IMG/VR virus record: IMGVR_UViG_3300044641_007081
Coordinates: 1 to 46,488 of that record
From: a virus
DNA length: 46,488 nt
Direction: 5' to 3' (one strand)
Shown: positions 1-46,488 of the stretch, one piece after another
Numbering within the stretch: position 1 is the first letter of the stretch
Layout of the letters: each line of letters begins with the position of its first letter
Made by a program: the position numbers and the translations under genes
The notes under the pieces: generated by a model
Told to the model about the DNA's origin: nothing
Database searches by the model: none
What the model saw: only the letters and a program-made list of their open reading frames with translations

Positions 1-3000
1 GGCGCTTCTGTTTGACCAGCTCTTGCTGGATGGCGGCAGCGATCACGCGACCGAGCTGTTTGCTGTCCTCAGCATCGCCTTCTACATTACTGCCGCTTGC
101 ATCGACATTAACCACCACGCTGACGTTACCACCGCCACCACTTGCCAGTACGCCCAGTTTGCCGTTAGCTCCACGCTGGAGCGGCATAATCGCCTCGGGG
201 CCAGCTTCACCCATCAGGCCGGTGCCATTGGCAAAGGGGAACAGCGTCGGGCCGTTGACAATGCCACCCTTGGCAAACGGCATAATGCCGTTTTGAGCAA
301 AAACGCCACCGTTTGCCATCAAGGGTCCCATGCTAAATGCAGCCGGGTTGAAGGCCGAAGACCCCAAGTAGCTGCTGTAGTTAGTACCACCAGTAAACGA
401 ACTACCGCCAGGAAACAGTTTTAGAATACTATTTAGTATAGTCATTTGCAGCCACTTAGCGATAATTTGTGCTGCCATATCTAAAAACTGATCGGCTACG
501 GATTGGAAGAAACCGGCCAAGGCTTCTCGGGCGGTCATACTGCCGCTAACAATACCTTTAAAGGAATTACTAAAAGCATCTCCAATAGCAGCCGCACCGG
601 AAATAGCCGTGTTTATGGGATCCGTTAAATCTTTTAACTGTGTTTTGAGTTCATCCAGTTTTTGCTGCGTTGTATCGTTTGGATCTAGATTTATATCTAA
701 GCGGAAAGCACCAAAGCCGGCTCCAAAGGGGCTTGTGTTTAAACCGATTTGTTGATAAAACTTTTCAATTTCCGCTTGGGCTTTTTTCTGTTCTGTTATG
801 GCTGCCTCTGTATTTAGCTCGGACTGCAGCAAACGCAACCTCTGCTCGTACAGACGCGTCGCTTCGGCGACTGTTCCTGTACGCTGTGCTTCCACTAGCG
901 CAGTATCTCGTTCGATTGTTAAAATTTCTGAACGAATGCGTGCCACTGACGGCATTAAATCTAGTTGTCGCTGCATCGCAGCGATGTTACCGTCCTGTAG
1001 TTCAACTTGCTGAACGTTCAAAGCGATTATTTTTAGTTGATCGTTGTAGTACTCTTTCTCTATCTGAGACAGAGCATTAGCTCTATCTTGCGCTGCACGA
1101 GCGGCTTCTTTGTTAGCGCGTTCAGCTTCTTTAGCAGCACGCTCTGCTTCGCGGGCTAAGCGTGTACGCTCTTCTTCGACTACGCGTGTACGCGCTATAG
1201 AAGCAGCAATTTTTGCTTCTTCTATAGACTGGGCACGCCGTACATTCAGTAACCTAACTGCTTCCTCAACTTGAACTTTATTTGCTGCGCTAGTTTTTTC
1301 GTTTTCTTCTCGGATCTTTTGGTCGTACTCCGCGTTAATACGTAGCAGACTTTGCTGGTAATCGAGCGAAACGTTGCGCTGTTTATCTGCGGCTGTACGT
1401 GCTGCTGTTTTTTGCGCTTCGAGATTTAACAAATCTCGATTGAGAAGCACCTCTCCGTTCAACGACGACAGAATAGGAAGATAAGCACTGCGGGCTTTTT
1501 CAATTTCAGCATTATTAGCTTTAAGGCTATCGTTGATACTTTTAAGTGTATTGTCTCCTGCTACAAGACTTACTATCCACTCTCCCGTTACTTTAATTGC
1601 AGCTCCAAGTGCACTGACGGCTACGTTAAATCCTTTAACAAGCGTATTAACTAGTGCCAGTACGGCTCCAAGCGCAGCCGCAAAAGGAGCGGCCAAGATA
1701 CCCAACGCTACGCTTGTTGCGGCCGTGAACTCGCTCCAGGCAACGCTGAGTACGTTGACAGCATCGCTAACGCCTTCTACGGTGCCAGGTAGTGCTCCTG
1801 TGGTAGCTGTTACCTGCTGTTGTAGAGCAACTTGCGCTGCTGTGAGTTGTCCTGTTTGCAGTAAAAGGCGAACTTGATTTTCAAGGTTTGCGTTAACACG
1901 AATCCCGCTTTCTTCTAGCGCAGTAAGGTCAAGTTTCTGCAAGGCTGTACCCAGCTGGCCTGCCTTTTGTACAGCTTGATCCAGAATCTGCCCCAGAGCA
2001 CCACCGAGGATTTGACCGCCAAAACCGGGACCTACGAACGAACCCAGTACGGATCCCGCAACAGAACCAGCTCCTCCGCCAAATAAGAGAGGAAAACCTG
2101 CACCTAGAGCAAGGTTCTCGCCGAATTTGCCTACGCTTTGTCGGGTTTTACGGAAACCGGGACTCTCTAAGGCACCTGAAACAGGAAAACCGCCTGCGGG
2201 AACAGCACCAGCGGCTCGTGCAGTTCCAGAGAGCGCGCCGGTACGCGTGCCTAAAATACCTAGTTCTACTTGCCTACGTTCTTCCGCTGTTTGTTTCTCT
2301 AGGAAACGTACGCCGCGTTGCCGTTCGCCGTTCAGGGCTCGTTCTAGACGTAGGCTACTTTCGTTAAGTTTTACAGAATCATCTAACAGCTGGAGACCCC
2401 GCTCTTGGAAAGCAGGTAGTGCTAATTGTGTGCCACTTTGGGCAGCGCGGAAAGAGGCCGCATTTACACCTTGAGCCGTTAAACGTGCGATTTCTCCACG
2501 TGCTTGTAGTTCTTTATTTGCAGCAGCTGCAGACTTTTCCTCTAAAGCAAGTAGAGCTTGTTGCAGTGCGAGTTCATCTTGTCTTGCGTCTATAGTTCGA
2601 CGGATTCTTTCTTCTACTGGAGATTTTTGTCCTACAAGAGATCCTACGGGTGAAGCGGGTCCGGGGCCGATGGGGCCGCCGTATTGGGTTGTTTCGCGGA
2701 TACCAGCGGCACTAAGGCGCTGTTGGCGTTCGGCCTCGTTTACTTGCTTCAGCAACGCCAGTTTTTCCCTAAGCCCGTCATTAAGGTCTTTGGTAGCTAT
2801 AACATAATTTTTAGCTGCGATAGTTGCTTCTTTTGTGCCTAGTGCGGCTTCATTGAGAACAGCAGCAGCTTTACCTACACTTTCACTTAAGTTATTTATA
2901 TTACGAACTACACCACCTGCGCCGATATTTTCTAGGTAAGTATTCAGTCCATCGACAAGTTTGCCTGTTGCGTTTACCTGATCACCTAAACGCTTGAGTT

Positions 3001-3046
3001 CTTGTGCGCCCTTTACGGCAATTTCGATGTCGGCTCTGTAAGCCAC
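1..3046 (-). CDS. Tail tape measure protein (main part; gene crosses the end of the window)
   Basis: Sets tail length and is expelled into the cell at DNA ejection. The frame opens at a GTG at 3046, just after an in-frame stop, with N-terminus beginning (M)AYRADIEIAVKGAQELK. It stays open to base 1 and continues at 46391-46372 to a TAA, about 1021 residues in all. Visible parts are an alanine/glycine-rich hydrophobic segment near residues 435-480 (WSEFTAATSVALGILAAPF), a long Arg/Glu/Ala coiled coil near 595-660, a segment reading IGDAFSNSFKGIVSG near 815-830, and a C-terminus ending VKQKRPGGLLA. That ending and layout fit lambda H-type tape measures. The order after the G/GT chaperones and before the M homologue is lambda-like. 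I see no Shine-Dalgarno sequence at the GTG. Coordinates cover only the part before the join. Confidence 0.93.
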   Translation of the reverse strand, partial: MAYRADIEIAVKGAQELKRLGDQVNATGKLVDGLNTYLENIGAGGVVRNINNLSESVGKAAAVLNEAALGTKEATIAAKNYVIATKDLNDGLREKLALLKQVNEAERQQRLSAAGIRETTQYGGPIGPGPASPVGSLVGQKSPVEERIRRTIDARQDELALQQALLALEEKSAAAANKELQARGEIARLTAQGVNAASFRAAQSGTQLALPAFQERGLQLLDDSVKLNESSLRLERALNGERQRGVRFLEKQTAEERRQVELGILGTRTGALSGTARAAGAVPAGGFPVSGALESPGFRKTRQSVGKFGENLALGAGFPLLFGGGAGSVAGSVLGSFVGPGFGGQILGGALGQILDQAVQKAGQLGTALQKLDLTALEESGIRVNANLENQVRLLLQTGQLTAAQVALQQQVTATTGALPGTVEGVSDAVNVLSVAWSEFTAATSVALGILAAPFAAALGAVLALVNTLVKGFNVAVSALGAAIKVTGEWIVSLVAGDNTLKSINDSLKANNAEIEKARSAYLPILSSLNGEVLLNRDLLNLEAQKTAARTAADKQRNVSLDYQQSLLRINAEYDQKIREENEKTSAANKVQVEEAVRLLNVRRAQSIEEAKIAASIARTRVVEEERTRLAREAERAAKEAERANKEAARAAQDRANALSQIEKEYYNDQLKIIALNVQQVELQDGNIAAMQRQLDLMPSVARIRSEILTIERDTALVEAQRTGTVAEATRLYEQRLRLLQSELNTEAAITEQKKAQAEIEKFYQQIGLNTSPFGAGFGAFRLDINLDPNDTTQQKLDELKTQLKDLTDPINTAISGAAAIGDAFSNSFKGIVSGSMTAREALAGFFQSVADQFLDMAAQIIAKWLQMTILNSILKLFPGGSSFTGGTNYSSYLGSSAFNPAAFSMGPLMANGGVFAQNGIMPFAKGGIVNGPTLFPFANGTGLMGEAGPEAIMPLQRGANGKLGVLASGGGGNVSVVVNVDASGSNVEGDAEDSKQLGRVIAAAIQQELVKQKR

Positions 3047-3088
3047 GGCGCCGCTACTATCTGGTACTTCAGTTTACGGCAGAAAGAA

Positions 3089-3109
3089 GCCGCCGGGGTT
3101 AGCGGCGGC
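3089..3109 (-). other. GC-rich hairpin just after the GT stop
   Basis: GCCGCCG (3089-3095) and CGGCGGC (3103-3109) form a perfect 7-bp stem around a 7-base loop that contains the GT stop codon. On the minus strand it is followed by TTCTTTCT. It could be a weak terminator that lowers tape-measure transcription, or simply limit coupling to the GTG start 40 bases on. Confidence 0.45.
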
Positions 3110-3631
3110 GTTTGGCTTTTTCCATCTCCTTTTCCTGGTCCTCGTTCAGGATTTGGAAGTAGGCGCTCCAGCCGAGTAGTTCTTCGGCGGTCATGGTGGT
3201 CCGAACTTCGGTCAGACTCTTGCCCAGTTCCTTGGCGACGCCAAACTGGAGCATGAGCCAGTTGTCCTTACGGAGTTCGGCGCTCAGGATTTTGGGTCCA
3301 TTGCCTCGGCATCGGTGTCATCCGTCAGGATCGCCAGCATCAAAGCCTGCAGGTCCTTGTCCTTCACCTCGTTTTTCAGCACGTCGATTTCGCCGGCGCT
3401 AAACAGCTTGGCGCCAGACTCGTCGAGGGCCTTGGTGATAAGCAGTTGCAAGGCGAAGGCGTTGGCGTCGTCGGACTTGGCCTGCTTTTGGGCGCGTTCG
3501 CGCTCGGCCATCGTCAGCGGGCTGACCCACATCTCAAACACGCTGCCGTCGGACAGATCCACGGACTTTTTGCTGGGCTCCAGGTTGGCGGCCTTACGGA
3601 GGCGGTCAATGGCGCGAACGGGAACAGGCAT
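3099..3631 (-). CDS. Tail assembly chaperone GT (product of -1 frameshift)
   Basis: Predicted 177-residue fusion: the first 114 residues of the G-like chaperone, then a 63-residue T-like part after a -1 slip. The zero frame reads GAC CCA AAA TCC TGA and contains the canonical X XXY YYZ heptamer CCCAAAA (plus-strand TTTTGGG, 3290-3296). After the slip the frame runs ILSAELRKDNWLMLQFG… to …NEDQEKEMEKAKRRR and a TAA at 3099-3101. The T segment has the Trp/Leu-rich pattern and Lys/Arg-rich end usual for GT products, which bind the tape measure during tail assembly. No usual start codon opens the T frame before its conserved part. Known of the family: lambda makes gpGT this way. Seen here: the heptamer and both frames. 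Inferred: the slip occurs at useful frequency. Confidence 0.85.
3284..3631 (-). CDS. Tail assembly chaperone G-like protein
   Basis: 115-residue helical protein starting MPVPVRAIDRLRKAAN, lying between the tail-tube and tape-measure genes, which is the constant position of tail assembly chaperones. The sequence is rich in Ala, Asp, Glu and Lys, with a central segment FEMWVSPLTMAERERAQ typical of phage tail chaperones that coat the tape measure before tube polymerisation. It ends …DAEAMDPKS at a TGA three bases beyond the slippery heptamer, so most ribosomes would make this short form. The gene has its own upstream region just after the terminator at 3675-3697, so its level may be set separately from the tail tube's. 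Confidence 0.85.
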   Translation of the reverse strand: MPVPVRAIDRLRKAANLEPSKKSVDLSDGSVFEMWVSPLTMAERERAQKQAKSDDANAFALQLLITKALDESGAKLFSAGEIDVLKNEVKDKDLQALMLAILTDDTDAEAMDPKS

Positions 3632-3674
3632 ACAAAGTGCTTGTTGATTGCTCTACTGTAACGGAATAGACAGC

Positions 3675-3697
3675 AAAAAGCCCCAGTTTCCTGGGGC
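3675..3697 (-). terminator. Rho-independent terminator after the tail tube gene
   Basis: On the minus strand GCCCCAG-GAAA-CTGGGGC (stem 3680-3686 with 3691-3697) is followed by five T (3675-3679). The 7-bp stem has a GNRA-type loop. It lies between the major tail protein gene and the chaperone gene, where phages often stop part of the transcription so the tube protein is made in excess. Confidence 0.85.
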
Positions 3698-3723
3698 AGT
3701 CTGCGTTGTCGGATCCGGGTGGA

Positions 3724-4494
3724 TCAGGATTGGCTGAAGTCGAAGGTGGGGGTGCCGGCGGGACGGAAGTTGACGGTGACCGATTGGGCATCGTCAGGGT
3801 TGATGTTCAGGCTGGCGGAAGTCAGCACGGCGTCGAAGGAGATCGAGCGGCTGAGGGTTTCGCTCAGGGTGCCGCCGCTGAAAACGCGGTCGGTGTACAG
3901 CTTGAAGGCGGCGCCATCTTGCTGACGCTGGAGCACGTCCTGGATCATGCGGTTCGAGAGGGCCGCATCTTCGTTGGTCATGTACACCGTTGCGGTGCCA
4001 GTGCCATCGCCGAAGCCGCTGATGTAGGTGCGGAAGGGCACGTACTGACCGGGGGTTTGGCCGATGGTGGTCACGTCGATTTCAGCACGGCTGATCTCGA
4101 AGCTCCAGTCGCGGACTTGGCCCACCACGGCGAAGTCGGCGTAGTTCACTGCAAACTCGTTGGGAGTGACAGCCGTGCCATCGTCGGTGATGGGCAGAAT
4201 CACGCCGCCTGCCGTAGCAGAAACGGTAAGAGCACCAGTGGCAGCCGTGTAGCTGAGCACGTAGTAGGTGGTGCCACCGGTGATGCCGGCGGGCAGGGTG
4301 CCAGTGCCGGTGCCGCCGGTTTGGCTGTTCACCACGGAAAACTTGACGGGGTCACCTGCCTTGAAGTTCAGGTAGGTCTGAACGGTGATGATGTCGGTGG
4401 CAGCATCGACTTGGGCTTCACCGAACGTGCCGGAAGTACCGGCGGGTTTGTAGTAGAGGGCGCCGGACGTGCCGGACAGGACAGTGGTGGCCAT
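3724..4494 (-). CDS. Major tail tube protein
   Basis: 256 residues, starting MATTVLSGTSGALYYKPAG. Rich in Gly, Thr, Ser and Val with predicted beta strands throughout. The stretch VGQVRDWSFEISRAEIDVTT followed by IGQTPGQYVPFRTYISGFGDGTGTA… matches the pattern of lambda V-type and related tube proteins, where a conserved 'W…I…A…D…T' strand leads into the ring-forming beta barrel. It lies directly after the tail terminator gene and before a strong terminator, the standard position of the major tail protein. A Gly/Thr-rich insertion around residues 45-110 may be a surface domain. No clear Shine-Dalgarno sequence; a short CGGGC/GCCCG hairpin lies about 30 bases upstream of the ATG. Confidence 0.88.
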   Translation of the reverse strand: MATTVLSGTSGALYYKPAGTSGTFGEAQVDAATDIITVQTYLNFKAGDPVKFSVVNSQTGGTGTGTLPAGITGGTTYYVLSYTAATGALTVSATAGGVILPITDDGTAVTPNEFAVNYADFAVVGQVRDWSFEISRAEIDVTTIGQTPGQYVPFRTYISGFGDGTGTATVYMTNEDAALSNRMIQDVLQRQQDGAAFKLYTDRVFSGGTLSETLSRSISFDAVLTSASLNINPDDAQSVTVNFRPAGTPTFDFSQS

Positions 4495-4569
4495 AGGGCG
4501 TACCAGGAGAGGGTTACGGGGCGGGCACTGCCCGGCTTAATACAGGTTAGCGTCTATCCGCAACAGTAA

Positions 4570-5001
4570 CTACGAAAGCACCGTTGCAGTGTAGGGAGCT
4601 TCAATCCTACTCACAAACATCGGGCTTTCATCAGTAGATGAAAAAGACGGGCCCGTGATTTCACCAACACGGAAGTACACGCCAGTTGTAGTTTTGGCTG
4701 TGTTGTTCAGGGTTTCCAGTACGTTTACTGCGGTTGTTACTAGGGTTTGATTGCGGGCAGGACCACGGCCTTTCTCTGTAAAAATGCGGATGATGATGGC
4801 ACCTCGGGCGTTGTCCACACTTGAGGTGAGGGTGGGTTCGTTGGTAATCCCGAATGTGATGTTTACTCGGACATACTCGGTTGTGGTGTTGGGCGGAACA
4901 GCGGTGATGTTGTCGAAATAAACCGGTACCGCAGGAACCAGTGCGCCAAAGGCATTAAGCAATGGATTTTCGGCGGCTGCCCGAATGGCTTGGTAATTCA
5001 T
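4570..5001 (-). CDS. Tail terminator (U-like, DUF4128-type)
   Basis: 143 residues, starting MNYQAIRAAAENPLLNAFG. The pattern 'PVYFDNITAVPPNTTTEYVR' then VNITFG… and IIIRIFTEKGRGPARNQ resembles DUF4128/tail-completion proteins, which cap the finished tail tube and bind the head connector. Its ATG overlaps the TGA of the preceding gene (ATGA), and it is followed by the tube gene, the order expected of a terminator. The assignment rests on pattern and position, not on a catalytic motif. Confidence 0.75.
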   Translation of the reverse strand: MNYQAIRAAAENPLLNAFGALVPAVPVYFDNITAVPPNTTTEYVRVNITFGITNEPTLTSSVDNARGAIIIRIFTEKGRGPARNQTLVTTAVNVLETLNNTAKTTTGVYFRVGEITGPSFSSTDESPMFVSRIEAPYTATVLS

Positions 5002-5543
5002 AAAATACCTCGCAGTGCTTGGTCAAAACTTACTCGAACTGTCTTATCAATTTGACCGCCATTTGTGTACGTCGTAAACCAGTCAAGTGGGGCCGTGCGT
5101 CTGTTTGACCCGGTAGTTCCGATATTTAGCTGACCCCGAATTCCGCTTGTGCGTGTGCCCCTGTCAAAGGGTTTTAGTGGAGCAGTACCAGGGTTGATGA
5201 AAGTTCCCTCTTGCAGATCCATTGCAACAAGTGCGTACGGACCTTGTGGACCGCTGGCAAAATTCGAGATGGTGTACTTAACGACAGGCTTAAAGAGGAG
5301 TTCACGACCCGTTAGTAGCGGTGCGCTTATTTTTTGGGGGCGACCTTCTTGGCCGTTCCCAGATACCGCGCGACTTTCGCTGCTTATTTGCCATGAGTTA
5401 GAAAAACGTCCTGTCCAAGCGGGACCGAGTTCTTGCAAGTCTGCGACAACTTTTTCCGCAGCTGCAGCTGGAGCGCGACTAAAAGCTGCGGTGGCGAAAC
5501 GATCTAGGTTTTGAAAAAGTCTTCCAAGTTCGTTACGGGCCAT
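4998..5543 (-). CDS. Head-tail joining / minor tail protein (HK97 gp10 or lambda Z-like)
   Basis: 181 residues, starting MARNELGRLFQNLDRFATAA. The ATG at 5543 shares a base with the TAA of the upstream gene (TAATG), which fixes the start; a longer open frame running into the upstream gene has no coding character. The protein begins with a helical segment, then a beta region with a conserved-looking patch (TGRFSNSWQIS). It lies between the head-tail adaptor and the tail terminator, the slot of gp10/Z family proteins that join heads to tails. The family call is from position and general layout. Confidence 0.65.
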   Translation of the reverse strand: MARNELGRLFQNLDRFATAAFSRAPAAAAEKVVADLQELGPAWTGRFSNSWQISSESRAVSGNGQEGRPQKISAPLLTGRELLFKPVVKYTISNFASGPQGPYALVAMDLQEGTFINPGTAPLKPFDRGTRTSGIRGQLNIGTTGSNRRTAPLDWFTTYTNGGQIDKTVRVSFDQALRGIL

Positions 5544-5920
5544 TACTGGGGCCTCGCAATGATGGTGTGAAGTACCGGATTGTCTCCACGGTAAGTCGTG
5601 ACGTTGAGAATCTTGGCTTCGCGGGTGATGCCGTCTTGGGTGTATTGGATGCGGTCGGCTTCGGTGGGGTAGTACGTTCCAAGCTCGGTGGTGCCGAAAA
5701 TCACTTTGATGTCGGTGGTTTGGTAGAGACCTTCGGATTCGCGGGGGTTTACACGTACGATCAGGGCCTTGATGGTTACGCTGACGTCCGCGCCATTCAC
5801 TGCACCAGTGGTGGGGTTGTAGACGCGGGGTGTGGAGGTTTTGATGTACGTGATGTCTTGGCCCCACTCCTGCAGAAGGGGGCCGGGGATTGCGGCGAAG
5901 GTTGTGTCGACGCGGCTCAT
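5543..5920 (-). CDS. Head-tail adaptor protein
   Basis: 125 residues from the ATG at 5920, which follows the upstream TGA by one base and has GAGG about 8 bases before it. An in-frame ATG at 5962 would add 14 residues inside the upstream gene and is less likely. The beta-rich sequence (VTIKALIVRVNPRESEGLYQ, then VIFGTTELGTYYPTEADRIQ) fits small adaptor/stopper proteins of the lambda FII or gp16/gp17 type that close the portal channel after packaging. Its operon neighbours are the gp6-like connector and the gp10-like protein. Confidence 0.68.
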   Translation of the reverse strand: MSRVDTTFAAIPGPLLQEWGQDITYIKTSTPRVYNPTTGAVNGADVSVTIKALIVRVNPRESEGLYQTTDIKVIFGTTELGTYYPTEADRIQYTQDGITREAKILNVTTYRGDNPVLHTIIARPQ

Positions 5921-5921
5921 G

Positions 5922-6452
5922 TCAACCTCGGTACAGGCGGACGGCGTGGTTAGACGCGCCACCCATGCAGTACGGGCCTAGGTATGTCTGGAGCCAAGGG
6001 TAGACGTCGAAGACATTGTTAATGACGCCACTGGTTTGTGAAGTTTTGTTGTACTTGACGCGGAGTTCGCCGAGCTCGACCTCGTCGTAGATGCCGGTGG
6101 TGCCGCTGGTGCCGGTGATGGCGCTGGTGTCGTTGGCGAAGGCGCGTGCCAGCTCGTACGTGGCGACCTTGATGCCGTCGGGAATCAGCGTGCAGGCGAG
6201 GTCGATGCCGTCGACCGTGTACTCCTCACGCGGCCACTTCAACGCTTGGGTTTCGGTGCAGCGGTCGCCGTAGAAACTCAGTGCGTCGATCCAGCGGGTG
6301 GCGGAAATCAGTGAGCGGTTTTTCTGGTCGTCGGTCTTGTTGGTCCAGGTGCTCGAGTCGGGGACGGTCTCGAAGTACGTGTTGGCAGCAGCCAGCGTGA
6401 CGTACGAGTTCGCAGAGGTGCCTCCGAGAGTCGCGTCGATTGTTGCTGGCAC
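5922..6452 (-). CDS. Head-tail connector (putative DnaT-like / gp6-like family)
   Basis: 176 residues, starting MPATIDATLGGTSANSYVTL. The layout 'NSYVTLAAANTYFET', 'NRSLISATRWIDALSFYGDR', 'ALKWPREEY' and 'IPDGIKVATYELARAF' matches the 'putative DnaT-like ssDNA-binding' family, which despite its name is encoded in phage head-tail connector loci. It probably forms the first adaptor ring under the portal. Its stop is followed by the next ATG with one base between, so the four small connector genes form one translational unit. Confidence 0.72.
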   Translation of the reverse strand: MPATIDATLGGTSANSYVTLAAANTYFETVPDSSTWTNKTDDQKNRSLISATRWIDALSFYGDRCTETQALKWPREEYTVDGIDLACTLIPDGIKVATYELARAFANDTSAITGTSGTTGIYDEVELGELRVKYNKTSQTSGVINNVFDVYPWLQTYLGPYCMGGASNHAVRLYRG

Positions 6453-6454
6453 GG

Positions 6455-6649
6455 CTAATACAGTCTTTGATTCAGTCTAGCTGTGCTTCGGTAGTTTCTT
6501 GATTTCGGCGGAGCACTCAGTAAAGCCGCGTGGTAGACATCTGCGCCAGCCATTTCGAGGTCGGCTTGGGCCTCTACATGTTGGCCGTAGGGGACGTCAA
6601 TGAACGTGCGGCGGTTATCCTGTAGTACGAAGAGACGCACCATGCTCAT
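6455..6649 (-). CDS. Small protein between capsid and connector genes
   Basis: 64 residues from the ATG at 6649 (a second ATG lies two codons on at 6643), starting MSMVRLFVLQDNRRTFIDVP. It ends three bases before the connector gene. Family unknown. The mixed beta/alpha sequence with a polar, Arg/Asn-rich end suits a small structural or completion protein. Its start lies against the start of a plus-strand gene (6642), so the two genes diverge with a few bases of overlap. The open frame extends further upstream but has no coding character there. Confidence 0.55.
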   Translation of the reverse strand: MSMVRLFVLQDNRRTFIDVPYGQHVEAQADLEMAGADVYHAALLSAPPKSRNYRSTARLNQRLY

Positions 6650-6917
6650 GCCTGCTCGCAAACAAGTGGACGCTGACACCAGCGTAGTGGCCAAGCCGCC
6701 TTCCGCGCTGCCTGGTAAAGAAGTACGAAGCCTGGAAACGGTGGCCGCCGAGATCCGGCGCCTGCGTGATGAAGAGGGGCTCTCCACCCAGGAAATTCAC
6801 GAGATGCTCCAGGTGAGCTTCGACGTCATCAATCAGCTGTTTCTGCAGTCGTACAAGATGACGATGAACACCGGGGAGACGTTCGAGGTGCAAGAAAGGA
6901 TCCGACTGGGTCTCTGA
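6642..6917 (+). CDS. Isolated plus-strand gene with a helix-turn-helix-like segment
   Basis: 91 residues from the ATG at 6642 (or 89 from 6648), in the opposite sense to about 19 kb of surrounding structural genes. The C-terminal half reads LETVAAEIRRLRDEEGLSTQ then EIHEMLQVSFDVINQLFLQS, an amphipathic pattern with a helix-turn-helix look ('GLSTQEIHEMLQVSFDVINQ'). The N-terminus is polar and probably disordered. A strong terminator follows its stop by only a few bases. This layout, a single gene against the grain with its own terminator, is that of a 'moron' or a regulator added to the head cluster. An ATG at 6600 with AGGGG before it could give a longer form, but it would overlap the divergent gene. 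Confidence 0.6.
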   Translation: MLMPARKQVDADTSVVAKPPSALPGKEVRSLETVAAEIRRLRDEEGLSTQEIHEMLQVSFDVINQLFLQSYKMTMNTGETFEVQERIRLGL

Positions 6918-6922
6918 GACGC

Positions 6923-6956
6923 AAAAGAAAAGGCCCCCAGTTACGGGGGCCTTTTT
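6923..6956. terminator. Bidirectional terminator between the moron-like gene and the capsid gene
   Basis: GGCCCCC (6932-6938) pairs with GGGGGCC (6945-6951) around a 6-base loop. On the plus strand five T follow (6952-6956); on the minus strand TTTTCTTTT follows (complement of 6923-6931). It would end both the plus gene stopping at 6917 and the capsid transcript from the right. Confidence 0.88.
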
Positions 6957-6973
6957 GTTGTCTACGGCGTAAA

Positions 6974-8086
6974 TCAGTACGCAGTAACATCTAGGGGTGT
7001 GTTTACAAGCAGACGTGCCACGGGCACTTGCTTGGTGGAGGAGTACACCAGGTTCCAGGAGGCGATGGCGGCCAGGTTGCCGGTCGTGTCGGCGTTGGTC
7101 GGGTTGTCGCCAGCGGCGGCCCACTTGGTGCCGGTGATGTGGTAACCGTAGTGGTAGTCCACAGCCAGAACGTCCTGCATGGACAGGATGTTGCGGTCGG
7201 CAGCAAGACGGAGATCCTGCTGAATACCCTCGGAAACGACGCCGCTCTTGAACAGATAGACCGGGTACTTCACCACATGGGTAGCCGTACCGCCGGCCAG
7301 GTAGGTCAGCTGATCGTCGATCACCACGCGGAGGCCGGCGAAGAACGGCACTTCGGTTTGGGCAATGCCCACGCCGCCGCCGCCGAAGACGATGGCAGTA
7401 CCAGACGACAGAGCGGAGGCGCTGAAGGTCAGCATCCCGATCTGCTGCAGGTAGTAAGCCACGTTCGAGTGCATTGCAATCGAATCCAGCTCGTCGCCGC
7501 GCTCACCGAGCTTGGCCTTCACCTTCACGATGTTGGCAACGTTCAGGAAGTTGGCCTCGGTCATGGAACCGGGGACACCAGCGAACGAAGCGTTCACTTG
7601 GTTGGGGCCGAGGACGCCAGTACCAGCGATCGGGCCGAACAGACCAAGCAGTTGAGCAGCCAGGGTGGCGGTCTTCAGCTTGTTGATGGCAGCGGTCAGC
7701 TGGTTGCGGACGTGGGCCAGGGGGTCAGCGCCGGAGCCCAGCTTGCTGAGGTCGTCGGCGGCGTAGGCGAAGCCACGGTGGAGCAGGGTCATGATCTGCT
7801 CGTCGGCCGTCACGTTCTGGGGAACGAGATAGCCGCCACCACCGCCCCAGGTGTTGGTGCTGAGGATCTGGGTCTCAGTCGGGGCGATGGGGTCGAAGAA
7901 GGGCACGCGCACCCGGGTGCCGCCAGCGCGGGCATCCAGAGCAGCGTTGCGCTGCACAATGCCGCTTTGGATCCACTTCGATTGCTCGAAGATGGACTCG
8001 GCGGTGTACTGAAGGAATTCGGGACGGGTGACGAGGTTCGACAGGAAAGTCGAACCGGACCCGTAGTTACCTGCAAAGGAAGACAT
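6974..8086 (-). CDS. Major capsid protein
   Basis: 370 residues, starting MSSFAGNYGSGSTFLSNLVT. The pattern 'FEQSKWIQSGIVQRNAALDA' followed by 'GGTRVRVPFFDPI', a central 'ADDLSKLGSGADPLAHVRNQ', and the C-terminal 'ADRNILSMQDVLAVDYHYGY' matches phage coat proteins with the HK97 fold (major capsid protein 13-like type). It follows the scaffold gene and precedes a strong terminator, as expected for the most abundant head protein. GGAG lies 8 bases before the ATG. I see no maturation protease gene nearby, so the capsid probably assembles on the separate scaffold. Confidence 0.9.
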   Translation of the reverse strand: MSSFAGNYGSGSTFLSNLVTRPEFLQYTAESIFEQSKWIQSGIVQRNAALDARAGGTRVRVPFFDPIAPTETQILSTNTWGGGGGYLVPQNVTADEQIMTLLHRGFAYAADDLSKLGSGADPLAHVRNQLTAAINKLKTATLAAQLLGLFGPIAGTGVLGPNQVNASFAGVPGSMTEANFLNVANIVKVKAKLGERGDELDSIAMHSNVAYYLQQIGMLTFSASALSSGTAIVFGGGGVGIAQTEVPFFAGLRVVIDDQLTYLAGGTATHVVKYPVYLFKSGVVSEGIQQDLRLAADRNILSMQDVLAVDYHYGYHITGTKWAAAGDNPTNADTTGNLAAIASWNLVYSSTKQVPVARLLVNTPLDVTAY

Positions 8087-8132
8087 GGGGTAGCTCCAGT
8101 GGAGTCAAGGTTGGGGGTGTGCCCCACAGGGG

Positions 8133-8840
8133 CTAGGCGCCGGCTTCTGCTTTGAGGAGGCGGGCCTTGTCAGGGTCTTGGCTAAGAATCATCATTTGCT
8201 GGGTAAGGTTCCAGCTGTCCTTGAGCCAAGGGTTGTTTTGTCCGGGGAGAGCGGTGGCGCGGGCACTGCCCGTTACACCCATTCCGGACCTGTTAGTAGC
8301 TGCGAAATGATGTTCGTAACCACTACCAGGGTTTTTCAGGTTGGCGATGTATTCGCCGACCGGAAGTTCGACGCCGCCGACAACAGCCACAGGCTGTCCA
8401 TCTTTAGCGCGAAGGTGTTCCTGAAGTAAACGATACAGCTGATCCGGCGCCAATGCACCCGCCTGTGACAGCTGGGCAATAGCTGCGGATTTCAGCTGCT
8501 CCTGTGTAAAACCTTGCCGGATTTGATCCACCTCGCTTTCCTTGGCGGAAAGCTGCTGCTTCAACTCGGCAACGGTTTGCTGCGCCTCTTCCCACAATGT
8601 TTTGTACTCGCCCGATTCGGCAAGTTTTGTGGTTTTGGCTTCCTCCTGTGCCTGTTTGATGGCGTCAAGTTGCTTTTGTAGGGCCTCGCGGTTTTCGCGG
8701 TCCTTGCGGCGTTCGCTGATGAGTTCCGCGTTTTTGGCCTTGACGGCTTCCAGTTGAGCGGCCAGGTCGGAGCTTTCAGCCACAGGCTGGGGAGCAACGG
8801 GTTCCACGGGAACCGCTGGTGCTTGCTGTTCTTCGGACAC
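8133..8840 (-). CDS. Capsid scaffolding protein
   Basis: 235 residues from a GTG at 8840, starting (M)SEEQQAPAVPVEP. Residues 1-20 are Pro/Ala/Glu-rich. Residues 25-110 form a charged coiled coil (LEAVKAKNAELISERRKDRE). The C-terminus NPWLKDSWNLTQQMMILSQD followed by PDKARLLKAEAGA is the motif by which these scaffolds hold the coat protein. Its position just before the capsid gene supports the role. The region upstream carries AAGTAGTACACC, promoter-like, and the integrase terminator ends about 36 bases before the start, so the scaffold-capsid unit may have its own promoter. Confidence 0.85.
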   Translation of the reverse strand: MSEEQQAPAVPVEPVAPQPVAESSDLAAQLEAVKAKNAELISERRKDRENREALQKQLDAIKQAQEEAKTTKLAESGEYKTLWEEAQQTVAELKQQLSAKESEVDQIRQGFTQEQLKSAAIAQLSQAGALAPDQLYRLLQEHLRAKDGQPVAVVGGVELPVGEYIANLKNPGSGYEHHFAATNRSGMGVTGSARATALPGQNNPWLKDSWNLTQQMMILSQDPDKARLLKAEAGA

Positions 8841-8875
8841 AGGTGTACTACTTAGACCCTTGTACTTTAGCAGTT

Positions 8876-8908
8876 AAAAAAGCCGGGACTGTTGGCACAG
8901 CACCCGGC
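8876..8908 (-). terminator. Terminator after the integrase gene
   Basis: On the minus strand GCCGGG (8903-8908) pairs with CCCGGC (8882-8887), with an inner CTGT/ACAG pairing (8897-8900 with 8889-8892), followed by six T (8876-8881). It separates integrase transcription from the scaffold and capsid genes. Confidence 0.85.
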
Positions 8909-8930
8909 AGCAACATGACTGTGCGCAGAC

Positions 8931-9821
8931 TCACAGCACGGGGACTTCGTACTCTTGGGTGTTGTTTGCGTAGTGCTTCCAGATCACTTCGCTCGTGTTG
9001 CCGGCCCAGTTTGCAGCTTGGGCAACTGGAATACCAGCTTCTAGCCAGCGGCTGATTGCCACATGGCGCAGGTCGTAGGGGCGGTATCTGGCTTTTACCA
9101 AGCCCGCATTATGTAGCTCGTCTACCCGGTTGCGGAAAAAACTCTGGAAGGCGTAGCGATTCCACGGAAAGATGTAATCGCTGTTGCGGGATTGTGTCTC
9201 AAGTAGTTCCTTGGCTCTGGCATTAAGCGGCACCCAGCGCTGTTTATTTGTTTTTGTGCTTGGTTTGTAGCCATGAGTCAGGGTGTAGTTGCTATGCACC
9301 AAGATGCGGTCGCCGTCCAGATCGGTCCACTTGAGAGCGCGGACTTCGCCGGTTCGCATGGCGGTCTGGAGCATGAACTCAGCAAAATTGGCCCAGTTGA
9401 CTGCAGAGTGGTGACGCTTGGACTCAAGTGCTATTAGCACCAACTGGATCTCGTCCCTTGGGATGACGGTAACTTCGTGATCCTTTTGGGGTGCCTTAGG
9501 CATCCTGAAATTGGCGACCGGATTGCGCTCCAGTAGGGCAACATCCTCGGCTGCAGCCCAGCGGTACATGGAGCGCACGAACATGGTGACGCGTCTAGCG
9601 GCTTTGACCGGCTGCTGACTTAGCACCCAAAGCAGCACTTGGCGGCCTTGCCTCAGGTCTTGCACTGGGCAGCGACCCAGCCATTTGGTCACTTGGGCGT
9701 AGTCGGTGCAAAGGCTGGTAGGCGAGAGCGAGATACTGCGCTCTTGCAGGAACAAGCACCAGGCGTCGTGAAGGGTCGGCAGGTCAGGGCCTGCCGCATA
9801 AGCTTGCGTCATCGGGTCCAT
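8931..9821 (-). CDS. int: Tyrosine integrase
   Basis: 296 residues. Residues 15-95 look like an N-terminal SAM-like core-binding domain and 115-290 like the catalytic domain. Visible catalytic residues are Arg161 (TGEVRALKW), a Lys in the beta-hairpin STKTNKQRW (190-193), Arg252 in RPYDLRHVA and the nucleophile Tyr284 in WKHYANN. The first His of the HxxR box is Tyr249, and the usual LGH is AGN (Asn275), both tolerated variants. It would integrate the genome into the host chromosome, so the phage is probably temperate. The setting is odd: it sits between lectin-like adhesin genes and the scaffold gene, in the late-gene orientation and with its own terminator. I see no excisionase or CI-type repressor beside it. 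A strong hairpin lies about 20 bases upstream of the ATG. Confidence 0.9.
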   Translation of the reverse strand: MDPMTQAYAAGPDLPTLHDAWCLFLQERSISLSPTSLCTDYAQVTKWLGRCPVQDLRQGRQVLLWVLSQQPVKAARRVTMFVRSMYRWAAAEDVALLERNPVANFRMPKAPQKDHEVTVIPRDEIQLVLIALESKRHHSAVNWANFAEFMLQTAMRTGEVRALKWTDLDGDRILVHSNYTLTHGYKPSTKTNKQRWVPLNARAKELLETQSRNSDYIFPWNRYAFQSFFRNRVDELHNAGLVKARYRPYDLRHVAISRWLEAGIPVAQAANWAGNTSEVIWKHYANNTQEYEVPVL

Positions 9822-9840
9822 TCGTAGTGGATCTGGTCAC

Positions 9841-9869
9841 GGGCCAGGCAGTTGACGCTGCGCTGGCCC
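9841..9869. other. Long hairpin upstream of the integrase gene
   Basis: GGGCCAGGCAG (9841-9851) and CTGC-G-CTGGCCC (9858-9869) form an 11-bp stem with one bulged G around TTGACG. No T-run follows on either strand, so it is not a typical terminator. It could control integrase translation or be part of the attachment-site arms; neither can be proved from sequence. Confidence 0.5.
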
Positions 9870-9921
9870 ACCCCACTAATAGCACAGAAGGCGCTGACAA
9901 GTCGGGGACACTACGAGGGCT

Positions 9922-10710
9922 CTACGGGATAGCTGCCGCGAAGGCGTTGATTAGTGTGGTGACGCGGGCATCCAGCAGGGTCAAGTCTAGGGATTCACCG
10001 ATGGAGTAGAAGGCTAGGCGGGCGTTGGTGAAAGACCCAGGAGCGCCATTGACTGATCGACAAAAAACGAAATTATTATGTGTGGCAGCCGTAGTAGAAG
10101 ATTGACTGCTGGTGTAATTAGTTTGCTGAACACGAAAATCAGATGCTGACGCCCCGCTTCTAGACCCACCAATAAATCCAGTCGATCCTCCAGCCCCGGA
10201 AATGTTGAAGGTGTCTGTGCCAGTTGCTCTAAGGGTCACTCGCAAGTTGCCGGTACCATTAAAAATAAAACTGCCCAGATTTGACCCAGTGCTTACGCCA
10301 CCCATTAAAAATTCATTTGCTCCGCCAAGCGCCGTAGTAGTAATGTAACCTGACATGTGAAAGCTATTTAGCGGATCAGCATTGTCGGCCCGGTTGCTAT
10401 TTAGATATTTATTGCTTGCGTTGCCCTTTAATCCGGTTTCTCGATTGTAATCTGCATCAACAAAGTTGAAACTTGTAGGTGCCACCCCAGACAAAGGCGT
10501 AAGAGCGCCAATGCGAGTGCGAGCACCAGCAAGGATGCAGGAGGCTTTGATTGCAGGCCAGATCCCATCAGCCTTGCAGCCAGTCACGAAAGCAATCACG
10601 GCATCCCGCACGCCGGATTCCAGTGCTTGGCCGTCGGCCCGCTCGACTTCGGCCAAATAGGCCAAAGCGTCTGGATCTGTCCTCTGTGCAGGCGTAATAA
10701 CCCAACTCAT
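9922..10710 (-). CDS. Adhesin/tail-fibre-like protein A (paralogue of protein B)
   Basis: 262 residues, starting MSWVITPAQRTDPDALAYLA. It shares with the next gene an N-terminal region (ADGQALE…VTGCKADGIWPAIKASCI) and a C-terminus (ARLAFYSIGESLDLTLLDAR then VTTLINAFAAAIP), while the middle, about residues 110-210, is diverged and rich in Gly, Ser and Thr. The fold is probably a concanavalin/LamG-like beta sandwich used for surface binding. This pattern of fixed ends and a variable centre is typical of receptor-binding proteins. The ATG is preceded by GGAGG (about 8 bases) inside a 17-codon mini-ORF that overlaps it. The role is inferred from context; no binding motif is visible. Confidence 0.6.
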   Translation of the reverse strand: MSWVITPAQRTDPDALAYLAEVERADGQALESGVRDAVIAFVTGCKADGIWPAIKASCILAGARTRIGALTPLSGVAPTSFNFVDADYNRETGLKGNASNKYLNSNRADNADPLNSFHMSGYITTTALGGANEFLMGGVSTGSNLGSFIFNGTGNLRVTLRATGTDTFNISGAGGSTGFIGGSRSGASASDFRVQQTNYTSSQSSTTAATHNNFVFCRSVNGAPGSFTNARLAFYSIGESLDLTLLDARVTTLINAFAAAIP

Positions 10711-10760
10711 GGCACCATCCTCCAGGCGTGATTAGTGGCAGTGTCTACTGTGTAGGTCAT
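10707..10760 (-). CDS. 17-residue mini-ORF coupling adhesins B and A
   Basis: Encodes MTYTVDTATNHAWRMVP. Its ATG overlaps the TGA of adhesin B and its TGA overlaps the ATG of adhesin A, ATGA at both ends. It contains the TGGAGGA ribosome-binding sequence of adhesin A. A similar 17-residue mini-ORF lies before adhesin B. It may be a translational coupler rather than a functional peptide. Confidence 0.5.
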   Translation of the reverse strand: MTYTVDTATNHAWRMVP

Positions 10761-11569
10761 GGGATAGCAGCTCCAAAGGCGTTGATGAGATCAGTTACGC
10801 GGGCGTCGAGGAGGGCGAGGTTTAGGCTTTCGCCGATGGAGTAGAAGGCGAGGCGGGCGTTGACAGGAGCAGCTAGCGCCCCGTTCAGATACCGTCCATA
10901 AATATAAAGTGGAAGCCCCGTAGTAAGACTTAGAGAAACACTAGTTGCTGTTGCATTAGACGAACCTGCTCTTACGGTAAAATTGGCTGAAGATAATCGC
11001 GAAGCACCAAAAAATCCTTCCAAAGCCCCTGTCACCCTCACATCAAAAGGTGTACCATTCCTGCACCGCACTCTGAAGACTGGTGTTGTAGTTTGTCCAA
11101 GTATTAACTCACTGCCGCCCTCAGTTGTGGAAGCGGAGCCCATGTAAAAGGTGTTTCCGGCACTGGCTGCGGTGGTTACATAAGTGCTCAGATGAACGTT
11201 ATCTTGCGGGTCAGAGCTGCTTAACCTGCCGCTATCCAGATACTTTGTGGTCCCATTCCCCACCAACCCCGTCTTGCGGTTGTAGTCAGCGGTAACGAAG
11301 TTGAAGTTGGTCGGCGCCGTACCAACCAGCGGCACCAGCGCCCCGCTCAGTGTCCGCGCCCCACTCAAGATGCAACTGGCCTTGATCGCACTCCAGATCC
11401 CATCCGCCTTGCACCCCAGCACAAAGTTATCAATGGCGATCTTGGTCTTCTCCTCCAGTGCTTGGCCATCTGCGGTTTCCACGGCGGTGATGTAGGCAGC
11501 CGCGTGAGCGTCCATCGGCTGCCAGGTCTTACGCAACACCACCTTCCCCGGCACATAAATCGGGCTCAT
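10757..11569 (-). CDS. Adhesin/tail-fibre-like protein B (paralogue of protein A)
   Basis: 270 residues, starting MSPIYVPGKVVLRKTWQPMD. It is clearly related to protein A: shared segments include LGCKADGIWSAIKASCIL, GALVPLVGTAPTNFNFV and ARLAFYSIGESLNLALLDAR. The middle third differs. It sits in the adhesin cassette with a LamG-like protein and a fibre-like protein, so a role in attachment to the host surface is the best reading. The start is supported by GGAGG 8 bases upstream and by ATGA overlap with the preceding mini-ORF. The pair probably arose by gene duplication followed by change in the exposed part. Confidence 0.6.
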   Translation of the reverse strand: MSPIYVPGKVVLRKTWQPMDAHAAAYITAVETADGQALEEKTKIAIDNFVLGCKADGIWSAIKASCILSGARTLSGALVPLVGTAPTNFNFVTADYNRKTGLVGNGTTKYLDSGRLSSSDPQDNVHLSTYVTTAASAGNTFYMGSASTTEGGSELILGQTTTPVFRVRCRNGTPFDVRVTGALEGFFGASRLSSANFTVRAGSSNATATSVSLSLTTGLPLYIYGRYLNGALAAPVNARLAFYSIGESLNLALLDARVTDLINAFGAAIP

Positions 11570-11619
11570 GACATTACCTCCACGAGGTGATTAGAGTTAT
11601 AGGTTTCGGTGTTGGTCAT
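11566..11619 (-). CDS. 17-residue mini-ORF coupling the LamG-like gene and adhesin B
   Basis: Encodes MTNTETYNSNHLVEVMS, overlapping its neighbours by ATGA at both ends. It shares M-T-x-T and N-H (positions 10-11) with the mini-ORF before adhesin A and has the same length. It carries GTGGAGGT, the likely ribosome-binding site of adhesin B. Confidence 0.5.
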   Translation of the reverse strand: MTNTETYNSNHLVEVMS

Positions 11620-12473
11620 GGTGCAGGTGCGTTGGTTTTATAAGGATGATCACTGGGGAGGTTGGCGGCAAGCCCCCATTTGTGGGCTAGGTAGCCTTCT
11701 AGTTTTTGCCGGTCAAGAGTGCTTAGCAATGTAGAACTTACGATTATCTCTGCAAATTTTATTGCTGGGCTGTAGGAAAGTGCTGCGTTAGCCCTAGTCG
11801 CTCCAATGTAAAAATTGCTGTCAACTGTATAGCCAACGCTAGATGGAGCAGCGCTAGTAGAAGTTGTGATTTGATTTGTTAATCCAAGAGTTACAGCAGC
11901 CCCATTGGAAAATAGTAAAGTACCAGAAGTAGAGTTTTTGCTATTTAGTATTTGCGCTGTATTTGCTGCACGTGCATATGTACTGCTGCCCAAGCGGCCA
12001 GTATCAAAACTAGCATTATCGAACAATAAAGTTATAAGCTCTCCACTTAAACCACTAGTTGAGGAAGAAAGGGCTAGTGCTCTGTAGGCCGGATAAATTC
12101 CGCCAGCCAAGCTTACATTTCCATATCCCCAAAAAGTACCACTGTTTGTATCAGCCGCTGCCGCTGCTGTTGTTTGCGTCACCATATAAACATCAAGCGC
12201 ATTGAAGCTGCCGATGCCAGTGATAGAAGACACGAAGCCATCACCTGTGCCGTCAAGCTGCACCGCTGGCTTGTTGGTGCTCATACCAGTGGCGCTGTAG
12301 GTAGGGTTGCCGTCAGCAGTGGCGTTCCTGTTGTTGCCGCTCTTATCGGCCCAAGTGGTGATAGCCCCGCCGCTTTGGGTGATGGTGGCGGAATCATTGG
12401 CATCCAGCCACAACGCTGTGGTGATCAACGACGGGTCCCACCATTCAAACCCAGGCCGCACGATCAGCGTCAT
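11616..12473 (-). CDS. LamG/concanavalin-like lectin domain protein (adhesin)
   Basis: 285 residues, starting MTLIVRPGFEWWDPSLITTA. The opening 'ALWLDANDSATITQSGGAIT' with 'WADKSGNNRNATA', and the C-terminal 'DRQKLEGYLAHKWGLAANLP' with 'SDHPYKTNAP', are hallmark features of a LamG-like jelly-roll found in many phage and environmental surface proteins. Such domains bind carbohydrate or protein receptors. It lies between fibre-like genes, so it probably decorates a fibre or the capsid. The ATG overlaps the upstream TGA by ATGA. The central part is richer in A/T and Ser/Thr than neighbouring genes, which fits exchange of the binding region. Confidence 0.75.
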   Translation of the reverse strand: MTLIVRPGFEWWDPSLITTALWLDANDSATITQSGGAITTWADKSGNNRNATADGNPTYSATGMSTNKPAVQLDGTGDGFVSSITGIGSFNALDVYMVTQTTAAAAADTNSGTFWGYGNVSLAGGIYPAYRALALSSSTSGLSGELITLLFDNASFDTGRLGSSTYARAANTAQILNSKNSTSGTLLFSNGAAVTLGLTNQITTSTSAAPSSVGYTVDSNFYIGATRANAALSYSPAIKFAEIIVSSTLLSTLDRQKLEGYLAHKWGLAANLPSDHPYKTNAPAP

Positions 12474-12727
12474 ACTTCCTCCTCAACCACCGGCGGATTA
12501 GTGTCGTTGTCTTCTACTGGAGTCCCGATATAGGGCGTCCCATCAGCATTGAACTGTGGCGGGATGGGGCCGGTGTAGTACGGTCCCACCTTGAGGTCTT
12601 GGCACGCCTTACGGGAAACGGATTCGGCGTACTCAGCAACCACGTCCTCAGGGTCTTTGCCCTCAAGATTGGCGGTAGCAATGATGCCGGGGACGAGCGT
12701 GTCGTCGATTGTGATTGTGAAGTCCAT
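12470..12727 (-). CDS. Small acidic protein in the adhesin cassette
   Basis: 85 residues from the ATG at 12727, starting MDFTITIDDTLVPGIIATAN. A TTG at 12739 would add four residues but overlaps the upstream stop. It has a helix with Glu/Asp-rich faces (GKDPEDVVAEYAESVSRKAC), then VGPYYTGPIPPQFNADGTP and an acidic end. Similar small proteins accompany fibre genes in cyanophages, where they may assist folding or attachment; that role is inferred. Confidence 0.6.
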   Translation of the reverse strand: MDFTITIDDTLVPGIIATANLEGKDPEDVVAEYAESVSRKACQDLKVGPYYTGPIPPQFNADGTPYIGTPVEDNDTNPPVVEEEV

Positions 12728-12732
12728 GATGG

Positions 12733-13641
12733 TTACCAAGTAGCGATGGCTGCCCGCTTCCAGGTGTTGGTAGCGGTGCAGATGTAGATGTAGTCGGCGT
12801 CGTAGCGGATGTCGCCAGCGGTGCCGGTTGAGCCAGTGGCGGCTGGGGCAGTACCTACAGCGCGAAGTTGACCAGAGATTGTGCCGTCACCGGTTGAGCC
12901 GTTAGTGACTTTGACAACGCCAGCAGCAGAACGAACAAGGCCGATGTCTGCGGCAACAGCAGCAGGATCACCATCTGCCCAGTTCACTGGAATAGTGCTT
13001 CTCAGTGTTAGATTTGTGCCGTTAAATGCTAGGTTTCTATTTGCAATTGTGTCCGCAATAGAGCCACTACTAAAACCATAGATCAAGTTGCTAGTGACTC
13101 CACCTAGCCGCAGGGTTCCGCTGGGAGTCAGATTTGCCTGCCTAGTCCCATTAACCTGTAAATCCAGCAGGTTTCCGGCAAACCCACTCGCCGCATTCAC
13201 CCCAAGGCCCGTGCCGCTGGTGGACCAAGCAGTCGAAGTCGTCCCTGCTGGCTCAATCAGTACCTGAGGCTTGGTGGTGGTGGACGTACCACCCGTGAAC
13301 CAAGTGCCGGTGACGTCCAACGGTGGGGTGCTGGCTGCTCCGTTAAGGGCCAGCGTCACGTCACCAGTAGCGCCAATGACGCTGCTAGGCACGCCTGCGT
13401 ACGCCCCAGCGCTGTTGTAGACCAGTTGCCCACTAGAGCCTGCAACTAATCCGACGGTGCCAGTGGCATCCGGGAAACTGATGGTGCGGTTGGCGGTCGG
13501 GGTGACCGTTTGGAGCGTCGTGGTGTAGGTGCCGCCGTCGTCAAGCGTGATGTCGCCGTTGACATCAATTTCCTCGAAGACGCCGTTAGGGCTGTCTACC
13601 GTGTCGAGGTTGCCTGTAAATGGGTTGAATTTGTATCCCAT
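12733..13641 (-). CDS. Tail-fibre-like structural protein
   Basis: 302 residues, starting MGYKFNPFTGNLDTVDSPNG, an N-terminal form common in cyanophage fibre-like proteins. The body is a series of short beta strands and Gly/Thr/Ser-rich turns, as in trimeric fibre shafts. The C-terminus GDIRYDADYIYICTATNTWK then RAAIATW is a compact beta motif often found at fibre ends. It begins the adhesin cassette together with the 105-residue protein upstream. Confidence 0.68.
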   Translation of the reverse strand: MGYKFNPFTGNLDTVDSPNGVFEEIDVNGDITLDDGGTYTTTLQTVTPTANRTISFPDATGTVGLVAGSSGQLVYNSAGAYAGVPSSVIGATGDVTLALNGAASTPPLDVTGTWFTGGTSTTTKPQVLIEPAGTTSTAWSTSGTGLGVNAASGFAGNLLDLQVNGTRQANLTPSGTLRLGGVTSNLIYGFSSGSIADTIANRNLAFNGTNLTLRSTIPVNWADGDPAAVAADIGLVRSAAGVVKVTNGSTGDGTISGQLRAVGTAPAATGSTGTAGDIRYDADYIYICTATNTWKRAAIATW

Positions 13642-13644
13642 GGC

Positions 13645-13962
13645 TCAGCTCTTGGTGACGGACGTGAGGTTGTCGTTGACGTCGTACGCCAAAGTCAGCG
13701 TGGCCACCGTGGTGCCTCCAGAGCCGCCGTCCTTGTACACCACGCCAGTGAGGTTACTGCCAGTGTAGGTCATGCCGATATAGTCGTGTGCAGGAATCTC
13801 CAGCCCTTGGATTGTCGGGATGGGGTTGCCCGCGTCGTTCTTGATTTCGACGCCGTCGGCGGTCACGCTCAACGTGGCGCTGCCGATGTTTACTGGAAGA
13901 GGGCTGGCCGGAGATACCTGCCGCTCAAACCCGTCTGAGCCTAAGTAAGAGGTAGCGGGCAT
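13645..13962 (-). CDS. Small structural protein (fibre-associated)
   Basis: 105 residues, starting MPATSYLGSDGFERQVSPAS, beta-rich with 'PIPTIQGLEIPAHDYIGMTY' and 'TLTLAYDVNDNLTSVTKS'. Its stop lies three bases before the start of the fibre-like gene. Proteins with the 'IPxHDYIxxTYTGSNLT' pattern occur in phage structural operons, often near fibres or receptor-binding proteins. No precise function can be read. The 66 bases between it and the portal gene hold no gene. Confidence 0.6.
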   Translation of the reverse strand: MPATSYLGSDGFERQVSPASPLPVNIGSATLSVTADGVEIKNDAGNPIPTIQGLEIPAHDYIGMTYTGSNLTGVVYKDGGSGGTTVATLTLAYDVNDNLTSVTKS

Positions 13963-14028
13963 GACACCGGGATGCAGGACTACGTGTTTGCTGCAGTCTA
14001 GTACCTGTATAGCACGAAGTACAGAATG

Positions 14029-15453
14029 CTACTGGTCCGACTCGTCGTTTACTTCGGAGTCTTCAACTTGTGAGGTCTCTTCGAGTATGTCGGTATCGGC
14101 AGTTGTTAGAAGTTCCTGCTCGATGTTGACGTTGTCGGGCAGGATTTCGCCGCGACGCAGGATTTCCAGCAGCATGGCGTCGCTGATTTTGCCCATCTGG
14201 TTGAGTTGCGCCAGGACGGAGACGTCTTGGCCGATTAGGCGGTAGTAGTCGAAATCGCGGTCAATCGTGATCTCGGGGGGCTCCATGCCGACATACTCGG
14301 CGGCGAAGGCGAAGGCTTGGTTGAGGGCGGACTCCAGTTCCTGGCTGATGATCGAGAGGACCGAGTTGGATTGGGCTTGGTCGATGCGTTTGGCCTCGGC
14401 GGATTCGGCGACAAACTTTTGGCCGAAGAGTTTGGTGACGCCCAACGTGGACATCTGGGATGCCAGTGATTCCAGTTCGGCCATTTGGGCGTCGAAACTG
14501 GTAGCGTCGGCCTGCACGTAGTACGCCTTGTTGCCTGGTTGCATGGCGATGGCGTAGTTCACGCCCATCGTTGCGCTCCCTGTGGTGTCGTCCCAGCCCT
14601 CTAGCACCAGCGTGGGCATGGCGGCGATGTGGAGGGCGTGGATTAGGTCGGCTTGTCGCTGGTAGTGGGTGATATTTAGATTTGCAATGTCCAGCAGGGG
14701 TGGCTGGGAAATCAGCAGGCCCCGGCGGTTGCTGTAGATGGGCACCAGGGGGATTTCGTTCAGGCTGTAGCCGCCGGTTGCGGTGAACTCGACGACGTCT
14801 TGGCCCAGCGTGTAGAGGTCGTACTTGCCGGGGTAGATCACCCGCATTTCTTCGACCTGTTCTTCGCCGAATTCGTTCAGGGGGCGGACGTCGTAGTCGT
14901 GGATGCGAACCTGCAGCAGGCGGTTGGTGCCAGATTCCTTGCGCCAGCCCCAGATTTGAGGGGCATCGACGTGGACAAAGTAGGGACGGCGGCCCATGGC
15001 ACGCTCTTCCGCCAAATTCAATGCGCCAGTGGCAGCCGGGTAGTCGACCAAAATGGCGCTGTGGCCGTAAGTCAGGCTGCTGACCAGTGCCCGGCGGGCG
15101 TATTCGTTAATGCTGGAGCCCAAGCCGTCGATGTTTTGGGCCAGGTCCAGCCAATACTGGTCGCCTTCGATGTGGATAGGCTTGCGCAGGATTGCACCAG
15201 CGGCAGTCTCGATTAGGCGGCTGGTGTAGGGGCTCAGGACGCTGCGGTCTACCCGGGTGGTGTAGGCGTCCTGGTCTTCGCGCGGTTCCTGTGGTAGGTA
15301 GGTCTCGGCGAGGTCGCGGATGTAGTTGGTGCCACGGGTGACGGCGGCCATTACGCCCCAGTCCGGCATCATGGCGATGACGTCCAAGCTGCGGACGAAA
15401 GGGGATTCGCTGACGACAGCGCCAGTCGGCGGGATGTTGGCGCTGTAAACCAC
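14029..15453 (-). CDS. Portal protein (DUF4055 type)
   Basis: 474 residues from a GTG at 15453 with AGGAG seven bases before it. It forms the dodecameric ring through which DNA enters and leaves the head. Features include 'DRSVLSPYTSRLIETAAGAI' then 'LRKPIH', 'TYGHSAILVDYP', 'ANLNITHYQRQADLIHALHI' and a helical C-terminal region (KFVAESAEAKRIDQAQSNSV), which together match the DUF4055 portal family. It ends in an acidic tail. Length is normal for the family. It is separated from scaffold and capsid by the adhesins and integrase, an unusual arrangement. Confidence 0.88.
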   Translation of the reverse strand: MVYSANIPPTGAVVSESPFVRSLDVIAMMPDWGVMAAVTRGTNYIRDLAETYLPQEPREDQDAYTTRVDRSVLSPYTSRLIETAAGAILRKPIHIEGDQYWLDLAQNIDGLGSSINEYARRALVSSLTYGHSAILVDYPAATGALNLAEERAMGRRPYFVHVDAPQIWGWRKESGTNRLLQVRIHDYDVRPLNEFGEEQVEEMRVIYPGKYDLYTLGQDVVEFTATGGYSLNEIPLVPIYSNRRGLLISQPPLLDIANLNITHYQRQADLIHALHIAAMPTLVLEGWDDTTGSATMGVNYAIAMQPGNKAYYVQADATSFDAQMAELESLASQMSTLGVTKLFGQKFVAESAEAKRIDQAQSNSVLSIISQELESALNQAFAFAAEYVGMEPPEITIDRDFDYYRLIGQDVSVLAQLNQMGKISDAMLLEILRRGEILPDNVNIEQELLTTADTDILEETSQVEDSEVNDESDQ

Positions 15454-15498
15454 GGTTGGGCTCCTACTTTGTACCTATTTTGGCACCTATCGAGGTCA

Positions 15499-15774
15499 TT
15501 ACCACTTAACTTTTGAACTCCACCAGGCGGCGGACATCTTACCTTTGGCGATATTTGCCGCGTGCCTAGCACGGAACGATGCCCTTCTGGCTTTGTCTGC
15601 TGCCGATTCTCCTGTTCGTGCTGGTGAGCCAGATACGCCCTGCTGACCGAAACGGATAAGTTTTACCGTCGAGCCTTCCTTGGCTAAGACGGCGTGGGAT
15701 TTTTTCGGGTGGTTGGGGGTGCGCTTGGGTTGGTTGTAACCCGAGAATTTCTCGCCACGGTATTCGATCGCCAC
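15499..15774 (-). CDS. DUF6321-type conserved cyanophage protein
   Basis: 91 residues from a GTG at 15774, starting (M)AIEYRGEKFSGYNQPKRTPNH. It is very basic; the segment KLIRFGQQGVSGSPARTGES and the C-terminus NIAKGKMSAAWWSSKVKW match DUF6321 proteins that I recall from cyanophage genomes. Function unknown; the basic charge and position between terminase and portal suggest a minor head or DNA-binding structural role. Its start shares one base with the upstream TAG. Confidence 0.82.
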   Translation of the reverse strand: MAIEYRGEKFSGYNQPKRTPNHPKKSHAVLAKEGSTVKLIRFGQQGVSGSPARTGESAADKARRASFRARHAANIAKGKMSAAWWSSKVKW

Positions 15775-16304
15775 TACGCGAACACCTCGCTGGCAACAAT
15801 CCTGCCGCGACTAAAGGTGATATTGCTGGTACCCGAAATGTGAGCAATAAATAACGATACCTCAGCGTTATTGGCGACGCTAATCATCCAGCTAGTTACC
15901 AACTTGGCTTCTTGGCCGCCGCTTCCGGTAAATGCGCGGCATTCAGTGGCGTCAATGGCTACGCCGTTGTATGCCAGTTTGATGCCCAAAACTTGGTTGT
16001 TGCCGCTTGTTGTTGTTGCATCAATGCTGCCATAAAACCGCAGCAGTTTTGTTGACCCGCTTGTATTTTTCAACGCAAAGGCATTAACCGTTCCAAGGGT
16101 CATGCCATTTGCTGTACTGGAATCAAGCGTAGCGGTTAAGCCAGTGGTTACATATGTGCCTTGGGTGCTAACCACGATCGTGGCGCTGTCCATCTTGCTA
16201 GCTTGACCGCGCACCATTAGAGCAGCAGCACCAGATGGGCCTGCAGGGCCTGGCGTGGTGACAACGACTGTGTTGGTAGTTTCGTTGACGGTTACGGTTG
16301 TCAT
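15774..16304 (-). CDS. Fibre or head-decoration protein with a short collagen-like segment
   Basis: 176 residues, starting MTTVTVNETTNTVVVTTPGP. A few Gly-X-Y triplets (PGPAGPSG, residues 18-25) precede a beta-rich C-terminal domain (SKMDSATIVVSTQGTYVTTG … VSLFIAHISGTSNITFSRGR) resembling small trimeric jelly-roll heads. Collagen-like trimer stems followed by such heads are common in phage fibres and head fibres. The location beside terminase and portal rather than the tail genes favours a head fibre. Its ATG overlaps the upstream TGA. Confidence 0.6.
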   Translation of the reverse strand: MTTVTVNETTNTVVVTTPGPAGPSGAAALMVRGQASKMDSATIVVSTQGTYVTTGLTATLDSSTANGMTLGTVNAFALKNTSGSTKLLRFYGSIDATTTSGNNQVLGIKLAYNGVAIDATECRAFTGSGGQEAKLVTSWMISVANNAEVSLFIAHISGTSNITFSRGRIVASEVFA

Positions 16305-16642
16305 GGCGCTGTATAACCCTCGGAGACGTACACGATACCCTCAAGGTAGTAGTTGCGTAATCCGCTGGAATCTTCTAGCAGCACGTCGTAATACGCTTCA
16401 TCTGGAAATGCAGCAGTTTGTGTATCGGTTAATGCAATGCTGATGGTGCCTGTAGCGCGGTTGGTGTAGGTAACCGTGAAGTCAGCGTGCTTTACGGTGC
16501 GGCCTGCGTTCCACGCCTGCGCGTAGACGGTCCAGCCGGTAAGGTTGATGGCAGCACCAGTGCTGTCTTTGAATTGCAGCGATAAGTCGTAGTCAGCCCG
16601 TCGCTGTATGGAGATATTGTGCTGGCCGGGTTGGATGCTCAT
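16301..16642 (-). CDS. Small beta-sandwich structural protein (BppU-N-like)
   Basis: 113 residues, starting MSIQPGQHNISIQRRADYDL. The run 'SLQFKDSTGAAINLTGWTVY' and 'LLEDSSGLRNYYLEGIVYVS' fits a family of small phage proteins with an immunoglobulin-like or BppU N-terminal fold. These often anchor fibres. It precedes the collagen-like protein with an ATGA overlap, so the two may form one appendage. Confidence 0.55.
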   Translation of the reverse strand: MSIQPGQHNISIQRRADYDLSLQFKDSTGAAINLTGWTVYAQAWNAGRTVKHADFTVTYTNRATGTISIALTDTQTAAFPDEAYYDVLLEDSSGLRNYYLEGIVYVSEGYTAP

Positions 16643-16651
16643 GGGGTTACT

Positions 16652-16849
16652 TTAATCGTCGTCCTCTTCTTCTGCTACTTCGTCGTCAACGTCAACGAGG
16701 ACTTCTACGCCAGTGAAAATGTTGCCCATGAAGCCGGCAAAGAGGGCGGCGTCCGATGGCGTGCGGAAATTAAAGGTGACTTCAGTGCGACCCGTCTCGG
16801 CATCGACTTCGATGAAGGTTGGGTGGCCGTGGATGGTGTGGAGGGTCAC
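16652..16849 (-). CDS. Small acidic hypothetical protein
   Basis: 65 residues from a GTG at 16849 that overlaps the TGA of the upstream gene (GTGA). The N-terminal part HTIHGHPTFIEVDAETGRTE appears folded; the C-terminus is almost purely acidic (DDEVAEEEDDD). Next to two highly basic small proteins, the acidic tail suggests an electrostatic partner. Family unknown. Confidence 0.6.
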   Translation of the reverse strand: MTLHTIHGHPTFIEVDAETGRTEVTFNFRTPSDAALFAGFMGNIFTGVEVLVDVDDEVAEEEDDD

Positions 16850-17007
16850 TTTTTCTTGGGCTTTTTGGCGGTTTTGGCGGATGCCTGGAAGGCGGCAGCA
16901 GTGGGGGCGCCCTTCGTCCCAGGCTTGCGCATGGTTTCGCCGCTGCCGGCAGCAATTCGCTTGCGTTTTGCAGCGATATTGGCGTACAAACCGGGTTTTT
17001 TGGCCAT
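16846..17007 (-). CDS. Small basic conserved phage protein (53 residues)
   Basis: Starts MAKKPGLYANIAAKRKRIAA, continues GSGETMRKPGTKGAPTAAAF and ends in a Lys-rich tail. I recognise this MAKKxGLYANIxAKRKRIAxGSGExMRKPG pattern from many phages, usually beside terminase or portal genes; its function is not known to me. The start shares a base with the upstream TAA (TAATG), and its TGA overlaps the GTG of the next gene, so translation is coupled. Likely nucleic-acid binding, by charge only. Confidence 0.8.
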   Translation of the reverse strand: MAKKPGLYANIAAKRKRIAAGSGETMRKPGTKGAPTAAAFQASAKTAKKPKKK

Positions 17008-17105
17008 TACTTTTTCTTGGCTGGTTTTTTCTTGGTGCCCTTGGCGGGCATCGGCTTAGCTTTACCGCCTTTCGGCATCTTCATGTCGCCGTAATGTCCG
17101 GGCAT
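17007..17105 (-). CDS. Tiny basic protein (32 residues)
   Basis: Reads MPGHYGDMKMPKGGKAKPMP then AKGTKKKPAKKK. Such 'MPGHYG…KKKPMP' micro-proteins recur in cyanophage genomes next to terminase genes. It is nearly half Lys or Pro. It lies just after the large terminase stop and overlaps the next start by TAATG. Possibly a DNA-condensing or packaging accessory peptide; that is inference. Confidence 0.7.
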   Translation of the reverse strand: MPGHYGDMKMPKGGKAKPMPAKGTKKKPAKKK

Positions 17106-17123
17106 GGGCTTTTAGCCGAGTAG

Positions 17124-18368
17124 TTACCACACACGATAGTTGGTCTTGCCCATGTTTTCTGGTTTTGCCAGGTTAAATACCTGTAGACACATGTAGCCCA
17201 GGGCGTCGAAGGCGTGGTCTACGCCTAGGTTTTTGTTTGGGAGGCCTGTGTTGGGGGCGTAGGTCAAAGTCCGTAGCGATTTGATCAGTTCCTTGCATCG
17301 TGGGTGGATGAAGAGGCGGCGGGTTCCAGACGCGTCGAGTAGGGCGGTGTTGACGCACGTGATTTTGTCGCGGATTTTCCAGGGGGAGCGGGGGCTGGAG
17401 ACCGTGAAGCCGGATTTTCGCAGGATGTTGTGGTCGGTGGCGCCAACGCCGCTGGTTTTGCGGGCACCGCCGGTGGGGTCGGGGCAGGCGATGATGCGAC
17501 GCTCCACGCCGTAGCGGGTTTGGACCTCTTCGCATAGGTCCCAGGTGGTGGCGCCACCCGTCATGATGATTTCGTCGAATACCCACAGGACGTCGCCCTT
17601 TTTTACGGCGCAGACGGCAGACATTGGGTCGATGTTGAAGTCCACCCCCAGCAAAAGGGGGAGAACTGGCAGGTCTTGGACTGTTTTGTCGATGTTGTCG
17701 TCCGAAAATGAGACGGCGACGAGACCGCTGAGATTCTCGAAGCTGGCCTCGAATTCTTGGCGGAAGGTGCGAGCATCGAGTTGGGCCCGGGCGGCTTCGA
17801 TTTCGGTGGCCGGGACGTTGTCGCCCTCGATCGTCGTGAATTGCCACCGGGCCCAGTCCGGGTCGCCTTCCTCGCAATAACACCAGAGGTCGTAAAACCA
17901 GCTGGCCGTTCCATCCGGGGTGGAGATGAAGAGGGCCCAGCCTTGTTTGTCGGCTAACGCGGGGCGGATCACCTCGAACCAGACCTCGCTGTCCATGAAG
18001 GCGGCTTCGTCGAGCACCACGCCCGCCAAACTTCGGCCCCGCAGGGCCATTGCGTTTTCGGTGCCCTTTAATTCGATCGTGCTGCCGTTCACCAGCTCGA
18101 TTTTTAGGTCGGTCTCGTTCTTACTTTTGACCCAGGCTTTTGGGACTAGGCGCTTGAGGAGCTTCCAGACGATGTCCTTAGCCATGCGGTAGCTAGGGGC
18201 GCAGTAGAAGTAGGTTTCGCCAGGGCGTTCGATCGCTCCACGCAGGAGTTCGACGCAGGAGAGGTAGCTTTTGCCGAAGCGGCGGCCGGCAACCAGCACG
18301 CGGAATCGGGTGCGGCTGGAGAAAACTTCGCCCTGCGCGTGGCGGAGACTGACGTTGTTATCACTCAT
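17124..18368 (-). CDS. terL: Terminase large subunit
   Basis: 414 residues. The N-terminal ATPase that powers DNA packaging has Walker A AGRRFGKS (residues 27-34) and Walker B GVVLDE (116-121), with coupling motif around STPDG (149-153). The C-terminal RNase H-like nuclease that cuts concatemers has acidic residues in GVDFNIDP (Asp243, Asp247), ACPDPTG (Asp297) and GVDHAFDALG (Asp384, Asp388). All key residues are present, and the length is on the short side but complete. The ATG at 18368 has no clear Shine-Dalgarno sequence; a 7-bp hairpin (18374-18397) covers the leader. Confidence 0.95.
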   Translation of the reverse strand: MSDNNVSLRHAQGEVFSSRTRFRVLVAGRRFGKSYLSCVELLRGAIERPGETYFYCAPSYRMAKDIVWKLLKRLVPKAWVKSKNETDLKIELVNGSTIELKGTENAMALRGRSLAGVVLDEAAFMDSEVWFEVIRPALADKQGWALFISTPDGTASWFYDLWCYCEEGDPDWARWQFTTIEGDNVPATEIEAARAQLDARTFRQEFEASFENLSGLVAVSFSDDNIDKTVQDLPVLPLLLGVDFNIDPMSAVCAVKKGDVLWVFDEIIMTGGATTWDLCEEVQTRYGVERRIIACPDPTGGARKTSGVGATDHNILRKSGFTVSSPRSPWKIRDKITCVNTALLDASGTRRLFIHPRCKELIKSLRTLTYAPNTGLPNKNLGVDHAFDALGYMCLQVFNLAKPENMGKTNYRVW

Positions 18369-18373
18369 GCGGA

Positions 18374-18397
18374 CTACCCTACTGCAATAGAGGGTAG
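18374..18397. other. Hairpin in the terminase leader
   Basis: CTACCCT (18374-18380) and AGGGTAG (18391-18397) form a perfect 7-bp stem with a 10-base loop directly upstream of the large terminase start. No T-run follows. It could limit translation of terL or serve as a protein-binding site. Confidence 0.4.
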
Positions 18398-18431
18398 AGG
18401 TTGCATATTTTTGGGGCGGGATGTTCCAGCA

Positions 18432-18462
18432 GATGGAGAATCGAACCCCTACCCGGAGGTGT
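18432..18462. other. tRNA T-arm-like sequence in a gene-free stretch (candidate attP core, weak)
   Basis: The gap 18369-18566 holds no gene. On the minus strand it contains GTAGGGGTTCGATTCTCC, the GGTTCGATTC core of a tRNA or tmRNA T-arm with a four-pair stem. No matching acceptor 5' strand or anticodon arm is present, so it is not a tRNA gene. Tyrosine integrases often use the 3' ends of tRNA or tmRNA genes, so this could be an attachment site, but it lies about 8.6 kb from the integrase gene. Confidence 0.25.
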
Positions 18463-18566
18463 GTAACAGAAGAAGGAATTTGGAATGTATCAGTAGGTTC
18501 CCTGAGCCGTGCCCAGCCCCCCGCAGCGCCGGACCCTGCCCCCGGTAGTTCAGTTGTACTAGCCCG

Positions 18567-18752
18567 CTAGGCCAGGAGGCGGCGCGCGGTGGAGCGGCTG
18601 CAGCCGAGGTGGTCGGCGATGCGTTGCTGGCTCCAGCCGTAGGAGCGGAGGCGGCGGGCACGCTGGGGCCGGGATTCGGTGGCCCAGAGCAGGAGCAGGA
18701 GCGGCAGGAGCAGCGCCGCCAGCAGGAGGGCGAAGGTGGTGGTGGTGGCCAT
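18567..18752 (-). CDS. Micro-protein with one membrane segment and a helix-turn-helix end
   Basis: 61 residues. Residues 7-24 are a hydrophobic helix (FALLLAALLLPLLLLLWA); residues 38-60 read SYGWSQQRIADHLGCSRSTA and RRLL, a clear helix-turn-helix of the resolvase/small-terminase type. The combination would place a DNA-binding end on the inner face of the membrane. It sits between the small and large terminase genes. The 40 bases covering its start and leader (18746-18785) are duplicated, with one mismatch, at the start of the next small membrane gene. Function unknown. Confidence 0.65.
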   Translation of the reverse strand: MATTTTFALLLAALLLPLLLLLWATESRPQRARRLRSYGWSQQRIADHLGCSRSTARRLLA

Positions 18753-18785
18753 GGTGTGGCTGGGGTGTTGTTCTCTCCCACAATA
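18746..18785 (-). repeat. Duplicated 40-bp leader, copy 1
   Basis: Covers the leader and ATG of the 61-residue membrane/HTH gene. It matches 19016-19055 at 39 of 40 positions (the difference is at 18774/19044). On the minus strand it begins TATTGTGGGAG, a possible -10 element, and ends in CCATGGCCA, which includes the start codon. Confidence 0.85.
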
Positions 18786-18800
18786 GGCGCGGGAGGGAGG

Positions 18801-18821
18801 GGGCCCTACGGCAGAGGGCCC
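18801..18821. other. GC-rich hairpin between the two small membrane genes
   Basis: GGGCCCT (18801-18807) and AGGGCCC (18815-18821) form a perfect 7-bp stem with a 7-base loop. It lies downstream of the 58-residue gene. There is no convincing T-run on the minus strand, so termination there would be weak. Confidence 0.45.
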
Positions 18822-18845
18822 GCCTTTTACATTTCGTAATGTGGC

Positions 18846-19022
18846 TCAGCGGCCGCTGATCAGCAGTCGGCAATAGGCCGGCGACTGATGTTCGGCCAGG
18901 CAGGCTACGTAGACACGCTGGCTCTCAGCGGTGAGGCTAACAGCGAAGACGGTGAGCAGCCCGCCGCTGAAGATGGCGGCAAGTTTGGCGGTGAGCGAGG
19001 CGGTGCGGATCAGGTTGGCCAT
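18846..19022 (-). CDS. Small single-pass membrane protein with an outer Cys pair
   Basis: 58 residues from the ATG at 19022, starting MANLIRTASLTAKLAAIFSG. One hydrophobic helix (residues 13-30) is followed by a polar end with two Cys (Cys41, Cys51) that could form a disulfide outside the membrane. A longer open frame begins at 19061 but would translate the duplicated leader. Start and leader are shared with the 61-residue gene. A similar plan, one helix then two Cys, recurs in the unrelated plus-strand gene at 30087. Possibly a lysis or superinfection factor; not recognised. Confidence 0.6.
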   Translation of the reverse strand: MANLIRTASLTAKLAAIFSGGLLTVFAVSLTAESQRVYVACLAEHQSPAYCRLLISGR

Positions 19023-19055
19023 GGTGTGGCTGGGGTGTTGTTCCCTCCCACAATA
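19016..19055 (-). repeat. Duplicated 40-bp leader, copy 2
   Basis: Second copy of the leader at 18746-18785, here covering the start of the 58-residue membrane gene. The two downstream proteins are not similar beyond Met-Ala, so the leader was copied or conserved without the genes. Confidence 0.85.
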
Positions 19056-19122
19056 CAGCATAGGAGACCCAGCCGCGAGGGTTGGCGGCTGAGTCTATTG
19101 AGTCTCACGCGTCCTATGGGTC

Positions 19123-19581
19123 TCAGCCCTGCCGCTTGTCCTCCACCGTGATCTGGAGCGTTGGCGCGTTGGCGGCCTGGGTCTCGGTGCTGACCTCGCC
19201 GACCACTGCACCGAGGTCTCGCATCAGCAGTTGGGCACTGCCGATCTGGCCCTTCCGGATGGCCGCGTCGATCGCTCGCATCCGCATCGCCTGAAGACGT
19301 GAAACTATAGTGTCGCGATCCTTCGCCCAATCCTGTTCGTTCCACTGTTTGACCGCATCCCAATCTCTCCAAGCCGTAATTTCGCCGATGCCTTCACGAT
19401 CGGCATGGTCTAGAACCAGCTGGCGAACAGGAAGACCCGTAAGCTGGCGCCGATAAAGCCGCTTCCTACGCTCTTCGATCACCGCATCTGGATTGCGCTT
19501 CCCATAGGGTCGCGGCTTTTTCTCTACAGCTTCCGGAGAATCTTCCGGCGCTTCGTTGATAGCTTCCGGTTGATCCGTCAC
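19123..19581 (-). CDS. terS: Terminase small subunit
   Basis: 152 residues from a GTG at 19581, starting (M)TDQPEAINEAPED. An acidic, probably disordered N-terminus is followed by a helix-turn-helix-like region (RRKRLYRRQLTGLPVRQLVL … GIGEITAWRDWDAVKQW) and a helical oligomerisation part (AMRMRAIDAAIRKGQIGSAQ, then LLMRDLGAVVGE). This matches small terminase subunits, which recognise phage DNA and load the large subunit. It is the first gene of the packaging module, just after a terminator that isolates it from the genes at 19.7-23.8 kb. Confidence 0.8.
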   Translation of the reverse strand: MTDQPEAINEAPEDSPEAVEKKPRPYGKRNPDAVIEERRKRLYRRQLTGLPVRQLVLDHADREGIGEITAWRDWDAVKQWNEQDWAKDRDTIVSRLQAMRMRAIDAAIRKGQIGSAQLLMRDLGAVVGEVSTETQAANAPTLQITVEDKRQG

Positions 19582-19621
19582 AGTTACAATCCGCGCATGT
19601 TTGCTTCAATCTTAGCCCAGC

Positions 19622-19646
19622 AAAAAGCCCGGCACTGTGGCCGGGC
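19622..19646 (-). terminator. Terminator upstream of the packaging module
   Basis: On the minus strand GCCCGGC (19640-19646) pairs with GCCGGGC (19627-19633) around a 6-base loop and is followed by five T (19622-19626). It ends transcription of the 102-residue gene and separates it from terS. Confidence 0.85.
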
Positions 19647-19670
19647 CGTGCGATCGGTAGGATGCGGGTT

Positions 19671-19979
19671 TCAGCGGTAGCAGGCAATCAGCTCACGCGC
19701 CATAGCCTTAGCAAGACAGACCCCAGTGCTGAGACTGTAGAAGTCTCCCGCTGCGGTGATCTTGGCGTGATCGACTCGAGGGTAGAGTGCCCGGGCTGCA
19801 TCATCCCAGCGTGCTAGGGGGATGTCGTTAAAGTGCGGGTCGGTACTGGCCAGGAGCTCCTCCGGCCCGAACTTGCCAGAAAGTGCAGACCGGTAGCCGG
19901 GGCCGGCGAACTGCAGAAAGTAAGCGTTGAACAGTTCGGCACTGTGCGCCAGATACTGCTTGCGCGTGATGGTGGCCAT
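19671..19979 (-). CDS. Hypothetical protein (102 residues)
   Basis: Starts MATITRKQYLAHSAELFNAY. Mostly helical, with aromatic and Arg residues (FLQFAGPGYRSALSGKFGPE, DDAARALYPRVDHAKITAAG) and a C-terminal MARELIACYR. Not recognised. It is the last gene before a strong terminator. Its leader, 57 bases from the upstream gene, contains the perfect palindrome CCGGATCCGG (20020-20029). Confidence 0.6.
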   Translation of the reverse strand: MATITRKQYLAHSAELFNAYFLQFAGPGYRSALSGKFGPEELLASTDPHFNDIPLARWDDAARALYPRVDHAKITAAGDFYSLSTGVCLAKAMARELIACYR

Positions 19980-20036
19980 TGGGGTTACCTCAGGGTGGGG
20001 TTACTGTGGGAGATTAGAACCGGATCCGGCAACTTG

Positions 20037-20654
20037 TCAAGCCACCATGGTCGGATACGCGTTCAGCTGCTCGGTCAGCGACTCCCGCAACGCGTCGAAC
20101 TCCCACGGTGCAGAATCACGACGCGCAGCGAAAACGCACAGATCCAGGCCCTGCAGGGTGCGGACCCGATCGGCTACGCTCTCGTCCCATAGCTTGCCGA
20201 TACCCTCCCACTCCAGTTCGGAATGGTCGTCTTCGGAGATCAACGGATAGGACTCCAAGGCTTCCACCGTTTCGATCACGTCAGCCGGAACCCGCAGGAG
20301 ATCCAGCACCACACCGCGACCATTCCACCCGTAGCCGATTTCTAGGATGCCGCCGAATTTGTCCGGGGTGCTGGCGGGATCGGTGAGCACGCGGTAGTTG
20401 GACAGGCCCACTAGGCCGGTGTTGCTGTAGTCGCTGTAGCCGCAGTAGGACGGCACGAACCCCAGCGAGACACCGCGCCAGCGTTCTGCGAGGCAGGTCT
20501 GCAGGTGATCGGTCGGGTCTTGGTGCCAGTGGTGGCTGCAGTCAGTCTCGGGTTCGCCGTCTCGGATTAGGACCCAGTGGCCCTGGCATCCGGTCAGCCG
20601 GTCGATCCGTGCCAGCAGTGCCGGGGATGCGGTTGGGGTGCTGAGAGTTTGCAT
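20037..20654 (-). CDS. Hypothetical protein (205 residues)
   Basis: Start taken at the ATG at 20654 (MQTLSTPTASPALLARIDRL); the frame is open further upstream but there crosses the divergent promoter region. Features include a His-rich patch (CSHHWHQDPTDHLQ), an aromatic/Gly patch (SYCGYSDYSNTGLVGLSNYR), and a segment GGILEIGYGWNGRGVVLDLL. Large phages of actinobacteria carry proteins with a similar 'YSGTGSVGLSNYR' pattern, also of unknown function. Divergent from the plus-strand gene at 20763, with promoters back to back. Confidence 0.65.
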   Translation of the reverse strand: MQTLSTPTASPALLARIDRLTGCQGHWVLIRDGEPETDCSHHWHQDPTDHLQTCLAERWRGVSLGFVPSYCGYSDYSNTGLVGLSNYRVLTDPASTPDKFGGILEIGYGWNGRGVVLDLLRVPADVIETVEALESYPLISEDDHSELEWEGIGKLWDESVADRVRTLQGLDLCVFAARRDSAPWEFDALRESLTEQLNAYPTMVA

Positions 20655-20704
20655 GGCGTGGTGTGCCGTAGTGCCCTTGCACACTAGCACGCCTTGCGAG
20701 CCGA

Positions 20705-20733
20705 TTGGCAAGGGTTGCGCGTGCTGCTACTGT
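20705..20733 (+). promoter_or_regulatory. Plus-strand promoter with good sigma70-type elements
   Basis: TTGGCA (20705-20710), a 17-base spacer ending in TGC, and TACTGT (20728-20733): a near-consensus -35, ideal spacing and an extended -10. It would start transcription about 23 bases before the ATG at 20763. On the opposite strand TTGCCA and TGCTAGTGT form a candidate divergent promoter (spacing about 19) for the 205-residue gene, so the two would share their -35 region. Confidence 0.7.
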
Positions 20734-20762
20734 TGCACAGTTACCCCAACCCGCAGGGAACC

Positions 20763-20927
20763 ATGCAAACCGAACACGCTAACCGGGTCCTAAATGACCC
20801 GCAGGCCGTGGCCGCTTACGCGCAATTTCAACGCGCACCAATGCAGACGGACACGGCAACCTACCGGCTCGCCGTTGATTGGCTCGAGGCTGTTCTTGCC
20901 GTTGCATCCGCTGAGGTGTCCTCATGA
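20763..20927 (+). CDS. Small hypothetical protein (54 residues)
   Basis: Starts MQTEHANRVLNDPQAVAAYA, preceded by AGGGA at a normal distance. Alpha-helical, acidic, ending SAEVSS. First gene of a two-gene plus-strand operon with a strong promoter, and its TGA overlaps the next ATG (ATGA). Early expression is likely. Function unknown. Confidence 0.6.
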   Translation: MQTEHANRVLNDPQAVAAYAQFQRAPMQTDTATYRLAVDWLEAVLAVASAEVSS

Positions 20928-21358
20928 GCGGCGGCGAGTGGAACACCAGGCGAGAGCTAAAGCAGCAAGCGGCAGACGCCCGAGAGCTACTGCGCGAACA
21001 GATCAGACTAGAAAAGCGTCAGCTGAGAGACCTTCGCTACTGCGCAGAACGTGCCACGCTCACCCCATCAGACTGGGGTGATTTCGTGAAATTGCACCAT
21101 CAGCACGGCCGCGAGGGTCTCCGCGAATTCTGGGATCTGGTGGCCTACTGGGAGACCTGCCAACGTATGAACGGCGGCGCACCATGCCCGCCTGATCTCC
21201 AGCCGGCTTGGCTCGCTCAAATTAAGTGCAAAAAATCCGCGCATGGTTTGGGCGAGCGAAGCGAGCGCACCAGGCCGACCACGCGTAAGGCACCAGGCTC
21301 ACCCCGCAAGCCCCGCACCGATAAAGGCAAGCCCCGCCCGAACTACTCGCGGCAATAG
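20924..21358 (+). CDS. Hypothetical basic protein with a charged coiled coil
   Basis: 144 residues, starting MSGGEWNTRRELKQQAADAR. Residues 8-45 form an Arg/Glu-rich helix, the middle holds aromatic residues (DLVAYWETCQRMNGGAPCPP), and the last 45 residues are a disordered Arg/Lys/Pro tail. Not recognised; nucleic-acid binding is suggested only by charge. The operon ends at the terminator 21389-21420. The C-terminal end overlaps the minus-strand CPLGW gene by about 16 bases. Confidence 0.6.
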   Translation: MSGGEWNTRRELKQQAADARELLREQIRLEKRQLRDLRYCAERATLTPSDWGDFVKLHHQHGREGLREFWDLVAYWETCQRMNGGAPCPPDLQPAWLAQIKCKKSAHGLGERSERTRPTTRKAPGSPRKPRTDKGKPRPNYSRQ

Positions 21359-21534
21359 TTGCCCGAGGTGCTCCACCCCAACGGACAGGCCCCCCGCTTC
21401 TGAACAAGTGGGGGGCTTTTACTGCTGGCCGGCACGCAATACGCTCCAGTCCGATACCACCCCAGGGGGCAATACCCGACCCGCACCACTGGAGTCTGGA
21501 GGTGTACTACAGTAGATAGTAAGAGGGTCAGCAT
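21343..21534 (-). CDS. Small protein with two 'CPLGW..SG.YC' repeats
   Basis: Up to 63 residues. Two repeats, YCPLGWYRTGAYCVP and ACPLGWSTSGNYCRE, are joined by a Ser/Lys/Pro linker. I recognise this Cys-Pro-x-Gly-Trp/Tyr…Gly-x-Tyr-Cys pattern from small cyanobacterial and cyanophage proteins of unknown function; the paired Cys suggest disulfides or metal binding. The start is uncertain: ATG at 21534, or GTG at 21489/21486, downstream of a TACTGT element. The linker is encoded by the same bases as the terminator that ends the opposing operon. Confidence 0.6.
   Translation of the reverse strand: MLTLLLSTVVHLQTPVVRVGYCPLGWYRTGAYCVPASSKSPPLVQKRGACPLGWSTSGNYCRE
21389..21420 (+). terminator. Strong terminator of the plus-strand operon, inside an opposing gene
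   Basis: GCCCCCCGCTT (21389-21399) pairs with AAGTGGGGGGC (21406-21416) around CTGAAC and is followed by TTTT. The 11-bp stem has one G-T pair. The same bases on the minus strand encode part of the linker of the CPLGW protein. Confidence 0.82.
21508..21513. promoter_or_regulatory. Promoter-like palindrome TGTACTACAGTA
   Basis: Contains TACAGT on the plus strand (21508-21513) and TACTGT on the minus strand, each matching the -10 form seen at other phage starts. It lies between the CPLGW gene and the 13-codon plus-strand ORF. No good -35 is visible for either direction. Confidence 0.35.
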
Positions 21535-21574
21535 GAATGAAATTCCAGGTTATGAATGGCTTTTTAGGCCTTGA
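21533..21574 (+). pseudogene. Remnant of a homing endonuclease start (NUMOD4-like)
   Basis: A 13-codon ORF, MNEIPGYEWLFRP, preceded by AAGAGGG at about six bases and by the promoter-like palindrome. 'EIPGYEGLY' is the opening of the NUMOD4 motif found at the start of many HNH homing endonucleases. Here it stops at once and runs into the 3' side of the exonuclease gene, so it looks like the left-over start of a lost HNH gene. Confidence 0.4.
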
Positions 21575-21624
21575 CTGGGTTTTTGCGAGGGTGCAGCCCG
21601 AGCTTGAATGGGCCTGAATGGCTT

Positions 21625-22455
21625 CTAGCCTACTACAACAGGGAGCTGAAAGTAGTGCTCCACGCGCTTCATGAATGCGTCCTCGGCCTTCTTAAGGTCT
21701 TGCAGCGACATCCAGTGAATATTGGGAGTGCCGCAGCGGCGGGCCAAAACGATCACAGCTCCAGTTGGTTGGAGGCCGGTAAGGTGCTTGAGGCCCAAGC
21801 TGTAGGCGCCGCACTGGTCGATGTATGAATGGCCTGTAGGTAGACGTTCCACGCCTTCTGCGTCTACGCGGGTTTTGCGTCCCACGCTAGTTTTCCAGTC
21901 TGTAACAACAAGTTGGTTGTTTTTGAAACCGAGCAAGGCGTCTGCTGTTCCAGCGAAACCTGCGGGGTGGTGAATGGAAAACTCCGAGGCGAAAATCTCG
22001 GTGACGTTTTCGGTGATCCAGTCGGAAAGACCCCTTGCGTAACCTTTGGCGCTAAACCCCACCGGGGGAACATTGGGGCGCACCTTCTTCAAGGCCCACT
22101 GAGTGAGAGGAGCTGGTATCCGTGCCAGGCCCTGGTCGTCCCAGTGAATGGCATTGCGCTTGTTTGCAGTGTTACGAGCCAGGCGTTGGGCCGTTTTTAG
22201 GAGATACTCCGCTTGGTTATGGGCCATATTGCCCCTGGTGGCTGCCACATTCCGCTGGGAGGCGGCTTCGACCTCTCCAAGGCGTGCTGCCCAACGCTCC
22301 AGTCCGGCTTTATCACTGGTTTCCTTCAGGATATGTGTAACAGATGTGTAAACATTGCCTTCCGAATCCCTGTACACCCGATGGGGACCTGAATCGTCAC
22401 GTTCCAGTCGCCATTTACGCAGTCCTGCCAGGGTGTCTTGTGTGTTAGAAGGCAT
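21625..22455 (-). CDS. PD-(D/E)XK nuclease (RecB/Cas4-like exonuclease)
   Basis: 276 residues from the ATG at 22455 (MPSNTQDTLAGLRKWRLERD), with GAGGG somewhat far upstream; a TTG at 22497 would add 14 residues. The core is typical of phage PD-(D/E)XK nucleases: an early Glu (ASEFSIHHPAGF), the metal-binding Asp in GFAGTADALLGF, the D-x-K pair in VVTDWKTS, and the Gln motif DQCGAYSLGL. The N-terminal 'YTSVTHILKETSDKAGLERW' is the usual lead-in. It probably trims DNA ends for recombination or repair, working with the SSB encoded just upstream. An HNH gene separates the two. Confidence 0.85.
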   Translation of the reverse strand: MPSNTQDTLAGLRKWRLERDDSGPHRVYRDSEGNVYTSVTHILKETSDKAGLERWAARLGEVEAASQRNVAATRGNMAHNQAEYLLKTAQRLARNTANKRNAIHWDDQGLARIPAPLTQWALKKVRPNVPPVGFSAKGYARGLSDWITENVTEIFASEFSIHHPAGFAGTADALLGFKNNQLVVTDWKTSVGRKTRVDAEGVERLPTGHSYIDQCGAYSLGLKHLTGLQPTGAVIVLARRCGTPNIHWMSLQDLKKAEDAFMKRVEHYFQLPVVVG

Positions 22456-22499
22456 TTTGGATAGTCTTTCCCTCTTGGATTCTACTAGACGTGTCAACC

Positions 22500-23048
22500 C
22501 TACGCACTTTTATTCTGTGTCTTGGCCCAAAACCGTTTGATAGTCCCTTGTGGCGCCCCAGTTAGACCTTTTTCGGGGGTGTGGTTGCCGTGTAAGAGTG
22601 CAGCTGCAGCTAAATACGCTTGCCGTGCTTCTTGTGCGGTTTCGTAATGCCCCAGGTAATACTGCACGCCGTTGATGCCGATCAAAGCTCTGTAGGTGCC
22701 GCTGGACGTTTTTGTGTAGCCTTTCACATTACTGCGGTTGCAGTGGTTACCGGATCGTGTGGTAGACCGTAAGTTCCACGGGCTGTTGTTGGTTCTGTTG
22801 CGGTCTATGTGGTCTATTTCTTTCGGTTCCGTACCCGTAACCCACTTCCATACAAGGCGATGGGCTGCGTACTTGTTGTTGCCGATCTCCCCAACGGTGT
22901 AACCGCTACTAAAACGGCATCCAAAAGGCTTACCGATGCGAGTTGAATTCCGGTGGGTGCGCCAGTGCAATGCCCCTGTGAATGGATCTAGGGAAAACAA
23001 CTCCCACAGCTCCTCGGCAGTAGGAAGGGGCTTGTATGCTTTTGCCAT
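22500..23048 (-). CDS. HNH homing endonuclease with AP2-like domain
   Basis: 182 residues. The HNH core is HRLVWKWVTGTEPKEIDHID with RNRTNNSPWNLRSTTRSGNH (residues about 63-102), containing the His-Asn-His metal and catalytic positions. A C-terminal segment KTSSGTYRALIGINGVQYYL with GHYETAQEARQAY is an AP2-like DNA-binding fold. These are self-spreading genes that cut at a recognised site. It lies alone between a terminator and the exonuclease gene, as expected for an intergenic insertion, and shows no sign of decay. Confidence 0.9.
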   Translation of the reverse strand: MAKAYKPLPTAEELWELFSLDPFTGALHWRTHRNSTRIGKPFGCRFSSGYTVGEIGNNKYAAHRLVWKWVTGTEPKEIDHIDRNRTNNSPWNLRSTTRSGNHCNRSNVKGYTKTSSGTYRALIGINGVQYYLGHYETAQEARQAYLAAAALLHGNHTPEKGLTGAPQGTIKRFWAKTQNKSA

Positions 23049-23114
23049 CGCCTATTCCAGGTAGGTGGTCAGGGGCAGGGTGTTGGAAGCACCGCTGCCC
23101 CACAATTTTGCCAC

Positions 23115-23139
23115 AAAAAAGCCCCGCGTTGTACGGGGC
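23115..23139 (-). terminator. Terminator after the SSB gene
   Basis: On the minus strand GCCCCG (23134-23139) pairs with CGGGGC (23121-23126) and is followed by six T (23115-23120). It stands between the SSB gene and the HNH gene. Confidence 0.85.
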
Positions 23140-23161
23140 TTGGTTGGCTTTCGATAGAGAC

Positions 23162-23740
23162 TTACGCAGGCTTGAACGGGTTACCCCCTGTGAGAAGGCG
23201 TTCCAGCTTGAACCCGGCTTCTTTGGCTTCGATCCAAGCCGCGTCAAGGTGTTCTTGCGAACCTTTTTTGCGGGGCAGGGGTCTTACCTGGTATTCGGTG
23301 GTCAGACCTGATCCTTTTTTGAAAATCGAAAAATCCCACTCCAGTAAATCTGAATACTCGTCTACTTGACTGATGGCATCCAGCTCTTTGATGATGGTTT
23401 TCTGGGTGATTTGCAGGACCTGAACCTTACCGTTCTCGTAGTTGAATACGGGCAGGGCAATAGCAAACTTGACGTCTACCGTGCCAGGTCCGCCACGCCC
23501 TTCGCGGGGTTCAAAGTCCCCCAGCTCAGTTGCAATGTCCTCTGGAGTCGGTTCTTCGGCAAAACGGAATGGTTTTGATTGGCCGTCGCAGGTGCCCCAG
23601 CACTCGTGAAATTCGAGGGGTTCGTCAGACAGCAGCGCAAAGCGGACGGAGCCGCCATCGGGCAGCTTGCTGAGTTGGAGATAGCCCCCGCCGGATGTGC
23701 CGGAAACGCTGGCGGACGCTTGCTTGGAAAGGAATCCCAT
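23162..23740 (-). CDS. Single-stranded DNA-binding protein (gp32-like phage type)
   Basis: 192 residues from the ATG at 23740, starting MGFLSKQASASVSGTSGGGY; upstream codons of the open frame lie in the promoter region. The pattern 'GGSVRFALLSDEPLEFHECW', 'VDVKFAIALPVFNYENGKVQ' and 'VLQITQKTIIKELDAISQ' matches the OB-fold SSB family of cyanophages and related phages, with 'DLLEWDFSIFKKGSGLTTEY' closing the fold. It coats ssDNA during replication and recombination. It diverges from the primase/helicase gene, so both replication arms begin here. Confidence 0.85.
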   Translation of the reverse strand: MGFLSKQASASVSGTSGGGYLQLSKLPDGGSVRFALLSDEPLEFHECWGTCDGQSKPFRFAEEPTPEDIATELGDFEPREGRGGPGTVDVKFAIALPVFNYENGKVQVLQITQKTIIKELDAISQVDEYSDLLEWDFSIFKKGSGLTTEYQVRPLPRKKGSQEHLDAAWIEAKEAGFKLERLLTGGNPFKPA

Positions 23741-23787
23741 GGTCGGTTTTGTAGGGTTTGGTCGGGCTGTGTTGCCCAACGTGTGAC

Positions 23788-23816
23788 ACAGTAACACGGG
23801 GTTGCCCCTGCGTCTA
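23788..23816 (-). promoter_or_regulatory. Candidate promoter of the SSB gene
   Basis: On the minus strand TAGACG (23811-23816), a 17-base spacer and TACTGT (23788-23793). The -35 matches TTGACA at four of six positions; the -10 is the form repeated at other starts in this genome. Confidence 0.5.
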
Positions 23817-23826
23817 CCCTAGTAAA

Positions 23827-23856
23827 ACGGCCCCAGCGGGAAACCGCCGAGGCCGT
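23827..23856 (+). other. Structured leader with GNRA tetraloop before the primase/helicase gene
   Basis: ACGGCC (23827-23832) pairs with GGCCGT (23851-23856); inside a symmetric CCA/CGA internal loop, GCGG (23836-23839) pairs with CCGC (23844-23847) around GAAA. It lies about 30 bases before the GTG start, upstream of the TAGGAG ribosome-binding site (23873-23878). It may stabilise the mRNA or bind a regulator. Confidence 0.55.
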
Positions 23857-23887
23857 GAAACACAACATCCTGTAGGAGTCTAACACT

Positions 23888-26326
23888 GTGTCGAGAGAGT
23901 CTCAAGAGTTGCTGGCCTTTGTGCGCCAGTTGCCGGTGGGCATGGCGTACACGCCTATCTATGCCAAGGGCTGCAAGCTGGTTTCCGGCACCGTCAGTAA
24001 GGGCAAGACGCCGCTGGAGCGGGCGCACCATGCCGATTTGAATCCGGCTGATGTGGCACTTCAGATCGAGCGGCGGTCTGACGTGTTTCGGGCGGTTGGC
24101 GTCTTTACCGGTGCTCGCAGCAAGGGCCTGGTGATCTTGGACGTGGATCGCAACCTGGCCAAGTTGAAGAGCAAGTGGGGGGACTCGCTGGACGGCGCTC
24201 CAATGGTCACCAGCACCAAGCCCAATGCGGCCAAGTATCTGTTTCGGGTGCCCGAGGAACTGTGGCCCGAGGTCAAAGGTTTTGGACTTTCGGATACCGG
24301 GGCGGGCTATGAGGTCCTGTGGGGCCGCCAGGGGCTCCTGTACGGCGCTTACCCGGGGTCTACGGATGGGAAGGGCGCAGAGGGCTTCTACGGCTTTGTA
24401 GGCGATCTGGAGGCCATTCCAGAGGCTCCAGCGTGGTTGCTGGCGGAGATGAAGGATCACGCCGGGAAAGAGGTGGCCGATGGCGGATTTATTAAGAATC
24501 GCAAAGCTCTGGATTTCTCAGATCGAGACCCCGGTGAGGTGGCTGAGATTATTCAGTCCGCGTTGCGGGTGATTCCAGGGCAGGGGGCTGGTAGCCGGGA
24601 CCACTGGATCAAGGTGGGCATGGCGATCCACTCGGAGCTGCCGACGGACATCGGCCTGACTTTGTGGGCCGCCTGGTCTTCGGATGACCCGGAGTACGCC
24701 GACGAGTGGTCCGATGCCAACCCCTGTGAAGAGGTCTGGAAGAGCTTCAAGAAGGGGCCTGTGACCCTTGGCACCCTCTTCTGGATGGCGGACCAGCAGA
24801 TGCCCGGGCGGCTGTGGTTGCCCGAGGACCTGCGGAAGGTGGTGGCGGAAGCCGAGACCGACCGGGTGCAGCGGTTCCGTAGTACCGGGCTTGGTCACGA
24901 GGAGATCGTTAAACGGGCCACCGCAGCCATGGCACTGGCCAATCCCTCAGAGGTGCAGCACAAACTCCATGAAATTGCGCTTGAAGCTGGTTATCGGGAC
25001 TCTGCGGCAGTTGTACGGCTCCTGATTGCGGACCAGGAATATCGCCGGGGTTCTCAAGGGGGCAGTCTTCAGGAAATTTTTGCGATGGCGGAGACACCTA
25101 TCGAATACCTGATTCCCGATTTGCTGCCTAAACCGGGCACCGTTTTGATTCACGGGCGGGGTGGCTGTGGCAAAACCATGGCCGTGATGACGCTTGCCAA
25201 GCACATTGCACGCGGAATCCCTTTTTCAGTGCGGGGAGCTGAAGTGCCGGTTCAACAGGGCAAGGTGCTGTGGCTGAACGGCGACCAAAACAGCCGGCGG
25301 ATGCGCAAGCAGTTCCAGGACTTGGAATTTACTGCCGCTGATCCTGTTGTAGTACAGAACAAGGTATCGATGCTCTGGTACCCCTGGTTTATCCAGCAGA
25401 TCGAGGAGCACCGTCCTTCGCTGGTGGTGTGGGACTCCGTGACGGCCTGTATGCGGGGCTGTGCGTACGACCAGAACAAAGCCGAATACGCCGAGCCGAT
25501 CTACTGGTACAGCGCGGAAAACGGTGAGAGTTTCCCAGCCACCACCATCGTCTTCATCCACCACGCTGCTAAAAGCGGCGACTTCAGGGGCACCTCCGCG
25601 CTTCAGGACGCCGTGGATGAGTCTTGGGCTATCCACCGCCCGGATAAGTCCGAGCTGGAGCGTGTGGGGGCTTCTGCGCGGCTGATCACCATCGGCAAGA
25701 GCCGAGAAGGTAACGAGGGCAAGCAGCTGGTATTGCGCCAGCGGGAAGACCTGACCTTCTCCCTCCAAGACCTTCCCGCTATGGACGGCGTGGACTCCGC
25801 CAGTCCTGCGTCGATCATCGACCGGGTGCTCCAGCGGTTGCGGACCAAGGGCGTGCCTATGTCCAAAACAGAGCTGAACGCCGACCCGCTGCTCGGTGGC
25901 AGCGTCAGTGCCATCTCCAAATCGCTCCAGCGCTTGGTTGATCGCGGTCTGGTGGTAGCTGAGGGAGAACGCTCCAGTAAGCGCTACTTAGCAGTAGTCG
26001 CGCGCAGGGGGGGAGGAGGTACATCCTGTCCAAAAGAAGAAAAACCTAGTACTGGTACTGGATCTGAGGAAAACGGCTGTCCCGATTTGTCCCAAGTTGT
26101 CCCAAGTTGTCCCGAACTTGACCCGGAACAGGAGGTTGGGACACCAAAAGGACAAGTTGGGACAAACCGGGACAAAATGGGACAGCCTGAAACGGCAGAT
26201 TCCTTGCGCAGCAACGGATCTGAGCGTTTGGGACATCAGGACAGCGCTATCTTCACGCGCGAGAGCGAGCGCACCCCTGACGAGATGCAGCGGCTAAAGG
26301 AGGCGGCTTCTACGGCCTGGGAGTAG
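23888..26326 (+). CDS. Primase-polymerase/helicase fusion (replication initiator)
   Basis: 812 residues from a GTG with AGGAG nine bases before it. Residues about 15-190 resemble an archaeo-eukaryotic prim-pol domain (VGVFTGARSKGLVILDVDRN, the DxD acidic pair). Residues about 205-300 resemble PriCT (DHWIKVGMAIHSE … KSFKKGPVTLGTLFWMA). Residues about 400-640 form a RepA/AAA-type helicase with Walker A HGRGGCGKT (near 423), SLVVWDSVTA as Walker B and IVFIHHAAKSGDFRGTSAL as sensor region. Residues about 650-710 look like a winged helix (PMSKTELNADPLLGGSVSAI then SKSLQRLVDRG). The last 100 residues are low-complexity and are encoded by the TGTCCC/GGGACA repeat arrays. The prim-pol motif that normally contains His reads NAAKYLFRVP, with Lys at that place. 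Probably opens the origin and primes replication. Confidence 0.88.
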   Translation: MSRESQELLAFVRQLPVGMAYTPIYAKGCKLVSGTVSKGKTPLERAHHADLNPADVALQIERRSDVFRAVGVFTGARSKGLVILDVDRNLAKLKSKWGDSLDGAPMVTSTKPNAAKYLFRVPEELWPEVKGFGLSDTGAGYEVLWGRQGLLYGAYPGSTDGKGAEGFYGFVGDLEAIPEAPAWLLAEMKDHAGKEVADGGFIKNRKALDFSDRDPGEVAEIIQSALRVIPGQGAGSRDHWIKVGMAIHSELPTDIGLTLWAAWSSDDPEYADEWSDANPCEEVWKSFKKGPVTLGTLFWMADQQMPGRLWLPEDLRKVVAEAETDRVQRFRSTGLGHEEIVKRATAAMALANPSEVQHKLHEIALEAGYRDSAAVVRLLIADQEYRRGSQGGSLQEIFAMAETPIEYLIPDLLPKPGTVLIHGRGGCGKTMAVMTLAKHIARGIPFSVRGAEVPVQQGKVLWLNGDQNSRRMRKQFQDLEFTAADPVVVQNKVSMLWYPWFIQQIEEHRPSLVVWDSVTACMRGCAYDQNKAEYAEPIYWYSAENGESFPATTIVFIHHAAKSGDFRGTSALQDAVDESWAIHRPDKSELERVGASARLITIGKSREGNEGKQLVLRQREDLTFSLQDLPAMDGVDSASPASIIDRVLQRLRTKGVPMSKTELNADPLLGGSVSAISKSLQRLVDRGLVVAEGERSSKRYLAVVARRGGGGTSCPKEEKPSTGTGSEENGCPDLSQVVPSCPELDPEQEVGTPKGQVGTNRDKMGQPETADSLRSNGSERLGHQDSAIFTRESERTPDEMQRLKEAASTAWE
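26078..26184. repeat. Iteron-like arrays: candidate replication origin
   Basis: TGTCCC occurs at 26078, 26088, 26098 and 26108, exactly every 10 bases. The inverse GGGACA occurs at 26138, 26159, 26169 and 26179, with a one-base variant AGGACA at 26149, again about every 10 bases; a further GGGACA lies at 26230. The two sets face each other across about 25 bases. Sites once per helical turn are the hallmark of initiator binding. They lie within the 3' end of the primase/helicase gene, as the lambda origin lies within gene O. An A-rich stretch precedes them (26034-26075). Confidence 0.65.
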
Positions 26327-26354
26327 TAAGATTGTGCGGTTAGTACGCACTTGT

Positions 26355-26558
26355 ATGAACCGCATCACTCTTTCATGTAACGACGTGACCGCGAACGAAC
26401 TGGAGTGGCTGTCCAAACGCACCATGCGTAAGCCTTCCAATTTGTTTGCGGTCCTGATTAGCCAAGCAGTTCAACGCCATTTAGATGCCATGCCGGAAGA
26501 TGAACGTGCCCAGGTCTACGAAGAGCTCACCGGTGTCCGAGCGGTTTCTTTGTTCTGA
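26355..26558 (+). CDS. Small ribbon-helix-helix-like protein
   Basis: 67 residues from the ATG at 26355 (MNRITLSCNDVTANELEWLS); a GTG at 26334, with GGGAG before it, would add seven residues, so the start is open. The N-terminal strand 'NRITLSC', then helices 'DVTANELEWLSKRTMRKPSN' and 'LFAVLISQAVQRHLDAM', give the usual strand-helix-helix pattern of small phage repressors. It follows the origin region directly and may regulate it. Inferred from pattern only. Confidence 0.55.
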   Translation: MNRITLSCNDVTANELEWLSKRTMRKPSNLFAVLISQAVQRHLDAMPEDERAQVYEELTGVRAVSLF

Positions 26559-26677
26559 AGAGGTTGCTGCGATGCACAAAAAACCCTGTCGGTACCGGAG
26601 GGCAGCTCGTGCCGGGAACGCTTAACTTTTTGCTGTGGCTCCTTGCCAAAATCAGCAGGCCTGTTCGGAGGGATCCC

Positions 26678-26950
26678 GTGGCTGTAACCGACAGCAGGCC
26701 GAAGCCGAGGCCGCCCCGGCGGCCCACCTTCAGCTTCATCCAGAACACGGTGCCCGATGACGTCCACAGCGTCATCCGCACCACCTGGTTCAAAAACGGT
26801 CGCGTGGTCGAGGTGGACCAGATCGTGCTGCCCGAGTCCGAAGACTCCCTCGACGTGTTCCAGTACATCGTCGGTGGGGCCCTTCGGCAGGGCTGCGACG
26901 TCACCGTCATGACCACCTACTCTCCTGAAGCCTTGGGGGTTCCACGCTGA
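26678..26950 (+). CDS. Hypothetical protein (90 residues)
   Basis: Start placed at the GTG at 26678 because a strong GGAGGGAT lies just upstream and the protein from there looks folded: (M)AVTDSRPKPRPPRRPTFSF, then IRTTWFKNGRVVEVDQIVLP and FQYIVGGALRQGCDVTVMTT. The open frame extends back to 26564 without coding character. It ends in a TGATG overlap with the next gene. Not recognised. Confidence 0.6.
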   Translation: MAVTDSRPKPRPPRRPTFSFIQNTVPDDVHSVIRTTWFKNGRVVEVDQIVLPESEDSLDVFQYIVGGALRQGCDVTVMTTYSPEALGVPR

Positions 26951-27180
26951 TGACAGATGCGAAGCTGCTGCAACGACTTCAAGAGGCGGAACAGTGCTGC
27001 GATACCTGTGGGCAGGCCTACGGCCAGCTCACAACGGGAATGAACACCTGTTGGCATGGGGTCTGTGATGTCTGCGGACTGGTGATGACCGTCACCAGCA
27101 CCCGCGACTACGGCTACCTACAGCAGGGTATTGTTACAGCACGTAAAGCGGACGCTTGCGATACCGCTGGCCGTGTGTAA
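26950..27180 (+). CDS. Small zinc-ribbon-like protein
   Basis: 76 residues, starting MTDAKLLQRLQEAEQCCDTC. Two CxxC pairs, CDTCG and CDVCG, separated by a Cys/Trp/His stretch (NTCWHGVCDVCG), suggest a single zinc ribbon. Its start overlaps the previous stop by one base. Similar small Zn proteins are frequent in phage early operons; partner unknown. Confidence 0.65.
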   Translation: MTDAKLLQRLQEAEQCCDTCGQAYGQLTTGMNTCWHGVCDVCGLVMTVTSTRDYGYLQQGIVTARKADACDTAGRV

Positions 27181-27202
27181 CACTAAGGGAGTTCAACCAA
27201 AG

Positions 27203-27220
27203 GGGAGGCGCCTGCCTCCC
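27203..27220 (+). other. Hairpin holding an SD-like sequence upstream of the 89-residue gene
   Basis: GGGAGGC (27203-27209) and GCCTCCC (27214-27220) form a perfect 7-bp stem with a 4-base loop. The AGGGGAGG within its 5' arm would be the ribosome-binding site but is 18 bases from the ATG at 27228. The stem either hides it or brings it nearer the start. Confidence 0.45.
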
Positions 27221-27227
27221 TCACACA

Positions 27228-27497
27228 ATGGACGTCACCCTAACCATCCCTGAAGAGAAAGTCACCCAACTCAGCATCTGGTACTTTGCTGTCCGCTGGA
27301 GCCGTTTTGCCTTGGAAGACAAGGTCAAGATGTACCAGCGCACAAACCAGCCCTGTGCTTACGACGAGACTTGCCTGCTCACTCTTTTGGAAGTAGAGAA
27401 GTTTCTCGAAGGCACCTGGCAGGACTACATGGATACCCTTGAGGAGAATCTTCGAGCTTCCAAGGCCAGACTCGCCACGGTGCCGACTTATGTCTGA
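27228..27497 (+). CDS. Hypothetical protein (89 residues)
   Basis: From the ATG at 27228: MDVTLTIPEEKVTQLSIWYF. Mainly helical with aromatic residues (AVRWSRFALEDKVKMYQRTN, EVEKFLEGTWQDYMDTLEEN). The gene ends with an 8-base overlap into the next. The open frame extends upstream into the hairpin region but probably is not translated there. Not recognised. Confidence 0.6.
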   Translation: MDVTLTIPEEKVTQLSIWYFAVRWSRFALEDKVKMYQRTNQPCAYDETCLLTLLEVEKFLEGTWQDYMDTLEENLRASKARLATVPTYV

Positions 27498-27768
27498 TGT
27501 GCTTGCCGTACTGGAATTTGATTGCGATGTCGATGGGCTTTGTACTGTTGTCGCTGATCTCGATGACGTTGTTGTCACAAGCAAGGCGTCGCTACTCGAT
27601 CCTGAAGAGTACGGACCTGCCATGTGCAGAGGCTCCTTCTACCTTCAAGATGACGAAGTGATTCCAGAAGACGATGGAGACCTCCGAGAATTCGTCGAAG
27701 CCCGAGTCGACAACTGGGAACCAGTCGATCTCTCCGATCTATACGGCGATTGCGAGGACAGTCCGTAA
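27490..27768 (+). CDS. Hypothetical acidic protein (92 residues)
   Basis: From the ATG at 27490 (MSDVLAVLEFDCDVDGLCTV), overlapping the previous stop as ATGTCTGA. Very acidic (DDEVIPEDDGDLREFVEARV), ending DLYGDCEDSP. Strong Asp/Glu bias with beta strands could suit a DNA-mimic or an inhibitor; that is only a suggestion. Overlaps the next gene by about 95 bases if the latter starts at 27674. Confidence 0.55.
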   Translation: MSDVLAVLEFDCDVDGLCTVVADLDDVVVTSKASLLDPEEYGPAMCRGSFYLQDDEVIPEDDGDLREFVEARVDNWEPVDLSDLYGDCEDSP

Positions 27769-28000
27769 CGAGGCCGACTACGACGACTGGGAGTACGGCA
27801 CCGAGCCAATTCGTGGAGACACTGCTTGGATCGCTCCGACCAGTGTGCTCCACGTCTACTCCCGGTTGATCCAGCGGTTTCAGGAGGCGGAGACGGTGAG
27901 TTACTCGCAGCTGGCAGCACTTGCCATTTCGGAGCTTCTTACTCTCCCACCTGAGACTCTTACAAGACTGTCGCAAGACGTCACTTCTCTAGTACACTAA
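27674..28000 (+). CDS. Hypothetical protein (up to 108 residues)
   Basis: Open from the ATG at 27674. The part after the previous gene reads RTVRNEADYDDWEYGTEPIR and VYSRLIQRFQEAETVSYSQL and looks folded; the first 30 residues overlap the neighbour in another frame and may not be real. Not recognised. The promoter-like TAGTACACT near its 3' end (27991-27998) may serve the next gene. Confidence 0.45.
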   Translation: METSENSSKPESTTGNQSISPIYTAIARTVRNEADYDDWEYGTEPIRGDTAWIAPTSVLHVYSRLIQRFQEAETVSYSQLAALAISELLTLPPETLTRLSQDVTSLVH

Positions 28001-28019
28001 CTTCGTTTTACTACCGACC

Positions 28020-28430
28020 ATGCTTACTCTTCTCTCTGACAAGGAAGTCCACCAGCTTCACAGCTACATGACTGAGCTGACCACCACGATGGAAAAGCTC
28101 ACCCGAGTCCTTGGTGGTGCTCAGACCGTTTCCTTTGACTTCGAGCGTCCCAGCATCCAGAAGCCCGTGCAAGTTTCTGACACTCCGGTGCAGAAGTCTC
28201 AACATAAGACTCGTGTGTCCAAAATCCATAGGGGCGGTAACGCATCGCTGTCGGTGCGCCAGGTGGCAGAGATCAAGCGGTTGCTTGGTGCTGGTAAGTC
28301 GGCTGCGTCGATTGCCAGGGATTTCAAGGTCCACTACAGCACCATCAACTCGATCAAGTGGGGCAAAACCTGGAAGGATGTGCAACCCTCCAACGCCAAG
28401 CCGCTGGAGATCGTGGAGATTCGTAAGTGA
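28020..28430 (+). CDS. Helix-turn-helix DNA-binding protein
   Basis: 136 residues, starting MLTLLSDKEVHQLHSYMTEL. The N-terminal half is a coiled coil; the C-terminal half LSVRQVAEIKRLLGAGKSAA, SIARDFKVHYSTINSIKWGK and TWKDV is a clear helix-turn-helix of the type found in HNH-associated and resolvase-like DNA-binding modules. Likely a phage transcription regulator. A TACACT promoter-like element lies 22 bases upstream. Its stop overlaps the dcd GTG (GTGA). Confidence 0.75.
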   Translation: MLTLLSDKEVHQLHSYMTELTTTMEKLTRVLGGAQTVSFDFERPSIQKPVQVSDTPVQKSQHKTRVSKIHRGGNASLSVRQVAEIKRLLGAGKSAASIARDFKVHYSTINSIKWGKTWKDVQPSNAKPLEIVEIRK

Positions 28431-28939
28431 TTCTCTGTGATACAGAGATCCGGGCCCTCTGTGAGGAGGGCCTTGTTGATCCCTACGACCCAGTACTGGT
28501 CAACCCGGCCAGTCTCGATGTGCGTCTCGGTGAGAATCTTCTTGTCGAGGTGGAACAGGACTCGCTTATGCGGCCTTTTTCTCTCAAGGGCTACACCGAG
28601 GACTGCCCTCTGCTGTTGCCGCCCGGCGAGTTCGTTCTCGCCGAAACCGTCGAAACCTTTTTCCTACCGTCATTCTTGGCGGCGCAGTTTGCCCTGAAAA
28701 GTTCCAGGGCTCGCTCAGGCATCGAGCACTTGATGGCTGGTTACTGCGATCCAGGCTGGCAAGGTTCCAAGCTCACACTGGAGCTGCAAAACGCTCGGGC
28801 TATTCACCCGGTTGCGCTTTGGCCTGGTATGCGCATCGGACAGATGGTGTTCCACGTCATGTCTGCACGGCCAGCGGAGGACTACTCAATCGTCGGACAC
28901 TACAACTTTGACCAACAAGTTACTGCATCCAAACTATGA
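28427..28939 (+). CDS. dcd: dCTP deaminase
   Basis: 170 residues from a GTG overlapping the previous stop. The enzyme converts dCTP to dUTP (bifunctional forms go to dUMP), feeding dTTP synthesis for phage DNA. Visible family marks are NPASLDVRLGENL (26-38), ALKSSRARSGIEHLMAGYCD (89-108), and DPGWQGSKLTLELQN with the likely catalytic Glu119, then LWPGMRIGQMVF. Shorter than the roughly 190-residue bacterial enzyme but with all core motifs. It sits in an operon with a DUF3310 protein, common in phage nucleotide modules. Confidence 0.9.
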   Translation: MILCDTEIRALCEEGLVDPYDPVLVNPASLDVRLGENLLVEVEQDSLMRPFSLKGYTEDCPLLLPPGEFVLAETVETFFLPSFLAAQFALKSSRARSGIEHLMAGYCDPGWQGSKLTLELQNARAIHPVALWPGMRIGQMVFHVMSARPAEDYSIVGHYNFDQQVTASKL

Positions 28940-29220
28940 GCCAGCACGATTTTATTGACGCCCTTGTTAATCGGCCTAGTCATTACACCTCAGGACGTTT
29001 TGAAGTCATTGATGTGTTGGATGACTGGGTACAACACGCTCCTGATCCTGTTGCTGGTGCATACCAGTGGCAATGCCTTAAATATCTCAGCCGTATGTGG
29101 TTGAAGGACGACCCTGGTGTAGATGCTTCAAAAAGTATGTGGTACTTAAAGCGCTTAATTGCGTACATAGAAAGTACTCGAGTTACTACCGACACAGGAA
29201 AAACTGATGGACAACTTTAA
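28936..29220 (+). CDS. DUF3310 protein
   Basis: 94 residues, starting MSQHDFIDALVNRPSHYTSG. The motifs NRPSHYTSGRFEVIDVLDDW, YQWQCLKYLSRMWLKDD and SKSMWYLKRLI define DUF3310, a small phage family often found in nucleotide-metabolism operons. Its biochemical role is not settled. ATGA overlap with dcd. Confidence 0.88.
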   Translation: MSQHDFIDALVNRPSHYTSGRFEVIDVLDDWVQHAPDPVAGAYQWQCLKYLSRMWLKDDPGVDASKSMWYLKRLIAYIESTRVTTDTGKTDGQL

Positions 29221-29431
29221 GTTTGAGTTGATCCGGGCTAACGCAGCCCAGGAAATTATGTACTGCATGAACGCCAAGTTTCAGGCAGCTACAGCGCAAG
29301 GATTAGTTGATGCTTTTGTGGACTTTGCGTCGGGTTGCGGCTACCAAAAAGAAGACCTAAAAGACGCCTTTGAACTACACATCGAAGAAGACCTGCTGTA
29401 CACAATCAAGGAGCACCCCTCAAATGACTAA
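29207..29431 (+). CDS. Small hypothetical protein (74 residues)
   Basis: Starts MDNFKFELIRANAAQEIMYC; helical, with GLVDAFVDFASGCGYQKEDL and a Glu-rich end. Overlaps the preceding gene by 14 bases and the next by 8. Similar acidic helical proteins occur in cyanophage early regions; no function known. Confidence 0.6.
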   Translation: MDNFKFELIRANAAQEIMYCMNAKFQAATAQGLVDAFVDFASGCGYQKEDLKDAFELHIEEDLLYTIKEHPSND

Positions 29432-29741
29432 CCCCATCACCCCACCGCCGGAGCTGCGGAGCAAGTGGTTCGACGAAGCCCCAAAGACCGATCTTTACGA
29501 CTACATCATCGAGCAGGCCGCCCAATGGGGCGCCGACCAGGAGCTGGAGGCGTGCTGTGAATATCTGGTGCGCTGTGCTCAATGGGAGCCAGAGGATGTC
29601 GATGAACTCCGCGCCGCCCGCCACCCCAAGCCGCCGAGCTTGAAGGAACAGGCGCTGGAGACGCTCAAGTATCCCAAAGACCTATGGAGCGAGGCCGAAG
29701 TGGAAACCATCCGCCGCGCCCTGGAGGCCCTCGATGACTGA
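29424..29741 (+). CDS. 'NPITPPPEL' family hypothetical protein
   Basis: 105 residues from the ATG at 29424, starting MTNPITPPPELRSKWFDEAP. The opening is one I associate with many small proteins of Synechococcus-group cyanobacteria and their phages. It continues DYIIEQAAQWGADQELEACC and ends EVETIRRALEALDD. Function unknown. The ATGACTAA overlap with the gene before suggests coupled translation. Confidence 0.7.
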   Translation: MTNPITPPPELRSKWFDEAPKTDLYDYIIEQAAQWGADQELEACCEYLVRCAQWEPEDVDELRAARHPKPPSLKEQALETLKYPKDLWSEAEVETIRRALEALDD

Positions 29742-30081
29742 CTACCGCGCACTGTGCGCCCGCATGGCTGATGAGCTGGATCATTACCGCCAGCTCCTGA
29801 TGGATGATCGCCGCGAAACTCATGCGTTAGCAACTGAAGCCCGCGCCGCCCTAGCGCAGCCCGAGCCGGTGGCGCCGACGGATAAGGAGCTGTTGATGCT
29901 GATGCCCGAGACGATGCGGGATGAGTTCTCCTATGCGGCCAAGACATGCTCAGATGCAATGGGCGGCAGGGTCAAGCCAGGCATCTTCCGCGTCGCATTG
30001 AACACCGCCGCACTGGAGTACGCCCGTGCCGTCCTTGCCCGCTGTGGCACAGCCAACAACACTATTAACCAGGAGGACTAA
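29734..30081 (+). CDS. Hypothetical protein related to the 'NPITPPPEL' group neighbours
   Basis: 115 residues, starting MTDYRALCARMADELDHYRQ. It contains PVAPTDKELLMLMPETMRDE then FSYAAKTCSDAMGG, a 'PTDEELLxLMPE' form often seen in cyanobacterial small proteins. Helical; function unknown. Overlap of eight bases (ATGACTGA) with the gene before. An AGGAGG for the next gene lies at its 3' end. Confidence 0.65.
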   Translation: MTDYRALCARMADELDHYRQLLMDDRRETHALATEARAALAQPEPVAPTDKELLMLMPETMRDEFSYAAKTCSDAMGGRVKPGIFRVALNTAALEYARAVLARCGTANNTINQED

Positions 30082-30086
30082 TCACC

Positions 30087-30248
30087 ATGAAAAACCTTGA
30101 TGACTACACAGCACTTGGAGCCATTGTCCTAGTGCTTTTACTGATGACTGCAACAGCCTGGTGGTGGTTCCCCCAAAAGTGGCAGGCATGTGAACGGCTT
30201 TATGACAACAAGCCGGCGCAGGTCTTTTGCCTGCTGGCTTCGAAGTGA
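30087..30248 (+). CDS. Small single-pass membrane protein (53 residues)
   Basis: Starts MKNLDDYTALGAIVLVLLLM with AGGAGG (30071-30076) ten bases before the ATG. One membrane helix (residues 9-28) is followed by WWWFPQKWQACERLYDNKPA and a second Cys near the end (FCLLASK). The polar end with two Cys could be disulfide-linked in the periplasm. Candidates are superinfection exclusion, lysis control or a moron; none is proved. Confidence 0.7.
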   Translation: MKNLDDYTALGAIVLVLLLMTATAWWWFPQKWQACERLYDNKPAQVFCLLASK

Positions 30249-30257
30249 AGGAGACTA

Positions 30258-30485
30258 ATGAACTGGCTGCCCATCACCACCGCACCTCAATCACGCAAAC
30301 CATTTGAGATGTTTGTCGTGATTGCTATCAGATCCATACCTCAGCCCTCTTCTGCTCCCTACACATCTGATCCATATTGCGTTTGGCGAGAAGCCGACGG
30401 ATCTTTTGCTCGCTGGCCGCATCGGTTTGCGCCTACTCATTGGTGCCCACTGCCTCGCTACTACCCCACAAGTGGAACACACTAA
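30258..30485 (+). CDS. DUF551-like protein
   Basis: 75 residues, starting MNWLPITTAPQSRKPFEMFV. The opening Trp-Leu-Pro-Ile-x-x-Ala-Pro and the end FAPTHWCPLPRYYP match the DUF551 type of small phage and prophage proteins. AAGGAG lies just before the ATG. Function unknown. Confidence 0.75.
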   Translation: MNWLPITTAPQSRKPFEMFVVIAIRSIPQPSSAPYTSDPYCVWREADGSFARWPHRFAPTHWCPLPRYYPTSGTH

Positions 30486-30676
30486 TGGCAGACCAGATAC
30501 TTAAAGCCTTGCTGCATCCCGGTTATGAGCCAGGCGATGGATCCATGGATGGTGCTCAACTCGTCAATGGTGAGTGGTGGCATCCCATCCTTGGTTGCGA
30601 CTCACTCCAATACGCCGTTGACAACTTCAGATTGTGTATGGCCCAACCCCTTAGTGTGAGGAGAACTAATGACTGA
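30485..30676 (+). CDS. Small hypothetical protein (63 residues)
   Basis: Starts MADQILKALLHPGYEPGDGS, then AQLVNGEWWHPILGCDSLQY. Its ATG shares a base with the stop of the DUF551-like gene (TAATG). Not recognised. Confidence 0.55.
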   Translation: MADQILKALLHPGYEPGDGSMDGAQLVNGEWWHPILGCDSLQYAVDNFRLCMAQPLSVRRTND

Positions 30677-30875
30677 CCTTTCCATCGCGGCTCGGGCAGT
30701 GCTGGATGCCAGCAATCTGCTCCCTGGCAAGGACTCCTACCTAATCCTCGCTGCCGCCCTGCGAGCTGCTGCGGATCAGGTGGTGCCAGAGTCCTGTTTC
30801 GACAGCGATGACGCAATTCGCAGCGAACTCCTCGAAATTGCCGCCGAGCTGGAGGCCTTTGGTGAAGTGTCCTAA
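30669..30875 (+). CDS. Small helical protein (68 residues)
   Basis: Starts MTDLSIAARAVLDASNLLPG and continues LILAAALRAAADQVVPESCF, ending RSELLEIAAELEAFGEVS. Proteins with the 'MTDLSPAAQAVLDA…AAALRAAADQV' form are common in cyanobacteria and their phages. Unknown function. Overlaps both neighbours (8 and 14 bases). Confidence 0.65.
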   Translation: MTDLSIAARAVLDASNLLPGKDSYLILAAALRAAADQVVPESCFDSDDAIRSELLEIAAELEAFGEVS

Positions 30876-31206
30876 GTGCAAAAGTACCAGCACTAGGGTG
30901 ACGTGTACGCAGCACCAAGGCAACGAGACTAAAAGGTATTGTCGTTGCCTTGACTGTCAGAAACGCTACATCACGATGGAGACGTACCTAGTTCCAGTGC
31001 GTGAAGTACACCCCAGGCAAATCAAGCGTGGGGAGGACAATCACCTTTCCGTTTTGACGGAACAGAACGTACGCGACATTCGCCGCCTTGCGCAAGACAA
31101 CACCTACAAGGTGATCGCCAAGCAGTATGGAATTCATCCGCAAACTGTCTACCGCATCGTCAAGGCGAAGCGGTGGTCCCACGTAAAAGACACCCCAGCT
31201 TCCTAA
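30862..31206 (+). CDS. NrdR-like zinc ribbon joined to a helix-turn-helix
   Basis: 114 residues from a GTG at 30862 with GGAGG about six bases before it. Residues 1-45 read MKCPKCKSTSTRVTC and KRYCRCLDCQKRYITMETYL, closely like the zinc ribbon that opens the ribonucleotide reductase regulator NrdR. NrdR then continues with an ATP-cone; here instead comes HLSVLTEQNVRDIRRLAQDN and YKVIAKQYGIHPQTVYRIVK, a helix-turn-helix. So it has two possible DNA-binding parts and no nucleotide sensor. It could act at phage promoters or at host NrdR sites; the latter is inference. Confidence 0.7.
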   Translation: MKCPKCKSTSTRVTCTQHQGNETKRYCRCLDCQKRYITMETYLVPVREVHPRQIKRGEDNHLSVLTEQNVRDIRRLAQDNTYKVIAKQYGIHPQTVYRIVKAKRWSHVKDTPAS

Positions 31207-31208
31207 TC

Positions 31209-31451
31209 ATGGAAAAACCCAAACGAGCCCGTGGGCGAACGCTAAGCATCACGGTTACAGATGAAGAAGTCAGCCTTGCCCGGCAACTTGGAATGGGTAA
31301 TGCTTCGCACGGTTATCGACTTGCCATCCGCTACATGGCCGAGCGGTCGATTCGTGGGATTCCGCTGAGTACCATGCTGCGGGCAGCGGCTGAGATGGCA
31401 GCTGACCTGGAAGAACGTCCCAGGCGTGGGAGGCCTCGTACCAGCCGATGA
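31209..31451 (+). CDS. Ribbon-helix-helix-like small protein
   Basis: 80 residues from the ATG at 31209 (MEKPKRARGRTLSITVTDEE). The strand 'RTLSITVT', then 'DEEVSLARQLGMGNASHGYR' and 'LAIRYMAERSI', suggest a ribbon-helix-helix fold; the end is Arg/Pro-rich. It lies between two NrdR-like ribbon proteins with overlap to the second (ATGA), so the three may form one regulatory set. Confidence 0.6.
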   Translation: MEKPKRARGRTLSITVTDEEVSLARQLGMGNASHGYRLAIRYMAERSIRGIPLSTMLRAAAEMAADLEERPRRGRPRTSR

Positions 31452-31768
31452 AAATGCACCAAAACACTTGCCCGACGTGCAACTGCACCAATGTCGTGGT
31501 GATCGATTCTCGGACACACAAAGACGGTGTTCGCTGGCGACGGCTGAAGTGCCGCTCCTGCTTGGATGACTGGCAAATGAAGGATGGACAGGTCCTGGCA
31601 GATGAGCGTCCCAAGGACTGGCGCGTGCAGGCTTGTGCTCTATGCAAATACTGCATACACGAGTGCAACGGCTTCTGCTCACTGGGGATTCCAGAGGCAG
31701 GGGATATAGATTTTGTTTCGTTCTGTGTTGCCAGGGTACTCAAAGGAGCTGCTCCTGTAGTACAGTAA
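31448..31768 (+). CDS. NrdR-like zinc ribbon protein without ATP-cone
   Basis: 106 residues. Residues 8-42 read CPTCNCTNVVVIDSRTHKDG and VRWRRLKCRSC, matching the NrdR ribbon including the 'V.DSR…G.RRR..C..C' signature. The C-terminal part carries six more Cys (ACALCKYCIHECNGFC and FVSFCV), perhaps a second metal site. No ATP-cone. Second such gene in 900 bases. Confidence 0.7.
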   Translation: MKMHQNTCPTCNCTNVVVIDSRTHKDGVRWRRLKCRSCLDDWQMKDGQVLADERPKDWRVQACALCKYCIHECNGFCSLGIPEAGDIDFVSFCVARVLKGAAPVVQ

Positions 31769-31795
31769 AGCTGTTGTCGCCTCACAAGGCCTCCA

Positions 31796-32071
31796 ATGTC
31801 TGACTATTCTTTGCTATCCGATCTGACTACGGCGTACCAGCAGCAGTTGGGTGCTCTCGTGAAAAGGGAAAGCACCCGTGACCTGATGGATATGCACTTG
31901 CCCATCGACGTGCTCGACGTTATTGAGGAGCAGTTGCTGCCTGCACTGCAGGCTGTAGCTGATGCCCTGGACTGGGAACCCAGCGACGCTGACCTGCTTG
32001 GCGAACCGCCGCTGTCTTCAGCCGAGATGCTTACGGCTGCTTGGCAGCAGCACCTCTCTGCTCACAACTGA
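31796..32071 (+). CDS. Hypothetical helical protein (91 residues)
   Basis: Starts MSDYSLLSDLTTAYQQQLGA, acidic and helical (LPIDVLDVIEEQLLPALQAV). Preceded by CTGTAGTACAGT (31755-31766), an 11-base palindrome containing a TACAGT -10-like element, so transcription toward the polymerase gene may restart here. Function unknown. Confidence 0.6.
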   Translation: MSDYSLLSDLTTAYQQQLGALVKRESTRDLMDMHLPIDVLDVIEEQLLPALQAVADALDWEPSDADLLGEPPLSSAEMLTAAWQQHLSAHN

Positions 32072-32082
32072 ACCACACAACC

Positions 32083-33912
32083 ATGGAATTTCTACAGGGC
32101 ATCGAGCACCTGCACACCCTCAGCAACGCCACCACCATTGCTTTTGACTGTGAGACGACCGGGCTCCAGCCGGTTTTTGGTGGGTTGCGGCTGCTCCAGT
32201 TGGCAGCGTTGGATCGTACGCCAGTGGTGATCGACTGCTGGGACTTGGCTGACGATGACTGGATTGAGCTGGAGGAGTTCTTCAGCCGCAAGCGTTACTG
32301 GGTTGCCCATAACGCTGTGTTCGATCTCGGGTGGCTGCAGGAGCACGAGCTGTATCCCGAAGGGGATGTGCTGTGCACCATGCTGGCCAGTCGCATCCTG
32401 ACGAATGGGTTGCCTTACGCGAAACACGGCCTGCAGCATGTGGTGCATCGTTATTTGCGGCAGGACCTGTCCAAAGAGGAGCAGCGCAGCGACTGGAGCG
32501 GCGATCTGACTCCAGAGCAGTTGCTGTATGCCGCGAAGGACGTGCAGGTGCTGGTCGAGTTGGATGGGCCGATCAATGCTCGGATGGCGGAGGGGAATCT
32601 CCATCGGGCTTGGTTTCTGGAGTGCAAGGCGCTGCCGGCGATGGCGCAGCTTTGGAGAACCGGCCTGCCGTTTGATCGCACGTCACTAGAGGCGCTCTAT
32701 GCCGATTTGGCGAAGGATCATGAGCGTCTGGGCGAGGAGTTTCTGCTGGCACTGGACGCGGCTCTGCCCGAGGGGTCCAAGCTACCTAAGGATCCCGACG
32801 GCAGCATCAACACCAGGGCTAAGGCCACTGGCACCATTCGCGGTGGGGACAAGCGGGAAGCCGGTTTCAACCTGAATAGTCCCAAGCAATTGCTGCATGT
32901 CTTTACGACATTGCTAGGAGAAAAGCCGGTGGATGCCAATGGGAAGGCCAGCGCCAGTCGGCAAGCCTTGCGGGAGTACATCGGCGATCACAAGGTTGTG
33001 GCGGATTACTTGGCGTGGAAGCGCGTCGAGAAGCGTCGCCAGATGGTGGAGGCACTGCTGCGGTTTCTGGGGGACAGCGGTTTTATTCGTGCCAGCTACA
33101 TGCAACTTGGGGCGGATACAGGACGCATGTCGTGTATTAGTCCCAACCTGCAGCAAATTCCGAGAGATTCAAGGTTCCGGGAGTGCGTACAGGCTCCAGC
33201 CGGGTGGAAACTAGTAGTGGCGGATTATGCGCAGATGGAGCTTCGGCTTGCTGCAGCGGAAGCCGAGGACAGCCTGATGATTCGGGCTTTTCAAGATGGC
33301 ATGGATTTACACACACTCACTGCAATGCAGATTTATGGCGTCTCCGAAGATGAAGTTACAAAGGAACAGCGGCAAATTGCAAAATCTGCGAACTTCGGTC
33401 TGTTGTATGGATCGGGAGCCCGAGGATTACGCAACTATGCAGCAGGCATGGGGATACAAATGGATCTTGCTGAAGCTGCGGAAATCCGGGAAAAGTTCCA
33501 CGCTGCGTATAGCGGAATCAGCCGGTGGCAACGCAAGAATGCTCAGGCAGCTGATGCGGCTTCATGCAATGCCGCTATCCGCATTCGTCACTCCGGGTTG
33601 CGGCGGTTTCTTCCTGGAGACCACAACAAACTGACCACACGCTGCAATACACCGATCCAGGGGGCTGGTGCTGCTGTGCTTAAACGTACGCTGGGGATGT
33701 TGTGGCCTCTTCTTAAGGCTGATGGGGAGGAAATTGTCCGATTGGCTGGAGTGGTGCATGACGAAGTGATCCTTTTGGTAAGAGAGGAGCACGCGGACGT
33801 GTGGTCCAAGCAGTTGGCTGCCGTCATGCAGGACGCGGAGGCGCCTTGGCTGGGAGATGTTCCAGCGCTGGCGGAGGCACACGTTGGTGATTCGTGGCTG
33901 GAGGCGAAATGA
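32083..33912 (+). CDS. DNA polymerase, family A, with 3'-5' exonuclease
   Basis: 609 residues from the ATG at 32083. The exonuclease domain has motif I FDCETTG (Asp22, Glu24), II VAHNAVFDLGW and III YAAKDVQVLVEL, so proofreading residues are intact. The polymerase domain has motif A VVADYAQMELRLAA (near 380), motif B RQIAKSANFGLLYG (near 430) and motif C VHDEV (near 557). There is no 5'-3' exonuclease domain, as in other phage PolA enzymes. The residue matching E. coli Phe762 is Phe. It replicates the phage genome together with the primase/helicase and SSB. Overlaps the following gene by ATGA. Confidence 0.95.
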   Translation: MEFLQGIEHLHTLSNATTIAFDCETTGLQPVFGGLRLLQLAALDRTPVVIDCWDLADDDWIELEEFFSRKRYWVAHNAVFDLGWLQEHELYPEGDVLCTMLASRILTNGLPYAKHGLQHVVHRYLRQDLSKEEQRSDWSGDLTPEQLLYAAKDVQVLVELDGPINARMAEGNLHRAWFLECKALPAMAQLWRTGLPFDRTSLEALYADLAKDHERLGEEFLLALDAALPEGSKLPKDPDGSINTRAKATGTIRGGDKREAGFNLNSPKQLLHVFTTLLGEKPVDANGKASASRQALREYIGDHKVVADYLAWKRVEKRRQMVEALLRFLGDSGFIRASYMQLGADTGRMSCISPNLQQIPRDSRFRECVQAPAGWKLVVADYAQMELRLAAAEAEDSLMIRAFQDGMDLHTLTAMQIYGVSEDEVTKEQRQIAKSANFGLLYGSGARGLRNYAAGMGIQMDLAEAAEIREKFHAAYSGISRWQRKNAQAADAASCNAAIRIRHSGLRRFLPGDHNKLTTRCNTPIQGAGAAVLKRTLGMLWPLLKADGEEIVRLAGVVHDEVILLVREEHADVWSKQLAAVMQDAEAPWLGDVPALAEAHVGDSWLEAK

Positions 33913-34094
33913 TTTACCGCTCGGTACGGCGTTATGCCGTAACAATGCGATCCCTCGGACGGCTTATCTACGAAGTGGAGGTTGAGGCTGAGGATTCGTT
34001 TCTGGCGCACAGGCAGGCCAAGGCGTTGTTTCCGGACAGGACCATCGTCAGGATCTCGCTGCTGCCAGACTCTGTAGATGGGGAAGACTGGTAG
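33909..34094 (+). CDS. Small hypothetical protein (61 residues)
   Basis: From the ATG at 33909 with GGAGG six bases before it: MIYRSVRRYAVTMRSLGRLI. A beta-hairpin-like, Val/Glu-rich sequence (YEVEVEAEDSFLAHRQAKAL). Small phage proteins with this strand-helix look often follow polymerase genes. Function unknown. Confidence 0.6.
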   Translation: MIYRSVRRYAVTMRSLGRLIYEVEVEAEDSFLAHRQAKALFPDRTIVRISLLPDSVDGEDW

Positions 34095-34281
34095 GGAACT
34101 TGTACTGGAGCGGCTGTACGCTGCGGTCCGCCGAGCTACTACGGCGGATTTGCAGCGTGCGGCCATGTTTCTCGAATGGGCTTACGAGGTAAGACGTGGC
34201 TGCAGTAAGCAGAGGTCTGGGGCACGGAAGGCGCAGTCCCAGGCGTGGGAAAAGAAAGTAGACAGCCCGGCTCGCTGGTAA
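34078..34281 (+). CDS. Small basic hypothetical protein (67 residues)
   Basis: Starts MGKTGRELVLERLYAAVRRA, Arg/Ala-rich helix followed by a basic tail (KQRSGARKAQSQAWEKKVDS). Overlaps the previous gene by 17 bases. Not recognised. Confidence 0.5.
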   Translation: MGKTGRELVLERLYAAVRRATTADLQRAAMFLEWAYEVRRGCSKQRSGARKAQSQAWEKKVDSPARW

Positions 34282-34298
34282 GCCGCTGTGTTTTCTGC

Positions 34299-34304
34299 TA
34301 CTGT
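34299..34304 (+). promoter_or_regulatory. Extended -10-like element TGC-TACTGT in an inverted repeat
   Basis: CTGCTAC-TGT-GTAGCAG is a 7-bp inverted repeat that contains TACTGT (34299-34304) with TGC before it. It stands 25 bases before the ATG at 34329. The -35 (TGGTAA) is weak; the repeat could also bind a regulator over the promoter. Confidence 0.45.
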
Positions 34305-34328
34305 GTAGCAGAGTAGACTGTCAATTGG

Positions 34329-34586
34329 ATGCCTCTCCGTCACGGACAAAAATTCTATTGTCAACTCCTTCTGGACAGGCACCGGTACGGGCTGCTCGAG
34401 CAGCTGGCTACGCAAGAGGGCAAGCGTCCCACTGCATTGATGCGGGAGATGGTGTACGCGGCACTGGAAAAAGCGTTTCCAGTGTCCGAGTACAAGGCGG
34501 CTGCGGCAGCAGATCAAGCTGCTTGGGCAGAGTCGGTGAAACGGCGGGTTGAGGGAAGGCAGCGATCAAAGCAACAAGAAGGGTGA
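34329..34586 (+). CDS. Ribbon-helix-helix-like protein (85 residues)
   Basis: Starts MPLRHGQKFYCQLLLDRHRY. 'FYCQLLLDRHRYGLLEQLAT' and 'GKRPTALMREMVYAALEKAF' have the strand-helix-helix layout of Arc/MetJ-type small DNA-binding proteins; the tail is basic. Its own promoter-like element precedes it. Likely a regulator; target unknown. Confidence 0.6.
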   Translation: MPLRHGQKFYCQLLLDRHRYGLLEQLATQEGKRPTALMREMVYAALEKAFPVSEYKAAAAADQAAWAESVKRRVEGRQRSKQQEG

Positions 34587-34644
34587 GACGCATAAGACTC
34601 AGTTGTAAATTGCAATAATTCTGATCCAGAGTACGGGTATGGGC

Positions 34645-34676
34645 TACTGTTACACAGCCCCTGAGGTTAGCTAACC
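34645..34676 (+). promoter_or_regulatory. TACTGT element followed by the perfect palindrome GGTTAGCTAACC
   Basis: TACTGT (34645-34650) is flanked by GGGCT/AGCCC, and a perfect 12-base palindrome GGTTAGCTAACC lies at 34665-34676, five bases before the next ATG. This is an operator-like layout over the translation start. Confidence 0.4.
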
Positions 34677-34680
34677 TGGA

Positions 34681-34914
34681 ATGACGCGGTATGTGGTTTT
34701 AAGTGGGGGTCTTTACGTGGCGGCGGTCCAGATGGATACGCGCCATGTCTGGCTTACCAAGGAAAAGGAAGAGGCTGGTTCGTGGTCGGTATACGAGCGG
34801 GCCGTTAAAGCTGCGCGGTTTGTGGAAGAGACCACTGGAGACATGGCAATGATCCAAGCGGTGGAAGAGCCCAACTACCCGAAGTCTTGGTTGGATACGA
34901 AGGAAAATGCCTGA
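34681..34914 (+). CDS. Hypothetical protein (77 residues)
   Basis: Starts MTRYVVLSGGLYVAAVQMDT, beta strands then a helix (AVKAARFVEETTGDMAMIQA). Not recognised. Its stop overlaps the next start by eight bases (ATGCCTGA). Confidence 0.6.
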   Translation: MTRYVVLSGGLYVAAVQMDTRHVWLTKEKEEAGSWSVYERAVKAARFVEETTGDMAMIQAVEEPNYPKSWLDTKENA

Positions 34915-35299
34915 CCCTTGGTTTGAGCTGGAGGTGCATTTGCCGGGGAAGCCGCCACTGCGGAAAGCTTTCCAGGGAGAAAACCTAGAAACGGCAACTG
35001 GAAAGGCGCAGCGGCTGTATCGTGATGCGGTTGTCCTGGTGCCCCAGGCAGCAGCCAAGCCCACGCTGGTGCGGTCCTACACCAGTAAATCTGTCCTGCA
35101 AAGTTTGCGTTACAAACGCAGTCGAAAAGTTATGAACGCGTCCGTAAATTCGTCGAAGTTGTCCGTTGCGCAGGACCAGTCACGCCAAGATTATCTGGAG
35201 GAGCTGTACCAGAAGGATGGCAGGACGGAAAAAAGCCACCCGATGTATGGCCTGTATACCGGCCTGTTTGTAGCGGCTCAGCAGGAATCGCGGTCGTAG
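34907..35299 (+). CDS. Hypothetical protein (130 residues), last plus-strand gene
   Basis: Starts MPDPWFELEVHLPGKPPLRK; first part beta-rich and similar in style to the preceding gene, second part polar and Ser/Lys/Gln-rich (SVAQDQSRQDYLEELYQKDG). Not recognised. The 3' end overlaps the convergent gene at 35278 by 22 bases, with no terminator visible between the two blocks. Confidence 0.6.
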   Translation: MPDPWFELEVHLPGKPPLRKAFQGENLETATGKAQRLYRDAVVLVPQAAAKPTLVRSYTSKSVLQSLRYKRSRKVMNASVNSSKLSVAQDQSRQDYLEELYQKDGRTEKSHPMYGLYTGLFVAAQQESRS

Positions 35300-35505
35300 C
35301 CACATTGGATGCCGAGATTGTTGCTGGCTTCGCGGATGGCCCAGTCGGTTTTGATGCGCTCCATGTAGTAGAGCTGGTTTAGCAGCTTGGCAGCTTCGAG
35401 CAGCTTGTCGAATTGACCGCAGGCGTGCAGCTCTTCTAGGTGCTTGTCCTGTGCGTGCTGCGTTAGCTGGTGTTCCAGGCGGGCTTCCAGTTTGTTTTCC
35501 TGCAT
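35278..35505 (-). CDS. Small conserved-looking helical protein (75 residues)
   Basis: Starts MQENKLEARLEHQLTQHAQD; helical, with KLLEAAKLLNQLYYMERIKT and DWAIREASNNLGIQC. It follows the endolysin gene by one base, so it belongs to the lysis operon's end. I recall similar short proteins beside cyanophage lysis genes, but no function. Confidence 0.65.
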   Translation of the reverse strand: MQENKLEARLEHQLTQHAQDKHLEELHACGQFDKLLEAAKLLNQLYYMERIKTDWAIREASNNLGIQCGYDRDSC

Positions 35506-35506
35506 T

Positions 35507-36643
35507 TCAGTTGGGGCGGACTTTTAGGAACCAGCCGGAGTCGGAACCGTCGATCAGCCAGCGGGGGAGCCAGTTCTTTCTGGAGTATGCAACACCTGCG
35601 CCGCCTTTGTTGTTCAGGTAGCCACCTTTTACGAGGTCGGCTTGGCCGTTGGGGTCGTTGTGGATGAAGTGCGTTGGCGTGAACCCGATAACAACACTCC
35701 AGTGACCAGAACCGCTCGGAGCAGATACAGGACCTCGGTGGAGCCAACCAACTGGTGCGGGGTAGCCGTTGCGAACCTCGTTCTCCAATGCGCTAGCAGT
35801 CCCATCCTGAATAAATGTTGCGCGGAGACCCAGCTCACGCAGGGTGTTGACTTGGGCGTGGACGTCGGTGCTGTCGCCGTGCTTGCGGCGGATCACGTTG
35901 TAGGCATCGTCATTGCCGATCTTGCCCCAGTAGCGGGCAACCATTGCACAACTTGAACTGAAGCATTCCCGGTAGCCCTGGCCAGATTTGTTGTCTAGCT
36001 GGTATTCGTACGGGACTTTCAAGATGTGGGTGCCAGCGGATTCCGTTACCGGTGCGTGCTGATTCATCAGCTTCACCAGCTTTTCGGCGTAGTTGGGGTC
36101 GGTGGCGTAGCCGCTGTCCTGCAGCATCTTGGCCGCAGTGTTGCGGTCTGGGGCGTTGTTGCAGCCTTGGTAGTTTTTGAAGTTTTTGTACCAGCGGTCA
36201 ACGAGGTAGTTGACGCAGGTTTGGACATCCGGGAAGTTGATGAACTGGTCTGTGATTGTGATCCACTGGTTGTTGATGAACTCTTGGGTGAGGCTGGCTG
36301 TGCCATCGCCCTTCAACCCGAAGAAGTTGTTGCGGGCGGAGACGGCTTTTCCGTAGTTGGATTCCAGGGCCCACTGGGCTGCTACCAGTTCGGGGTATTT
36401 GGCGCCGGCGATGCGGGCTGCTTTGGTGATGCCGTTCCAGTCGTTGGTGGCTTCGAGGATTTTTCCGCTCTGGCTCCAGGTTTTGAACCAGCTTTGGTTG
36501 CGCCCCAGGATGTGGGGATTGGCCTTGTTGATGGCCGCTTCGAGTTCTTGGATGGCAGCCATCTGATGTGGAAGCGCCCGGTAAAACCGGCACAGGTCCA
36601 GAAGGCGGATGGAGTGCGGGTTAGTCACGACGCCAAGGGGCAT
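35507..36643 (-). CDS. Endolysin: glucosaminidase/lysozyme-like domain plus C39-like peptidase domain
   Basis: 378 residues from the ATG at 36643 (a GTG at 36628 or an ATG at 36562 are alternatives). Residues about 60-200 look like a GH73/FlgJ-type muramidase: AAQWALESNYGKAVSARNNF with likely catalytic Glu94, then FGLKG. Residues about 207-340 resemble a C39-like cysteine peptidase: Cys227 in YRECFSSSCAMVARYWG, His314 in GHWSVVIGF and Asp330 in HNDP. It would cut both glycan strands and a peptide link of the cell wall at lysis. No signal peptide is seen, so export would need a holin; candidates lie just upstream. Confidence 0.85.
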   Translation of the reverse strand: MPLGVVTNPHSIRLLDLCRFYRALPHQMAAIQELEAAINKANPHILGRNQSWFKTWSQSGKILEATNDWNGITKAARIAGAKYPELVAAQWALESNYGKAVSARNNFFGLKGDGTASLTQEFINNQWITITDQFINFPDVQTCVNYLVDRWYKNFKNYQGCNNAPDRNTAAKMLQDSGYATDPNYAEKLVKLMNQHAPVTESAGTHILKVPYEYQLDNKSGQGYRECFSSSCAMVARYWGKIGNDDAYNVIRRKHGDSTDVHAQVNTLRELGLRATFIQDGTASALENEVRNGYPAPVGWLHRGPVSAPSGSGHWSVVIGFTPTHFIHNDPNGQADLVKGGYLNNKGGAGVAYSRKNWLPRWLIDGSDSGWFLKVRPN

Positions 36644-37006
36644 GGATGGACATGGGTCCGCCCAACAAGCGGCTTTCCCCAGTCTGCTGGGTTTCGTCGA
36701 TGGGATGTTCGACGATCACTGGGGATGGTGGTTCCGGTTGTGCCTTGTGCCATGCGTCTACCTGCTGGTCGATAGACGCCAAGGTTTTGTGCTCATTGAT
36801 GAGCTGCTGCGCCTCAGCGTTACGCGGCTTGGTGCTGAATAACGTCAGTACCGGTGCGCTGGGCGTCAGCGCTTTCCCGGCTTGATTGCGTACAGCGCCT
36901 GCAGCACCAGTTGGATAATGCTGTTGCTCTTAAGCGGGCTGATGCCGATCAACTCGGAGATACAAGCGAGCACGATCCAAAAAGCCGGGTGAGAAAGGAA
37001 GTCCAT
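36621..37006 (-). CDS. Candidate -1 frameshift product of the small membrane gene (128 residues)
   Basis: The 46-residue gene ends CCG GGA AAG CGC TGA. The heptamer G GGA AAG (plus-strand CTTTCCC, 36872-36878) is the same slippery sequence lambda uses for G/GT. After a -1 slip the frame stays open for 83 residues (ALTPSAPVLTLFSTKPRNAE … LGGPMSIHAPWRRD), ending at TAA 36621-36623 and meeting the endolysin gene. Between the previous stop in that frame and the body of the ORF there is no ATG, GTG or TTG; the first TTG would remove 30 residues. A 6-bp hairpin (GCGCTG/CAGCGC) follows at once. The product would be a membrane anchor with a soluble Gln/Glu/Pro-rich end. Not shown to occur. Confidence 0.5.
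36866..37006 (-). CDS. Small membrane protein, possible holin (46 residues)
   Basis: MDFLSHPAFWIVLACISELI followed by GISPLKSNSIIQLVLQALYA and IKPGKR. One hydrophobic helix (8-24) and one amphipathic helix (28-40). I recognise this 'MDFLSHPAFW…SELIGLSPLKxNS' type from cyanophage lysis regions. Position just before the endolysin supports a lysis role. The start codon lies back to back with the plus-strand HNH region. Confidence 0.7.
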   Translation of the reverse strand: MDFLSHPAFWIVLACISELIGISPLKSNSIIQLVLQALYAIKPGKR

Positions 37007-37103
37007 AATGGGTACCTGTTTCTGTGTAAGTGTAGCTGTTGCAAGGGTTTTTGGGAGCAGGCGGCTGTTTTGCTTGCTACCGTTTGTACAGCTGCTACTC
37101 GAT

Positions 37104-37412
37104 GTGGATTACATCGACGAGCAACACGGTTTCTTAAGAAAAAGAGAAGCTAAGGCACGATTTAGGGAGCAAATCCTTAAGGGATGGGACTACAAATGTG
37201 CCTACTGTCGAGAAACACTTGGTAAGTCGGGCACACTCGATCACGTACGTCCCAAGGTCAGGGGTGGGGAAACTACCGTGACAAACCTTGTCGCCTGCTG
37301 CTTTTCCTGCAATACCAAGAAAAGTTCCAGTGATTGGGTGCTGTGGTTTAGGCAGCAGGATTTCTGGGAGCCCTACCTGGAAGACGCGATCAGGTGGTGG
37401 ACAAGTCAGTAG
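37104..37412 (+). CDS. HNH endonuclease inserted in the lysis module
   Basis: 102 residues from a GTG at 37104 ((M)DYIDEQHGFLRKREAKARF); the frame opens earlier at 37008 but that part lacks coding character. The core is YKCAYCRETLGKSGTLDHVR, PKVRGGETTVTNLVACCFSC and NTKKSSSDW: a zinc-binding CxxC pair on each side and an HNH-type Asp-His. It is on the strand opposite to all lysis genes, typical of a mobile endonuclease that landed between them. Its 3' end overlaps the convergent gene by 23 bases. Confidence 0.82.
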   Translation: MDYIDEQHGFLRKREAKARFREQILKGWDYKCAYCRETLGKSGTLDHVRPKVRGGETTVTNLVACCFSCNTKKSSSDWVLWFRQQDFWEPYLEDAIRWWTSQ

Positions 37413-37593
37413 GTTGTTTGTGCGGGGGGAGCCAGCCCATGGATTCCGCGTACATCATGCAGATGTAGTGATCTTCAGCATATCTACAGGTTCCGCTGGT
37501 GCAGATGCGGTAGTAGATGTGGCCGGTGGGGGACTCCAGTTGGTCGAGGGTGAAGCCTTGTCCGAGGTCTTGGGTGGAGATTAGGGCGGACAT
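37390..37593 (-). CDS. Small Cys-rich hypothetical protein (67 residues)
   Basis: Starts MSALISTQDLGQGFTLDQLE, with YYRICTSGTCRYAEDHYICM in the middle (three Cys). Stop overlaps the HNH gene end. It adjoins the membrane/coiled-coil gene, starting one base after its stop. Not recognised. Confidence 0.55.
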   Translation of the reverse strand: MSALISTQDLGQGFTLDQLESPTGHIYYRICTSGTCRYAEDHYICMMYAESMGWLPPHKQPTDLSTT

Positions 37594-37836
37594 TTATGGG
37601 CGGGATTCCAGTTTTGTTACGCGTTGTTCGACGGTGTTTAGCCGCTGAAACGTCTCGCGGCGGTCGTCTTTGATGTCGGTGTGGAGCACTTCCAGTTGGG
37701 TGGCGATGTGCTCGACGGCAGAGGTCAAACGGATGACAGCATCACGAGCCTCGTCGTTTCTTTTGGTGAATCCCATTGCGCCCATGGCGGCAACGCTGAT
37801 TGAGGCGCCAGCTACGGCGGCTAAAACTTCAATCAT
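37594..37836 (-). CDS. Membrane protein with coiled coil, candidate holin or spanin partner
   Basis: 80 residues: an N-terminal hydrophobic helix (IEVLAAVAGASISVAAMGAM, 2-21) then a charged coiled coil (SAVEHIATQLEVLHTDIKDD … LNTVEQRVTKLE). The plan resembles small phage lysis proteins such as XhlA, in reversed order (membrane segment first). It is in the lysis module, between fibre genes and the endolysin. Confidence 0.65.
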   Translation of the reverse strand: MIEVLAAVAGASISVAAMGAMGFTKRNDEARDAVIRLTSAVEHIATQLEVLHTDIKDDRRETFQRLNTVEQRVTKLESRP

Positions 37837-37882
37837 GGCCAGAAGCGCTACGCAAGCAGTCTAGATCCGCATCGTGGCACCG

Positions 37883-38683
37883 TTAGTCCGCATCAGCAAT
37901 CAAACCAAGCGCTGCCAGTCGCGTTTCGAGTTCGTTTAGGCGAGTCTGTAAATTCAAAATTACTGCTAACACAGTATTACCTTCATCTTTTGTGACAAAA
38001 CCAAAGCCGGTGTTTTGCACTAGATCCTGGATGGCATAGTCGGGCGTGCCGGGTGCCGTGTGGGTGATGCTGGTTAGCTCATCGGTCAGCTCAGTCGGCT
38101 GCGCCACTGGCGTGGCATCAAAGAAGCCGATTTTTTGGCTGGTACTGGTGCCAATTTTTGTACCGGTGGTGGTGCCGACTTGGATGTTGCCTGCGTCTGC
38201 CACTTGAAGCACACCTGCGCTGGTAATACGAAGCCGCTCCGCAGGAGAGGCTGGACCACCGCCCGTTGCAAATGCAAGAGTATTGGGGGCTGGCCCATAG
38301 ACCATTCCCCCACCATTGTTGAATTCAATGTTGGGAGTGGCAGCCGAAAGTCGAATGTTGCCACTGACATCAAGATCTGCTCCAGGGCTGCTAGTGCCAA
38401 TTCCAATATTTCCACTTGCATCCACAAATAACCGGCCAGTGCCACCAGTGCTGATGGCGAGTTGGTCGGCACCCGGGCTATAGATGCCGGTGTTTTCGTC
38501 GCCCTCGATGGCAATGCTCGGCGCAGCAGCGGTGCCAAGCGGCACACCGCGAAACAACTCCTCGATGGTGATGCGCTTGTTTTTAGCGGCAGTGCTGGCC
38601 TCGCTGATGTCCACCACCGGCAAGTAGTCGCCAGCCGCTGGTGTGGTCAGCGCTGCTAGGTCGGAGATCTTGCGGTCGGCCAT
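37883..38683 (-). CDS. Tail fibre protein (cyanophage type)
   Basis: 266 residues. The opening MADRKISDLAALTTPAAGDY, LPVVDISEASTAAKNKRITI, then SPSIAIEGDENTG-like repeats (PSIAIEGDENTGIYSPGADQ, LAISTGGTGRLFVDASGNIG) is a form I know from many cyanophage fibres and other environmental viruses. Repeated short beta segments form a trimeric shaft; the C-terminal coiled-coil LQTRLNELETRLAALGL would help trimerise. It probably takes part in receptor contact. Confidence 0.85.
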   Translation of the reverse strand: MADRKISDLAALTTPAAGDYLPVVDISEASTAAKNKRITIEELFRGVPLGTAAAPSIAIEGDENTGIYSPGADQLAISTGGTGRLFVDASGNIGIGTSSPGADLDVSGNIRLSAATPNIEFNNGGGMVYGPAPNTLAFATGGGPASPAERLRITSAGVLQVADAGNIQVGTTTGTKIGTSTSQKIGFFDATPVAQPTELTDELTSITHTAPGTPDYAIQDLVQNTGFGFVTKDEGNTVLAVILNLQTRLNELETRLAALGLIADAD

Positions 38684-38707
38684 GGCTTGTACTGGGGATG
38701 TAAAAAC

Positions 38708-38845
38708 TTAGCGGCCTTGCCCGCGAGTTTTCTTGCGGCCACGGCGACGAGGCCTTGAGTTTTGGCCCTGCCCAATGCTGGTGGTTTTAGGTGGCCCTGG
38801 GCGGTGGTCGATGCGGCCGGTGCCGACTTTGGCTTTGACTGCCAT
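38708..38845 (-). CDS. Small very basic conserved cyanophage protein (45 residues)
   Basis: MAVKAKVGTGRIDHRPGPPK, TTSIGQGQNSRPRRRGRKKT, RGQGR. The 'MAVKAKVGTGRI.HRPGPPK..SIGQG' micro-protein recurs in cyanophage tail regions. Its function is unknown; the charge suggests nucleic-acid or capsid binding. Start overlaps the previous stop (TGATG). Confidence 0.75.
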   Translation of the reverse strand: MAVKAKVGTGRIDHRPGPPKTTSIGQGQNSRPRRRGRKKTRGQGR

Positions 38846-39159
38846 CAGTCGAGCCCCAGCAGAATGCGCAGTTCTTCAACGGTCAGGCCGGCAGCAGCCA
38901 GCTTCTGCTCGGGGGTCAACGGAACCGGTGTTTCAAACTGAGGCTGCTCTGGCATTGGCTCAACCTTTGGCACTGGAATAGGCATTACCTTCCAAGTGTT
39001 ACCAGTCCACACGGCCTGCTTGCCTTTTCCGGGCAAAGGAGGCTCAGATGTGGTCGCGTACGCAGGAATAAGCCAAGCGTTTGGCTCAAGCGGTGAAGGA
39101 TCGGCTACGCCCTCCCCGAGGAAAACGCCTGCTTCGGGGTGATAGTGAAAGATTTTCAT
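38845..39159 (-). CDS. Tail-fibre assembly-type protein
   Basis: 104 residues. MKIFHYHPEAGVFLGEGVAD, PNAWLIPAYATTSEPPLPGK and KQAVWTGNTWKVM form the usual 'input pattern' of fibre-assembly (Tfa-like) proteins, with a helical end LTPEQKLAAAGLTVEELRIL. It follows the collar-domain fibre, as Tfa proteins generally do. Confidence 0.75.
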   Translation of the reverse strand: MKIFHYHPEAGVFLGEGVADPSPLEPNAWLIPAYATTSEPPLPGKGKQAVWTGNTWKVMPIPVPKVEPMPEQPQFETPVPLTPEQKLAAAGLTVEELRILLGLD

Positions 39160-39162
39160 GGC

Positions 39163-40062
39163 TTAAAACTTGATACAGGCCAAAAGGGCAATGTTGCGGG
39201 GACGGGTTTCAGTGCCTCCAGCAGCACCGGTAGTTTGAGATGGAATAGATCCAAAGTTTCCGTACCCACCTTGAACGCTATTGCCAGTTATTGCGTTACC
39301 GTCAAAACCTGCAGCACCAGAGCCTAGAAAGTAAGCAGGATGGAAAGAGTGAGTGTGGCTTAAAAATGCCTGTGCCTGTGCTGTACCAATTGCTCGCCCA
39401 CTATCAATGCCACGTCCATCATCCCAACCACGGGGAAACTCACCTCTTAAGTCAGGTACAGTAAATGTTGTGCTTCCATCTCCAACGCCGTAAACAGTTC
39501 CAATAACAGCAAACAAAGCGGCATAAGTTGACCGGCTTAAATTTGCGCCATTGGCCTTAACATAGCCAGTTGGAGCTGTGCTGGCGGAATGCCAGATAAT
39601 ACTGCCAGGGGGCGCTACCGCTGCACTCCATGCAAGCGTGCCACTGCCGTCAGTAGTTATTGCTTGACCCGTTGCGCCATCAGTAGCCGGCAACGTCCAA
39701 GTGACATTGCTGGTCACGGTTGCAGGCGCCTGCAGCGCTACCCAGTTGCTGCTGTCCGAGTCGGCAAGACGCAGGTCGCTTTGAGCGTTAAGCGTCAGGT
39801 CGCCTGTCATCGTGCCGCCTGCAAGACTCAGCAGGCCGAGGTTGGCATCGGCCAAGGTGCCGACGGTGATCCAAGCGTTGTTGGCGGCGTTGCGGATTTT
39901 CAGCAGGCCGGTGGTCGTATCCGCCCACCACTGATAGGCGTAGGTGGTGCTGGGTTGAGTGGCGCCACTGTTCTGGCTGACAATTGCAGCCAGACCGTTG
40001 TTCAGGTCGGCGCGGAAGGCGGCGCCGGACTGGTTGGCAATAATGTAGTCGTGTTGTGCCAC
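39163..40062 (-). CDS. Tail fibre with phage collar domain
   Basis: 299 residues. Residues about 150-220 hold the collar domain: GSIIWHSASTAPTGYVKANG, ANLSRSTYAALFAVIGTVYG and FTVPDLRGEFPRGWDDGRG. The N-terminal part MAQHDYIIANQSGAAFRADL is the standard attachment form of cyanophage fibres. The final segment with His and Gly (SHTHSFHPAYFLGSGAAGFD, ETRPRNIALLACIKF) is typical of these tips. It binds receptors directly or carries other tips. Confidence 0.88.
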   Translation of the reverse strand: MAQHDYIIANQSGAAFRADLNNGLAAIVSQNSGATQPSTTYAYQWWADTTTGLLKIRNAANNAWITVGTLADANLGLLSLAGGTMTGDLTLNAQSDLRLADSDSSNWVALQAPATVTSNVTWTLPATDGATGQAITTDGSGTLAWSAAVAPPGSIIWHSASTAPTGYVKANGANLSRSTYAALFAVIGTVYGVGDGSTTFTVPDLRGEFPRGWDDGRGIDSGRAIGTAQAQAFLSHTHSFHPAYFLGSGAAGFDGNAITGNSVQGGYGNFGSIPSQTTGAAGGTETRPRNIALLACIKF

Positions 40063-40065
40063 TGC

Positions 40066-43000
40066 TTAGATCTCCTTGCCGTAGCCGTTGGCAGTGTAGG
40101 TGAACTGTCGATCCACGGCCGTGCCAGCACTGTTCTTGAATTCTACTGTAAAGCCAGTTCTCGTCACTGATGTCACTGCAAAGAAGTCGCCGGTTGCCAA
40201 GTTGTACGCCGTAATGCCAACATTTGGCGCTTGGTAGAAAGCATCGGCAAAGGTGACGGCATAGGCTCCAGCGCCGCTGTTTATTGTTGCCGACTGCTCG
40301 GTGCGTTGCTGTAGCTCCAGTTCGGCGCCGAGTTCGTCGATCAGGATGTTGATGGATGGGTTGCTGGAAGTGGCGATGGTTTTGAACTGGAAGCCTCGGC
40401 CACGCACGATGGCATTAGCGATCTGGTTCCAGTCGCCCCACGTCGGTGTGCCAGCCGGATCGTCTGGCGTGGTGCGAACGTACAGCTCGGCATTCACCAC
40501 ATCCAAGTTGTCCTCGTCAATGTCCGGCCATTCGTCGATCATCATTGTGTTGTCATCCCAAAGCCCGGTCAGCAGGATGGGGCGGGTGACGAATCTGCGG
40601 CGAACGTTCACATCAAAGACGGCGCCCATATCCCATGAGCTGCCAAATTCGTATTCGCCAGCGGGGTTAGTGCCGATGATGCTGTCCACTGCAACAAGGG
40701 CATCCCAGTCGCCGTCGGTGGCTAGGTCGTCAACGAGTTCGCCCGAGTCGATCAATAGGCCGTCAAAACCGGGGTCGTAATACATCCCCGTAACATTCCC
40801 GCTAAATGGCGGCACGTCTTGGTCTTCAGCAAAAGACTGCACCAATAGACGGGGTTGCGGTGCTGGAAATGTGGTCGTAATCGTTGTGGCATTGATCGAG
40901 CGGTTGCCGAAGTCATCCTCAAATTTCAGCAGGTAGGTGCCTTCTAGGATGGGCACCAGCTTTTGGGTCTGACTGCCTGCGGCGGCTGGCACCAGATCCT
41001 GCGAGTTTTCCCAAGTAGCACCCGACAGCACATTGGAATGGCGGATCAGCACCTTGCCGCCCAGCACCACGTCAAGGTCTGGTGCGCGGTCCCAGTTGAG
41101 CATCCCGCTTAGCTCGTCGCCAGGCAGCAAGCTGACGCCAGTTACATCACTGGGGGGTGCAACTTTGCCAAAGGTTGTGATATTTAGCCGCGCCGGTTCA
41201 ACTGATGCCCGCAGATTGGTGCCGATTGAATACAGCTCTATTTCGTAGCGGCCAGGGCTTGTGTCGAGGATTTCGTAGTCAACGCGAGAAATGTTTTCGG
41301 TGGTCCAGTTGCCGGGCACAAATCGCCAGCGCACGCGATAGTCTCGGACGCCAACCACTGGGCGCCAGTTGAGAACCAGCTTGCACTTAGCGATGCCGCC
41401 ACCGTCGTACAGCACCTCTTCGTAAGTGAGGTCGGTGGGAGCCTCTGGAATGATGTTGAGGTCGGTGATGTCGCGCTGTTGTAGCGGTTGGTCGCGTTCG
41501 ACGTAGGCATATTTACTGGCGTTGTACGACAAAGCACTGACGGTGTAGTTAATGCCGTCTTGCTCTTGGACTGCTAACACCCTCCATGTGGACGTTTCAA
41601 TTTCACTAAATTCCCACACCCATACACTGTTCGGATTGGGCGCTACGGATAGCGGAGCTACCAGTGTGACGACATTGTCTGTACGGCTAAAAATTTGCTG
41701 GGTTTCAACTGCGCCATCGGGTTTTATGACCGACAAGTAACCGCCGGGCAAAGCGCTTATGCCTTCTGTGCTGTCGATAGTAACCGTAGTCGTAGTAGCG
41801 GAAACAATTCGCCCGCCGCGACGTGATCCAGCCTTTACAGGATCCGCAACATTGATTACCTGCCCTGGTCTGACCACCACACCCGCATCAAGGCTGGTCG
41901 TAAAGGTGATGGTTTCGTTTTCGTAGCGCTCGGAGTAGAGAATCCACTCGCCAATGCGGCGTGCTTGGCCGCGACTGGTGCAGGCAAAGGCGCTGATTTC
42001 AGTTTTGATGACGCCGTACTTGCCAATGTTCTCAGCATCCTCCACCACTTCAAATACCGTGTCGCGTAGCGCTAGGTCGAGGTAACTGACCACGGCGACA
42101 TTGGGGCGGGTCTTCAGGCTGCTGTTGCTGTAGCTAAAACCCTCCTCAGTAACGTTCGCCAGCGTGAACAGGTAGGCCGAATCAACTGGTTTGTCTTGCG
42201 CAATGGTCAGCGAGCCGAGGCCCCAGTAGGGCATCACCCGGAACACGCTGCACATGTCGTTAATCAGCTTGTACGCGTCTTCCTGCGTTTGGATGTTGGT
42301 GTTACAGGAGAAGCGAGGCTCGTAACCACCGAAGCCGTCGGGCACCAGCTCGGATGCGTATTGGGATGCGGCGAAAAATGCCCACTTGTCGAGACTGGCG
42401 GGAATGATGTGCTCGCCAAAGCCGTATCTGGTGCTGGTCAGCAGATCCCACAGGATCCAAGCGGGGTCGCTGGTCCATTGCGCAGCGCCGAACGTGCCAT
42501 TCCAGATGCCGGCGTACGTGATGCGGCCATTGGTTTGATCGACGGTTGCATTGCTTGGGATGGCAACCTTGATGCCACGTACCCGGTAGCTGCGGCTGGG
42601 GATGCTGCTGAACTGCTCGGCGTCGATGCGGATGCCGACCAATGCGCTGTTGGGGTAGGCAATCTTGGCGTAAATGATCTCGGTGTAGCTGCTCCAGGAG
42701 AATTCATTCGCCGTGCGCAGGTCATTGCTATCTGGCGTGATCCGCGTCACGCGGACGTCCACCGGGAAAGTTCCCGACAGGCCCACGACGTAATCGCGCT
42801 GGTACAGGTCGCCCGATCGGCCGGCGATGGTGTCATCGATGACGGTGGTATAGCCGCCGCCGTTGTACTGGATAGCAATTTGCAGCCGGACTGATTCGCC
42901 TACCGTGTCGCCTTCGTTGGTGATGCGCTCCAGTCGTGGCACCGTGATGGTGACGCGGACCGCCTCGGTTTGCGAGTCGGTGATGGTCCGAGTGACGGGG

Positions 43001-43326
43001 CCATCATTGCGGACGGTTACGCCGACGGGGCGTTCATCCTCGATCACACCAGCAAAGGGGATGGCAGTCTGGTTTTGGGTACCGTTGCGGGTGTAAACGG
43101 TGACGTTTTGAAAGTTGAAGGTGCCGTCTGGGTTTTGTAGCGGCGTGTTATCTAGGAAGATGCTTTTGAAGCCGTCCTTAAGGCCAGCAATTTCGCCTTC
43201 GCTGATCAGGTCAATGAGCTGGGCGTACTGGGTTGAGTCGAGGCTGTCGCGTGCAGTTGTTGGCGTGCGAGCTGCACCACCGCCACCTTTGCCGCCGCCA
43301 CTGCCACCAGCACCGATGATCGTCAT
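40066..43326 (-). CDS. Central tail tip / host specificity protein (J-like)
   Basis: 1086 residues, near the size of lambda J (about 1130). Starts [17 protein letters not shown], a Gly-rich leader common in this family, then QYAQLIDLISEGEIAGLKDG, the classic opening of J proteins. Later segments with FN3-like strands (APTDLTYEEVLYDGGG … VLNWRPVVGVRDYRVRWRF) and a C-terminal receptor-contact region. Forms the tip of the tail and triggers ejection. Its ATG overlaps the I-like stop. Confidence 0.92.
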   Translation of the reverse strand: MTIIGAGGSGGGKGGGGAARTPTTARDSLDSTQYAQLIDLISEGEIAGLKDGFKSIFLDNTPLQNPDGTFNFQNVTVYTRNGTQNQTAIPFAGVIEDERPVGVTVRNDGPVTRTITDSQTEAVRVTITVPRLERITNEGDTVGESVRLQIAIQYNGGGYTTVIDDTIAGRSGDLYQRDYVVGLSGTFPVDVRVTRITPDSNDLRTANEFSWSSYTEIIYAKIAYPNSALVGIRIDAEQFSSIPSRSYRVRGIKVAIPSNATVDQTNGRITYAGIWNGTFGAAQWTSDPAWILWDLLTSTRYGFGEHIIPASLDKWAFFAASQYASELVPDGFGGYEPRFSCNTNIQTQEDAYKLINDMCSVFRVMPYWGLGSLTIAQDKPVDSAYLFTLANVTEEGFSYSNSSLKTRPNVAVVSYLDLALRDTVFEVVEDAENIGKYGVIKTEISAFACTSRGQARRIGEWILYSERYENETITFTTSLDAGVVVRPGQVINVADPVKAGSRRGGRIVSATTTTVTIDSTEGISALPGGYLSVIKPDGAVETQQIFSRTDNVVTLVAPLSVAPNPNSVWVWEFSEIETSTWRVLAVQEQDGINYTVSALSYNASKYAYVERDQPLQQRDITDLNIIPEAPTDLTYEEVLYDGGGIAKCKLVLNWRPVVGVRDYRVRWRFVPGNWTTENISRVDYEILDTSPGRYEIELYSIGTNLRASVEPARLNITTFGKVAPPSDVTGVSLLPGDELSGMLNWDRAPDLDVVLGGKVLIRHSNVLSGATWENSQDLVPAAAGSQTQKLVPILEGTYLLKFEDDFGNRSINATTITTTFPAPQPRLLVQSFAEDQDVPPFSGNVTGMYYDPGFDGLLIDSGELVDDLATDGDWDALVAVDSIIGTNPAGEYEFGSSWDMGAVFDVNVRRRFVTRPILLTGLWDDNTMMIDEWPDIDEDNLDVVNAELYVRTTPDDPAGTPTWGDWNQIANAIVRGRGFQFKTIATSSNPSINILIDELGAELELQQRTEQSATINSGAGAYAVTFADAFYQAPNVGITAYNLATGDFFAVTSVTRTGFTVEFKNSAGTAVDRQFTYTANGYGKEI

Positions 43327-43889
43327 GCTTGCACCTGCACGGTGTCGATGCCGGCGGAGATCACAACCGAGCCGACAATGGTTTCACCGTAAACAATCGG
43401 CACTGGCACGCCCTGACGACTGGTGTTTTGGATGCCGCTGAAGCTGTAGCTCTTGCGCGGGTCGTTCTGTGTGTCGGGGCCTGTGGGGATTTTTGGCGTG
43501 GGCGTGAGTAGTTGGGCAACACCGCCAAGGACGAGGCTGGCGCCCACTCCAACCAGAAGCTGCACGCCTAGGGCTCCAATGCCAGGCACAAACAGCCCAA
43601 CGGCAACTAGTGCAATACCAGCAATGATCCGCCCAACGGCACCAGCACCAGCCATTACGGGCACGATCTTGATGTCTTGCTGGCCGGCGGGGTCATGCAG
43701 CTCCTCTGCCAGCAAGTCGTAGTTGCCAATGCTGACGCGGTAGTGCTGGTCAGCCATGTGGCGCTCCAGATCGGGCCAGTTGGTCACTAGAAACCGCACG
43801 GCTTCGGCGGCGGTTGCGACGTCGGCTTCGAGGATGCGGTGGCCGACGAACTTGGCCAGCTTGCCGTAGAGCTTAATCTTACGCAGCAT
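43323..43889 (-). CDS. Tail assembly protein I-like
   Basis: 188 residues. The N-terminal 75 residues ([20 protein letters not shown] … [20 protein letters not shown]) form a ubiquitin-like fold, followed by a Gly/Ala/Val hydrophobic segment ([20 protein letters not shown]) and a conserved end ([20 protein letters not shown]). Matches lambda gpI, needed for tip assembly. Confidence 0.88.
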
Positions 43890-44580
43890 GACGCAACCTC
43901 CTACCAGTGCATTTTAGAAGCCAGCCTGAATAAAAGTCACGCCCACTAAGCCGATGCTGGATGTGGTGCAGCACTTCTTGGTGGCCTAGATAAACGGCGC
44001 AGTGATTCAAGCCGGTGCTGTTGATGGCCATGAGCAGTGCATCACCATGCTGCAACTCTTCGTCTTCCTCCAGTTCCCGGAAGCCGGTATCGCGCCAACA
44101 CTTGTCAAAGTACGGCGATGCCTGGAACTCGTCAGGGTTATTGCAGCGTTCCCAGTCGCGGAGCACGATGCCTTGCTCGGCGTACCAGTCGCGGGCGAGT
44201 GTCCAGCAATCATGCACACCCCACACCCATTCGCGGCCAATCAGCGGTGCCTTGTAGCCCGATGGCTTGCACTCGCCCCACTGGCCGGTTTTAGGGTTGA
44301 CGATGTACCAGGGCAGGCCGCTGGTTTCGCAGGCGGCCAAGTCCGCTGGTGATGGCTGGGCAGGTGTTGATGGATGCGAATGCACGATGGCGACGATTTC
44401 GCCTTGGTCTTCAGCATCAGCCCAGTCAGCAGGATCCAGCAGAAAGAACTGATCGGGGCTAGCTGCAAGATTGCGGCAGGGGATGTATCGCTTACGCCCT
44501 TTGATAACGACCAGCAAGCCGCAGGCCTCGCGGGGGTCTTCGGCCTGTGCGTGCTCCAGTGCCTCGTCTTGCCAGGTCAT
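43879..44580 (-). CDS. Tail assembly protein K-like (JAMM + NlpC/P60)
   Basis: 233 residues with two enzyme-like domains. JAMM metalloprotease: Glu18 in [22 protein letters not shown] with His67, His69 and Asp80. NlpC/P60: Cys125 in [11 protein letters not shown] and His in [10 protein letters not shown]. All catalytic positions are present. In lambda, K works in tail-tip assembly or murein cutting; the exact role of the peptidases is not settled. Confidence 0.9.
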
Positions 44581-46034
44581 GTGGTGTAGGTGCCGATGCC
44601 CGGGAAAGAGCCAAAGGGAATGCCTGCATCCGAGCGGAAGGTGTAGGTTTGGTTAGTGGCAAAGAATGTGTAGGTGGCCGATGGAATGCCTGCAAACACG
44701 TAGAAAGTCCACGCTGCAGCTCTATTGCTTACTCCCGTATTTTGAGTCATATCAGCAACAGTACGTTTTACAACACTGCTGTTTTTTCCTGTTGTAATTA
44801 CATAGCTAACGGTTCGTACATTGGCAATTTGAGAGTATCTATTAAGGGGCATTAAACTGCTGGCCGCGTACCATCCGACGCCAAGCGACGTGCCGAGTGC
44901 ATATTGCACCGATGCACCAAAGGCAGACCCAGTGGCAGACCCAACTACGCTAAAAAACTGCGTCAAATCCACTGTGGAGCTGAGCGTAATCGTATTACCT
45001 GAAACGCCAACCACTTGGCAATTGGCCGGCAAATATGATCCGACTACTGCCATGCCAGGAGTGATGCCAGTGGCACTGGCGACAGCAATCTGCGTGTAGT
45101 TCCCTTGGATGGTTCCGGTGGTCACCACGCCCGTGCTGGCAAAAGCGTTCTGGCTCACTGTGACCTGAGTGCCAGCCACGCTTACAACAGTCGTACCAGC
45201 AGGTAGGCCGAAACCTGTAACCGGGTCGCCAGTGCTGAACGAGCTGGCTTGCGCCAACGTGAGAATGTTGCTGCCGGTTGTAACCGATCCAGTGCGGCGC
45301 TGCTGTTCAAACCGCAGTTCACAGCTACTGAGTTGCTTGCCGCAGGCATCTTGCGCCAGTGATGTGACGGGTTGGTTATTGGTGTTGAAGTATGCGTTGC
45401 CGGTGTAGCCGCATTCGGGGCCGCGATATTTCCACTGGCATACATTGCTGACGCATTGACGCTTTGGCGCACGCACACCAATCAGGTCAAAGACTGCTGC
45501 CAGCTCAAACTCGATGACATCGCGGGTTTCGATGACCTTGCGGTCGACGTAATAGATCTCGCGGGGAAATTCGGCGGTGGGGTCGGCAGTGGGATTCTCT
45601 GCTTCAAGGCCTAAGGTTTCGCCATCTTCAAGCAGAAACATGCCGCCATCTTCAAGCAGCAAGAAATCCGATGGCGGAAAATTAACGGCATCCAGATACC
45701 GCGCCAGTGTGCGGATGCGCGTAACCTTTGCGCCTTCTAGGCCATTAGGCAGCGTAAGTAGCAGTGCCGTGATGGTGCCAAAGATATTGCTGATGCGCAG
45801 CTTGGGACGCGGCAATTGCCCTTGGCCGCTGTACTCAAAGCCTTCGGCATCAATGGGAAAGCGCAAATATTCATTACCCGCCCAGACAATGTTTTGATTG
45901 CTGCCTACCTTGACGCCAGCGTGGAAGCGGTACGTTTCGTTTACGCCATGCTGCGCTGCATTAAGTTCCAGTTCAAACAGCTCAATGATTGCGCCAGGTG
46001 CAATCTCTTGTAGCGCACTAACTGGTACGGTCAC
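44577..46034 (-). CDS. Minor tail protein L-like with a large insertion
   Basis: 485 residues, about twice lambda L (about 230). The L core is clear: [34 protein letters not shown] and [14 protein letters not shown] (to 242), whose Cys bind an iron-sulfur cluster in L proteins. The expected end 'LPFGGFPG' appears only at the C-terminus as [10 protein letters not shown] (470-479). Between lies about 225 residues of repeated beta units ([39 protein letters not shown]). Bases 44625-45302 encode the insert; part of it, about 44710-44850, is clearly richer in A/T. GTG start overlapping the M-like stop. Confidence 0.88.
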
Positions 46035-46372
46035 GGTTCAAATACCTGCATGAAGGTAACGTCAATCTTGCTGCGCTCAAACTCAAACAGCTCTCTGGTC
46101 CAGCTAAAGCAGGTCCACTTGTAGCTGGTATTGCCATCTGGTGGCGTCCAGTCGAAGCTGGCACCATCGGCAGCACGGGCATCAAGGAATGCCTCGATGA
46201 TGTCAGCATCAGCATCGCTGACGCTAAAGGTAAGGCGCCATTCTTTCGCGTTCTGATTCAAACCAAACGTGACCCGCTGCTGGTAGCCGTCACCAAATTG
46301 CGTGGTGCGGATCTTGGGTTGGCTGGTTTTGGTAGCCGAGTACGTCGGGTCGTAGGCGGGAAAGGTAGCCAT
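46031..46372 (-). CDS. Minor tail protein M-like
   Basis: 113 residues: MATFPAYDPTYSATKTSQPK, IRTTQFGDGYQQRVTFGLNQ, NAKEWRLTFSVSDADADIIE, ending [14 protein letters not shown]. The 'FGDGYQQR…W.L.F' pattern defines lambda M-type tail tip proteins. Position between tape measure and L is exactly lambda-like. Start shares a base with the tape-measure stop. Confidence 0.92.
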   Translation of the reverse strand: MATFPAYDPTYSATKTSQPKIRTTQFGDGYQQRVTFGLNQNAKEWRLTFSVSDADADIIEAFLDARAADGASFDWTPPDGNTSYKWTCFSWTRELFEFERSKIDVTFMQVFEP

Positions 46373-46488
46373 TACGCGAGCAAGCCTCCAGGGCGCTTCT
46401 GTTTGACCAGCTCTTGCTGGATGGCGGCAGCGATCACGCGACCGAGCTGTTTGCTGTCCTCAGCATCGCCTTCTACATTACTGCCGCT
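46372..46488 (-). CDS. Tail tape measure protein (C-terminal end across the join)
   Basis: These bases encode the C-terminal end of the tape measure (…SKQLGRVIAAAIQQELV, then KQKRPGGLLA and stop). Bases 46392-46488 duplicate 1-97, so the unique part is 46372-46391. The TAA shares one base with the ATG of the next gene (TAATG at 46370-46374), which fits translational coupling to the M-like protein. The combined length, 3046 plus 20 bases, is divisible by three, so the join breaks no frame. Confidence 0.92.
   Translation of the reverse strand, partial: SGSNVEGDAEDSKQLGRVIAAAIQQELVKQKRPGGLLA
46392..46488. repeat. 97-base copy of the window start
   Basis: Identical to bases 1-97. Exact terminal overlap of an assembled circular or circularly permuted genome; less likely a true short terminal repeat, since it lies inside the tape-measure gene. 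Confidence 0.95.

Follow-up and report, generated by a model that had tools for sequence, protein, structure and literature searches.

The initiator gene and the array in its 3' end

The window, meaning the whole 46,488-nucleotide stretch of IMG/VR record IMGVR_UViG_3300044641_007081, belongs to a siphovirus, with genes for terminase, portal, tail proteins, endolysin and a DNA polymerase A of its own. Identity of the portal to its counterparts in cyanophages KBS-S-2A, S-H1 and S-2L is about 36%. A tape-measure ORF continues past the left end of the record, and no terminal direct repeat of at least 15 bp was found at the record ends; the sequence is, therefore, possibly cut or circularly permuted, and the record may be incomplete. 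The early operon includes a dCTP deaminase-like gene (28427-28939; PF22769, E=4.5e-29), and two HNH endonuclease-like ORFs lie at 22500-23048 on the minus strand and 37008-37412 on the plus strand.

The features of the putative replication initiator gene and of the repeats it carries are collected in Table 1. The original prediction, made from the sequence alone, had read this gene as encoding a prim-pol, a helicase and, just before the repeats, a winged helix; profile searches recover the first two as domains, and structure prediction alone yields the third. The helicase model matches the structures of RSF1010 RepA and DnaB. A Foldseek search with the predicted winged helix returns winged-helix proteins as top matches, with weak E-values (from 3e-3), and a sequence search of solved structures gave no match. 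Three activities of the type used at origins (primase, helicase and winged-helix binding) are predicted in one protein. Residues 705-792, encoded by the array, are predicted to be disordered (pLDDT about 30).

Table 1. Features of the initiator gene and repeat array, in window coordinates
Feature	Position	Strand	Remarks
Initiator gene, 812 aa	23888..26326	+	Prim-Pol, PriCT_2, RepA/DnaB-like helicase, winged helix, disordered tail with array, C-terminal helix
Prim-Pol domain, residues 34-183	23987..24436	+	PF09250, E=5.3e-7, exceeds gathering score
PriCT_2 domain, residues 222-301	24551..24790	+	PF08707, E=1e-17
AAA_25 helicase domain, residues 402-565	25091..25582	+	PF13481, E=5.7e-21
Predicted winged helix, residues 643-702, proposed repeat reader	25814..25993	+	AlphaFold2, pLDDT about 80
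Predicted recognition helix, residues 673-685	25904..25942	+	codon 677 at 25916-25918
Left boundary box TCGCG	25998..26002		mirror partner at 26258, within 2 bp
Outer left TGTCC core	26027..26031	+	absent from original prediction; mirror partner at 26231
Four TGTCCC repeats in 10-bp steps	26078..26113	+	starts 26078, 26088, 26098, 26108
Symmetry centre	26131..26131		best 200-bp gapless palindrome centre in record
Five inverted repeats	26138..26184	-	GGGACA at 26138, 26159, 26169, 26179; AGGACA (one mismatch) at 26149
Outer right GGGACA repeat	26230..26235	-
Additional GGACA core	26239..26243	-	absent from original prediction; without partner in symmetry
Right boundary box CGCGA	26258..26262
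C-terminal helix, residues 797-811	26276..26320	+	AlphaFold2, pLDDT up to about 90

Short repeats at the 3' end of the primase-helicase gene make up the array, which is nearly palindromic over 265 bp. All 10 repeats that had been claimed lie where they were placed, with two extra TGTCC cores flanking them. Their opposite orientation and 10-bp phasing are likewise real, and the layout proves to be one of full mirror symmetry: the left cores at 26027, 26078, 26088, 26098 and 26108 mirror those at 26231, 26180, 26170, 26160 and 26150 exactly about position 26131. In a 200-bp gapless scan of the whole record, this centre scores 54 of 100 as a palindrome, compared with 44 for the next-best. Every copy of TGTCCCR in the 46.5-kb record (9/9) falls inside the array. 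The repeats use all three reading frames and both strands, and 20,000 synonymous recodings of the same peptide gave on average 1.8 TGTCCC/GGGACA copies and never more than 7, versus the 9 observed.

Each outer 45-bp gap holds a second, partly palindromic element, for example CCAGTC-N3-GACTGG or CCAGTGATACCAATGG; in the window, these lie at about 26049-26072 and 26199-26224. Hairpins resembling ssi sites in the same gaps are only weakly above shuffles. In the rest of the window, TGTCCC is about six times rarer than expected (4 found, 24.5 expected). Avoidance of the phage's own repeat elsewhere was considered as a sign of titration and rejected, since the shortage of TGTCCC is common to all lineages, whatever their own repeat, and is therefore not specific.

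Repeats and their layout among relatives

Searches of IMG/VR and genome contigs yielded 352 homologous loci, 258 of them distinct. At least four TGTCC cores occur in the corresponding place, counted from the end of the winged helix to 90 bp past the stop codon, in 252 of the 258 homologues. Within the final 420 nt of the gene, the commonest 7-mer reaches up to 9 copies, compared with at most 4 in other 420-nt slices of these genes; the density of the own 8-mer is 211-fold higher in the tail of the gene than in other sequence. Close relatives retain TGTCCC, and others carry TGTCCG, TGTCCA or TGTCCT, each with its own next bases, which are lineage-specific and mostly common to the copies within one genome. 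In the phage collection searched, the initiator has only distant relatives. No array like this one was found in S-CBS4; repeats were seen in other distant relatives.

In the marine L113 clade, the array contains the stop codon, across which the layout 46-13-14-gap-13-13-46 is maintained. The stop-in-array clade includes L210, L223, L238, L227, L236, L222, L245, L247, L250 and L243, several of them on contigs of differing sizes and origins. Its proteins lack the C-terminal helix because the gene ends within the array. It had been asked whether the repeats stay while the peptide varies, and suggested that DNA rather than protein is under selection here. Both points are borne out: the mirrored layout of the marine clade spans the stop codon and the repeats occupy all three frames, so that the DNA, not the peptide, is what is conserved.

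Mirror symmetry also recurs among relatives. In 51 clusters taken together, 85% of sites have a mirror partner, compared with 55% when orientations are shuffled. Tests that shuffle spacing are weaker than the orientation test and individually significant in 29% of clusters, and TGTCCG clusters fit mirror symmetry poorly. Layout distances recur, for example 45-16-10-26-10-16-45 or 45-26-35-27-45, with a variable central gap. Of 65 clusters, 52 have TCGCG as the left boundary box and 35 have CGCGA as the right one.

Repeat spelling and the winged helix

Protein difference at each alignment column was compared with repeat difference after helicase identity had been regressed out. Residue 677, which lies in the predicted recognition helix, is the top column (r 0.54 among 220 columns), with wing residues 698 and 697 next in that ranking. 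It is also top on cluster representatives, where its value of 0.40 among 227 columns exceeds all 2000 permutations. Helicase columns 487, 594 and 473 likewise pass the permutation on cluster representatives, which ignores relatedness, and the control is imperfect for that reason. Because the permutation p-values take no account of relatedness, tree-based pairs were added.

By cluster, R677 accompanies TGTCC-CA in 27 of 35, K677 accompanies TGTCC-C[C/G/T] in 11 of 11, and Q or T at this position accompanies TGTCC-A in 12 of 12. Independent pairs on the tree give median p values of 0.006 for R and 0.03 for K; the association of Q/T677 with TGTCC-A is not significant on the tree (median p 0.125). 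Among initiators with helicases at least 90% identical, residue 677 differs in 96% of 1180 pairs whose repeats have switched versus 12% of 796 pairs whose repeats are conserved, the pairs being non-independent. Residue 681 is D, E or N rather than Q in TGTCCG, TGTCAC or TGTCGC clusters; the cases are few, and this is no more than a lead. Taken as sequence covariation, the correspondence strongly suggests that the winged helix recognises the array, and this is the firmer part of the interpretation, ahead of the firing of an origin.

A probable origin within the initiator gene

The array is probably an initiator-binding site, in the 3' end of the initiator's own gene, that serves as the phage replication origin. 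This had been the central claim of the original prediction, and it stands in part. The conserved array and the covariation of its spelling with the winged helix favour it; base composition does not, and origin activity is itself an inference. A GC-skew check had been suggested, and its detrended extremes fall at 3.6 and 19.0 kb, not at 26 kb; skew is itself weak evidence in a phage of this type. Nor do AT, purine or keto skews over the whole record have their extremes there. The flanks of the array include no strongly AT-rich element: AT fractions in 60-bp windows around it peak near 0.5.

In the proposed mechanism, the predicted winged helix (residues 643-702) would bind the repeats, the step with strong covariation behind it. 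Conserved residues of its helix, such as K678 and R682, may contact the shared TGTCC core, and residue 677 and the wing would read the bases that follow. The mirror-image half-arrays, observed as a layout, would set initiators in opposite orientation, so that a pair of helicase rings pointing away from each other could be established. By domain identity and analogy, the RepA/DnaB-like helicase would then open the DNA, perhaps aided by hairpins of the inverted arms, and the fused Prim-Pol would prime for the phage DNA polymerase A (32041-33912).

A different account, in which a large hairpin or cruciform is selected and recognised by shape, as in a pRN1-type stem-loop origin, with the repeats following from stem pairing, appears unlikely. 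The inverted arms can pair into a large stem-loop. As single-stranded DNA, the window is much more stably folded than shuffled versions (z -7.4), and the spacers add pairing when the repeats are held fixed (mean z -2.25 in 20 genomes; with wider masking, mean z -1.48 in 65 genomes, 82% of them below the shuffled mean). Additionally, pRN1 requires a stem-loop 3' of a gene for Prim-Pol, helicase and winged helix. However, all copies within a genome, whichever way they point and whichever stem they lie in, tend to have a common spelling, which independent stems would not need, and that spelling follows the recognition helix; a hairpin may help without explaining this. Binding and hairpin may both be important.

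It is comparably improbable that the same protein binds the array for another task, such as autoregulation, transcription termination, partition or packaging. Covariation speaks to recognition by the initiator protein and is silent on its consequence, and hairpins at gene ends can also work in RNA. Against this, primase and helicase domains are part of the same protein as the reader, and the array has mirror symmetry. The window has no Rfam match, and a known RNA family at the array was discarded as a candidate accordingly. An autoregulatory or promoter operator is unlikely because the phage's own 8-mer is concentrated in the gene tail and its count upstream of the gene is not clearly raised (8 versus 4.7 expected). 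That the repeats arose as a side effect of a repetitive or low-complexity peptide is scarcely credible: they do sit in codons of a predicted disordered tail, yet frame and strand usage, the recoding trials and a marine-clade array with half its length beyond the stop codon all speak against it.

The proposed binding of the array by its own initiator for replication resembles, in several respects, systems already described. In the lambda-type origin of lambda and Stx phages, iterons lie inside gene O and are bound by that initiator (PMC7466680). Here too the iterons are inside the initiator's own gene (partly outside it in the marine clade), and binding by that initiator is suggested by covariation. 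Unlike in lambda, the repeats are 3' of the binding domain, mirror-symmetric and without an adjoining AT-rich tract. The initiator also includes the helicase and the primase and, with its Prim-Pol, PriCT_2, AAA_25 and winged-helix domains, is not a relative of lambda O. The plasmid pRN1 and related replicons, with phage BIP-1, also combine Prim-Pol, helicase and a C-terminal winged helix (here a predicted one) in a single protein (PMC4234260). In pRN1, inverted repeats that can fold into a large stem-loop likewise lie on the 3' side of the gene; that plasmid is described as being without iterons, and no specific binding was found there (PMC4234260). The present element, in contrast, is made of iterons and lies in coding sequence (half of it in the marine clade), and the helicase is RepA/DnaB-like (AAA_25) rather than SF3.

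Several short repeats of one sequence near an initiator gene are also a feature of iteron replicons. RSF1010 has the same three functions in RepC, which binds iterons, the RepA helicase and the RepB' primase with its ssi sites, but distributes them over three proteins with a separate origin, whereas here they would sit on one protein with an in-gene array. In the PLE satellites of Vibrio cholerae, the DNA-binding domain of RepA covaries with the ori, and matched pairs were exchangeable by experiment (PMC8263062). A predicted DNA-binding domain covaries with its proposed target in the present phages as well, as judged from sequence; the PLE system differs in its RepA_N initiator, separate noncoding origin, repeats of about 30 bp and lack of a fused primase-helicase. 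No description of an origin of this kind was found in the open-licence literature searched. The array is in-gene and mirror-symmetric and consists of iterons that a fused Prim-Pol/helicase initiator very probably reads, and its spelling varies together with the reading domain.

With the reader and its target next to each other in one gene, a single recombination event could replace both. Some genome pairs look like such swaps. L137 and L182 are 99% identical in Prim-Pol and 96% in the helicase, with only 67% identity in the winged helix and different repeats, a pattern such as a local swap would leave. Mosaicism is also seen elsewhere in the protein: the initiators of L007/L052, L041/L128 and L024/L345 have nearly identical Prim-Pol halves and helicase halves only 45-54% identical. 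As a tentative extension, winged helix and array might form an origin cassette that is retargeted as a unit and moves by recombination, yielding many co-circulating origin specificities, with a recognition code (residue 677 and the wing) that is partly readable. Such diversity would perhaps be driven by satellites, origin-directed nucleases or competing phages.

If this interpretation is correct, the origins of a large group of uncultured aquatic phages could be located from sequence alone, and dozens of natural initiator-repeat pairs would make a protein-DNA recognition code directly testable. The side-by-side placement of reader and target would, in addition, let origin specificity shift while the two remain matched.
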